Shown: piece by piece, positions 1 to 39,600 of the stretch
Numbering within the stretch: the first letter of the stretch is position 1
Layout: every line of letters begins with the position of its first letter
Origin: a virus
Length of the DNA stretch: 39,600 bases
IMG/VR virus record: IMGVR_UViG_3300037119_000629
Span: 1 to 39,600 of that record
Direction: 5' to 3' (one strand)
Notes under the pieces: model-generated
The model's database searches: none
The model's input: only the letters and a program-made list of their open reading frames with translations
What the model was told of the DNA's origin: nothing
Position numbers and translations under genes: made by a program

Positions 1-1557
1 GAAGGACGCGACTTCGCCACGGCGGAGAACGGTCCCGCCGTCGAGACGCTGGCCGCGTTCTTCGACGGACCCGAGGGCCAGGCCCAGGCCATGTCCCAGA
101 TGGGCGTCCACCTGTTCGTGGTCGGTGAGTGTTACGTCGTCGGACGGAAGCCCCGCCCCAACCGGGACGAGAAGTTCGCCTACCAGTGGGAGGTGGTGGG
201 CATCCAGGAGATGCGCCACCTCGGCACCAAGTGGACCATCGAGTACGACGACGGCCTGCCCAACGTCACCCTCAACGACGACGAGGATGTCATCCGGGTG
301 TGGACGCCGCACCCGAAGAAGCGGTACCTGGCCAACTCCCCGGTCCGCTCCTGCTTCGCGCCGCTCTCCGAGATCGAGGGTGGCAACGCGCACATCGCCT
401 CCCAGTTGATCTCCCGGCTGGTGGGCAGCGGCATCCTCCTACTGCCCCAGGGGCTGACCTTCCCCTCGCCCGACGGATCGGGACTGCCGGACACGGCCAG
501 CGAGTCCGACAAGGTCATGCAGGTCCTGTACGACGCGATGAACGCCGCCATCTCCAATCCCGGCACCGCCGCCTCCCAGACCCCCATCGTGATGATGGTG
601 CCGGATCAGTTCGTCGACAAGGCGAACCTGCTGAAGTTCTGGTCCGAACTGGACGAGAAGGTCATCGAGATCCGCAACGACGCGCTGCGCCGTCTGGGGC
701 TGGGGCTGAACATCCCGGTCGAGGTGCTGACCGGCACGGCGGATGTGAACCACTGGGGTGCGTGGCAGATCGACGAGTCGTCGATCAAGTCCCACATCGA
801 GCCGGTGCTGGAGATCATCGTCAACGCCTTCACTACCCAGTTGATCTACCCGGTCACCAAGGACCGGGACGACGTGGTGCGCTACGACACCTCGGCGCTG
901 CGGCTGCGTCCCAACCGGTCGAAGGAAGCCATCGAACTGTTCGACCGTGGGGAGTTGAAGTCGGAGACCCTGCTCCGGGAGACCGGCTTCTCGGCGGAGG
1001 ACGCCCCCGACGACGAGGAGCGGAAGCGGTGGCTGCTGATGAAGATCGCCTCCGGCTCCGCCACCCCCGAACAGGTGCAGGCCGCACTGGCGGCGCTCGG
1101 CGTCATGCTCGCCGTCGCCCCGCTGGACAACACCACCCCGAGGGAGTCCCGGCCCAGCCCGTCACTCCAGGACCACCCGGCGCGGGAACTCCCACAGGAG
1201 CCCGCTGCCGCGCTGGACGTGGGGCTCGCCGCCTCCTGCGACGCCATGGTCTGGCGAGCCCTGGAGCGGGCAGGCAACCGCATCCGCTCCAGGAAGAACT
1301 TCCGGCCCGACGGGATCGAGGCAGCGGACATCTACCTGCACACCTCCACCCGCCCCGGTGATCTGGACGCGCTGCTGGAGGACGCCTGGTCCTGCGCGCC
1401 CCGGCTCCTGAAGGGGCTCCCGTACGAGCAGAGGGAGGCCGTGCAGGGCGCGCTCGACCAGTACGCCCGCCACCTCCTGTCCGGCCAGGTGGAGCACGAC
1501 ACGGCCCTCATGCAGCGGTACCTCACCCACTCCGCCGTGAGGAACCCGGTCATCTGA
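1..1557 (+). CDS. Portal protein (5'-truncated by window edge)
   Basis: The reading frame is open from base 1, so the gene starts upstream; 518 residues are visible. Portal proteins form the dodecameric ring at one capsid vertex through which DNA is packaged and to which the tail attaches. The visible part has the actinophage portal look: a beta-rich segment with LFVVGECYVVG, a central helical region with the LGLGLNIPVEVLTG stretch (clip/stem region), and a charged C-terminal region. The last 120 or so residues form a separate helical extension after a proline-rich linker, as is common in actinophage portals. It ends in TGATG, overlapping the start of the MuF/protease gene by one base, which fits the usual portal-MuF-protease order. 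The assignment rests on sequence style plus position; an N-terminal fragment cannot be judged here. Confidence 0.85.
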   Translation, partial: EGRDFATAENGPAVETLAAFFDGPEGQAQAMSQMGVHLFVVGECYVVGRKPRPNRDEKFAYQWEVVGIQEMRHLGTKWTIEYDDGLPNVTLNDDEDVIRVWTPHPKKRYLANSPVRSCFAPLSEIEGGNAHIASQLISRLVGSGILLLPQGLTFPSPDGSGLPDTASESDKVMQVLYDAMNAAISNPGTAASQTPIVMMVPDQFVDKANLLKFWSELDEKVIEIRNDALRRLGLGLNIPVEVLTGTADVNHWGAWQIDESSIKSHIEPVLEIIVNAFTTQLIYPVTKDRDDVVRYDTSALRLRPNRSKEAIELFDRGELKSETLLRETGFSAEDAPDDEERKRWLLMKIASGSATPEQVQAALAALGVMLAVAPLDNTTPRESRPSPSLQDHPARELPQEPAAALDVGLAASCDAMVWRALERAGNRIRSRKNFRPDGIEAADIYLHTSTRPGDLDALLEDAWSCAPRLLKGLPYEQREAVQGALDQYARHLLSGQVEHDTALMQRYLTHSAVRNPVI

Positions 1558-4097
1558 TGGAGTACGTCGCCGATGTCGAGGCGTATGCGGATCGACTGCG
1601 CCCCGACCTTCAGCAGGCGGAGGACCGACTTCTCGGATCGGTCAAGTCGGCACTGCGGCGTCATGGCGAACGGGGCTGGTCCGATGCCCTGGTCGCACGC
1701 GCCGTTCGTCTCCTCGCTGCTCAGTACCGGGAGCAGTCGGGCCGTACTGCGGGACCGGGGCTGCGGGCGGAGACGACCCGCTTCAAGAAACAGGTCGTCG
1801 ACTCGCTGGCCAAGGTGACGCCAGAGTCGGACGCCCGGACCATCGCTGGCTCCATCGCGGCGGCGGTCATCTCTGCGGGCACCCTCGCCGCCGCACTCGA
1901 CCGTGGCGACGAGGGTGTCTTCAAGGTGTGGGTGGACATGCACGACGACCGGGTGCGCACCGCACACCGGGAGGCCAGTGGTCAGAAGGTTCCCCTCGGT
2001 GAGAAGTTCGAGGTGGGTGGGGTGCGGATGGACCGCCCCGGCGACATGTCCGCACCCATCGAGTTGTGGATCAACTGTCGCTGCATCGTCACGACAGCGG
2101 CGAAAGAGAGCGAAGTTGCGGCATCATTGGGGACCAGTGCCCCCGAGGAGGGAATGGACATGACGGATCTTCTGGAGGACTTCGCCGACGCAACGGTGGT
2201 CGACCTCACCGGAACCGACGACGACGGTGTCGACGACACCTCGGTCCCCTGGTACGGGGTGCTCGCACCGGAAGGGGTGATGTCCGGCGACAACCGGAAG
2301 TTCTCCCCCGACTCCCTCACCTGGCGCGACCTCCCGCTGCCGCTGGCCTGGCAGAAGGTCAACAGCGCGGGGCACGACGGCTCCGTGGTGGTGGGCCGGA
2401 TCGACGAGATCTGGCGCGAGGAGGGTGTGGTCAAGGCTCGCGGCATGATGCTCTCCACCCCCGAGGCGGACGAGGCCATCGGGCTGCTGTCCGAGCAGGG
2501 CATCCGGGGCGTCTCCGTCGACGTGGACTCCGCCACCATGCAGATGGAGGACAACGAGGGGAACACCCTCGACGGCGACACCTTCTCCGACGACGCCGTC
2601 ATGAACGTGACGGCGGGCCGGATCTGCGGTGCCACCCTCTGCGCCATCCCCGCCTTCATGGAGGCGCATGTCCTGCTGGGGATGATGGAGGAGGAGCCGG
2701 AGGCCCTGGTGGCGTCGGCCCAGGAGTGCCTGCCGTGCCAGTACAAGGCGGGGGTCGACGAAGGAACGTGGGATGGATCAGCCGGGAACTACACCGACCA
2801 GGAGTGGTTTGACGCCACCATCGTCCATCTGGGCACGGGTGATGAGCGTCTGGTCAAGAGCAACAACAAACTGCCCATCTACACCCCCGGTGGGAAACTG
2901 TCTCGTGCGGGAGTACATGCAGCGGTGGGACGGCTGAACCAGACCGACGCACCACCGGCCAAGATCAACGCCGCCAAGGCCACCCTGCGCGGCGCGTACG
3001 AGGTGCTCGGTGAGGACGTCCCGGACGCCCTGAAGGCTGCCATCGCGGAGGCTCTGGAGTTCGGCGAGTTCGGCGAGTTCGTCAAGACCGAGGACGGCCC
3101 CGGCTGGCTCACCCACCCGGTGGACACGGAGCGTCTGCGCAAGTACTGGACCAAGGGCAAGGGTGCGCTGAAGATCCGCTGGGGGACCTCCGGCGACTTC
3201 AACCGGTGCCGTCTGCAACTGGCGAAGTACATCAAGCCCCAGTACCTCAACGGCTACTGCGCGAACCGTCACTACGACGCGCTCGGCTTCTGGCCGGGAC
3301 GCCCGGTGGCGGCGGAGACGAAGGACTTCTCCGGCCCCTCGCTGCACCTGGTCGCGTCCGGCTGGGACACCAAGCCCCCGCTGGAGTGGTTCGAGGACCC
3401 GCACCTGACCGGCCCGTCGCCCATCGTGGTCACCGAGGACGGTCGGGTCTTCGGCCACCTCGCCGCCTGGGGCCAGTGCCACATCGGCTTCGGCCAGGAC
3501 AACTGCACCATCGCCCCGGCGTCGCCGACGAACTACGCGTATTACCGGGTGGGGGCTGTCCTCACCGATGGTGGCGAGGTGCCCGTCGGCCACATCACCA
3601 TGGGCACCGGCCATGCCGACGGTCGTCTCACCGCCGCCGCTGCGGCTGCGCACTACGACAACACCGGCTCCGTGGTCGCGGACGTCGCGGCGGGTGAGGA
3701 CGAGTTCGGTGTGTGGGTGGCGGGGTGGATGCGTCCCAGCGCCACCGAGCAGCAGCGGTACGAACTGCGTGCCGCCACCCTGTCTGGAGACTGGCGCTGG
3801 ATCGGCACGGGCATGGAACTGGTGGCCGCGCTCGCGGTCAACGTTCCCGGCTTCCCCATCCCCCGTGTGGAACTGGCCGCGTCGGGTGGCCGACAGGTCA
3901 GCCTGGTCGCCTCCGGTGTCGTACCCCCGACGGCACCGGAGGTCCCGGACGTCTTCGACATCGAGAAGTTCGCGGAGGCGGTGGCGGTGCACATGAGCGC
4001 CCTGTCCGACCGGCAGGAGAGAATGGCCGCACTGAAGCGGGCGTCGGGCCGAGACCCGCGCGCCCGGATGGAAGCACTGATCGCCGGGAGGAACTGA
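1557..4097 (+). CDS. MuF-like head protein fused to S78-type prohead protease and extra domains
   Basis: This 846-aa protein is a chain of units normally seen separately. Residues 120-178 carry the MuF head-morphogenesis signature (VDMHDDRVRTAHREASGQ, then RPGD and NCRC). Residues 232-380 look like an HK97-type S78 capsid maturation protease: GVLAPEGVMSGDNRKF, a candidate catalytic His273 in GHDGS and a candidate Ser320 in GVSVDV. Residues 405-492 (WDGSAGNYTD, KSNNKLPI) and 513-581 (DGPGWLTHP, KIRWGT, ANRHYDALGFWPG) match two small modules often attached to actinophage proteases. Residues 605-775 form a further module (VFGHLAAWGQCHIG, HYD, LSGDWRWIG, NVPGFPIPR). A short charged helix ends the protein. 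The likely role is incorporation into the prohead near the portal and cleavage of the capsid N-terminal domain. The catalytic residues are inferred from family resemblance. Confidence 0.85.
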   Translation: MEYVADVEAYADRLRPDLQQAEDRLLGSVKSALRRHGERGWSDALVARAVRLLAAQYREQSGRTAGPGLRAETTRFKKQVVDSLAKVTPESDARTIAGSIAAAVISAGTLAAALDRGDEGVFKVWVDMHDDRVRTAHREASGQKVPLGEKFEVGGVRMDRPGDMSAPIELWINCRCIVTTAAKESEVAASLGTSAPEEGMDMTDLLEDFADATVVDLTGTDDDGVDDTSVPWYGVLAPEGVMSGDNRKFSPDSLTWRDLPLPLAWQKVNSAGHDGSVVVGRIDEIWREEGVVKARGMMLSTPEADEAIGLLSEQGIRGVSVDVDSATMQMEDNEGNTLDGDTFSDDAVMNVTAGRICGATLCAIPAFMEAHVLLGMMEEEPEALVASAQECLPCQYKAGVDEGTWDGSAGNYTDQEWFDATIVHLGTGDERLVKSNNKLPIYTPGGKLSRAGVHAAVGRLNQTDAPPAKINAAKATLRGAYEVLGEDVPDALKAAIAEALEFGEFGEFVKTEDGPGWLTHPVDTERLRKYWTKGKGALKIRWGTSGDFNRCRLQLAKYIKPQYLNGYCANRHYDALGFWPGRPVAAETKDFSGPSLHLVASGWDTKPPLEWFEDPHLTGPSPIVVTEDGRVFGHLAAWGQCHIGFGQDNCTIAPASPTNYAYYRVGAVLTDGGEVPVGHITMGTGHADGRLTAAAAAAHYDNTGSVVADVAAGEDEFGVWVAGWMRPSATEQQRYELRAATLSGDWRWIGTGMELVAALAVNVPGFPIPRVELAASGGRQVSLVASGVVPPTAPEVPDVFDIEKFAEAVAVHMSALSDRQERMAALKRASGRDPRARMEALIAGRN

Positions 4098-4098
4098 C

Positions 4099-4254
4099 AT
4101 GGCCTGCAACTGTGGGAACAAGAACGACAAGGTGTTCATCTACGTGACCAGTGAGGGGCGACAGGAGTCGCACCCCACCCTCGTAGCGGCACGGGCCGCA
4201 CAGATCCGAGCAGGTGGCGGCGGGGCCATCCGCGAGGAAGTCAAGAAGAAGTAG
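4099..4254 (+). CDS. Small Cys-containing hypothetical protein (51 aa)
   Basis: The ATG lies one base after the protease stop (TGACATG), with GGGAGGAAC upstream as ribosome-binding site. The product starts MACNCGNKND, followed by a short beta stretch (KVFIYVTSEG) and a helix, and ends in a Lys-rich tail. Short proteins with a CxC start are frequent beside actinophage head genes, but their role is unknown. Coding potential is supported by codon bias and by the tight spacing to both neighbours. No function is proposed. Confidence 0.7.
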   Translation: MACNCGNKNDKVFIYVTSEGRQESHPTLVAARAAQIRAGGGGAIREEVKKK

Positions 4255-4299
4255 TACCCGCTACCATTCGGCTAGGCCCCACCACTTCAGGAGTAGAAC

Positions 4300-4932
4300 A
4301 TGGCCGCTCTCACCGTTTCGCCGTACGGCAACCTCGCGCTGAAACTGGCGAACAAGGAGATCGACCTCGACTCCGACACGCTGAAGGCGACGCTGCACAC
4401 CTCGTCCTACACGCCCAACCTGGACACCCACGACTACGTAGATGACCTGACGAACGAGTTGTCCACCGCCAGCGGGTACACCGTGGCGGGGGTGACCGTG
4501 GCGGGGACCATCTCCTACGTGGCAGCCAACTCCTGGGCCACCACCCGAGCCAACTCCACAGCCTACGCACTGGGTGACGTGCGGCGTCCGGCCACCGGCA
4601 ACGGCTTCCTCTACCGGGCTGCCGTCGCGGGAACCTCCGCTGGCACCATCCCCACCTACCCCACGGTGCCGGGAACCACGGTTGCCGACGGTGGTGTCAC
4701 CTGGACGAACATCGGGCACGGCGCGCTCCTCTTCGACATCGCGGACCCGACCTGGAGCACGTTCTCTGCTGGCCCGTTCCGCTACATGGTGATCTCGGAC
4801 CGCACCCCCGGCACGGCAGCCACCCAACCTCTCATCGCCCTCGGTGACTGGGGCTCGGACCAGACGGGTGGTGGCGGTTCCTTCACCGTCCAGATCGACC
4901 CGTCCGGCCTGCTCGTCATCGCTGTCGTCTGA
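4300..4932 (+). CDS. Phage structural protein with inserted beta module
   Basis: This 210-aa protein has AGGAG 8 bases before its ATG. Both ends (YGNLALKLANKEIDLDSDTLKATLHTS near the start; GSFTVQIDPSGLLVIAVV at the end) resemble a widespread family of small phage virion proteins of about 130-150 residues. Between them, roughly residues 85-145, sits an extra module with the pattern YALGDVRRP...GFLYRAAVAGTSAG...VADGGVTWTNIG. That pattern recurs in many phage tail and fibre proteins and resembles a small carbohydrate-binding or adhesive beta domain. The likely role is a capsid- or tail-surface protein that displays the inserted module. The exact location in the virion cannot be read from sequence. 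Confidence 0.65.
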   Translation: MAALTVSPYGNLALKLANKEIDLDSDTLKATLHTSSYTPNLDTHDYVDDLTNELSTASGYTVAGVTVAGTISYVAANSWATTRANSTAYALGDVRRPATGNGFLYRAAVAGTSAGTIPTYPTVPGTTVADGGVTWTNIGHGALLFDIADPTWSTFSAGPFRYMVISDRTPGTAATQPLIALGDWGSDQTGGGGSFTVQIDPSGLLVIAVV

Positions 4933-4946
4933 CGGGACGCCCACCT

Positions 4947-6167
4947 ATGGGCGTCAAGAGCATCAACCAGCGGATCGTCTACCCGAACTACGGGGTCACC
5001 TCAGCGACCCACACCGCCCAGGTGGGGTTCCTGTCCACCTGGAAGCGTCCCGCTGGGTCTAGCGGCGAAGCCACCAGTGACCTCACTGTCACCCACGGCG
5101 ATCAACTGACCATCAACCACGTCGGCCCGTGGGCGATCCAGGGCGTCTCGCCAGGAAGCGAGACTCTCACCACCCTGAACCCTGGCAGCGAGCGCATCTC
5201 CACCACGGTCGGCTGGGGGCGTCCGTCCTGGATTCCTGGTACGCCCTACGTCTACAACAACGACCCCGCCAACCACGGTGGAGTGGTGCCTGCCGGTGGA
5301 CTAGTCATCGACGGCTACACCGTGGCCGCTGGAACCTGGGTGGTGCAGTTCCGCAACTTCACCAGCAACGTCATCGTGGAGGGCGACGCCGACGGGATCG
5401 GTACCGCGTTCCCTGGCGTCATGTTCCGGGGCTGCCGGATGCGCGGCTCGTGGAGCGCACCGGGCTTCATCAACATGAACTCGCTGTCACCCGGTGGCCC
5501 CATCTGGCTACTGCACTGTGACGGTGGTGGGCTGGGCCTCGCCTCCGGCAACTACTGCGAGTCCATCTTCGAGTCCCAGGGCAACGAGCCGCAGCGTGAC
5601 TCCAATTTCTTCGTCATCCGGTGCAGCCTGTCCCGCGCCACCACCCTGACCTTCCTGCGGATGTCCGGGGACGCGGCCATCGAGAACTTCTGCCGTGAGG
5701 TAACCGACTTCGGTACCACCGACCACACCAACGGCATCGCCAATGGTGGCGGTGAGAACGGCACTCTCTGGCTGCGGAACAATATGGTTCTCTACACGCA
5801 GACCATCGCCACTTTCAATCCCAACGACGTCATCCAGATGGCGGCGGACGGGGGGCCGTACATGGGCACCTTCACGAACGTCCTGACCGGCGAGCAGGGC
5901 TACGTCATCCGGGACAACTACCTCGGCGGAGCAGCCCACACCCTGCAACTCGGCTACGACAAGGCGAACACAGTCTCCCAGGTTCGCAACGTCAAGGTCA
6001 CCGGCAACAAGATCACCCAGCAGGTCGCCACCGGGGGTGGCATCTCCGGGCTGGCCTACAAGACTCCGGACTTCACCCAGTACGGCAACGTGTGGTCCGG
6101 CAACACCTGGGCCGACGGTCCGGGCGCGGGTGGCACCATCCCCGCTCCTCCAGCATCGAACGCCTGA
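4947..6167 (+). CDS. Right-handed beta-helix structural protein
   Basis: A 406-aa protein, 14 bases after the previous stop, with only a weak ribosome-binding site, so it may be translated by coupling. From about residue 105 to 390 it is made of short beta stretches with regular Asn, Gly and hydrophobic positions (for example VVQFRNFTSNVIVEGD, FRGCRMRGSW, WLLHCDGGG, NVKVTGNKITQQ). This is the look of a pectate-lyase-type parallel beta-helix. In phages such folds occur in fibres and glycan-cleaving spikes. The first 100 residues form a separate beta-rich, possibly anchoring, domain. Placement between the protease and the capsid gene argues for a head- or virion-surface decoration rather than a tail fibre. 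Enzymatic activity is not shown by any clear catalytic motif. Confidence 0.6.
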   Translation: MGVKSINQRIVYPNYGVTSATHTAQVGFLSTWKRPAGSSGEATSDLTVTHGDQLTINHVGPWAIQGVSPGSETLTTLNPGSERISTTVGWGRPSWIPGTPYVYNNDPANHGGVVPAGGLVIDGYTVAAGTWVVQFRNFTSNVIVEGDADGIGTAFPGVMFRGCRMRGSWSAPGFINMNSLSPGGPIWLLHCDGGGLGLASGNYCESIFESQGNEPQRDSNFFVIRCSLSRATTLTFLRMSGDAAIENFCREVTDFGTTDHTNGIANGGGENGTLWLRNNMVLYTQTIATFNPNDVIQMAADGGPYMGTFTNVLTGEQGYVIRDNYLGGAAHTLQLGYDKANTVSQVRNVKVTGNKITQQVATGGGISGLAYKTPDFTQYGNVWSGNTWADGPGAGGTIPAPPASNA

Positions 6168-6178
6168 AGGGACCGCAC

Positions 6179-6547
6179 ATGCCAGCAGGAACCTGTGACC
6201 CCGCCACTCGTGGCGAGGCGTTCAACGTGCAGCAGATGGCGGTCGCCAACGGCCAGGTGGACGTCACCGTCCGCTACGGCTGGGACGGGGTGTCGGTGCG
6301 ACCCGACTGTGACGGTCCGCTGGTCAACGGCACCGGGGTGCAGTCCAACCGCTGGGCGATCAAGGTGACAAACAACGACTCGGTAGCCTGGTACGTACAC
6401 ACCGTGGGGCGGAAGGGTCAGCCGCAGCACCTCCAGTTGCAGCCGGGCGTGACCACCACCCACACGGCGAACCAGGGCAACAACGCCGGGTACACCTCGA
6501 TCCAGGACTTCGAGAACCTCAGCATGTCCACGTCGCCAACGGGCTGA
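6179..6547 (+). CDS. Hypothetical virion-block protein (122 aa)
   Basis: The start is set at the ATG preceded by GAAGGGA at a good distance, not at an earlier in-frame ATG inside the previous gene. The product is beta-rich (VDVTVRYGWDGVSVRPDCDG, RWAIKVTNNDSVAWYVH) and has no recognised domain. It lies in a run of same-strand genes that encode beta-rich, Thr/Ser/Gly-rich products, so it is probably another small structural or decoration protein. No function is assigned. Confidence 0.65.
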   Translation: MPAGTCDPATRGEAFNVQQMAVANGQVDVTVRYGWDGVSVRPDCDGPLVNGTGVQSNRWAIKVTNNDSVAWYVHTVGRKGQPQHLQLQPGVTTTHTANQGNNAGYTSIQDFENLSMSTSPTG

Positions 6548-6548
6548 C

Positions 6549-7268
6549 ATGGCGACCCCCCCCACCTTCGTCTCCTTCGGGAACACGGTCCTCAACACCA
6601 CCACCGAGCCGAAGACCGTGTCGGTAACAGTCCAGACCGGGGACCTACTGATCGTCGCCTCCATCATGGAGTCGGCGACCTCGGCAGGACCCGTCAACAC
6701 GGCCCCGACCGGGGGTAGCCTCACCTACAGCCAACTCGCCACCCTGGGCACCACTAACAGCCATGCCCGAGCCATCGCCTGGTCCGCCCCCGCAACCGGC
6801 AACGCGACGTTCAGCGTGTCTGCGGTCATGCCGTCGGTCTCGACTGGGTGGTGGGGACTTGCTGTCTGGGTCTGGCGCAGCCACAACGGGACCGGAACCA
6901 TCGGTGCACCGACCGTCAACTCGACCAGCAACCTCGTCACCATGACTACGGCTGCCGCCAACTCGGCACTGTGCGTGGTCTCGGCGGACTGGAACGCTGT
7001 CGACGGGACGACCCGTACTCGGCGAACGGTCAACGGCTCGACCGGCACCGAGCGGGGCTACTTCCGGGACAGCGTGCACTGGGGTGCCTACCAGCAGGAC
7101 TACGCCGACACGGGAGCGGCGGGTTCCATCTCGGCGGGTTACTCGGGTCCGGCAGGGCAGGCGACTGCGACAATCGGCATCGAGGTCAAGGCCGCTGTCG
7201 GCGGGGCTGCAACCTCGTCAGCCCCAGTACATTCGGCATATCGCCTACTCCCCATCCTCGTGAGGTGA
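6549..7268 (+). CDS. Putative minor structural protein (239 aa)
   Basis: It starts one base after the preceding stop (TGACATG). The product is a single predicted beta-sandwich type domain rich in Thr, Ser, Ala and Val. Segments such as SVTVQTGDLLIVASIMES and HARAIAWSAPATGNATFSVS are typical of small phage appendage proteins. It has no signal peptide, membrane helix or catalytic motif. The last 25 residues (AATSSAPVHSAYRLLPILVR) look like a short hydrophobic docking tail. Membership in the virion is inferred from context and composition only. Confidence 0.6.
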   Translation: MATPPTFVSFGNTVLNTTTEPKTVSVTVQTGDLLIVASIMESATSAGPVNTAPTGGSLTYSQLATLGTTNSHARAIAWSAPATGNATFSVSAVMPSVSTGWWGLAVWVWRSHNGTGTIGAPTVNSTSNLVTMTTAAANSALCVVSADWNAVDGTTRTRRTVNGSTGTERGYFRDSVHWGAYQQDYADTGAAGSISAGYSGPAGQATATIGIEVKAAVGGAATSSAPVHSAYRLLPILVR

Positions 7269-7272
7269 CACC

Positions 7273-7761
7273 ATGATCGGACTCTCCCGCTCCTACACCG
7301 CGTCTATCAACATCAGCAGCGCGTTCACGGCGCAGATCGACATCTTCGAGTTGCTGGCGGCAGCCAACAAGCCGGGACTCCTGCTCGGCTTCGAGATCGG
7401 CCAGACCTCCGAGGTGGGTGACGCGCAGGAGGAGATGCTGACAGTGGTTCTGAAGCGCGTGACCGGCGCACCCACCTCCGGCTCCGGTGGCGGTACCTCC
7501 ACCTTCCAGTCCACCCGCCCGAACGACACCGCCGCAGGCTTCACACTGGAGACCGGCAACACCACGAAGTTAACCGGTGGCACCTCGGTCGAACTGGCGC
7601 GGTGGGCCTGGAACCTCCGGCAGACGCTGCTCTACGTGCCGATCCCTGAGGAGCAGATCTTCATCGACCAGGCCACCCGGCTCGTCCTCGAACTGGTCAC
7701 CACGCCCGCAGACTCCATCGCGGGCATCCAGGGACGAATCGCGGTTGGTGAACTGATCTAG
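7273..7761 (+). CDS. Putative head decoration-type protein (162 aa)
   Basis: GAGGTG lies just upstream of the ATG. The sequence opens with a beta/helical segment (YTASINISSAFTAQIDIFELLAAANKPGLLLGFEIGQT) and has a central Gly/Ser/Thr-rich loop. It ends with YVPIPEEQIFIDQATRLVLEL and a final beta strand. This arrangement resembles small phage structural proteins that pack against a shell, but I cannot name a family with certainty. It sits directly before the 500-aa repeat protein and may be the platform for it. Confidence 0.55.
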   Translation: MIGLSRSYTASINISSAFTAQIDIFELLAAANKPGLLLGFEIGQTSEVGDAQEEMLTVVLKRVTGAPTSGSGGGTSTFQSTRPNDTAAGFTLETGNTTKLTGGTSVELARWAWNLRQTLLYVPIPEEQIFIDQATRLVLELVTTPADSIAGIQGRIAVGELI

Positions 7762-7765
7762 TCCC

Positions 7766-9268
7766 ATGTCGGGCATCTTCCGGCCACATCAGTGGCGACC
7801 GCCTCAGCGTCGGGCGTTCCTGCCGACGGCTCCTGCGGGGACGGATGTCACCGACACAGCACCGGTCGGCTCGCTCGCCGCCTCCGGACTGGTCGCCCAG
7901 TCCGCCTCCTCGATCGTCGCGCTGGCCCTGCTCGGCACGCTGTCGATCAGTGGCGTCCAGGCCACCTCCACCTCTGACGTCGTCCACACCGCCAGGGTCG
8001 GCTACGCCTCCGTCTCCGGGGAGGCTGCGGCTTCCACCATCGGGGCGGTCGGCACGCCCACCGTGGGCTCACTGTCGGTCTCTGGTCTCCAGGCCACCTC
8101 CGCCGCTGACGTCATCCACACCGCGCGGGTCGGGTTCCTGTCGCTGAGTGGGGTCCGGGCTGCCTCCACCGCCGATGTCACCAGCACCGCCACTGTGGGT
8201 GCGCTGGCCCTGTCTGGGCTCCAGGCCGTCTCCACCGTCGGAGCCACTGACATCGCGCACGTCGGCGCTCTGAGCGTCTCGGGTGTGCGGGCGCAGTCCA
8301 CCTCGGACAGCACCAACGCCGCTCGCGTCGGGCACCTGGCCGTCAGCGGGGTACCGGCCACCTCGGTCATCCAGACCAACGTCACCGACACGGCGCATGT
8401 CGGGTCGCTGTCCGTGTCCGGTGTGTCCGCAGTGTCTGCCGCGTCCGTCACCCACACCGCCAGGGTGGGCTTCCTCGCCGTCTCCGGCCTGGCACCCATC
8501 CTGTCGTTCGAGGATGTGGTGGAGGGGACCGGTCCTGGGCTCCTGGCCATCTCCGGTATCCGCGCCGACTCGGTGATCGTCGGCGACAACGTCACCCACA
8601 CCACCCACACGGGACTCATGGTCCTGTCGGGTATCCCGGCCACCTCGGTCGGTGTCGCCGTCCACACGGCCAGGGTCGGCTTCCTGTCGATCAGCGGCCT
8701 CCGCGCGGACGGTGCCTCCATCGTCACCAGCGCAGCCCACACGGGCTCGCTGGCCATCTCCGGTGTCCCAGCAGCCTCCACGGTCAACGGGGTCGGTACG
8801 GCCCGTGTGGGGTCACTCTCCGTCAGCGGCATCTCCGCCGACTCGGTCGGCCTGACCAACGTCACCAGTCCTGCCTCCGTCGGCTTCCTGTCCCTGGCCG
8901 GGGTGGGGGCCACTGCCGGGTCCGACGCCACCGCGACAGCACATGTCGGCTCGCTGTCGATCAGTGGCATCGCCCCGCTCCTCATCATCGAGGAGGTCAT
9001 CGAGGGCAACGGCCCCGCCTGCCTGGCCATCTACGGCATCCCGGCCACGTCCACGACGGCGGCGCTGGACCAGACCCACACCACCAAGGTCGGGTTCCTC
9101 TCGCTGTCCGGCCTGCGTGCCCGCTCCATCATCGACGGCGGCATCCCTGTCCCGATCTGCGAGCCGACCCTTACCCTGACAGTGCCGTCCACCGACCTGA
9201 CGCTCACCGTCGTGGACGGACACCTCACCCTCACCGTCCCTGCGACAGCACTGGAGTTGTCATGCTGA
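7766..9268 (+). CDS. Tandem-repeat beta-strand protein (500 aa, 19 units)
   Basis: The ATG follows the previous stop by four bases and has no clear ribosome-binding site, suggesting coupled translation. After a basic N-terminus (MSGIFRPHQWRPPQRRAF), residues 32-458 consist of 19 units of about 22 residues with the consensus TARVGxLSISGxxATSxxDVxH. The alternation of small and hydrophobic residues suggests a stacked beta fibre or solenoid. Units 8 and 15 are 24 residues long and share TNVT; units 10 and 17 share an APxL..E-V-EG-GP insertion. A longer period of 160 residues is therefore laid over the short one. The C-terminus carries three LTLTVP-like strands and ends in Cys. No enzymatic motif is seen. 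It is probably a fibre or whisker on the head or neck; the name of any family is unknown to me. Confidence 0.7.
   Translation: MSGIFRPHQWRPPQRRAFLPTAPAGTDVTDTAPVGSLAASGLVAQSASSIVALALLGTLSISGVQATSTSDVVHTARVGYASVSGEAAASTIGAVGTPTVGSLSVSGLQATSAADVIHTARVGFLSLSGVRAASTADVTSTATVGALALSGLQAVSTVGATDIAHVGALSVSGVRAQSTSDSTNAARVGHLAVSGVPATSVIQTNVTDTAHVGSLSVSGVSAVSAASVTHTARVGFLAVSGLAPILSFEDVVEGTGPGLLAISGIRADSVIVGDNVTHTTHTGLMVLSGIPATSVGVAVHTARVGFLSISGLRADGASIVTSAAHTGSLAISGVPAASTVNGVGTARVGSLSVSGISADSVGLTNVTSPASVGFLSLAGVGATAGSDATATAHVGSLSISGIAPLLIIEEVIEGNGPACLAIYGIPATSTTAALDQTHTTKVGFLSLSGLRARSIIDGGIPVPICEPTLTLTVPSTDLTLTVVDGHLTLTVPATALELSC
7859..9139 (+). repeat. 19 tandem 66-bp-class coding repeats
   Basis: This is the DNA counterpart of the 22-residue protein repeats. 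Most units are 66 bases and some are 72. The units have diverged at the DNA level, so they are old duplications kept by selection on the protein, not a fresh expansion. A second-order repeat is visible: the APILSF and APLLII insertions start at 8492 and 8972, exactly 480 bases apart. Confidence 0.85.
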
Positions 9269-9576
9269 CGATCCCCACCTTCACCGAGGGCGACACGGCC
9301 CGACCGCTGACCGGTGTGGTGTCGGCGGGGAAGCAGCCCGTCGACATCACCGGCTCGGCGGTGGAGGCGCACATCCTGCGCCCCGACCGGGAGACCGTCC
9401 TGTCCGTCACTGCCGCGATCGAGGATGGTCCTGCCGGGGCGTGGATCTACCAGTGGGGCGACACCGACCTCTCGGTGGTGGGGATACACGAGGTGGAGGT
9501 CGAGGTCACCTTCCCGTCCGGGAGGCCCGAGACCTTCGGCCCGCAGAAGTTCAAGGTGCGCGCCCAGTTCGCCTGA
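9262..9576 (+). CDS. Small beta-sandwich protein, BppU N-terminus-like
   Basis: The start overlaps the end of the repeat-protein gene by 7 bases. The 104-aa product begins TIPTFTEGDTARPLTGVV, then QPVDITGSAVEAHILRPDRETVL, and ends with GIHEVEVEVTFPSGRPETF. This matches the style of the N-terminal beta domain of phage baseplate upper proteins (BppU) and related small connector or fibre-docking proteins. It is the last gene before the non-coding gap upstream of the capsid gene. A docking role for the repeat protein is an inference from adjacency. Confidence 0.6.
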   Translation: MLTIPTFTEGDTARPLTGVVSAGKQPVDITGSAVEAHILRPDRETVLSVTAAIEDGPAGAWIYQWGDTDLSVVGIHEVEVEVTFPSGRPETFGPQKFKVRAQFA

Positions 9577-9577
9577 C

Positions 9578-9594
9578 CTTCCAGTAACTGGAAG
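9578..9594. promoter_or_regulatory. Dyad element copy 1, perfect 17-bp palindrome
   Basis: CTTCCAGTAACTGGAAG is perfectly symmetric about its central A. It starts two bases after the stop of the preceding gene and lies 127 bases before the capsid start. It is one of six copies of TTCCAGTNACTGGAA in the window and is probably a protein-binding site. Confidence 0.75.
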
Positions 9595-9607
9595 CAGTGT
9601 GTAGTCT
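9579..9607 (+). promoter_or_regulatory. Possible late promoter overlapping the dyad
   Basis: TTCCAG and TAGTCT are 17 bases apart, and the second has the TAnnnT form of actinobacterial -10 boxes. If real, transcription would begin near 9614 and the capsid leader would be about 108 bases. The -35 match is poor. The rest of the 145-base gap (9577-9721) holds no gene and shows only AGGAG at 9709-9713 as the capsid ribosome-binding site. Confidence 0.25.
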
Positions 9608-9721
9608 CTCCCTCAGAAGTTGAACGGCACGTCTCCAAGTGGACCTAGTCCCGTGCCTATGCACCCGGCCCTGGTTGATTCGCTCCCAGGCCAGTCCACA
9701 CTTTCCACAGGAGACGACGAT

Positions 9722-11365
9722 ATGGACGAGTTCAACGTCGCCGAAGACCTCAGCACCTACAGCGTTGAGGACATCGACAATCTGATCACCCAGGGCAACG
9801 AGCGCCTGGACGAGATCTTCGCCAAGGCCAACTGGACCGATGAAGAGGTGGTCGAGGCCGAGCGCATCGACGCTGCGGTCAAGGACCTGGGCGCGGAGAA
9901 GCAGCACCGCGTCACCGCTGCCAGCCAGCGGGTCGAGCGCATGAGTGCACTGAAGGACGCCCGCGTCACCGCTGCGGAGGACGACCTCGCGGTCGCCAAC
10001 GACACGCAGGCTGATGACGACGAGGAGGAGGCCGAAGAGGAGGCTGACGACTCCGAGGTCGAGGCAACTGTCGAGACCCCAGAGAAGGAGAAGGCAGTGA
10101 CCGCCTCGGCCCCCAACGTCATCGTTCGCAAGCCCCGCCCGGTTGTTCCGGAGACCCCCGCCAAGAAGGTCAGCATCATCGCCTCGGCGGACATCCCGGA
10201 CTTCACCACCGGCTCCGAGATCGGCACCCTGGAGCGTCTCGCTGACGCCGTGGCCAGCCGCGCCAAGGGCATGCCGGTCTTCACCGGGGGTACCGCAGGC
10301 GGCACCCTCCAGAAGTACCCGGTGGCCACCATCCGTCGCGGCTTCGAGGACGACCTCGTGGCCAAGGGCAACGGTGACGTGACCGAGGTCCTCGACCGGG
10401 CCGGTGACGAGAAGCGCCTCCCCGGTGGGTCGCTCACGGCGGCGGGTGGCTGGTGCGCCCCGTCCCAGACCCTGTACGACTTCTGTGCGGGTGAGTCCCT
10501 CGACGGACTCTGGGACGTCCCGGAGATCCAGGTCACCCGTGGTGGCATCAACTTCACGATGGGTCCGCAGTTCTCCGACTTCTACGGTCAGGACTTCACC
10601 CAGACCGAGGCCCAGGCCATCGCCGGTACGGACAAGACCTGCTACACGATCACCTGCCCGACCTTCACGGATGTCCGCCTGGACGCGACCGGCCTCTGCA
10701 TCAAACTGCCGATCCTGACCAACGCGGCGTACCCGGAACTGACGCAGCGGATCACCTCGGGCATGCTCACCGCCCACCAGCACAAGATCTCCAGCAACCT
10801 CATCGTCAAGGCCCTGGCCATCGCGGCTGCGGTCACCCCGGCGACCATCGGTGGCACGGTCTCCGACTCGCTGGCGGCGCTGGAACTCCAGGCCGAGACC
10901 CTCCGAGGCGTCTACCGTCTGCCGCTCGCGCAGACCATGGAGGTCGTCGTCCCCTACTGGGTCCGAGCCGCGATGCGCGCCGACCTGGCGAACCGCAACG
11001 GCGTCGACATGCTGGCCATCTCCGACCAGCAACTCCAGTCGTACTTCTCGGCACGCAAGTTGAACGTGCAGTGGGTCTACAACTGGCAGCCGCTGGTGGA
11101 GAACGAGGAGGGCTACCCGGCCACCTTCGTCGCGCTGATCTACCCCTCGGGCACCTTCGTCAAGGGCACCTCGGACGTCATCACGCTGAGCAACGTCTAC
11201 GACGCGGCCAGCCTGGTGGAGAACGAGTACACCGGCCTCTTCACCGAGGAGGGCATCCTCCTGGCGAACCGCTGCTACAAGGCCAAGAAGGTCACGATCC
11301 CGCTCTGCCAGGCTGGCAAGACCGGTATCGCCAACCTCGCCGCCTGCTTCACCCTCACCCCCTGA
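9722..11365 (+). CDS. Major capsid protein (HK97 fold) with scaffold-like N-terminus
   Basis: The start is set at the ATG with AGGAG 8 bases upstream; an earlier in-frame start in the leader has no such site. The 547-aa product has two parts. Residues 1-135 are highly charged and helical (for example DDDEEEAEEEADD), resembling the delta/scaffold domain that the prohead protease removes. The rest is the shell protein, with features typical of actinophage HK97-like capsids: FTTGSEIGTLERLADAVASRAKG, an N-arm/E-loop region, TCPTFTDVRLDATGLCIKLP, ITSGMLTAHQHKI and a C-terminal Cys-rich beta end. The capsid assembles as pentamers and hexamers of this protein. It is preceded by a regulatory gap and followed by a strong hairpin, consistent with high, separately tuned expression. 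Confidence 0.93.
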   Translation: MDEFNVAEDLSTYSVEDIDNLITQGNERLDEIFAKANWTDEEVVEAERIDAAVKDLGAEKQHRVTAASQRVERMSALKDARVTAAEDDLAVANDTQADDDEEEAEEEADDSEVEATVETPEKEKAVTASAPNVIVRKPRPVVPETPAKKVSIIASADIPDFTTGSEIGTLERLADAVASRAKGMPVFTGGTAGGTLQKYPVATIRRGFEDDLVAKGNGDVTEVLDRAGDEKRLPGGSLTAAGGWCAPSQTLYDFCAGESLDGLWDVPEIQVTRGGINFTMGPQFSDFYGQDFTQTEAQAIAGTDKTCYTITCPTFTDVRLDATGLCIKLPILTNAAYPELTQRITSGMLTAHQHKISSNLIVKALAIAAAVTPATIGGTVSDSLAALELQAETLRGVYRLPLAQTMEVVVPYWVRAAMRADLANRNGVDMLAISDQQLQSYFSARKLNVQWVYNWQPLVENEEGYPATFVALIYPSGTFVKGTSDVITLSNVYDAASLVENEYTGLFTEEGILLANRCYKAKKVTIPLCQAGKTGIANLAACFTLTP

Positions 11366-11370
11366 TCACC

Positions 11371-11407
11371 AGCCCCGGCTCCCGTAGCCACTCCGGGAGC
11401 CGGGGCT
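11371..11407 (+). terminator. Strong hairpin after capsid gene, no U-tract
   Basis: AGCCCCGGCTCCCG pairs perfectly with CGGGAGCCGGGGCT across a 9-base loop, giving a 14-bp G+C-rich stem six bases after the capsid stop. No run of T follows (ACTCACCCC). It therefore probably acts as a partial terminator or as an mRNA 3'-end stabiliser rather than a full stop. Confidence 0.7.
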
Positions 11408-11428
11408 ACTCACCCCTAGGAGGTTGAG

Positions 11429-11728
11429 ATGGCAGATGTGAAGGTCCAGCAGAGCAAGGACAACGCCGTGCTCCTGCTCGATGCAGCCGAGAAGGCCAAG
11501 GAGGAAGCCAACGTGGTGCGAACCAGCGGCGGCTATCTCGTGGTCGACGAGGCCCTGGCCAAGAAGGCAGGCGTCGAGTACACGACCGAGGACGACGAGG
11601 CGAAAGCCTTCGATGCCAAGGTCAAGGCGGACGACGAAGAGGCGGGTGTCCAGCGTGACAAGAGCAACCCGCGCAAGGTGACGGCCAAGAAGGTCGCCGC
11701 CAAGAAGACCACCGCAGCCGAGGAGTGA
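11429..11728 (+). CDS. Small charged protein after capsid (99 aa)
   Basis: AGGAGGTTGAG gives a near-ideal ribosome-binding site. The product is acidic in the middle (TTEDDEAKAFD, KADDEEAG) and ends in an alanine/lysine-rich tail (KKVAAKKTTAAEE) like those of histone-like or nucleic-acid-binding proteins. An N-terminal part (SKDNAVLLLDAAEKAKEEANVVRTSGGYLVVDEAL) may be a small fold. Genes of this size directly after the capsid are often head-associated, but no function can be proven. The strong translation signal suggests an abundant protein. Confidence 0.65.
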   Translation: MADVKVQQSKDNAVLLLDAAEKAKEEANVVRTSGGYLVVDEALAKKAGVEYTTEDDEAKAFDAKVKADDEEAGVQRDKSNPRKVTAKKVAAKKTTAAEE

Positions 11729-11731
11729 CCG

Positions 11732-12625
11732 ATGGCCACCAGGCAGTTCCCCATGGTGCGTGGGCGTGTCATGCGCGTCACGCGGCTCGACGGCTGTGGG
11801 CGCGTCGCTCCTGCGGCCTGCTCCAGTGTCGTTAGTGATGGCTTCGTCTCCATCGCGCTGACGGCCAACATCAACACCGGTACCGACATCAGCGTGGAGA
11901 ACGCCGCAGGGCGTGTCTGCGTGTCGGACCCGGCAGTCCCCCAGTTCAACGGCTACGGCGTGGTGGTCACGTTCTGCCAGGTGGACCCGGAGTTGTACGC
12001 GATGATGTCCGGCCAGGCCACGGTCTTCGACGGTGCTGGAGATGCCGTCGGGTTCCGGGTCTCCTCGGATGTCGACTCGTCCGACTCGGGCTTCGCGCTG
12101 GAGGTGTGGTCCAACGTCCCGGCTGCCGCCTGCTCCGCAGAGGCCGGTCAGGGCACCTACGGCTACACCCTCCTGCCGTTCGTGCAGGGTGGGGTGCTGG
12201 GTGACTTCACCATCGAGAACGGGGCGGTCACCTTCACCGTCTCGAACGCGGCCACGAAGACCGGCTCCGGCTGGGACACGGGTCCGTACGACGTGGTCCT
12301 CGACGACGCAGACGCTGCCTCGCCGCTGCTCACGGCCATCGGGACCTCGGACCACCTGCACGTCCAGTTGACCGAGGTCGCTCCCCCGGAGCCCACGACC
12401 GACTGTGTCGCCTCCGGTCCGCGCTCCACCTCCGGTATCGCGGGCATCCCCGGCACCTACGGGCCGACGGACTCCTACCCCCGCGAGTCGTTCGCGGACC
12501 TCACCGTCTCGCCGACGCTCACCGCGTCGCCGACCACGGCGTGGACCACCGGGCAGTACATCCTGCTCGCGGACGGCACGAAGGCCCACTGGACGTCCTC
12601 CGCCTGGGCTGCTGGTCCGGCCTAG
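11732..12625 (+). CDS. Major tail tube-type protein (297 aa)
   Basis: Residues 1-215 have the pattern of actinophage major tail proteins: GRVMRVTRLDGCGRV at the start, SIALTANINTGTDISVENAAGRVCVSD, then LLPFVQGGVLGDFTIENGAVTFTVSNA and GWDTGPYDVVL. Such proteins form hexameric rings stacked around the tape measure. After a PPEP linker a separate C-terminal module of about 70 residues (AWTTGQYILLADGTKAHWTSSAWAAGPA) probably decorates the tube surface. The gene lies between the capsid and connector genes, earlier than the usual position just before the chaperones. It is bounded by hairpins on both sides. A head decoration role is the main alternative, but I consider it less likely. Confidence 0.75.
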   Translation: MATRQFPMVRGRVMRVTRLDGCGRVAPAACSSVVSDGFVSIALTANINTGTDISVENAAGRVCVSDPAVPQFNGYGVVVTFCQVDPELYAMMSGQATVFDGAGDAVGFRVSSDVDSSDSGFALEVWSNVPAAACSAEAGQGTYGYTLLPFVQGGVLGDFTIENGAVTFTVSNAATKTGSGWDTGPYDVVLDDADAASPLLTAIGTSDHLHVQLTEVAPPEPTTDCVASGPRSTSGIAGIPGTYGPTDSYPRESFADLTVSPTLTASPTTAWTTGQYILLADGTKAHWTSSAWAAGPA

Positions 12626-12638
12626 CCGCAACACAGAT

Positions 12639-12668
12639 GAGGGGCCTGTCGTCACTGACAGGCCCCTC
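12639..12668 (+). terminator. Hairpin after major tail gene
   Basis: GAGGGGCCTGTC pairs with GACAGGCCCCTC over a GTCACT loop, a perfect 12-bp stem 13 bases after the stop. The stem can extend through ACACA (12631-12635) with TGTGT (12671-12675). There is no T-run, so attenuation or mRNA protection is as likely as full termination. Confidence 0.7.
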
Positions 12669-12706
12669 GGTGTGTCCAGCCCTATGCTTTGCCTGAAGGA
12701 GGAGCG

Positions 12707-13486
12707 ATGAGCACACCTGCGCTGCCCACCGAGTGCTGGCCTGTCGACACGTCCTTCTGTACCGGGTGGGATGACTACGCCACCGAGGTCCAGGAGTATG
12801 CGGTCGCGCTGGCCGAGACGTCCATGCGTGCCCTCACCGGCTACCGGGTGGGGGGCTGCCCGGTCACGGTCCGTCCCTGCTCCCGGCGCTGCGCTCGGGA
12901 CTCCGCCGCCTGGTACTGGGCGGGCTCCATGTTCTACCCGTACATCGCGTCCAACGGGGAGTGGGTGAACGCCTGCTGCGAGTCCGACGACTGCGACCAC
13001 CTGGGGGCGGAGCGCATCTTCCTGCTCGGCCCGGTCGGCGAGATCACCGAAGTCCTCATCGACGGCGAGGTTGTGTCCGAGGCCGTCTACCGGGTGGACA
13101 ACGGCAACGAGTTGGTCCGGACCGACGGCTCCGTCTGGCCCACCACCCAGAACATGGTGGTGGGATCGGACGAGGTGGGGGCGTTCGCCGTCACCTACCT
13201 GCGCGGCGTACCGGTGGACGGGCTGGGGACCAAGGCTGCCGGTTCCCTGGCCTGCGAGTTCGCGGCGGGCATCGTGGGTGGCCGGTGCCGCCTGCCTGAC
13301 AACGTCACCAGCATCACCCGGCAGGGCGTCTCGATGGAGTTGGCGGCTGGCCTGTTCCCCTCCGGGAAGACTGGCATCCGCGAGGTCGACGCCTACGTGA
13401 TGCGCTGGAACCCGACGAACCTGACGGCTCCGCTGCGGGTGTACTCCCCAGACCTCCATGAGCCGAGGACCACCACATGGCCATGA
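12707..13486 (+). CDS. Head-to-tail adaptor protein
   Basis: The start is placed at the ATG with GAAGGAGGAG upstream. An in-frame TTG at 12689 is less good. The 259-aa product matches the long actinophage adaptor style: a helical N-terminus (CTGWDDYATEVQEYAVALAETSMRALTGYRVG), a Cys-rich central region (CPVTVRPCSRRC, ACCESDDC), a beta domain with GPVGEITEVLIDGEVV, and a C-terminal segment ending RWNPTNLTAPLRVYSPDLH. Adaptors of this kind dock on the portal after packaging (HK97 gp6/SPP1 gp15 role). It opens a three-gene connector cluster and overlaps the next gene by 10 bases. Confidence 0.8.
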   Translation: MSTPALPTECWPVDTSFCTGWDDYATEVQEYAVALAETSMRALTGYRVGGCPVTVRPCSRRCARDSAAWYWAGSMFYPYIASNGEWVNACCESDDCDHLGAERIFLLGPVGEITEVLIDGEVVSEAVYRVDNGNELVRTDGSVWPTTQNMVVGSDEVGAFAVTYLRGVPVDGLGTKAAGSLACEFAAGIVGGRCRLPDNVTSITRQGVSMELAAGLFPSGKTGIREVDAYVMRWNPTNLTAPLRVYSPDLHEPRTTTWP

Positions 13487-13980
13487 CCGACGATGATCTG
13501 GTCTGGCCGTTCCTGACGGACCTCGCCGCCGAGTTGGAGGTGGAGATCGCCACCTCCGGGCTGGCCGAACCGTGCTGGCTGGGCGTCATCCCCGGTGCCC
13601 TGGTGGCGCTGGACTACTGCTCCCCCTGCGGTGGGGAGCGGTGCGGCATGGCCTGGGTACGGCTGGCCAACATCAACGAGTGGGTGGACCCGATCAGCGC
13701 GACGGACTTCTCGCGCTGCAACACCGTCTTCACGGCTACCTACGAGATGGGCATCGTCCGCTGCCACCAGACCGCTGACGCCCGAGGTGAGCCGATGTCG
13801 ATGGAGTACCAGGCCAACTCGGCGCGGGTGCAACTGGCGGAGATGGCGGCGATGAAGCGGGTGCTGCTGTGCAGCGACCTGATGAAGAACCGTGAGGTGA
13901 CGCTCGGCGCGTACCAGCCGATCGGTCCCGAGGGTTCCTGCGTCGGGGGCACCTGGACCGCTCTCGTGGACATGTTCTGA
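13477..13980 (+). CDS. Putative head-tail connector/stopper or terminator protein
   Basis: The 167-aa product follows the adaptor with an overlap; an alternative ATG at 13483 would give an ATGA overlap, but GAGG spacing favours 13477. It is Cys-rich (CSPCGGERCG) and has a helical central region followed by IGPEGSCVGGTWTALVDMF. The ending G-x-C-x-GG-x-W with a final beta strand is common in actinophage connector proteins of this position. By gene order it should be either the stopper that closes the head or the tail terminator; the sequence does not decide between them. Confidence 0.65.
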   Translation: MAMTDDDLVWPFLTDLAAELEVEIATSGLAEPCWLGVIPGALVALDYCSPCGGERCGMAWVRLANINEWVDPISATDFSRCNTVFTATYEMGIVRCHQTADARGEPMSMEYQANSARVQLAEMAAMKRVLLCSDLMKNREVTLGAYQPIGPEGSCVGGTWTALVDMF

Positions 13981-14405
13981 TGGCCCGCCACGACATCGAC
14001 GTCGTCATCTACGACACGGTCATCACATCCATGAGCCAGCCTGGTGGGCTGGTGTGGCGCTGGGCGCGGCAGAAGTCCCAGCGGGTGCAGACCCTGGCCA
14101 AGGCGGAGTGCCCGGTTGTGACCGGCAGGTTGCGGTCCACCATCCACTCCTTCTACGAGGGGTCGACCCGTGACCAGGTGAAGGTGGGGGTCAGCGCGGG
14201 TGGTCCCGGTGCTCCGTACGCCAAGTTCGTCATCAAGGGCACGGGTGCCCGCAACATCGACCGGAGGATCTACCGGACGGACGGTGGGCCGCTGGGTCCG
14301 CTGCCGGTCAGTGCCTTCCACGGCACCCATGCACAGTGGGTCACTGGGCAGCACCCCAATGACTTCCTATCGGACGCACTCGACCAGGTCATGGACACCC
14401 TCTGA
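13980..14405 (+). CDS. HK97 gp10-like neck/tail completion protein
   Basis: It starts within TGATG, overlapping the previous stop by one base. The 141-aa product has the family layout of HK97 gp10-type proteins: an N-terminal helix, AECPVVTGRLRSTIHS in the middle, a beta strand (QVKVGVSAGG), APYAKFVIKGTGAR, and a final helix (NDFLSDALDQVMDTL). These proteins act at the head-tail joint. The PxxTGxLxxSI-type motif together with YAxFV-GT is the main evidence. It completes the connector set before the tail chaperones. Confidence 0.75.
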   Translation: MARHDIDVVIYDTVITSMSQPGGLVWRWARQKSQRVQTLAKAECPVVTGRLRSTIHSFYEGSTRDQVKVGVSAGGPGAPYAKFVIKGTGARNIDRRIYRTDGGPLGPLPVSAFHGTHAQWVTGQHPNDFLSDALDQVMDTL

Positions 14406-14439
14406 TCTACCATGTCTTCCACCTATAGGAAGGAACGGC

Positions 14440-14850
14440 ATGAAGGAGTTCATCACCGCCAAGAAGCGGGCTGATGCTGATGGTGACGCGGAAGTCATGC
14501 CCGACGTGGAGTTCACGGTCGACAAACACTCCATCGTCGCTCACGGTCCAACCTCCAGCCAGTTGACGCTGTTCATGGCGGCGGCTACCGGCTACGGCTC
14601 TGACCAGGACGCCATCGCCACCAGCATCAACTTCCTCTGGGAGTTGATGGAACCGGAGGACCAGCGGTACCTGAAGCGCCGCCTCCTCGTCGCCGCTGAT
14701 CCGTTCGGGGCCGAGGACATCGCGGACATCCTCACCTTCCTGATCCAGGAGTGGTCCAGCGAGCGCCCTACGAAGTCGTCGTCCGGCTCTGCCAACTCAC
14801 GATCACGCAGTGGGTCCGGTTCGACGGCGAAGCAGCGCGTCAGGGCGTAG
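14440..14850 (+). CDS. Tail assembly chaperone (G product)
   Basis: AGGAAGGAA precedes the ATG. The 136-aa product starts MKEFITAKKR, has a helical core with LTLFMAAATGYGSDQDAIATSINFLWELM, and after IQEW changes to a low-complexity Ser-rich tail (SSSGSANSRSRSGSGS). This is the classic shape of the short form of a siphophage tail-assembly chaperone, where the disordered tail is what is read when no frameshift happens. It assists folding and delivery of the tape measure during tail assembly and is not in the finished virion. Confidence 0.85.
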   Translation: MKEFITAKKRADADGDAEVMPDVEFTVDKHSIVAHGPTSSQLTLFMAAATGYGSDQDAIATSINFLWELMEPEDQRYLKRRLLVAADPFGAEDIADILTFLIQEWSSERPTKSSSGSANSRSRSGSGSTAKQRVRA

Positions 14851-15053
14851 ATCCGATCAAACTCCCGTTCGACAGGCTACTGAACTACATCTACACCGAG
14901 GCGACACGGAACGCTGATAGCGAAGATCGGGAGCAGTTCGACATACTTCTGGCAGCCCCCCTCGCCGGGATCACCGCCACGAGGGTTGTGACGGAGACAG
15001 AACTGGAACGTGAGGGCGACGACTTCATGAACTTCATGCAGGCAGTGACCTAG
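14440..15053 (+). CDS. Tail assembly chaperone G-T fusion via -1 frameshift
   Basis: A second frame, one base back from that of G, is open from 14700 to the TAG at 15051-15053 and encodes a helical protein (YEVVVRLCQLTITQWVRFDG ... FDRLLNYIYTEAT). It has no good start of its own: the first GTG is at 14751 and lacks a ribosome-binding site. The two frames meet where G reads ...ERPT and the other frame reads ...PYEVV. A -1 slip there gives a fusion of about 204 residues. Position just before the tape measure and the -1 relation match the conserved lambda G/G-T scheme. The exact slip base is inferred. Confidence 0.8.
14764..14771 (+). other. Probable -1 frameshift site
   Basis: Reading GAG CGC CCT and slipping back one base puts the Pro tRNA on CCC (14766-14768), after which TAC GAA GTC continues in the T frame. 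The site is not a perfect XXXYYYZ heptamer: the CGC codon does not re-pair well. The placement rests on single-tRNA slippage at C-CCT and on how well the two protein halves join. Confidence 0.45.
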
Positions 15054-15068
15054 TTCCAGTTACTGGAA
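15054..15068. promoter_or_regulatory. Dyad element copy 2
   Basis: TTCCAGTTACTGGAA fills the gap straight after the chaperone stop codon (15051-15053) and ends 13 bases before the tape-measure GTG. It touches the ribosome-binding site GAGGAGG. It cannot be a -35 element for the tape-measure gene because too little room remains before the start. Confidence 0.75.
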
Positions 15069-15081
15069 GAGGAGGTGGGCG

Positions 15082-18000
15082 GTGCCGAGAGGTGAACTCG
15101 TCGGTGACGCCTTCATCCGGATCACTGCCGACACCACGGCGATGCGCCGCGCTCTCAAACGGGAGGCGGCGCTCGCCGAGGCGGAGGGCACCTCTGCTGG
15201 TGCTGGCTACTCCTCCGCGTTCGGCAAGGAGGTCGAGAAGCGGGCCGACCAGGACCTGGCCGGAGCCCGGAAGAAGATCCGCACCGCGCTGACCGAGGCC
15301 CTGGTCTCCGGCGACTTCAGCGAGTTCGAGCGGTCCCTGGGTGGGGTGGAGCAGGCGTCGGCCCGCATCCGGGCGGAACTGACCAGGCTGAGGGAGACCA
15401 ACCAACTCAACGCCAAAGAGTTCGAGGTCTTCAACAACCAGGTCGAGAAGTGGGCGAAGTCCGCACTCATCGAGGAGCGGGCCAAGAAGGACGCTGAAGC
15501 CCTCCAGGCGCTGCACACCGAGGCGCTGAAACTGAACACCGTCTGGGACAACAACGCCTCCGCCCAGAAGAGGGCGTTCGCCGCCATGCAGGCCGAAGCC
15601 ATGCGGATGAACCGGACCTTCGACGTGCAGGCCAACGCCCGCGCTCGCGCTGACGCCAAGGCGTGGAACGACATGCTGGTCGAGGCGCGGCGGATGAACG
15701 TCGAGTTCGACCGCCTCAACAAGGAGCGGACGCGGGCTGCCGTCAAGGCGTGGGCCGACATGGTCACCGAGGCGAAGCAGTTGAACGCCACCTTCGACCG
15801 GAACCAGCGGGCCAGCGCAGCCGCCACGAAGAAGGCGTGGAACGACATGCGGGTGGAAGCCGTCCGCATGAACAAGGAGTTCGACCGGGTCAACATCGCC
15901 AACGCCTTCAAGGACGCCACCCGTGAGGCGGACGCCTTCAACGCGAAACTGCGGGACAGCGGCACTGTCCTCTTCGGCATGGACCGGAACATCAAGTCCG
16001 TGTCGGTGTCCATGGCGAAGATCCGGGAGGGTGCGCGCGGGGCTGAGGCGTTCATCGTCAAGACCGGGCGTGGGGCCAGGGACCTGGACCGGGACACGGG
16101 TCGTGCGCGCAGGTCGGCGGACGGCCTGTTCTCCGTCTTCGGTGGGCTGAACAAGACCCTGGAGGGGATCAGCCACCGAGGCAACCCGCTGGTGGACCTG
16201 CTGGTCGCACCGCTCCGGGCCGGTACCGCGCTGGGCAAGGTGTTCGACCAGATCTTCCTGAAGTCCTTCGGCAAGTTCGCTGGTGGCAGTCCGGCGCTGG
16301 GTGGGCTGGTCAGCATCGGCTCCGCTGCTGCGGCTGCGGTCGTCGCCATCCTGGCCATGATCAAGACGGCTAGCCTGCTGGCCTCCGCCCTGTCGCTGGT
16401 GGCTGGCGCTGCCATCGTCGCCGCGTCGGCCATCGGTGGTGCGCTGGTCGGGGCGCTCCTGGCTGCCGCTGCCGCCGTCCCCGCCGTCCTGGCTGGGCTG
16501 GGTGGGATGGTCCTGTTCATCAAGGACTTCAGCAAGCAGGCACCGAAGTCGGTGGAGGCGCTGAAGCAGTTCGGCATCGCGTTCCAGAAGGCGTTCGACA
16601 CCACCGCCTTCAAGGGAATCGACCGCAAGGTGGGCATCCTGCTGGATGCGCTGCGCCCGATGGCGCTGAAGTTGGCCAAGGACCTGGGTTCCACCTTTGC
16701 CGGGATCGCCACCGGGATCGTCCAGTCGTTCACCAACCCCGCCGTGAAGAAGAGTCTCGGCACCATCCTCGACGCCATCCCCCATCAGGTGGCCCTACTC
16801 GGGAGCGCGCTCACCAACCTCACCACCGGGCTGATCGGGTTCTTCGCGCCCATCATGCCGTTCGCCACCACCCTCCTGAAGGCGTTCGACGACCTCTTCA
16901 TCTCCTTCTCGCGCTGGGCCAACTCGGCGACCGGCCAGGAGTCCATCGTCGACTTCATGGACACCGCCTTCACGATGGCTCGGTCCCTGTGGCAGACCAT
17001 CGTCAACATCGGGAGGGCCATTGGCAGTCTGTTCACCGCTGCGTCCAGTGGTCCCGCTCAGGACTTCCTCGGATTCCTGGAGCACATCAGTGGAAAGTTC
17101 GCGGACTTCCTCGCCTCTACCCAGGGCCAGAACGAACTGAAGCAGTGGTTCGCCGACGTGAAGTTGGCGGCTCAGGGTCTCGGCGAACTGATCATGGGCA
17201 TCGCCACCGTGTTCGACCACCTCGACACGGCGAAGGGCCGGGAGCAGATCGCGGGTGCGCTGGACACGGTGGGCCGCTGGCTCCAGCAGTCCGGTCCCAT
17301 GATCGACGCTGCGCTCGGCTTCGTGGACGCCCTCACCTCGAAGTTGGGCACCGTCAACCTGAAGCCGTTCGGCGACCTGCTGGCCCTGATCGGGAACTTC
17401 GTCACGGAGGTGGCGGGTGCACTGAAGGGTGACGCCCTGAACGTCCTGGACACCAAGTTGGAGGGCTTCAACGAACTGGCCGCGTCCATCCGGGACGACC
17501 TGATCCCCTCGCTGAAGGACGCGATGGTGTGGCTGAAGCCGCTGGCCGAGTTCCTGGGCGGGTCGATCCTGAAGAACCTGGCGTCGTCCTTCAAGGGTGT
17601 CGCGGACATCATCGCCGGACTGTCCGAGTCGATGGCCGGGTTCCTCGACATCATCACCGGCATCGTCACCCTGGACGTGAGCAAGATTGGGGAGGGGTTC
17701 CGCAAGGAGTTCGAGGGCTCCGGCAAGATCCTGGCCGGAGCGTTCAACGCGGGCACCGGCCCGGTGAAGGGCATCATCGACCAGTTCGCGGGCACCACGT
17801 CCAACGCCTTCGAGGGCATGCAGACCGACGCCGCTGCGGCTGGCTCCTCCATCTCGGACAGCATCTCGTCGGGCTTCACGTCGGCGACCGAGGCGACGTC
17901 CTCGTTCTTCGACGACCTGGGCAAGAGTTTCGAGGACACCCGGCTGTCCATCGGCCAGTGGTTCGACGACACCTTCAGCGCACCGGACATCGACTTCTCC

Positions 18001-19413
18001 GCCGTGGGGGAGAAGATCGCGGACCTGGGTACCAGCATCGCGGACGGCTTCACCACCGCCCGCCTGGCGACCGGCCAGTTCTTCACCGACCTCGGCTCCA
18101 GCATCAGCGAGGGGTTCACCTCGGGGCGGCTGTCCATCGGTCAGTTCTTCACCGACCTGGGGACCAGCATCAGCGAGGGCTTCTCGAAGGCCATGGAGTC
18201 CGTGGCCGGGTTCTTCACGGACCTGCCGGACAAGATCGTCTTCTGGCTGGGCCAGGCCGCTGGCTCGATCGTCAACTTCTTCTACGAGCAGATCACTGCG
18301 GTGCAGAAGCAGTTCGAGGAGACGTTCATCCCGTTCATCACGGGGCTGCCGGAGCAGTTGGGTGCACTGTGGGACCAGGCCGACAAGTTCGTCAGCCAGT
18401 TCTTCATCGACCAGTACGACGCCGTGGTGGAGTGGTGGAACACGGTGTTCTTCCCGTGGTTCTCCAGCATCCCCGAGACCCTCAGCACCCTCTGGGACAA
18501 CGCCAACCAGATCGTGAGCCAGTTCTTCATCGACCAGTTCAACTCGGTCCTGGCCTGGTGGAACGAGACCTTCGTGCCCTGGTGGACCAGCATCCCGGAG
18601 ATGCTCGGCTCGCTCTGGGAGTCCACCGGGGACGTGGTCGGCCAGTGGTTCATCACCCAGTGGGAGAACCTGGTCGACTGGTGGAACACCACGGCGCAGC
18701 CCTGGTTCGCCAGCCTGCCGGACCTGGTGCGCAACGAGTTCATGATCCGGATCAACGGGCTGCGGGACTGGGTCGTCTCGCTGTGGGACAACGCGCTGGG
18801 CTACCTCCAGGGCACCGTCATCCCCTGGTTCCGAGAACTGCCGAACGTGATCCGCAACGCCTTCATGGAGCGGGTCAACGGGCTGAAGGACTGGGGCGTC
18901 GCGCTCTGGACCAACTTCACGACCTGGTGGGAGGGCACGGCCATGCCCTGGTTCCGGGAACTGCCCGGACGCATCGGCCAGTTCTTCGTCAACATCGGCA
19001 GGACCGTCGGCTCCTACATCGCGGACGCCCTGAAGGGCACCCTCAACGACATCATCCGGAACATCAACAACTTCATCGCGGGCTTCAACGACACCTCCCC
19101 CTTCGACCTGCCCTTCATCTCCTACCTTGCCAAGGGTGGGCTGGTGGACCACGCCACCATGGCGGTCATCGGCGAGTCCGGCAGGGAGGCCGTGGTGCCT
19201 CTGGACCGGCCCCTCAGCCAGGTCGATGAGTCGGTCCGTTGGCTCGCGGCCATCGCGCAGGGCAAGACCCACTACGCCTCCGGTGGTATCGCTGGTGGGG
19301 GGAAGACCATCACCATCGCTCCGGGTGCCATCAACGTGCAGCCGGTGAACGCGGACCCGATGCAGGTGGCGTCGGCGGTGCTGGACCGGATGGCAGTAGG
19401 AGCGTTCATCTGA
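15082..19413 (+). CDS. Tape measure protein
   Basis: This is the longest gene here: 1443 aa, starting at GTG after GAGGAGG. It sets tail length and is ejected ahead of DNA. At roughly 0.15 nm per residue it implies a tail near 215 nm. Residues 1-300 are coiled-coil with four exact 29-residue repeats. Residues 405-485 are strongly hydrophobic (GSAAAAAVVAILAMIKTASLLASAL...), the usual membrane-active part. Later sections are amphipathic. Residues about 1080-1300 hold Trp-rich repeats of about 41 residues (PWFSSIPETLSTLW, QFFIDQF, WWN). The C-terminus has AKGGLVDHATMAVIGESGREAVVPL, the common tape-measure ending. It overlaps the next gene in TGATG. No lysozyme or peptidase motif was found in it. 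Confidence 0.95.
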   Translation: MPRGELVGDAFIRITADTTAMRRALKREAALAEAEGTSAGAGYSSAFGKEVEKRADQDLAGARKKIRTALTEALVSGDFSEFERSLGGVEQASARIRAELTRLRETNQLNAKEFEVFNNQVEKWAKSALIEERAKKDAEALQALHTEALKLNTVWDNNASAQKRAFAAMQAEAMRMNRTFDVQANARARADAKAWNDMLVEARRMNVEFDRLNKERTRAAVKAWADMVTEAKQLNATFDRNQRASAAATKKAWNDMRVEAVRMNKEFDRVNIANAFKDATREADAFNAKLRDSGTVLFGMDRNIKSVSVSMAKIREGARGAEAFIVKTGRGARDLDRDTGRARRSADGLFSVFGGLNKTLEGISHRGNPLVDLLVAPLRAGTALGKVFDQIFLKSFGKFAGGSPALGGLVSIGSAAAAAVVAILAMIKTASLLASALSLVAGAAIVAASAIGGALVGALLAAAAAVPAVLAGLGGMVLFIKDFSKQAPKSVEALKQFGIAFQKAFDTTAFKGIDRKVGILLDALRPMALKLAKDLGSTFAGIATGIVQSFTNPAVKKSLGTILDAIPHQVALLGSALTNLTTGLIGFFAPIMPFATTLLKAFDDLFISFSRWANSATGQESIVDFMDTAFTMARSLWQTIVNIGRAIGSLFTAASSGPAQDFLGFLEHISGKFADFLASTQGQNELKQWFADVKLAAQGLGELIMGIATVFDHLDTAKGREQIAGALDTVGRWLQQSGPMIDAALGFVDALTSKLGTVNLKPFGDLLALIGNFVTEVAGALKGDALNVLDTKLEGFNELAASIRDDLIPSLKDAMVWLKPLAEFLGGSILKNLASSFKGVADIIAGLSESMAGFLDIITGIVTLDVSKIGEGFRKEFEGSGKILAGAFNAGTGPVKGIIDQFAGTTSNAFEGMQTDAAAAGSSISDSISSGFTSATEATSSFFDDLGKSFEDTRLSIGQWFDDTFSAPDIDFSAVGEKIADLGTSIADGFTTARLATGQFFTDLGSSISEGFTSGRLSIGQFFTDLGTSISEGFSKAMESVAGFFTDLPDKIVFWLGQAAGSIVNFFYEQITAVQKQFEETFIPFITGLPEQLGALWDQADKFVSQFFIDQYDAVVEWWNTVFFPWFSSIPETLSTLWDNANQIVSQFFIDQFNSVLAWWNETFVPWWTSIPEMLGSLWESTGDVVGQWFITQWENLVDWWNTTAQPWFASLPDLVRNEFMIRINGLRDWVVSLWDNALGYLQGTVIPWFRELPNVIRNAFMERVNGLKDWGVALWTNFTTWWEGTAMPWFRELPGRIGQFFVNIGRTVGSYIADALKGTLNDIIRNINNFIAGFNDTSPFDLPFISYLAKGGLVDHATMAVIGESGREAVVPLDRPLSQVDESVRWLAAIAQGKTHYASGGIAGGGKTITIAPGAINVQPVNADPMQVASAVLDRMAVGAFI
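15571..15918 (+). repeat. Four 87-bp coding repeats in tape measure
   Basis: Residues 164-279 contain four units with exactly 29-residue spacing (aligned aromatic positions 166, 195, 224, 253). Their consensus is KAWNDMxxEAxRMNxxFDR. A weaker related unit precedes them at 25-residue distance. The spacing suits a continuous helical rod. Confidence 0.8.
18322..18969 (+). repeat. Tryptophan-rich repeats in tape-measure C-terminus
   Basis: About five units of roughly 41 residues follow the pattern PWFxSIPExLxxLWDxAxxxVxQFFIDQxxxVxxWWN. The first three are close copies and the last two have drifted to RxAFMERVNGLKDW. The even spacing of Trp pairs suggests amphipathic helices lining the tail lumen or meeting the membrane. 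Confidence 0.75.
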
Positions 19414-20705
19414 TGTTCCCCGGATACATGGCCTACGGCGACCGCGAGTTGCTGAACAACAACCGCCTTGACGTCTACGCGGACACCCTGGTGCGGACCC
19501 TGAACGTCCGGGCCTGCGACACCTGCGAGACGCTCGACACCACCTACGTGGACCCGGTCACCGACCCGGCCCCCTGGTACTCCGCCGCCGACCCGCTGTC
19601 CGCCGACTTCGTGGGGGTGCTGCCGCTCACCATCGAGGGGCTGGAAGGGGACGTGCGCCAGGCCCAGACGGTGGAGCGGCATGGCGACGGCGGCTACGTC
19701 TCGCGGGTCCGTCGTCCCATCCGGGAGGTGCGCTTCACGGCGCTGCTCATCGCCAACTCGGAGCCTGGCCTGGAGTACGGAATGGACTGGCTGCGCGGCA
19801 CCCTCAACGCTGGGCTGCGTGGCCCGGTGTTCGGTGCCCCCGCCGCGTTCACGGCCCCCGACTTCATCGACATCAACTCCAAGTGCAGCGACGACAAGCG
19901 GGACCTGGTGTTCTACGAGGCGTGCCCCCAGGGCACCGCCACCGAGGACAAGATGTACCGGGTGCTGCGCTCGGCTGCCTGCGTGGACGGCCCGAACGTC
20001 CTGCTGAAGTACGCCACCAGTTCCGGGTTCATGTACCGGGTGGAGTGGACGATGGCGTCCGGTGATCCGTTCGTCTACTCCAAGGAGACGGAGGCGGCGC
20101 TGCCGAACATCGCCTCCGGGGACATGCCGGACTATGTGTGTACCGCCCCACCCCCGCTGACCACCATCACCGACCCGGCCTGCCCACCCGTCCCATCACC
20201 GCCGCGCCCCCCGGTGATCCCGGCCTGCTACTCCGCCGACCCCAGGAACCAGCGGGTGGGCTGGTACATCCCCGGCACCGACATCTCCCCGACCAAGCCG
20301 ACGTACCCGGTGCTCACCCTGGAGGCCAACAACGAGGTGTCGAACCTCTGGTACCGGATCTGGCCTCTGGCCCCCGGTGAGGCCGACGCGGGGGCACTGA
20401 ACGCCTGCGACACCGTGGGCAACATGATCATCGGCGACACCGCCGCTGGGGTGGTGCTGAAGGTGGACGCCTCCATCCGTCGCGCCACCTCCACCCTCGA
20501 CCTGTCGACGCAGATCTTCGAGGTGGACACCACGCACCTGCTCTACCCGCCCGAGTCGGTACCCGCCACCGATGGTGACCCGTTCGAGCCACTCAGCCTT
20601 GAATGGCCGGTCATGTACGGTGGCGGCGAGGGGTACATCGTGTACCTGGAAGGCGCATCTGCTTCGGCGCTCCAGGCAACTCTGACACTAGTGGAGCGCC
20701 GATGA
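19413..20705 (+). CDS. Distal tail (Dit-like) minor tail protein
   Basis: The start is the ATG inside TGATG at the tape-measure stop, not an upstream in-frame ATG. The 430-aa product has position and style of an actinophage Dit: ELLNNNRLDVYADTLV, EGDVRQAQTVERHGDGGYVSRVRRPIREVRFTALLIA, EYGMDWLRGTLN, then FMYRVEWTMASGDPFVYS. After a proline-rich linker (PPVPSPPRPPV, about residues 255-270) there is a second beta-rich domain. Dit rings close the tail tube and hold the hub. It ends in an ATGA overlap with the hub gene. Confidence 0.8.
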   Translation: MFPGYMAYGDRELLNNNRLDVYADTLVRTLNVRACDTCETLDTTYVDPVTDPAPWYSAADPLSADFVGVLPLTIEGLEGDVRQAQTVERHGDGGYVSRVRRPIREVRFTALLIANSEPGLEYGMDWLRGTLNAGLRGPVFGAPAAFTAPDFIDINSKCSDDKRDLVFYEACPQGTATEDKMYRVLRSAACVDGPNVLLKYATSSGFMYRVEWTMASGDPFVYSKETEAALPNIASGDMPDYVCTAPPPLTTITDPACPPVPSPPRPPVIPACYSADPRNQRVGWYIPGTDISPTKPTYPVLTLEANNEVSNLWYRIWPLAPGEADAGALNACDTVGNMIIGDTAAGVVLKVDASIRRATSTLDLSTQIFEVDTTHLLYPPESVPATDGDPFEPLSLEWPVMYGGGEGYIVYLEGASASALQATLTLVERR

Positions 20706-23700
20706 GCCTGAACTGTGAAAGCACCCTGGTCAAGGTGATGGACCGGGGTGGCCACACGAATGTCTTCGACGTCGTCCCCTATCTGACCCTCACCTACACG
20801 CGGGTCCGGGATGACATCTCCACCTGCGTGCTCTCGGTGTCCACCGACGACAAGGACTGCTGCGCGAACCTGGCCAAACTGGAAGCCGGACGCCACGAGA
20901 TCAAGATCATTCGTAACGGGGTGGGGGTGTGGGAAGGGCCGATCACCCGGATCGAGTACGGCCAGACCGTAGTGACCATCGAGGCCAAGGACTGCTGGCA
21001 CTACGTCTACCGCACCATCCTCCACGAGGCGTACAACAACGCCTTCCCCCATACCGACTTCGCCACCGAGCGCATCCGCACCATGATGACGGCGGAACTG
21101 AGCCGGGGCTGGGAGGCGGTGGACCCGGCAGTCAACATCCTGCCCTTCCTCGATATCCGCACCACTGAGGACTCTTCGCAGACGACGCGCAATACCCTCC
21201 CGTTCGAGAAGACCATGTGGGAGGAGATCGACGACATGGCTGCCCGGTCGGGCGTCGACTACACCAGCGTGGGTCGGGCACTCCTGGTGTACGACACCGA
21301 CTACCTGTTGGGCCGGACCGTTCCACTGACCGATGCTGACTTCGACGGCGAGGTCATCGCCACCCAGTACGGGATGAACCTGTGTACGTTCTCTGCCGTA
21401 ACCGACGGCCTGGGCAACTGGTCCGCGACCAGGGTGGATGAGGACTACTACGGCCCGTGGGAGATGCTGGAGACCTCCTACTCGTTGCAGGACACCATCC
21501 AGTGCGCCGCTGAGGGTGCTTCGGACACGGCCCTGGCGGAGATGTCGGCTCAGACCGTGCGCAACCTGAGCAACCGGTACCCCACGCCCGTGGTGGTGCG
21601 GGTGCCGGACAACTCACGGCTCAACCCTGACACCGGCCTGACCATCAACGACCTGGTGCCAGGAACACGCATCCCACTGCGAGCCACGGAGACGTGCCGC
21701 AAGGTGACCCAGGAGCAGAAACTCGACCGAGTCACCTTCACCATGGAAGGCGGGCTGGAGTCCATCACGGTGGTGATGAGCCCCGCACCTGGCAGCCTCT
21801 CCATCATCGACGGTGGAACCGGTGGACCACCACCGGTTGATCCCGGTGACCCTGGTGGTCCTCCCGGCAGTGGTGGCGTTCACCCCAGCGCACCAGGCTT
21901 GGTTGCTCCGCTGCTCGGACTGGTAGATCGGAACGGCATCCCGTCCGTGCCATACCGAGGGGCTGTGAAGAACATCGTCATCAGCGTCGACCTGGCCGAC
22001 CTGTACCCCACCGAGGGCGACCCGCTGGACTTCTCCAGCATCGACGACCAGATCGCCGATGGCATCGCGGCGGGGATGCAGGGTGCGCGGCTGCGGATCT
22101 ACGCGGGACGCGAAGCACCGCTCTGGATCAAGAACCACTCCACGGTCGGCCACTACACGGTGACCTCACCGACCAACGACGACCCCGACTTCGAGTGCCC
22201 CCGGTTCTGGACTCAGGGCTACCGGGACATCGTCACCTACGTGGACGCACAACTCGCTGCGCGGTACGACGACAACCCCTTCATCCATGAGATCAATGTC
22301 TGGGCGGTCGGCACCCAGTACAGCGCAGAGGCTGGCATCCGTCAGATGGCCGATGCTGGAAACCGCACCCGGCTCATCGCTGCCGGATACACCACCCCCG
22401 TCGATGTGGCGCACTGCAAGGCATTCGCTGACTCCGTGTCCGACCACTGGCGCAGTACCCGAGTCATCTTCTGGGCTGCTCTCCCGTGGCAGAACCTGAA
22501 TGTCACCACGGGACGCTGGAGTGGTGACATCAACATCATGCGCGACTACGCCCAGTACTGCGTCAGGGTCACCTCCGGGCGCGGCGTCTATGGCATCAAC
22601 AACGCCGACGCGGTGTCCTATGAGCGCGACCGCATGTATGCCCTGCGGCGCACCATCGCTGGGTCCTTCACCCGAGGCGACCAGACCGCCACGATGTCTC
22701 GCGTCGGCGGGCCTGCGCTGCTGCTGGAGACCATCTCCGACGCTACGGCTGACCACGTTCGCTCTCTGGAACTGCCGTCCGGGTACAGCGCAGTCGGCGT
22801 CACCGCTCTGACCGCCGCTGACGCCCTCATGCGGACTACTGCTGGCCCGCTGCCACCGCAGCCAGGACCGATCGGCACGGGACTGAAGGACCCCATGCTG
22901 GGGCTCGCCTGGATGGGCGGTGGCCTGCCACCCCAACGTCTCCTGGATGCCGGGGCACGAAACACTGTGCTGTGGGTCGACTGGGCCGAACTGTCGAACA
23001 GCCTGGATGGCACCATCCTGACGGGCAATCCCCTCGACAACCTGATCAACCGAGCGCGCGCCTCTGGCTACCCGTTGAAGATCAAGGTTCGTATCCAGCC
23101 CACGCCAGCGCCATCAGCCGTGACGACACTGGGTGGGCCGACCATGGACATCGAGGCATTCGGTGCTATTGCCCACCCCCCGCGCTGGTGGAGGAATGAC
23201 GCCCAAACAGCGTGGGCAGCATTCATGGTGAAGTTCGCGCAGCGGTATGACGCCGTCCCAGAAGTGGGCGAGGTGGCCATCTCGTTCACGGGTATCAGGT
23301 TCGGTGAGCCGATGGTGCGCCCGCTGTCGGCGATGCAGGGAACGACCGGCAACGACTCTCTGTGGATCGAGGGACTGCGCTCCGGTATCGGGTCCAACGA
23401 CCAGTTGGCTCACATGGCTGCCATCGACGCCATGCAGGCGTTCGACACCACCAGGGTCTCGATGACCTTCTCGCCCTACCACGTCTGGTCCACCAGCACG
23501 GGGGATGTCAGTGATCTGACCAGCGTCGTCTCATTCGAGTACGTGCAGTCAATCATCGACTATGGCCGCGCCACCCTGGGTGCACAGTTGGTCATTGGCA
23601 ACCTCGAACTTGGACGTGACGACTGGTACACCGGCAACCAGTTGCGGATCAACAACTACATGCAGGCTCAGGGTGAGCCCATCTTCTTCCAGCAAGCCAA

Positions 23701-23890
23701 CGACGATCATGTTCCTGGGCGCACCGCGTCCGACTTCCTCCAGCAGTGGCAGGATGGGGCTGACAAGGGAGCATGTCTCATCGAGATCTACGGCTCCGTA
23801 CTCAACCCGACTCTGCCTGGTGGCGGCGGGCCTCCCGGAATCTCCCAGTTGCGGGACGCGGACCTCATGCTGCGGAGAAACTGGACCTAG
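20702..23890 (+). CDS. Tail hub (Tal-like) protein with two glycoside-hydrolase-like barrels
   Basis: The start is the ATG in the ATGA overlap with the Dit gene; 1062 aa. Residues 1-365 look like a tail-associated hub domain (VVPYLTLTYTRVRDD, GVWEGPITRIEYGQTVVTIEAKD, WEEIDDMAARSGVDYT). Residues 371-396 are a Gly/Pro linker. Residues 400-712 and 725-1035 are two domains with the same opening pattern (LLGL..., NIVISVDLADL versus NTVLWVDWAELS) and similar helices before strands (ARYDDNPFIHEINVWAVG versus QRYDAVPEVGEVAISFTG). They resemble TIM-barrel sugar hydrolases, and the second carries FGEP at a plausible acid position. They may cut host-surface glycan during adsorption. Codon use in this half seems slightly less G+C-biased than in the hub. 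Fold and activity are inferred. Confidence 0.7.
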   Translation: MSLNCESTLVKVMDRGGHTNVFDVVPYLTLTYTRVRDDISTCVLSVSTDDKDCCANLAKLEAGRHEIKIIRNGVGVWEGPITRIEYGQTVVTIEAKDCWHYVYRTILHEAYNNAFPHTDFATERIRTMMTAELSRGWEAVDPAVNILPFLDIRTTEDSSQTTRNTLPFEKTMWEEIDDMAARSGVDYTSVGRALLVYDTDYLLGRTVPLTDADFDGEVIATQYGMNLCTFSAVTDGLGNWSATRVDEDYYGPWEMLETSYSLQDTIQCAAEGASDTALAEMSAQTVRNLSNRYPTPVVVRVPDNSRLNPDTGLTINDLVPGTRIPLRATETCRKVTQEQKLDRVTFTMEGGLESITVVMSPAPGSLSIIDGGTGGPPPVDPGDPGGPPGSGGVHPSAPGLVAPLLGLVDRNGIPSVPYRGAVKNIVISVDLADLYPTEGDPLDFSSIDDQIADGIAAGMQGARLRIYAGREAPLWIKNHSTVGHYTVTSPTNDDPDFECPRFWTQGYRDIVTYVDAQLAARYDDNPFIHEINVWAVGTQYSAEAGIRQMADAGNRTRLIAAGYTTPVDVAHCKAFADSVSDHWRSTRVIFWAALPWQNLNVTTGRWSGDINIMRDYAQYCVRVTSGRGVYGINNADAVSYERDRMYALRRTIAGSFTRGDQTATMSRVGGPALLLETISDATADHVRSLELPSGYSAVGVTALTAADALMRTTAGPLPPQPGPIGTGLKDPMLGLAWMGGGLPPQRLLDAGARNTVLWVDWAELSNSLDGTILTGNPLDNLINRARASGYPLKIKVRIQPTPAPSAVTTLGGPTMDIEAFGAIAHPPRWWRNDAQTAWAAFMVKFAQRYDAVPEVGEVAISFTGIRFGEPMVRPLSAMQGTTGNDSLWIEGLRSGIGSNDQLAHMAAIDAMQAFDTTRVSMTFSPYHVWSTSTGDVSDLTSVVSFEYVQSIIDYGRATLGAQLVIGNLELGRDDWYTGNQLRINNYMQAQGEPIFFQQANDDHVPGRTASDFLQQWQDGADKGACLIEIYGSVLNPTLPGGGGPPGISQLRDADLMLRRNWT

Positions 23891-24207
23891 TGGCCAGCAT
23901 CAACGATGTTCCTCGGGACTTCGAGCAGTTGATGAAGCAGATCAACCGCCGACTCATCACCCTGGAGCGCAGGCGCAACGGCGACGGGGTGTTGACCCTG
24001 GACGGCGACTGCATCTTCGGGGGCGGGGCCGGTGGCGACACGTCCTACTACGGGGGGAGCGTCAACTATCCGGACAATCCCGGTGGTGATCCCTACACCT
24101 CGGGGGCGAACATCGACATCGTGGGGCACGTCGTGAACTTCGAGGTCGTCTTCTCGGAGCCAGGCTCGCCGCGCGTCGGCATGCTCTGGTTCGACTCGTC
24201 GGCCTGA
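23890..24207 (+). CDS. Small tail protein (105 aa)
   Basis: Starts at GTG within TAGTG at the hub-gene stop. The N-terminus VASINDVPRDFEQLMKQINRRLITLERRR is a helix likely to form a trimer-type coiled coil. The rest is Gly-rich (FGGGAGGD, YYGGS), followed by a beta segment ending VGMLWFDSSA. Short proteins of this layout commonly sit between hub and fibre genes of actinophages and probably connect the two. Function is inferred from layout and position. Confidence 0.65.
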   Translation: MASINDVPRDFEQLMKQINRRLITLERRRNGDGVLTLDGDCIFGGGAGGDTSYYGGSVNYPDNPGGDPYTSGANIDIVGHVVNFEVVFSEPGSPRVGMLWFDSSA

Positions 24208-24210
24208 CCT

Positions 24211-27200
24211 ATGCCCACTGGTGCATGGAACGACCCGTTCATCGCTGACACCTCCATCAGTGGAGGCAGCAGCGTCACAGGTTTCAGCGTCACCGACACG
24301 GCTGAGATCTACGTCCGGTTCACCAACCTGACGGCTGGCCGGGAACTGTTCATCTGGTCGCAGAACGGTGCGGTCACGACACCGCTCACGATCTTCAAGT
24401 TGTACTCAGTCCCCACCACGACCGACCCGTTCTCCTCGGCCACCCTGCTCCAGACCGTGGACATGCAGACGGGCCAGTCCTTCGTCGCTGCGGCCAGCAC
24501 GGTCTACGTCGCAGGATTCCAGCGGCCCTCGGGGGCAAGCGCAGTCACCAGCGGCGTCTCGTGGAACCCGCCCGTCACTGGCACTGTCGTCACGAACGAC
24601 CTCGACACCGCCGCCACGTCCATCGACGTGGATGCGAGTGACACCGAGGCGTTCGACACCCAACTCTCCACGGGCTTCGTCGGGACCACCACTGCCCACG
24701 GCTTCCCGGAGCAGCAGCGGTCGATCTACTACACCTTCACGCCGACGACCAGTGTCTCGACCACGTTCTCGTTCACCGGCACCGCTCCCACAACCAAGAC
24801 GAGACTCCGGGTCTTCGAGGACGGCAGCGCGACAGTGCTCGGCGTCGAGGGCACGTCCGGGACGAGCACGACGGCGATCCTTCTCACGGGTGGCACGACC
24901 TACTACGTCCAGATCTTCCAGAACCTGAAGACCGCCAACCAGACCACGAGGGCCATCAGCACCTGGTCCGTGGGCACGCTGGCGTGGACCACTACGGCAG
25001 GCGGGTCGGGTACCTCACTCGGCGACCCCATCGACCTGGTCACCTCGTCCGGGTCACTGGCTGTCTCCCTGTCGTCAGGTCAGTCGAAGTTCTACAAACT
25101 GACCGGCCCAACCCCGGACGACTACCAGGCGTGGCTGACCGGCGTCACGGCAAACGTCCAGGCCCTGCTCTATGTCGGCACCGGCTCGTCTCCTCCGGTC
25201 AAGGCCAGCGCCACCTACAGCACCTCCTTCACCGACCTGGGGACTGAGGCGCGAGTCGCTACCGGAGACGACTGGTACGTCGAGGTCCGTGCCTTCGGCA
25301 GCGCCGTCACCCCCACCCTGCACTGGCAGCGATCCACAGCGGGCTCACCTCCGGCCAACGACGACGACGCCGCAGCGGACACCATCGACGTCAGCGTGGA
25401 CGGCGACATCACCGGGGGCTGGGACAACACCAACGCCTTCGGCTACACCACGGAGTTCGCCCGGACCTTCATCCCGGACTCGTCACGGTCGATCTGGTAC
25501 AAGTTCACCGTCGCCACGTCGAAGATCCTGACCTTCGACTTCACCCCTGTCGACCCGGCGAACCTGGCCATCTACGCCGACTCCACTGGCACCCTGAAGG
25601 CAGCCACCAGCGGGGGCACACAGGGCATGGTGGCCGAGGTCGGGGAGACGTACTACGTCCGCATCTCCCAGCAGCCACCGCTGTCGTTCGCGTACACCAC
25701 GGGCACCCTGAGTTGGACCACTGCCGCCACCCCGCCGAACGACTCGCCCAGTACGGCCATCGACCTGCCGCAGCGGCTCACGCCGCCGTACACCAGCAGC
25801 GACAGCAGCGCCCCCATCGACACCTACTGGACCATCACCGCCCCCAGGGACGGGGTGCTGAACCTGACCATGAACACCCCGACCTCGTCGGGGCGCGACT
25901 GGACCATCACCGTGACGAACCAGAGCAACGGGGTGACGGTCACGGCCACCGGCACCCCATCGGCGGAGGACTTCATCCGGCTGGAGGTGGCGGCTGGCGA
26001 CCCGCTGCTGGTGCACATCTCCTCCTGGGAGTACGGCCCAGTCCAGTGGGGGGTGGCTCCGGATGACGATCCCGGCATCGTCTGGTCCGACTGGTTCGAC
26101 TCGGCTCGGACCCCCGGTGCGGGCAACGAGCCGGATGCCGGGTGGTTTGTCGACACCTCCTCACTGGCGTTCGGCAACTCCGGGGTGGGCACGCGGAGGA
26201 TGGCGTACCGCGAGGAGGTGTCCGAGGAGCACGTCTCCTGGGACGAGTTCCTCGTCTACAGCGGTGGTGGTCCGGAGATGACCTCGACCATCGCAGGGCT
26301 GATCACCAACGTGAAGGAGGCCGGGACGCCCAACGGCTACGGGAACTTCTTCGTGCCTTCCGGCATGACGGAGCAGTTCTTCGTCTTCGGCTCGGGCACC
26401 CCACCTGGCTTCGACTACCACCAGTGGATGACGAAGGCGGAGAACCAGTACGGCGCAGTCCAGTTGGATGGTGTCACCGACCCGGAGGACACTCTGCCGT
26501 ACTACCCCGCTCTCGCCCAGCGGGCGACCAACGGGCTGAACGCCCTGGTCGGCTCGGGCATCAACCCGTTCATTCAGGAGAATGACAAGTTCATCTACGA
26601 GTCGTCCACCCGTGGCCTGTCCCCGGCGAACCGGCCCTACGACGTACGCGGCTGGTGGAAGATCCTGTCCTGGGATGTCGAGGACCCGTTCGGGGTGGGC
26701 ATCAACGTCACCCTGACCCGAGGCTTTGTCGCCGACTGGACCACCGAACTGGGGATGACCGACTTCCCGAGCGTGGCCCACACCGACGTGGTCGCCGAGT
26801 TCGAGGACGTCACCGACGCCACCCCCGGCACGGACTGGGCTTCCTTCATCGACGACACCAGCGCCGACCTGGTCACGTTCTTCTCGTCGAACAGCAACTT
26901 CGTCATCGGCTGCTACATCAAGAACTTCGACGACATCTGGTCGTATGGACAGTTGGTGTCGGCGCTCTCGGGTTTGTTCGGCACCGCCACCACTAGCGCA
27001 GTCGTCCATGTCTACCCGGACATGCGCGCCGTCTTCGGCTACTACTACCCCGGCCAGTACCGCTACGGATACCAGACCACCCCCAACTACGAGATCATCG
27101 GGAAACTGAAACTGCGGATGCCGGACAACACCTGGCGTGTCCTCGGCAATACCGAGGACACGGGTGGGCGGCTGAAGTTGCGTGCCAGCGATGGGACGTG

Positions 27201-27303
27201 GTGGAAGGAGTACCGTTCGATCGACGGGGCCGTGCCCCGACATCCGCTGAAGTTGTGGACCGATGGCGGTTGGGTCATCGGCACCACCATGACCCCCGAT
27301 TGA
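24211..27303 (+). CDS. Large tail fibre/receptor-binding protein
   Basis: This 1030-aa protein starts three bases after the previous stop. Residues 1-630 are a string of Thr/Ser-rich beta-sandwich domains. Several open with an NDD- or NDSP-type motif and contain RSIYYTFTP / RSIWYKFTV and GTTYYVQIFQ / GETYYVRISQ, the pattern of PPC-like (pre-peptidase C-terminal) domains. Residues 640-930 form a different globular region (AYREEVSEEHVSWDEFLVY, FFVPSGMTEQFFVFGSG). The end has three short strand repeats (KLKLRMPDNTW, RLKLRASDGTW, PLKLWTDGGW), common at the tips of actinophage fibres. It most likely binds the host surface. No cleavage motif was seen. Confidence 0.7.
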   Translation: MPTGAWNDPFIADTSISGGSSVTGFSVTDTAEIYVRFTNLTAGRELFIWSQNGAVTTPLTIFKLYSVPTTTDPFSSATLLQTVDMQTGQSFVAAASTVYVAGFQRPSGASAVTSGVSWNPPVTGTVVTNDLDTAATSIDVDASDTEAFDTQLSTGFVGTTTAHGFPEQQRSIYYTFTPTTSVSTTFSFTGTAPTTKTRLRVFEDGSATVLGVEGTSGTSTTAILLTGGTTYYVQIFQNLKTANQTTRAISTWSVGTLAWTTTAGGSGTSLGDPIDLVTSSGSLAVSLSSGQSKFYKLTGPTPDDYQAWLTGVTANVQALLYVGTGSSPPVKASATYSTSFTDLGTEARVATGDDWYVEVRAFGSAVTPTLHWQRSTAGSPPANDDDAAADTIDVSVDGDITGGWDNTNAFGYTTEFARTFIPDSSRSIWYKFTVATSKILTFDFTPVDPANLAIYADSTGTLKAATSGGTQGMVAEVGETYYVRISQQPPLSFAYTTGTLSWTTAATPPNDSPSTAIDLPQRLTPPYTSSDSSAPIDTYWTITAPRDGVLNLTMNTPTSSGRDWTITVTNQSNGVTVTATGTPSAEDFIRLEVAAGDPLLVHISSWEYGPVQWGVAPDDDPGIVWSDWFDSARTPGAGNEPDAGWFVDTSSLAFGNSGVGTRRMAYREEVSEEHVSWDEFLVYSGGGPEMTSTIAGLITNVKEAGTPNGYGNFFVPSGMTEQFFVFGSGTPPGFDYHQWMTKAENQYGAVQLDGVTDPEDTLPYYPALAQRATNGLNALVGSGINPFIQENDKFIYESSTRGLSPANRPYDVRGWWKILSWDVEDPFGVGINVTLTRGFVADWTTELGMTDFPSVAHTDVVAEFEDVTDATPGTDWASFIDDTSADLVTFFSSNSNFVIGCYIKNFDDIWSYGQLVSALSGLFGTATTSAVVHVYPDMRAVFGYYYPGQYRYGYQTTPNYEIIGKLKLRMPDNTWRVLGNTEDTGGRLKLRASDGTWWKEYRSIDGAVPRHPLKLWTDGGWVIGTTMTPD

Positions 27304-27313
27304 GAGGACCACG

Positions 27314-27577
27314 ATGACCGAGAAGGCCGCATCGCCGAAGTTCCCGCTGGACAAGGGCCACTACTACTCGCGCCCTTTCACGTCGCGCAAGTCCCACTCC
27401 CAGGGCGTCGCCGACGAGAAGGCCATCCGCGCTATCCAGGAAGCGGTAGGGGCTGACGTCACCGGGTCGTTCGACGAGGCTACCGAGGCGAAGGTGAAGG
27501 CCGCGCAGAAGAAGGCCAGGAAGGGCGAGTCCGGGATCGTGGACGCCGACACCTGGAAGATCCTCAACTTCCAGTAA
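27314..27577 (+). CDS. Stand-alone peptidoglycan-binding domain protein (87 aa)
   Basis: GAGAGG precedes the ATG. After FPLDKGHYYSRPF the protein carries a single peptidoglycan-binding domain: KAIRAIQEAVGADVTGSFDEATEAKVKAAQ, then ESGIVDADTWKIL. In endolysins such modules hold the enzyme on the cell wall, and here there is no catalytic part. Being last in the tail operon, it may be a virion tip component or a partner of the endolysin, which carries its own repeats. The stop TAA lies inside a dyad element and is followed by the operon terminator. Confidence 0.75.
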   Translation: MTEKAASPKFPLDKGHYYSRPFTSRKSHSQGVADEKAIRAIQEAVGADVTGSFDEATEAKVKAAQKKARKGESGIVDADTWKILNFQ

Positions 27578-27583
27578 CTGGAA
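27569..27583. promoter_or_regulatory. Dyad element copy 3, overlapping a stop codon
   Basis: TTCCAGTAACTGGAA is perfect and contains the TAA stop of the peptidoglycan-binding gene, six bases before the terminator stem. Here it cannot drive a gene on the plus strand. A role as transcription roadblock would fit this place. Confidence 0.75.
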
Positions 27584-27589
27584 ACGCAA

Positions 27590-27630
27590 AGAACCCCCCA
27601 CCCTGTCTCTTACTCAGGGTGGGGGGTTCT
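27590..27630. terminator. Bidirectional terminator between convergent operons
   Basis: AGAACCCCCCACCCTG pairs perfectly with CAGGGTGGGGGGTTCT over a 9-base loop, a 16-bp stem. TTCTTGC follows on the plus strand and TTCTTTGCG on the minus strand, so it can end both the rightward tail operon and the leftward replication operon. The stretch 27631-27709 holds nothing recognisable. Confidence 0.9.
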
Positions 27631-27709
27631 TGCGGTCGACGGCTGAGGTCACAGCCGGACCTGCGCCTCACCTCCCGCTGGCAGCCGATGGAGGAGGGCG
27701 CTGCTCTAT

Positions 27710-28045
27710 TCAGTTGTCGATCTTGATGTGCGAGATCAGCCGCGTCAGTCGGTCCACCTCAGCCTCGGCTCGCACCCGGTCCTCATGCTCGCCGACGTAG
27801 GCGTTCTCGAACTCATCGCACGCCTGCCGTAGTGCCGCCGTCTCGTCGGCTTCGACGCGGGCCGCAGCGACCGCCACCGGACAACCGAGGGCAAGCAAGG
27901 TCTGGTCGTGCAGTTGACAGAACGGAGGTCGGGGGTGGGTGACATAAGGATCGGGCCTGCACCCGAGCGCCTTCTCGTATACCTCGACCCGCTCACGGGA
28001 CGGCTCGGCCCCATGGAACGTGGCTGCCACCTTGTCGTTGCTCAC
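27710..28045 (-). CDS. Hypothetical protein, last gene of leftward operon (111 aa)
   Basis: The start is set at GTG (28043-28045), which forms a GTGA overlap with the upstream gene and has AAGGAG seven bases before it. The N-terminal half includes YVTHPRPPFCQLHDQTLLALG. The C-terminal half is a long charged helix (DETAALRQACDEFENAYVGEHEDRVRAEAEVDRLTRL), probably a coiled coil. I do not recognise a family. It is the promoter-distal gene of the operon and ends 80 bases before the shared terminator. Confidence 0.65.
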   Translation of the reverse strand: MSNDKVAATFHGAEPSRERVEVYEKALGCRPDPYVTHPRPPFCQLHDQTLLALGCPVAVAAARVEADETAALRQACDEFENAYVGEHEDRVRAEAEVDRLTRLISHIKIDN

Positions 28046-28179
28046 TTGAACTCCTTGCAGCCGCACGTCCACTTCACGCAGGATGTGTTCTTGGTATCGG
28101 CGTGGCGGTGGTCGAGTGCCACATGCTCACAGTTCTTGCACCGCTCGCCAGCCCGCTCCTTCCAGGCGTCCTTAGAGAT
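28042..28179 (-). CDS. Zinc-ribbon miniprotein with apparent ATC start (45 aa)
   Basis: The frame reads (start)SKDAWKERAGERCKNCEHVA then ...NTSCVKWTCGCKEFK, with CxxC and C-x4-C-x-C motifs typical of a small zinc site. No ATG, GTG or TTG is available between the in-frame upstream stop (TGA) and the protein body. The natural-looking beginning is an ATC codon at 28177-28179, nine bases after GGAGGGGG. The frame overlaps the upstream gene by 8 bases and the downstream gene by 4 (GTGA), just like its neighbours. Start at ATC is unusual and is inferred; the reading frame itself is well supported. Confidence 0.6.
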   Translation of the reverse strand: MSKDAWKERAGERCKNCEHVALDHRHADTKNTSCVKWTCGCKEFK

Positions 28180-28285
28180 GGCTACTCACCCCCTCCCAGA
28201 TGTGCTGGAACTTGCTGACGCCGACGATGGTGAAGATCACCCAGAGCGCGAACGCGACGAGGGCTGCCAGGATCACGGTCTTCAC
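28172..28285 (-). CDS. Single-pass membrane miniprotein (37 aa)
   Basis: It starts at GTG in a GTGA overlap with the upstream zinc protein, with AAGG shortly before. Nearly the whole chain is one transmembrane helix (VKTVILAALVAFALWVIFTIVGV), followed by a short polar tail (SKFQHIWEGVSSHL). It could be a holin-like or membrane-modifying peptide, but it lies in the replication operon far from the endolysin, so no lysis role is assigned. Confidence 0.6.
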   Translation of the reverse strand: MKTVILAALVAFALWVIFTIVGVSKFQHIWEGVSSHL

Positions 28286-28422
28286 CGGACCTTCATCTTC
28301 TTGTGCCCGCACCTGCGGCAGAACCGGTCGGGTGGTCCGCCTCGTCCCTTCAGGATCTTGGCCTGCTCCTCGGACACCTGGCTCATCTTGTAGCCGCACT
28401 TCTCGCACACGATGTCAGGCAT
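28282..28422 (-). CDS. Zinc-ribbon miniprotein (46 aa)
   Basis: GAGAGGTGAGCC precedes the ATG. Two CxxC pairs are visible: CEKCGYK near the start and CRRCGHKK near the end, with a helix between (VSEEQAKILKG). This is a compact four-cysteine zinc ribbon. It overlaps the downstream membrane miniprotein by GTGA. Its function is unknown; nucleic-acid or protein binding is typical for such folds. Confidence 0.7.
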   Translation of the reverse strand: MPDIVCEKCGYKMSQVSEEQAKILKGRGGPPDRFCRRCGHKKMKVR

Positions 28423-28425
28423 GGC

Positions 28426-28701
28426 TCACCTCTCGTCGGCGGTGTAGAGACGCTCCGACTCGGAGTCGTCGTGGACGATGGCCGGAGCGTGGCTCATCAC
28501 GGCGTCCGGTCCCCAGTACCACCCCACCCCACTCCACCAGCGCGGGCGGGGGTGGGACGAATGCGATGTCGTGACCAGGTACCAGCCGACCTCACGGATG
28601 TGGACGGCGTCGCCCAACTTGTCACGCAGCGACAGCGGCACCTGGCCACCCGTCCGAAGTGCCAGCACCTCCGCCTCGTCCAGGTCAATCTCGACCTTCA
28701 C
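28426..28701 (-). CDS. Hypothetical protein (91 aa)
   Basis: Two GTG codons are adjacent. The second (28699-28701) is chosen because it makes a GTGA overlap with the upstream stop and sits 8 bases from AAGGGG. The sequence begins VKVEIDLDEAEVLALRTGGQVPLSLRDKLGDAV, a likely small alpha/beta fold, followed by a Trp/Gly-rich segment (RPRWWSGVGWYWGPD). No family is recognised. Codon bias and tight spacing support it as a gene. Confidence 0.65.
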   Translation of the reverse strand: MKVEIDLDEAEVLALRTGGQVPLSLRDKLGDAVHIREVGWYLVTTSHSSHPRPRWWSGVGWYWGPDAVMSHAPAIVHDDSESERLYTADER

Positions 28702-28889
28702 CACTTCATCCCCTTCATGTAGTCCGGGTCAGCGTCCCGGCAGGACTTGCATACGTTGTGCCCGTTCCGCGCGACGGTCGCCCCGGAGATGCCGACACCG
28801 CACCGACCACAGGGCCGCTTCTGCTCCTTCGAGGTAGGGCCGTTGTTGCCGAAGGTCTTCGTCCCTCCCACCGTTCCTCGGTATGGCAT
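28698..28889 (-). CDS. Zinc-ribbon protein (63 aa)
   Basis: The start is the ATG with AAGGAG upstream, not the longer in-frame extension. The chain opens MPYRGTVGGTKTFGNNG and carries CGRCGVGIS and CKSCRDADPD, a four-cysteine zinc ribbon. It ends YMKGMKW. It may bind DNA or RNA polymerase, but nothing specific can be read. Confidence 0.7.
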   Translation of the reverse strand: MPYRGTVGGTKTFGNNGPTSKEQKRPCGRCGVGISGATVARNGHNVCKSCRDADPDYMKGMKW

Positions 28890-28890
28890 G

Positions 28891-29067
28891 TCACTCCTTC
28901 GCTCGGCGGTAGTCCACGACCTCGACGGTGTCGGCCCACATCTTGACCTCGATGGCTGGAGCCGAGGGGATACCAGTCGATGCACTGGTTCCTCCTTCGA
29001 GGATGATGTAGGGCTTGCCTGCGACGTCGTTGTAGATCTCCACCCGCAGGTGATCGACTCGACTCAT
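28891..29067 (-). CDS. Hypothetical beta-rich protein (58 aa)
   Basis: AAGGAGTGAG lies before the ATG; a longer in-frame ORF upstream is only a shadow. The product (MSRVDHLRVEIYNDVAGKPY, IILEGG, AIEVKMWADTVEVVDY) is made mostly of beta strands. It has no cysteines or membrane segment and no known family. It is separated by one base from each neighbouring gene, consistent with coupled translation. Confidence 0.65.
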   Translation of the reverse strand: MSRVDHLRVEIYNDVAGKPYIILEGGTSASTGIPSAPAIEVKMWADTVEVVDYRRAKE

Positions 29068-29068
29068 C

Positions 29069-29332
29069 TCACTCCTTCGGGTCCATGGCCTTGCGGTGCA
29101 CGGCGTGCTCCCCGCAGTAGAACTTCCTTCCCTCCGCATCGGTCCTGACGTGCGCCGCGTTCCCGGCCAGGAACCGGCTCTTGCCCTGCGCCAGCGCCAT
29201 GATGCAGTCGTCGCAGGAGGTGCGCTTGCCGACGTACTTCCGCCACTGTGGGTACTTCGGCACCTTGGCGGGTGGCCGGTACTTCTTCGGGGTCTCGAAC
29301 ATGGGGATGGTGCCGTACTCGTCCTCAGCCAT
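29069..29332 (-). CDS. Cys/His-containing protein (87 aa)
   Basis: The ATG overlaps the end of the upstream DUF4406-like gene by 8 bases. The N-terminus is Pro/Lys-rich (KKYRPPAKVPKYPQWRKYV). The centre has CDDCIMALAQGK, and the C-terminal part has FYCGEHAVHRKAMD, together a plausible CxxC + CxxH zinc site. Similar small proteins are frequent in actinophage operons; their function is unknown. Confidence 0.65.
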   Translation of the reverse strand: MAEDEYGTIPMFETPKKYRPPAKVPKYPQWRKYVGKRTSCDDCIMALAQGKSRFLAGNAAHVRTDAEGRKFYCGEHAVHRKAMDPKE

Positions 29333-29654
29333 GGCGCATCTTCGCCAGGTTGAACCAGGTGGTGAGCGGCCTCACCGGCAGGGCGCACGACAGGGCGACG
29401 TACTGCTCCAGCCGAGCCCCCTGGCTGCTCTCCCACCCGGGGAGCAAGGCCACCCCATCTGCCTCCAGCATCATCTTCAGTGCCATGCGGAGGAACCATG
29501 CGTAGGCCGCGTCCGGGGGTGCGATGGACTCCAGGTTGCGCGGGTTGTAAACCGTGTACCCCGCGCGGATGAGGTCCTCTGTGGCCTGCGTGAAGGCGTA
29601 GAGGTTCTTGTCAGGCAGCCCGGTGATCGGGCCTGCGACGTAGAGGCGTTCCAT
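29325..29654 (-). CDS. DUF4406-like nucleoside deoxyribosyltransferase-fold protein
   Basis: The 109-aa product starts MERLYVAGPITGLPDKNLYAF. The YVAGPITG loop is the nucleotide-contacting signature of the DUF4406/nucleoside 2-deoxyribosyltransferase superfamily. Further features are AGYTVYNPRNL and the ADGVALLPGWESSQGARLE segment, whose E is at the place of the family's active Glu. Such proteins act on nucleosides or nucleotide-derived signals; in phages they may modify the nucleotide pool or interfere with nucleotide-based defence. It overlaps the nuclease gene by one base (TGATG). The precise substrate is not readable. Confidence 0.75.
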   Translation of the reverse strand: MERLYVAGPITGLPDKNLYAFTQATEDLIRAGYTVYNPRNLESIAPPDAAYAWFLRMALKMMLEADGVALLPGWESSQGARLEQYVALSCALPVRPLTTWFNLAKMRHG

Positions 29655-30583
29655 CACGACCTCCTGTTCGGGGTCACGTCGAGACGGGAGTAGCCCCTCC
29701 GCTCGTAGGCCACCGCCCCGCCAGGGATGGACACCCACCGGATGGTGAAGTCGGAGGTGCGCCCCTCGATCTTGTCGAGCACCGACGCTGCGGACTTCTT
29801 GTCCTTCTCCGCCTGCTTGATGATCTCCTTCGACTCGTTGTAGACGCGGATGGCATCCAGCACGATGGGGTCGGTGATCAGCCCCTCCACGTCGGAGTCC
29901 CCACCTCGGCAGGACGGCGCGAAGTCACAGACGGCCCAGCACCAGGAGCGGGGCTTGTCCTTGGAGGCCACCTCGTTGTTGACGACGGCGTAGATGACGT
30001 CCTCCAGCCAGCCCTCAGCCTGGAGCACGATGTCCGGGTCGTAGGTCCACTCGTCCACCACCACCTCGTCCTCCGCGCCGGACCGGTCGATGAACGCCAC
30101 GGTGCAGGTGCAGTTCTCGTCCAGCACCCCCTCCTCGATGAGGGACTTGGCGTAGAGGGAGACCTGGAACTTCTGCTGGTCGTCGGCCCCGCTGGAGCGC
30201 GCCACCCCCAGCCCGTTCTGGGTCTTGAAGTCGACGATCCGGTTGCCCGCGTCCTTCGGTTGGACCAGGTCGGGATGGCCGGGGATCTTCAGCACGAAGT
30301 CCTGCAACTTCAGGGTGACGATCACCTCCATCTGAACCAGGGAGAACGGGTACCGCTTCAGGAACTCCTGCTCGATGAGCGCACCGACGGCGGTGCCGAC
30401 GAACGCAGGCAGGTAGCCCTGCTGGTACCGGTCACGGGGTGCGCCGACGACGATGCGCCGTGCGTACTCCCGGCAGTAGCCGACGTCGGATACACCCAAC
30501 TTGGTCTGGGCGAACTCGGACCTGGCGCTGTTGGCCATGGAGTCGTTGATGATGTCCTTGACCAGGGTGCCGAAGTCACTCAT
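29654..30583 (-). CDS. Cas4/RecB-family exonuclease with Fe-S cluster motif
   Basis: 309 aa, starting at an ATG that overlaps the upstream gene by 8 bases. The PD-(D/E)XK core is visible: GTAVGALIEQEF, Asp105 in GHPDLV, IVDFKT with Asp118 and Lys120, and QVSLYA at 140-145. A single cysteine near the N-terminus (Cys37 in GYCRE) and three near the C-terminus (Cys215, Cys219, Cys225, pattern C-x3-C-x5-C) match the four-cysteine iron-sulphur arrangement of Cas4 and AddB. The likely role is 5' or 3' end resection to give single strands for the Rad52-like annealing protein of the same operon. No CRISPR genes are nearby, so this is a phage recombination enzyme. Confidence 0.85.
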   Translation of the reverse strand: MSDFGTLVKDIINDSMANSARSEFAQTKLGVSDVGYCREYARRIVVGAPRDRYQQGYLPAFVGTAVGALIEQEFLKRYPFSLVQMEVIVTLKLQDFVLKIPGHPDLVQPKDAGNRIVDFKTQNGLGVARSSGADDQQKFQVSLYAKSLIEEGVLDENCTCTVAFIDRSGAEDEVVVDEWTYDPDIVLQAEGWLEDVIYAVVNNEVASKDKPRSWCWAVCDFAPSCRGGDSDVEGLITDPIVLDAIRVYNESKEIIKQAEKDKKSAASVLDKIEGRTSDFTIRWVSIPGGAVAYERRGYSRLDVTPNRRS

Positions 30584-30764
30584 GGCTGACCATCCGGGCG
30601 CTCCAGGCGATGACTGACAGGGTGCCGAGTGCCGCCGCAGCCAGTGACCACCCGAAGGTGGTCACCAGGTCGCGGTCAGTGAAGACGGCCCAGATCGTGA
30701 CGCCGAAGGCGACCACTGTCAGCACCGTCCACCACCACCGGTATCGCTGCACCTCCGCGCTCAT
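30576..30764 (-). CDS. Two-helix membrane miniprotein (62 aa)
   Basis: The ATG overlaps the upstream gene's stop (ATGA), and the end overlaps the nuclease start by 8 bases. Two hydrophobic helices are clear (WWWTVLTVVAFGVTIWAVF and FGWSLAAAALGTLSVIAW) with a short charged loop (TDRDLVTT). The size and topology would suit a class II holin, but the position inside a replication operon gives no support for lysis. Function unknown. Confidence 0.65.
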   Translation of the reverse strand: MSAEVQRYRWWWTVLTVVAFGVTIWAVFTDRDLVTTFGWSLAAAALGTLSVIAWSARMVSHE

Positions 30765-30958
30765 GACAGCGCCCGCTGGTTCAGCGGCGGGAGGCCCAGG
30801 CCGGGGTACGCCCAGTTGTACATCGCCTCGTCGGTCCCACACTGGGAGCAGATCCAGGTCTCGTTGTCGAGGCGGGACAGGGCACCGGGGTACTCGCCTC
30901 GCCGCTCGTCCGAGGGGATGCCATGCCCACAGCGGGGACAGGTGTTGTCGTCGGTCAT
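30761..30958 (-). CDS. Zinc-ribbon protein, conserved phage type (65 aa)
   Basis: The product reads MTDDNTCPRCGHGIPSDERRGEYPGALSRLDN and then WICSQCGTDEAMYNW. The CPRCG...IP...RG.Y.GALSR...ICS.CG.DEA arrangement is a recurrent actinophage miniprotein. It contains one four-cysteine zinc site. Its function is not known to me. It overlaps both neighbours by four bases. Confidence 0.75.
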   Translation of the reverse strand: MTDDNTCPRCGHGIPSDERRGEYPGALSRLDNETWICSQCGTDEAMYNWAYPGLGLPPLNQRALS

Positions 30959-31170
30959 GACAGGTGCTCCTGGATGTTCTTCAGCCGTTCCACTTCGGTC
31001 TCCAGTCGGTCGAGGTACTCACGCAGTCGGCGGCTCACTCGCAGTTCCGCCTCGTAGGACTTCATGTAGGCGTCACGCTGCGCCTCCACCAACTCGGTGT
31101 ACTCGCGCTGGTCGGCAGAGAACTGCTCCCAGTCGGCTTCGCTGCGCCGGGTCTCCCGGTAGTTACTCAC
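30955..31170 (-). CDS. Coiled-coil protein (71 aa)
   Basis: Two GTG starts lie side by side. The one at 31168-31170 gives the GTGA overlap and a better distance to GGAGGTGAA. Almost the whole sequence is helical and charged (WEQFSADQREYTELVEAQRDAYMKSYEAE, RLREYLDRLETEVERLKN), predicting a coiled coil. There is no known family. It may be a structural or regulatory partner of a neighbouring protein. Confidence 0.65.
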   Translation of the reverse strand: MSNYRETRRSEADWEQFSADQREYTELVEAQRDAYMKSYEAELRVSRRLREYLDRLETEVERLKNIQEHLS

Positions 31171-31394
31171 CACTTCACCTCCGGGTAGAGGGCCTTGATG
31201 TCGGCGATGCTGCCCTCCATGTAGTCCACGAACTGACCGATGGTGCGAGTCGACTCCTGGTCTTTCGCCTTCATCGCCTTCACGATCCCCTCCAGGGTTC
31301 CGACCATGGTCTGGGCGATCAGTTCGTCACGGGTGATGATGCTGGTCTCGTCCCTGTAGAGACCGAGCGCAGCGAACTGCTGCTCCGGGGTCAT
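31167..31394 (-). CDS. Small helical protein downstream of Rad52-like gene (75 aa)
   Basis: It starts at ATG in an ATGA overlap with the Rad52-like gene. The product (MTPEQQFAALGLYRDET, LIAQTMVGTLEGIVKAMKAKDQESTRTIGQFVDYMEG) is helical and soluble, without cysteines or catalytic signatures. Direct coupling to the annealing protein suggests a helper in recombination, but nothing in the sequence proves this. Confidence 0.65.
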   Translation of the reverse strand: MTPEQQFAALGLYRDETSIITRDELIAQTMVGTLEGIVKAMKAKDQESTRTIGQFVDYMEGSIADIKALYPEVKW

Positions 31395-32083
31395 GACTGC
31401 ACCTGCGTCGCGCCCAGGGCGTTCTGGAGGGCACCGGCAGCCTGCGCCACCGGGTCGGGGCGGCTGGCCTTCACTCGCTCCCACTGCGCAGCCTGGGTGG
31501 GCTCGATGATCTTCCTGACCACCTCGGCGGTGGACCCCTGGTTGTAGAGGCCGAGTCCGAACTGAGTACCCAGGTAGGTGGCAGCACGCTTCAGCGCATC
31601 CGACTCTGCCGTCTTCAGGGCCATGTCGCACGCCTCCCCGATGTCCCACTGCTGGGAGTGGCCGACCGCCGTCTCGGTGTAGGTGGCACCGAGGCTGGGG
31701 ATGTGCAGCCGGACGGTGGCCTGGGCGATCACCTGGGGGGTCTTCGCGGTGCGCTCCCCGTCCTGCGTCTTCGGCGGGTTGGAGTGCTGGGGGTACGTCT
31801 CGAACTCACGGATCTGGATGATCCGGGTGTCGATGACGTCGGCGCTGAACCCGCCGAACCCGAACACCCGGATGAGGGTGGCCTTCACGTCGTACGCCTC
31901 CAGGTAGGAGAGCGACTGTCCACCCTGGCTGCGCTTGGCGACCCGGCTGGGGTTGAGCGAGGACATCAGTACCCCGACCTGCTCGTCACTCAGTGACGGG
32001 CCGAAGGGGTTGATGGGGCTGGTGCCCCAGGAGATGCTGTCCGCGCCCTCGGTCAGGGCGGTGGTGCTGTCGATGTCTGTCAT
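31391..32083 (-). CDS. Rad52/Rad22-like single-strand annealing protein
   Basis: The ATG is preceded by GAGGATGAGG. The 230-aa product shows the Rad52-family core: SYLEAYDVKATLIRVFGFGGFSADV (helix and first strands), a beta-sheet section (VIAQATVRLHIPSLGATYTETAVG), and the diagnostic MALKTAESDALKRAATYLGTQFGLGLY helix region. Rad52-type annealing proteins form rings that pair complementary single strands during phage recombination and replication. With the Cas4-type nuclease 0.8 kb downstream it makes a nuclease/annealing pair like lambda Red. It is the first gene after a regulatory gap with two palindromes, so it probably has its own control point. Confidence 0.88.
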   Translation of the reverse strand: MTDIDSTTALTEGADSISWGTSPINPFGPSLSDEQVGVLMSSLNPSRVAKRSQGGQSLSYLEAYDVKATLIRVFGFGGFSADVIDTRIIQIREFETYPQHSNPPKTQDGERTAKTPQVIAQATVRLHIPSLGATYTETAVGHSQQWDIGEACDMALKTAESDALKRAATYLGTQFGLGLYNQGSTAEVVRKIIEPTQAAQWERVKASRPDPVAQAAGALQNALGATQVQS

Positions 32084-32113
32084 GACCTCATCCTCTAGCG
32101 GTGGTGTGACATC

Positions 32114-32132
32114 CCTTCCAGTGACTGGAAGG
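32114..32132. promoter_or_regulatory. Dyad element copy 4, perfect 19-bp palindrome
   Basis: CCTTCCAGTGACTGGAAGG is the longest symmetric copy in the window. It lies 30 bases upstream of the Rad52-like gene start, inside the likely leader of its transcript. Confidence 0.8.
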
Positions 32133-32150
32133 CGTCGGAGTTGGAGTTCC

Positions 32151-32168
32151 GACTTACCTACGTAAGTC
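32151..32168. promoter_or_regulatory. Second palindrome, different sequence
   Basis: GACTTAC and GTAAGTC flank a CTAC spacer, an 18-bp near-perfect dyad unrelated to the TTCCAGT type. It overlaps a possible leftward -10 box and may be the site of a second regulator. Confidence 0.55.
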
Positions 32169-32195
32169 TATCATGTGCCCAATGTTACGTCTATC
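32163..32195 (-). promoter_or_regulatory. Candidate leftward promoter with direct repeats
   Basis: On the minus strand, TAGACT (32165-32170) has the TAnnnT form of a -10 box. Two direct repeats on the plus strand, TAAGTCTATC (32163-32172) and TACGTCTATC (32186-32195), are 23 bases apart. The area 32151-32200 is about 58% A+T by hand count, unusual here. It overlaps the 3' end of the HNH gene. No good -35 box is seen, so an activator may be needed. Confidence 0.4.
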
Positions 32196-32503
32196 TTTCC
32201 AGCCCCCTCATGGTCGAGCAGCCAGCCGTTGCCATCCACCACGACGGGGATGACGGCAGGGTCTGCGATGTACCGCGACACCATGAACCCCTGGGCCATG
32301 GCGCTCATCGGGTTGGTGTGAACCCACATGTGGCAGGTGTGGCACAACCACACCCCGTTGCAGGAGCAGTGGGTGTGCTGGTCGCGCACCCGACGTCCCC
32401 TGCGGTGGTGCCACTCGGAGCCTCCGGCGTGGCACCGGATGCACCGGTTCATCTCCCGCTGCTTCACCTGGTCCCGTCGCCAGCCGGGGATCGGGTTAGG
32501 CAT
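32171..32503 (-). CDS. HNH-type protein (110 aa)
   Basis: It starts at the ATG at 32501-32503; a longer ORF reaching upstream is not supported. The product contains RCIRCHAGGSEWHHRRGRR, then DQHTHCSCNGVWLCHTCHMWVHTNP, an HNH/treble-clef fold with two CxxC-type zinc pairs and the WHH histidines. After that comes a conserved GFMVSRYIADPAVIPVV segment. Similar proteins occur widely in actinophage early regions and are usually called HNH endonucleases. Whether it cuts DNA is not certain. The gene borders the regulatory gap. Confidence 0.75.
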   Translation of the reverse strand: MPNPIPGWRRDQVKQREMNRCIRCHAGGSEWHHRRGRRVRDQHTHCSCNGVWLCHTCHMWVHTNPMSAMAQGFMVSRYIADPAVIPVVVDGNGWLLDHEGAGKIDVTLGT

Positions 32504-32711
32504 CGGCCACCTCCGCGAACAGACCAGAGTGGACGCTGGTCCAGGCGTGGGCGGACTCTGCGCAGGACGGGCAGAGGATCTGTGGGTTGGTCCAGCCCAG
32601 CGCGGGCTCATCAGGGAACCAGCCCGCACTGGAGGTGTTGAAGGTCCGGTACCAGGTGAACGACGGTTGATCCTGGCGAACCAGGCGACCGCACCACTTG
32701 CATCTACGCAC
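32496..32711 (-). CDS. Zinc-finger protein (71 aa)
   Basis: It starts at GTG (32709-32711), inside the end of the upstream gene. The protein begins VRRCKWCGRLV, has an aromatic middle (SFTWYRTFNTSSAGWFPDE), and then CPSCAESAHAW, making one four-cysteine zinc ribbon. Overlaps of 8 bases on both sides support it as part of the operon. Function unknown. Confidence 0.65.
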   Translation of the reverse strand: MRRCKWCGRLVRQDQPSFTWYRTFNTSSAGWFPDEPALGWTNPQILCPSCAESAHAWTSVHSGLFAEVADA

Positions 32712-32883
32712 GCGGCACCATCCCCGTCCCGTGGCAGACCTTGCAGACGTGGCCACCGGCCCACTGGGGGCGGTCGCCGTAGCCACCGCACTCCGGGCAC
32801 ATGCGCTGGCTCGGTCCACGGACCAGCATGTAGACGCCGACCAGGACCATGAACACGATCAGTGTTCCGAGGAACCACTCCAT
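32704..32883 (-). CDS. Membrane-anchored DnaJ-type zinc-finger miniprotein (59 aa)
   Basis: The 59-aa frame starts at ATG in a TGATG overlap. Residues 3-22 form one transmembrane helix (WFLGTLIVFMVLVGVYMLV). The rest holds CPECGGYG and CKVCHGTG, two CxxCxGxG-type motifs as in the DnaJ zinc centre. The arrangement points to a membrane-tethered zinc module facing the cytoplasm. Similar short proteins exist in actinophages; their role is unknown. Confidence 0.7.
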   Translation of the reverse strand: MEWFLGTLIVFMVLVGVYMLVRGPSQRMCPECGGYGDRPQWAGGHVCKVCHGTGMVPRA

Positions 32884-33236
32884 CAGAACCCCACCACCTT
32901 GTACTGGATGCCCGCCTCGTTGACCTGACGTATGCAGTCGTAGGTCCCCCGGCTGGTGGCCAGTGGGAAGGCGACACAGTGGTCTGGCTCCAGGCTCACC
33001 ATCCAGCCGTTACGGATGTGGCCAGCAGCCTTTCGGTACACCGACCAGTTGGCCTCCACGGTGACCACGGGCAGGCCACGAGTGCGCGCCCACTGCCTGC
33101 CGATCTGGTCAGCGCCCGTAGCCCCGCCCTCGATGAGCATGAAGTCTCCAATCTGGGCACGGAGAGCATCCAGTTCCTGGAAGATCAGACCAACGTCGTG
33201 GTAGTCACGCGAGCCGGTGATGAGCACCTTCCTCAT
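32883..33236 (-). CDS. SLOG/DUF2493-like nucleotide-binding protein (117 aa)
   Basis: GAGGT precedes the ATG. The protein starts MRKVLITGSRDYHD, the Rossmann-like SLOG (YspA/cpYpsA) opening, followed by FMLIEGGATGADQIGRQWARTRG, whose GGATGAD is the phosphate-binding motif. These proteins bind nucleotides or nucleotide-derived ligands and occur in both phages and defence systems. It lies directly downstream of the primase-helicase gene with an ATGA overlap. A role in nucleotide sensing or anti-defence is possible but not shown. Confidence 0.8.
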   Translation of the reverse strand: MRKVLITGSRDYHDVGLIFQELDALRAQIGDFMLIEGGATGADQIGRQWARTRGLPVVTVEANWSVYRKAAGHIRNGWMVSLEPDHCVAFPLATSRGTYDCIRQVNEAGIQYKVVGF

Positions 33237-34810
33237 GCCGACCTCACATTCTGGGAGCCCTTCAGGTCCGGGCCTGCGTCCATCCACGGCCACTCCACCG
33301 AGTTGGGTGCGCCCCAGCGCAGCCGCTCCGGCCACACCCGTGACCGCTCCCGTGGGTACCGGGTGCGGGTCCAGTCATAGACGCCCTCCTCCCCCTCCAC
33401 CGGGTCCATGCCGTACCCGTAGTCCGGCCACTTCAGGAACAGGCTGGAGCCGTACGGGCGCAGCGACCGTTTCTTGTCACCCGGTGCCCGGTGCGGGGAG
33501 TGGTGCTCCATGAAGATGGCCGACCCGCATACCTCGCGGGACTCGTCGATGGTGCGCTTCAGCCTGCGCACCACGTCGTCGTCCTTCACGTCCCGACCGG
33601 TCAGGTTCTGGATCGGGCCGAGCAGGATCAACTTCGGGCGGTAGGCGTTGACCCGTTCCATCAGCCACTCGCGCCCTTCCAGGGAGGTGAGGTCCGGCTG
33701 GTTCAGGTACTCCATCATCAGGTTCAGCATCCCCGCTGGGATGGGCCGCTTGAAGTGGGCTGCCCTGCCGACCAGGTCGGACCAGGACCGGTGCATCTGG
33801 CGTGGCCCGTTCTCGGCGTCGATCACCAGGGTGCGGACCGGCTCCATCTCATCGAGCGTGAAGGGGTGGATGCCTGCCGCGCACATGACGGCCACCTGCC
33901 GGAACAGGGTGGACTTGCCGTGCCCCTCCAGTCCGGTGATCAGTGCCCGCTCCTCCTCCGCGAGCGTGTCGGGGATGACGAAGCGTTCTGCCGCGAAGTC
34001 CCACTGCACGTAGTCGAGGATGTCCGTCCCCCCGACCGGCGATTCCACCTCGTCAGGCTCCTGGGAGACGTGCAGGAGGTCCGCCAGCGTCCCGCCCTTA
34101 GCCAGGTGGTCGGACACGTCCTTCGCGCCCTCACGGCCCGCCTCGTAGCGCGCAACGGTGCAGTCCGCCGCCTCCAGGAGTTCCGCGACGTACCTGCCGT
34201 GCGCCCTGCCCGGTGCGTCCTTGTCCTGGATGACGTGGACGGTCGACCCACGCAGGGCCTCGGTGTACTCGGGCTGCCACTTCCCGGCACCCATCGGGTT
34301 GGTCGTGGCCACCTCCCCGAGGGCTACCAGGTTGTCGGCGTCCTTCTCGCCCTCGACCACCCAGATGGTGCGCCCGTCCGCGACAGCCGCGATGACGTCA
34401 GGCAGGTGGTAGAGCACCCGCCGTACCCCGTTGAGGTTCCACACCCACTGACCGGAGGTGCCCAGGTGGCGTTGCCGGAACGTCTTCTTCCCGTCGGCCT
34501 GGACCATGCGCAGGGCCTGGAACAACTCCGCCCCATCCTCATCGGTGTACGAGTACACGACGGGTGCGGGGCGGATGGGCTGGACCTTGGCTTCGAGTGG
34601 TTTGCAGATCTCGTTCCAGTCGAGATTGGCTTCGGCGATGATCTCCTCGGTGGGGCAGCCTGCGTGACACATCAGGGTGACCGGCTGGTCAGTCCCTGCG
34701 GAGACGTGGAGGGAGGCGTTCCCATCTGGGTGGGCTGGGCACTGCACCATCACGGAGCCTGACTGACCTGACCTGACCGCGACAATGGCGTCCTCCAGTG
34801 CGACGCTCAC
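33233..34810 (-). CDS. Primase-helicase (CHC2 zinc, TOPRIM and RecA-type ATPase)
   Basis: 525 aa, starting at GTG in a GTGA overlap. Residues 20-52 are a zinc motif of CHC2 style (VQCPAHPDGNASLHV and LMCHAGC). Residues 148-200 are a TOPRIM domain, with VVEGEKDADNL and QDKDAPG providing the metal-binding acids. Residues 283-470 are a RecA-like ATPase: Walker A GLEGHGKST at 293-301, LVIDAENG, and RPKLILLGPIQNL, where the usual Walker-B Asp is replaced by Gly, as is common in actinophage RepA/AAA_25 forms. A complete RNA polymerase domain as in DnaG is not evident between zinc and TOPRIM. It likely unwinds DNA and may prime at the fork, together with the initiator gene just upstream. Confidence 0.88.
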   Translation of the reverse strand: MSVALEDAIVAVRSGQSGSVMVQCPAHPDGNASLHVSAGTDQPVTLMCHAGCPTEEIIAEANLDWNEICKPLEAKVQPIRPAPVVYSYTDEDGAELFQALRMVQADGKKTFRQRHLGTSGQWVWNLNGVRRVLYHLPDVIAAVADGRTIWVVEGEKDADNLVALGEVATTNPMGAGKWQPEYTEALRGSTVHVIQDKDAPGRAHGRYVAELLEAADCTVARYEAGREGAKDVSDHLAKGGTLADLLHVSQEPDEVESPVGGTDILDYVQWDFAAERFVIPDTLAEEERALITGLEGHGKSTLFRQVAVMCAAGIHPFTLDEMEPVRTLVIDAENGPRQMHRSWSDLVGRAAHFKRPIPAGMLNLMMEYLNQPDLTSLEGREWLMERVNAYRPKLILLGPIQNLTGRDVKDDDVVRRLKRTIDESREVCGSAIFMEHHSPHRAPGDKKRSLRPYGSSLFLKWPDYGYGMDPVEGEEGVYDWTRTRYPRERSRVWPERLRWGAPNSVEWPWMDAGPDLKGSQNVRSA

Positions 34811-34998
34811 GCCTCCGCCCGCAGCGCGCGCATCGCGTCAGTGGGCTCCGGCTCAGCCGGGTGGTTGTCGTCGGGGTGGTGGTGGTGGGACCACCATCCG
34901 TCCAGCCTGTCGTACTCCGCGCCGTTCCAGGCGGTGTACTCGATGAAGCAGATGCCGTCCCCGCAGGTGGTGCAGGTGCTGGTCAGTTGGTCGTCCAT
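34807..34998 (-). CDS. Small acidic protein between initiator and primase-helicase (63 aa)
   Basis: Three in-frame starts exist. ATG at 34996-34998 has GAGG at the best spacing; a GTG at 35010 would give the GTGA overlap instead and add four residues. The product has CTTCGDGICFIEYTAWNG, a His-run (WWSHHHHPDDNHP) and an acidic end. It may carry a small metal site. No family is known. Confidence 0.6.
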   Translation of the reverse strand: MDDQLTSTCTTCGDGICFIEYTAWNGAEYDRLDGWWSHHHHPDDNHPAEPEPTDAMRALRAEA

Positions 34999-35006
34999 GC
35001 TCATCC

Positions 35007-35711
35007 TCACTCGTACCAGGGACGCGAGTCCCGCTCATCCTCAGCAGGGGCGGCTGCCTCCGCCTGCGCTTGGTGCTCGTCCTGCACGAACCACTTCACC
35101 CACTCCTCCGCGACGGGTCGGCGCTCGTTGCGCTTCCGGTCCGCGAGGTACTTGGTGAGGTGCATCGTAGGTTCCCACGCCTTGGCGATGGAGTCCACTG
35201 TTTCCCATGCGGAGATCCAGTCGTTCTTCTCCTGGGTGGTGTGGTCTTTCAATGCTGCCCTGGCGAACTTCGGGAACGTGCTTTCAGTTACTGGAATCTC
35301 GGGGGGTGGGGGTTGTGCAGGTTCGTGCACTCGCCCTGTACTCACCTCTTCCTCAACCACATCTGGTTCTTTATTGGTGGTTCTTACGGTTATGGGTGCA
35401 CCGTCGTGCACCCCTTTGGGAACGTCGGTGCAGGGTGCACCGTCGTGCACCCCTGTCGGTACGTGCACTCGGTAGAGCGTGGAGTGGCCAGGTCGCGACT
35501 CCCTGGAGAGCCAGCCCCGCTCCTCCAGTTTGGCTAGCGTGGCGTACGTGGCTCGCGTTCCGATGCGACAACGTCGGGCAATCCGCTCGACTGATGGGAA
35601 GCACAACCCCTCCTCATTCGCATGATCCGCGACACAGAGAAGGACCAGGAGACTCGTTCCCTTCACGTCCTTCGCCTGGTCCCAGACGGCACCCATCCAG
35701 GTGATGCTCAT
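35007..35711 (-). CDS. Winged-helix replication initiator-like protein
   Basis: The 234-aa product begins MSITWMGAVWDQAKDVKGTS and has a HTH_36-type winged helix: LLVLLCVADHANEEGLCFPSVERIARRC, then TRATYATLAKLEERGWLSRE. This is the DNA-binding domain of many phage replication initiators. A linker of about 70 residues follows. It is low in structure and contains the repeated GVHDGAP. The C-terminal helical part (WISAWETVDSIAKAWEPTMHLTKYL, EEWVKWFVQDEHQAQAE) could recruit the helicase. It lies directly upstream of the primase-helicase, the usual initiator-helicase order. The linker-coding DNA holds inverted GTGCAC repeats and a dyad element. Confidence 0.75.
   Translation of the reverse strand: MSITWMGAVWDQAKDVKGTSLLVLLCVADHANEEGLCFPSVERIARRCRIGTRATYATLAKLEERGWLSRESRPGHSTLYRVHVPTGVHDGAPCTDVPKGVHDGAPITVRTTNKEPDVVEEEVSTGRVHEPAQPPPPEIPVTESTFPKFARAALKDHTTQEKNDWISAWETVDSIAKAWEPTMHLTKYLADRKRNERRPVAEEWVKWFVQDEHQAQAEAAAPAEDERDSRPWYE
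35282..35296. promoter_or_regulatory. Dyad element copy 5 (one mismatch), inside the initiator gene
   Basis: TTTCAGTTACTGGAA matches the consensus in 14 of 15 positions. It lies in the linker-coding part of the initiator gene (codons for P-V-T-E), about 100 bases from the GTGCAC repeats. Confidence 0.6.
35325..35468. repeat. GTGCAC inverted repeats, candidate replication origin
   Basis: GTGCAC occurs at 35325, 35396, 35406, 35435, 35445 and 35463. Two 22-bp identical copies (35394-35415 and 35433-35454) each contain GGGTGCAC and GTGCACCC around a 4-base CGTC spacer, and they repeat with a 39-base period. The 60 bases before them (35341-35400) are about 53% A+T by hand count, well above the surroundings. 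Iterons plus an A+T-rich stretch inside an initiator gene resemble the origin within the lambda O gene. A plain protein-level duplication (GVHDGAP twice) is the alternative. Confidence 0.5.
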
Positions 35712-36028
35712 CGCGGATCACCTGTCATCTTGCGGAGGTTGCAAGGACCGCAGGCCCAGACCAGGTTGGTGCGTTCGTGACCACCGCCGCGAGATTGGGC
35801 GACCCGGTGGTCGAGGGTGTACGTCTCCATGGTCAGCCACTCATCGCAGTACGCACAGGATGGCATGGCCAACTCGAACAGCATCTCAATCACACGTTGC
35901 CTGCGGACCTTCGACCACTCGTGCCGCGTTCGTGACTGACAGGTTCGGCAGATCAGCGTGCGACTGTCTCGTCGCCATGGCGTGAACTCTGTCCCGCAGG
36001 TCACGCACTCGATGGGCTGGTTCTTCAC
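35708..36028 (-). CDS. HNH endonuclease with zinc ribbon (106 aa)
   Basis: The start chosen is GTG (36026-36028) with AAAGGGGAG at good spacing. The frame is open further to 36211, but that stretch has unlike composition and no good site. Residues 1-35 are a four-cysteine ribbon (CVTCGTEF, CRTCQSR). The HNH core follows: CAYCDEWLTMETYTLDHRVAQSRGGG, then ERTNLVWACGPCNLRKM, with the HNH His in LDH, the Asn in TNLV and a zinc pair. Such enzymes nick or cut DNA and may be free-standing homing or packaging-related. It is the first gene of the leftward operon. Confidence 0.82.
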   Translation of the reverse strand: MKNQPIECVTCGTEFTPWRRDSRTLICRTCQSRTRHEWSKVRRQRVIEMLFELAMPSCAYCDEWLTMETYTLDHRVAQSRGGGHERTNLVWACGPCNLRKMTGDPR

Positions 36029-36173
36029 ACCACTCCCCTTTCTTCTAGGGGAGGAACCGGAGGCTGCACTACACTGGACGCCAGCGCGTTCCAGCGTGGT
36101 GACCTCCTGTTTCTCCATGGTTTCCAGGTGGGTCATCGGTGAACCCCCGTACCTCATCCTCCGGGCGGCCACC

Positions 36174-36206
36174 AGGCCCCTCCTGTGTTGGAGCAGGGGG
36201 GGCCTT
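36174..36206 (+). terminator. Terminator-like hairpin in divergent gap
   Basis: AGGCCCCTCCTG pairs with CAGGGGGGGCCT (one G-T pair) around TGTTGGAG, followed by TTCTCATATTCAG on the plus strand. It would stop rightward readthrough before the endolysin unit. The rest of the gap 36029-36281 contains the endolysin promoter candidate and no gene that I can support. Confidence 0.55.
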
Positions 36207-36245
36207 CTCATATTCAGTTAGGGTCCAGAGTTTACCTCCCTCATG

Positions 36246-36274
36246 TGTGACATGTCCATGTTCCGGGGTACCCT
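36246..36274 (+). promoter_or_regulatory. Candidate promoter for endolysin unit, leaderless
   Basis: TGTGAC (36246-36251) and TACCCT (36269-36274) are 17 bases apart and resemble actinobacterial sigma-70-type boxes. Transcription would start at about 36280-36282, that is at the ATG of the next gene (36282), which has no ribosome-binding site. The mRNA would therefore be leaderless, a common form in actinobacteria. Confidence 0.45.
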
Positions 36275-36281
36275 CTAGGCC

Positions 36282-36428
36282 ATGACGGATGAGACGCCAC
36301 CGGTCCTGGACACCAGCGAACCAGCCGTGATCCCGCCCAACAACGGCGGACCTCACGAGGGTGACGTGCCCGTCGACCTCCTCGACCAGGCACCGTTCGA
36401 CCTGGGCAAGAAGGTGTCCGACCAGTGA
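36282..36428 (+). CDS. Small acidic protein upstream of endolysin (48 aa)
   Basis: The ATG has no Shine-Dalgarno sequence, consistent with a leaderless start. The product is acidic and Pro-rich (MTDETPPVLDTSEPAVIPPN, HEGDVPVDLLDQAPFDLGKK) and lacks a membrane helix, so it is not a holin. It ends in GTGA overlapping the endolysin start and may serve mainly to couple translation, or have a regulatory function. Confidence 0.65.
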   Translation: MTDETPPVLDTSEPAVIPPNNGGPHEGDVPVDLLDQAPFDLGKKVSDQ

Positions 36429-37507
36429 CCTCGGCCAACTCCGTCCTCGCCATCGCGGCCAGTCAGATCGGCTACCTCGAAGGGGCCAGGAACAACACCA
36501 AGTACGGCGCGTGGTACGGGCTGAACTTCAACCCGTGGTGCGACATGTTTGTGTCGTGGTGCTTCGACCAGGCCGGTGGTGCCGACATCGGTGGCCACTT
36601 CGCCTACTGCCCCAGCCACGTCAACTGGTTCAAGAACCGGAACCAGTGGCAGAGCAAGTACGCAACACCCGTTCGGGGTGATGTCGTCTTCTACTCGTGG
36701 AGCCAGAACGGCGTGGCCGACCACGTCGGGATCGTCGAGTCCGTCAGCAGCAACCCCTCCGTCCCCTGCGTGGCCATCGAGGGCAACTCCTCCAACGCTG
36801 CCACCTCCGAGGGTGTGGCCGTGGCCCGCCACCAGCGCAGCATCGCCTACATCATGGGCTTCGGGCGACCGGCCTACGACAACGCCGCGTACCGCCCGCC
36901 CATCGACCCCACCCCGGTGGACTGGGACGGTGTGTCCTATCCCGGTGCCGCCGCCTTTAACCTGGGCTCCTACCACCCGGCTGTCACGAAGTTGGGGCAG
37001 ATGCTGGTGGCCAAGGGCTACGGCGCGGCCTACAAGGTGGGGCCAGGCGTGCCCATGGGGCAGGCTGACGTGGACAACACGCGCTCCTTCCAGTTGGCCC
37101 AGGGCTGGACCGGCACGGACGCTGACGGCTACCCAGGGCCGGAGACGTGGCGGCGGCTGAGCACCACCGCCACGCCCCCACCCCCACCTCCCCCACCTGC
37201 CGTGAAGGTCCCGCCGACCCAGGGATACCAGGGCAACGTGTACCTGGGGAAGTTGCACCGTGGCCAGCAGGACAGCGACTCGGTGCGGGTGTTCCAGCGT
37301 GCGCTGCGCAACTACCCAGGGATCAGCACCATCCCGTTGAACCCGTCCGGGGTGACCGGTAACTACGGGTCGGAGACCGAGGCGATGTGCCGCAAGGTCT
37401 ACGAGACGTTCAACCAGTGGCAGCCTGGCGCTGGTTGGGGGGATGGCGACCTCGGCACCCCAGGCCGTGGCCTGCTCGACAAGTTGGGGTGCCGGATCGT
37501 CGGCTAG
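36425..37507 (+). CDS. Endolysin: CHAP-type amidase/peptidase with two wall-binding repeats
   Basis: 360 aa starting at GTG. Residues 1-155 are a CHAP/NlpC-type catalytic domain: NPWCDMFVSWCFDQAG holds the active cysteine (first Cys of WCDMFVSWC), VADHVGIVES the active histidine, and VAIEGNSSN the third position. Residues 178-240 are a peptidoglycan-binding domain (YHPAVTKLGQMLVAKGYG ... DADGYPGPETWRRL). After a run of eight prolines a second binding domain follows (DSVRVFQRALRNYPG ... NYGSETEAMCRKVYE). The enzyme cleaves peptide or amide bonds in cell-wall peptidoglycan at the end of infection. No signal peptide is seen, so a holin is needed. Its TAG stop shares CTAG with the stop of the convergent gene. 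Confidence 0.9.
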   Translation: MTSANSVLAIAASQIGYLEGARNNTKYGAWYGLNFNPWCDMFVSWCFDQAGGADIGGHFAYCPSHVNWFKNRNQWQSKYATPVRGDVVFYSWSQNGVADHVGIVESVSSNPSVPCVAIEGNSSNAATSEGVAVARHQRSIAYIMGFGRPAYDNAAYRPPIDPTPVDWDGVSYPGAAAFNLGSYHPAVTKLGQMLVAKGYGAAYKVGPGVPMGQADVDNTRSFQLAQGWTGTDADGYPGPETWRRLSTTATPPPPPPPPAVKVPPTQGYQGNVYLGKLHRGQQDSDSVRVFQRALRNYPGISTIPLNPSGVTGNYGSETEAMCRKVYETFNQWQPGAGWGDGDLGTPGRGLLDKLGCRIVG

Positions 37508-38382
37508 ATGTGGCAGTCGACGATGGTCAGGACCGCATCGTCCGGAGCATCGTCGATCACCTGGTTCACCCGACGGGCGTAGTCGAGCCGACTGTGCACG
37601 TCATCCGTGCTCATGCCGAACCAGCCCATCTTTCCGGGTGCCTCCCAGCCCTGCTCCGACAGGAAGGCGTAGCCAGGCACCGCGCGGAGGCGAGCACTCT
37701 CGACGTACTCCTCCTTGGAGATGCCGAGGAACTCGTCGTCCAGTGACCCGAAGAACGACCCGGCGTAGAGCGTCTCCTTGGCAGCGGCCACGATGGGTTG
37801 CTCGTTGTACTTCTCGCGTGCCTGGTCCCGGTCGTAGTTGTCGACGAGTGTGGACCAGGGCAGCCAGGCACCGTGCTCGGCGAAGAGGGCCTCGAACTGA
37901 GCCCAGCGTGCTCGGGCCTTGCGCTCCGCCTCGTCTCGCATCCCCTTGATGTCGATGTCGGCCTTGACCGCCTGGTCCACGTAGCCCTCGGTCGGTGCGT
38001 CCTGCTCGTCACCGGGGAAGGTCCACTCCCAGGAGAGGGGAGCGAGGAAGCCCTGCGCCCCGTCCTTCAGGCGGAGGTTGCCAGCCCAGCGCCCGCCGAC
38101 CCGCCAGTAGTCCCACTTGGAGTCGGGGTTGTAGGTGGTCTGACGCTCGATGCGTCCGTCGACGACGCGATACCTCTCCTCAACTGCGTCCTCGGGGTAC
38201 TTCTCCTGGTAGATCCGGATCTTCTCCTCGGGGGGGAGGCCCTTCTGGTCGTCGTCCAGCGCCCAGTTGACATCCCCCTCAGTCCAGTAGGGGGTGACGT
38301 CGGTGTTCTCGTCGTACGGCGCGAGGAGGTCGTCGACCTGCTCGACCGACTTGGACAGAACAAGAACGGTGAAGTGGGACAT
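37504..38382 (-). CDS. Conserved phage protein, MSHFTVLV family (292 aa)
   Basis: AAAGGAAAGCC precedes the ATG. The sequence begins MSHFTVLVLSKSVEQVDDLLAPYDEN and contains YNPDSKWDYWRVGGRWAG in the middle, and GKMGWFGMSTDD with a final DDAVLTIVDCHI. This combination marks a protein conserved in many actinophages and some bacteria. It is soluble, has no signal peptide, and its function is unknown. Tail-to-tail overlap with the endolysin gene (CTAG) leaves no room for a terminator between them. Confidence 0.75.
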   Translation of the reverse strand: MSHFTVLVLSKSVEQVDDLLAPYDENTDVTPYWTEGDVNWALDDDQKGLPPEEKIRIYQEKYPEDAVEERYRVVDGRIERQTTYNPDSKWDYWRVGGRWAGNLRLKDGAQGFLAPLSWEWTFPGDEQDAPTEGYVDQAVKADIDIKGMRDEAERKARARWAQFEALFAEHGAWLPWSTLVDNYDRDQAREKYNEQPIVAAAKETLYAGSFFGSLDDEFLGISKEEYVESARLRAVPGYAFLSEQGWEAPGKMGWFGMSTDDVHSRLDYARRVNQVIDDAPDDAVLTIVDCHI

Positions 38383-38404
38383 GGCTTTCCTTTCAGTGGT
38401 GCTA

Positions 38405-38620
38405 CTAGTTGCTTCGGTACAGGCTTCCAGTTACTGGATGCCCTTCATCTGACTCCTTTACGTCCTCTATCTCTACTGTCAAGTTCTGGCAGCGGTCACA
38501 GTGACGGGCCTGGTGGAACGAACCCACCACCGAGGCGACCGCGAAGGCGACGGCCCAGCCCAGCACGACCAGGGCCACCGTCACCTCCAGCAGCAGCGTC
38601 AGGTACTCCAGCAGGCTCAT
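38405..38620 (-). CDS. Membrane protein with C-terminal CxxC (71 aa)
   Basis: The ATG is in an ATGA overlap with the upstream 26-codon gene. Residues 1-35 are a long hydrophobic helix (YLTLLLEVTVALVVLGWAVAFAVASVV), followed by HCDRC and an acidic tail (VEIEDVKESDEGHP). The last codons contain a dyad element. Topology is a single N-terminal anchor with a cytoplasmic tail. A holin function is possible given size and nearness to the endolysin, but it is on the opposite strand and unproven. Confidence 0.6.
   Translation of the reverse strand: MSLLEYLTLLLEVTVALVVLGWAVAFAVASVVGSFHQARHCDRCQNLTVEIEDVKESDEGHPVTGSLYRSN
38425..38439. promoter_or_regulatory. Dyad element copy 6 (one mismatch)
   Basis: TTCCAGTTACTGGAT matches in 14 of 15 positions. 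It lies in the 3' end of the 71-aa gene (codons for P-V-T-G) and 42 bases upstream of the 292-aa gene, so it is well placed to control that gene. Confidence 0.6.
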
Positions 38621-38697
38621 CGCCCGTGACACTTACAGCCGCAGCCGGAGCACGCGCGGTGCCTACCCTCCTGGCAGTCCGGACTCAGATACCGCAT
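38617..38697 (-). CDS. Cys-rich microprotein (26 aa)
   Basis: The ATG is preceded by AAGGGGTGAGCC and the gene ends in an ATGA overlap. The product MRYLSPDCQEGRHRACSGCG continues CKCHGR: six Cys/His ligands in C-x4-H-x3-C-x2-C-x-C-x-C-H order. Very short proteins with this pattern recur in actinophages and likely bind one zinc ion. Too short for standard gene callers, it is supported by spacing, ribosome-binding site and overlap. Confidence 0.65.
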   Translation of the reverse strand: MRYLSPDCQEGRHRACSGCGCKCHGR

Positions 38698-38700
38698 GGC

Positions 38701-38877
38701 TCACCCCTTCACGTAGTCGTAGTACTTGTAGAAGCCGCTGGCCTCGTGGCGTCCGACGTTACCCATCCTCTGGTGTGGGCCGTGGAAGACGAAGCCGTTC
38801 TCCACCGCCTTGATGACAACCTCCTTGCCGGTGTTCTTCGCGCGCCACACCTGCCCTCGTGACGGTCTCTTGTTCAT
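38701..38877 (-). CDS. Small basic protein (58 aa)
   Basis: The ATG has AAGGAG upstream and an ATGA overlap with the preceding gene. The sequence MNKRPSRGQVWRAKNTGKEVVIKAVENGFVFHG looks like a small SH3-type or KOW-like beta barrel, with RGQVWR followed by alternating strands. The end is aromatic (YKYYDYVKG). Such folds often bind nucleic acids, but this is only a structural guess. Confidence 0.65.
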   Translation of the reverse strand: MNKRPSRGQVWRAKNTGKEVVIKAVENGFVFHGPHQRMGNVGRHEASGFYKYYDYVKG

Positions 38878-39044
38878 CGACGATGCTCCTTCTCGCACTT
38901 GTAGCAGAGGTCCCACCGTTGCTCGGCGGTGGTGGGGTTCTGTGCAGCCTTCGCCCCACACAGGGTCTTGGCCCCACCCCACCCAGCCGCCTGGTCACGC
39001 AGGTGGAGTTTCCGTGCGCTGCGATCCACCAGCAGGATCTTCAC
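38874..39044 (-). CDS. Small Cys-containing protein (56 aa)
   Basis: It starts at GTG in a GTGA overlap with the DUF932-like gene. The product (VKILLVDRSARKLHLRDQAA, then TLCGAKAA and DLCYKCEKEH) carries one Cys followed later by CxxC, a likely zinc site. It was not long enough for a 60-residue ORF cut-off. No function known. Confidence 0.65.
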   Translation of the reverse strand: MKILLVDRSARKLHLRDQAAGWGGAKTLCGAKAAQNPTTAEQRWDLCYKCEKEHRR

Positions 39045-39600
39045 AGTGCCGCCGCCAGGGCCAGCGCCTTGAAGGCGTCACCCTCCAAGTCGGCAGCCAG
39101 GTCCGGGTCCGCCACCTGACCGGCGTACGCCGTGACCGCCTGCATCACACCACCCGCCGTCACCTGACCGGACCGGATGAAGGCGTCCAGGACACCAGCC
39201 GTGGTCTCCTCCGAGAAGGCCAACTTCTTGGCCACCGTCCGCACCGCCACGTCCGGCGCTCCCTTCAGTGGGGTGCCCGCCTTCTCCGACGCCTCCGCGA
39301 TGACCGACTCCATGTACTCCAGGTCCAGGAAGGTGGCCACCGCGTCACGAGCCTGCGCCGTGATCAGGGCGAGGGTCTTGTTCTCGGTGTCCCGCGTCCA
39401 CTGGATGACTGACTCGTCCTGCTGCGCACCCAGGTGGACGGAGCGCACCGCGTCCTTGGTCACCTTCATCCCGTTGTCGCAGACCTCGAACACCATGCGG
39501 GGGGTGATGGAGAACGACCCGTTGCCGACCTCCGAGTTGCCGATCTCCAGGCCAGCGAACACGAACGGGCACTCCTCCACCGTGCGCCCGTTGTAGGGCT
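39041..39600 (-). CDS. DUF932-like phage/plasmid protein (5' part beyond window)
   Basis: The frame is open to the right window edge (visible residues begin PYNGRTVEECPFVFAG), so a GTG at 39580 is not the true start. The visible part contains IGNSEVGNGSFSITPRMVFEVCDNGM. This NSEVG...VCxNG pattern is characteristic of DUF932-type phage and plasmid proteins. A long helical C-terminus ends in ALALAAAL. Its molecular role is not established; members are often found near replication and recombination genes. It heads the visible part of the right-hand leftward operon. Confidence 0.75.
   Translation of the reverse strand, partial: PYNGRTVEECPFVFAGLEIGNSEVGNGSFSITPRMVFEVCDNGMKVTKDAVRSVHLGAQQDESVIQWTRDTENKTLALITAQARDAVATFLDLEYMESVIAEASEKAGTPLKGAPDVAVRTVAKKLAFSEETTAGVLDAFIRSGQVTAGGVMQAVTAYAGQVADPDLAADLEGDAFKALALAAAL

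Follow-up and report, generated by a model that had tools for sequence, protein, structure and literature searches.

Genes at the locus

The window analyzed here comprises a complete IMG/VR record (39,600 bases). A replication initiator gene, a 67-amino-acid (aa) open reading frame (ORF) and a primase/helicase gene follow each other in the same direction.

35007-35711, minus strand: O-like replication initiator gene, 234 aa (P0001), assigned from PF13730 HTH_36, phrog_391, phrog_1032 and an AlphaFold model
33233-34810, minus strand: primase/helicase gene, proposed partner of the initiator, assigned from phrog_239 (4.4e-30) and AAA_25

The initiator has an N-terminal HTH_36 winged-helix domain (PF13730, 2.4e-11). 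Its match to phrog_391, "replication initiation O-like" (2.3e-20), spans the HTH and the linker behind it, and phrog_1032 was also matched. In the AlphaFold model, residues 1-82 formed a confident winged helix (pLDDT >90), and the C-terminal domain consisted of helices from about residue 148 to 219. The linker extends over about residues 83-140; its residues 91-130 were modeled with a pLDDT of about 48-60 and without secondary structure. The linker is therefore predicted to be disordered, in agreement with an earlier note on this DNA, which had considered it unstructured.

Lambda O, used as the control for the family test, matched PF04492 (lambda O family) at 5.7e-36. The window initiator gave no match to PF04492 even at E up to 1, indicating that it is not a lambda O. 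Among 50,697 phage records, none matched the region at the nucleotide level, and a search of the viral contigs with the initiator protein alone gave no confirmed relative. The PDB sequence search with the HTH domain found no close relative (best 2vn2, E 0.0057), and Foldseek returned generic winged-helix matches only, none at E ≤ 0.001. Nothing was found in Rfam and tRNA scans of the window. The primase/helicase was 48-52% identical to primase/helicases of Arthrobacter phages. On account of this identity an Arthrobacter-like host is likely, and the phage is probably actinobacterial.

A stretch of low G+C (0.436) was located at 36208-36262, upstream of an HNH gene. The only promoter-like site within 35000-36400 was at 36258-36229 on the minus strand. 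This site is a probable promoter, and its transcript would pass through the initiator gene.

Repeats in the linker-coding DNA

Several elements were located in the DNA that encodes the linker and are listed below in the direction of the gene; no strand is assigned to them.

35458-35471: single half-site GGTACGTGCACTCG, at the HTH-proximal edge
35433-35452: iteron, 20-bp inverted repeat at codons 87-93, exact copy of the next and 39 bp from it (shuffle test)
35394-35413: iteron, 20-bp inverted repeat GGGTGCACCGTCGTGCACCC at codons 100-106 (synonymous-shuffle test; same class in other initiator linkers)
35339-35393: A+T-richer stretch, G+C 0.418, on the C-terminal side of the iterons; proposed unwinding element
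35320-35333: partial copy GGTTCGTGCACTCG
35314-35331: degenerate half-site pair TGTGCAGGTTCGTGCACT with the same 10-bp spacing, beyond the A+T-richer stretch

Each iteron has 8-bp arms and a 4-bp center, GGGTGCAC-CGTC-GTGCACCC. Two identical inverted repeats of 22 bp had been described earlier; the two copies are indeed exact, and their identity covers 22 nt (GGGTGCACCGTCGTGCACCCCT), of which 20 bp form the inverted repeat. Additional single or partial copies had also been described; those located here are the half-site, the partial copy and the degenerate pair. The adjacent A+T-rich region, originally given as 60 bases, is 55 bp long and tied for the lowest G+C among the 55-mers of the window, although it is A+T-rich only relative to the genome, because its G+C of 0.418 compares with a window mean of about 0.66. 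The order along the gene is HTH, half-site, palindrome, palindrome, A+T-richer DNA, degenerate pair and C-terminal domain. As in lambda, multiple dyad-symmetric repeats thus lie inside the initiator gene, between its DNA-binding and C-terminal domains.

The TGCA cores in the linker occupy all three codon positions. Both full palindromes are read in one frame, as GVHDGAP, and for this reason the frame argument in the window rests on the half-sites and on relatives. Six copies of GTGCAC were present in the 144 bp of 35325-35468, compared to 10 in the other 39.4 kb. The total of 16 in the window, against 20 expected, shows no enrichment outside the linker region. No comparable short iteron array was found elsewhere in the window, where the other repeats are mostly long and located in structural genes. 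One structural gene (7934-9051) contains at least eight repeats with a 66-bp period (22 codons), and a long open frame (15082-19413) has repeats at 15571-15895 (87 bp) and at 18017-18620 (66 and 123 bp). GC skew, which had been suggested as a check of the candidate origin, showed no inflection there (35.3 kb) and was uninformative.

To separate DNA from protein constraint, the protein sequence was kept fixed in 5000 synonymous codon permutations and in 5000 resamplings by phage codon usage. The six linker copies of GTGCAC compared to a mean of 2.0 in the permutations, none of which reached six, and to a mean of 1.7 in the resamplings, one of which did. Inverted repeats with 8-bp arms numbered two in the linker, against 0.13 expected. 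The repeats are encoded with rare codons, such as GCA, which makes up 0.10 of the Ala codons of this phage. By these codon-level comparisons, the repeats of the window are selected as DNA and not as protein.

Linker repeats in homologous initiators

Homologs of the N-terminal sequence were collected by protein alone from viral contigs and bacterial genomes, giving 51 clusters at 60% identity, or 52 with the window. The coverage of linker DNA by repeated 9-mers was 0.325, compared to 0.056 in synonymous shuffles. Linker repeats exceeded every synonymous shuffle in 34 of the 52 clusters when the linker was taken as 240 bp and in 37 of the 52 when it was taken as 300 bp. In the same genes, repeats above all shuffles were found in none of the HTH-coding parts (0/52) and none of the C-terminal parts (0/49). 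The members of a repeat pair were out of frame with each other in 1073 of 1756 pairs; as in lambda, the repeats are maintained as DNA whatever the reading frame.

Among hexamers occurring at least three times per linker, CACCCC was the leading one (24 of 51 clusters, 3.3 expected), and GCACCC (11 against 1.3) and TGCACC (8 against 0.7) also recurred in the 51 clusters, an enrichment that could partly reflect the Pro-rich composition of the linkers, because the shuffling of codons extended over the entire gene. The CACCCC-type core is present in GTGCACCCC of the window. Across the homologs, the side toward the C terminus was not systematically richer in A+T (paired Wilcoxon, p = 0.61).

Relatives detected from the palindrome

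In a scan by DNA only, 2.9 million viral contigs were searched for AGGGTGCAN5TGCACCCT, a sister palindrome that differs from that of the window in being shorter by 1 bp. Of the 112 stretches detected, 95 were inside an ORF with the same HTH domain, as called by an HMM rebuilt once with hits that included motif-selected loci; the HTH homology is independent of the motif. At least two further stretches (L166 and L214) resemble initiators not recognized by the HMM. With a control palindrome matched in base composition, three stretches were obtained, none with the HTH.

The set was redundant: the 99 palindrome-bearing genes from all scans to that point and the window formed 28 clusters at 70% protein identity, the largest of which held 66 genes. 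Over the 28 clusters, 34 palindrome copies were in frame 2, 11 in frame 1 and 4 in frame 0, and in 6 clusters more than one frame was used within a single gene. The presence of palindromes in all three frames across the clusters indicates that the DNA is kept and the protein is not. In L009, five copies of AAAGGGTGCA-N6-TGCACCCTTT are distributed over three frames and read as KGAPECTL, KGCNPVHPL, RVHSSAPF, KGAAECTL and RVQPVAPFF. Judging from the sequence, a protein-level cause cannot yield copies of this type. The earlier note had named, as the outcome that would speak against an origin, relatives that retain GVHDGAP and lose the palindrome. The opposite was observed, with the DNA recurring in related genes as different peptides, such as GVHDGAP, KGAPECTL, GCNPVHPL and RVHSSAPF.

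The 6-bp spacing between TGCA cores found in the window was rarer than the 5-bp form (11 versus 35 copies). The scan for the exact window spacing, GGGTGCACN4GTGCACCC, detected few initiators (2 of 17 stretches), and the scan for AGGGTGCAN6TGCACCCT gave 11 stretches, among them the O-like L009, L223 and L224. The linkers of L223 and L224 contain many near-identical in-frame EEKVQSSAPF repeats with TGCA sites, forming unusually long arrays. A comparison of recognition helices between the GTGCA class and other HTHs revealed no clean shared signature and leaves the TGCAC core common to the subgroups unexplained. Given this, common descent and convergence of the GTGCA code were not separated.

GTGCAC clusters were also noticed in other settings. 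In L003 (2340-2415) and L011 (5486-5560), GTGCAC pairs with 10-bp spacing and A+T-rich flanks are located outside frames of at least 100 codons and could be an origin or a control site outside a gene. In each of the viral contigs L012 (10767-11688) and L014 (4885-6006), GTGCAC occurs at least 20 times within about 1 kb, in several frames over an apparent membrane-protein gene. In L144 (6424-6590), GTGCA-type repeats are in the leading part of an open frame and not in an HTH initiator; the downstream product of that frame might be, as a guess, a RecT-like or other recombination protein.

A split initiator and the Arthrobacter phages

The contig L026, reached via its primase/helicase, has its initiator divided into two open frames, one for the HTH and one of 85 aa that shares homology with the C terminus of the window initiator and with that of the Arthrobacter phage proteins. 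In the gap of about 245 noncoding bp between them, a CATGTTCCC-TCTAGGG-like repeat occurs three times, with A+T-rich DNA (TATATAAGAACTATAAG / TATATAAGAACTATAAGAACTC) after it. As far as the sequence tells, the repeats keep the same place in L026 even where it is noncoding.

The Arthrobacter phage initiators are Ranunculus gp83, AWGoat gp67 ("RepA-like") and Tank gp70 (phrog_37920). As in the window, the initiator in these phages is followed by a primase/helicase, its C-terminal domain is homologous, and its linker contains repeats and then A+T-rich DNA. In contrast to the window, these initiators have another HTH subtype and another repeat sequence. The DNA-binding domain and its sites appear to have been exchanged as a unit.

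Comparison with lambda and MD8

The origin of lambda is located inside the O gene and consists of four 18-bp hyphenated inverted-repeat iterons and a high-AT region (PMC6022878, PMC7466680, NC_001416 annotation). In our positive control, the lambda iterons were located at codons 117-144 in frames 0, 2, 2 and 1, and the G+C decreased from 0.40 upstream to 0.27 after the iterons. The repeat test gave p = 0.003 for the iteron region, but single-gene p-values should not be over-read, as the N-terminal part of lambda O also gave p = 0.007.

The window shares with lambda the position of the sites within the initiator gene, with the DNA-binding N terminus on one side and the C terminus, helicase recruiting in lambda, on the other. 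The order of HTH, iterons, A+T and C terminus, the inverted-repeat type of the iterons and the independence of window-type repeats from the reading frame are also shared, lambda having its iterons in several frames. For the A+T-rich DNA the resemblance is that of the window itself, as the homologs showed no systematic preference of side. The iteron sequence differs, and lambda O belongs to PF04492 whereas the window protein belongs to HTH_36. In lambda, P loads the host DnaB, whereas a phage primase/helicase gene is present downstream of the window initiator. By its anatomy, the window protein would work like lambda O.

Pseudomonas phage MD8 encodes an O-like protein, gp56, with repeats within its gene (PMC8508860). 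This protein is in the same HTH-type O-like group as that of the window, and we found seven TGCACCC copies in three frames in its linker. MD8 differs in having direct iterons of 17-23 bp instead of 20-bp palindromes and a P-like loader instead of a primase/helicase.

Interpretation of the repeats

The linker-coding DNA of the initiator gene, about 35314-35471, is very probably a lytic replication origin built like that of lambda. An origin inside the initiator gene, which had been proposed for this DNA, is supported by the three-frame palindromes, by linker-only repeats beyond those in shuffles, by the gap of the split gene and by the lambda layout. The sequences provide the repeats, their selection as DNA, a predicted unstructured linker, the synteny and a layout that recurs in the initiators of other phages. 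The intragenic arrangement is known from lambda, and the sequences analyzed here show it in dozens of unrelated phages.

The palindromes could instead be an operator, bound by the initiator or another regulator solely for transcription of the replication operon, with replication starting elsewhere. Palindromes of this size resemble repressor operators, the region's sole promoter-like site precedes the operon, and an intragenic block could modulate read-through. However, the palindromes are in the middle of the gene and not at the promoter, and their multiple copies and fixed place in the linkers of many phages' initiators and in the split-initiator gap match the lambda origin instead. We consider the operator improbable.

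It is still less probable that the repeats have no relation to initiation and serve, for example, in recombination, in packaging or as the target of a restriction-modification system. GTGCAC is the restriction site of ApaLI, and repeats can serve as recombination substrates, but outside the linker region the hexamer shows no enrichment (10 copies in about 39.4 kb of the window), and in many unrelated phages the sites are associated with the gene of the HTH initiator. The restriction site was set aside on the basis of the GTGCAC count elsewhere, the frame test and the synonymous test. The chance that the DNA repeat results from selection on a GVHDGAP protein repeat, as the single frame of the two full window copies might suggest, is the slightest, since this was largely refuted by the frame test, with relatives keeping the DNA in all three frames as different peptides, and since the synonymous codons are not free and the linker is predicted to be disordered.

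For the intragenic origin, the inferred steps are initiator binding, dimerization, DNA unwinding, contact with the helicase and the initiation of replication. The winged-helix N terminus would bind, as dimers, to the GTGCAC-palindrome iterons of its own gene. Several bound dimers would form a nucleoprotein complex, which would strain and open the neighboring 55 bp of A+T-richer DNA. Recruitment of the helicase would fall to the helical C-terminal domain, for which the phage's own primase/helicase, with its gene a short distance downstream, is the likely partner.

The chances are about even that, in phages and prophages at large, the replication origin lies in the linker DNA of HTH_36-type O-like initiator genes, with a shared CACCCC/TGCACCC half-site core diversified in orientation and spacing, and with the N terminus and iteron block as an exchangeable specificity module. 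How widely the linker arrangement and this core recur in the HTH_36 O-like family is less known than the lambda arrangement itself. For an uncultured and probably actinobacterial phage, the locus offers a candidate origin that can be tested. The frame-independent repeat test and the split-gene relative are kinds of evidence that could be used for origin finding in many metagenomic phages. The results suggest that the lambda design is common in a second large family of phage initiators, which has no Pfam match to the lambda O family. If HTH_36-type initiators broadly follow this design, with the shared half-site core, the origins of thousands of uncultured phages could be located from sequence alone.
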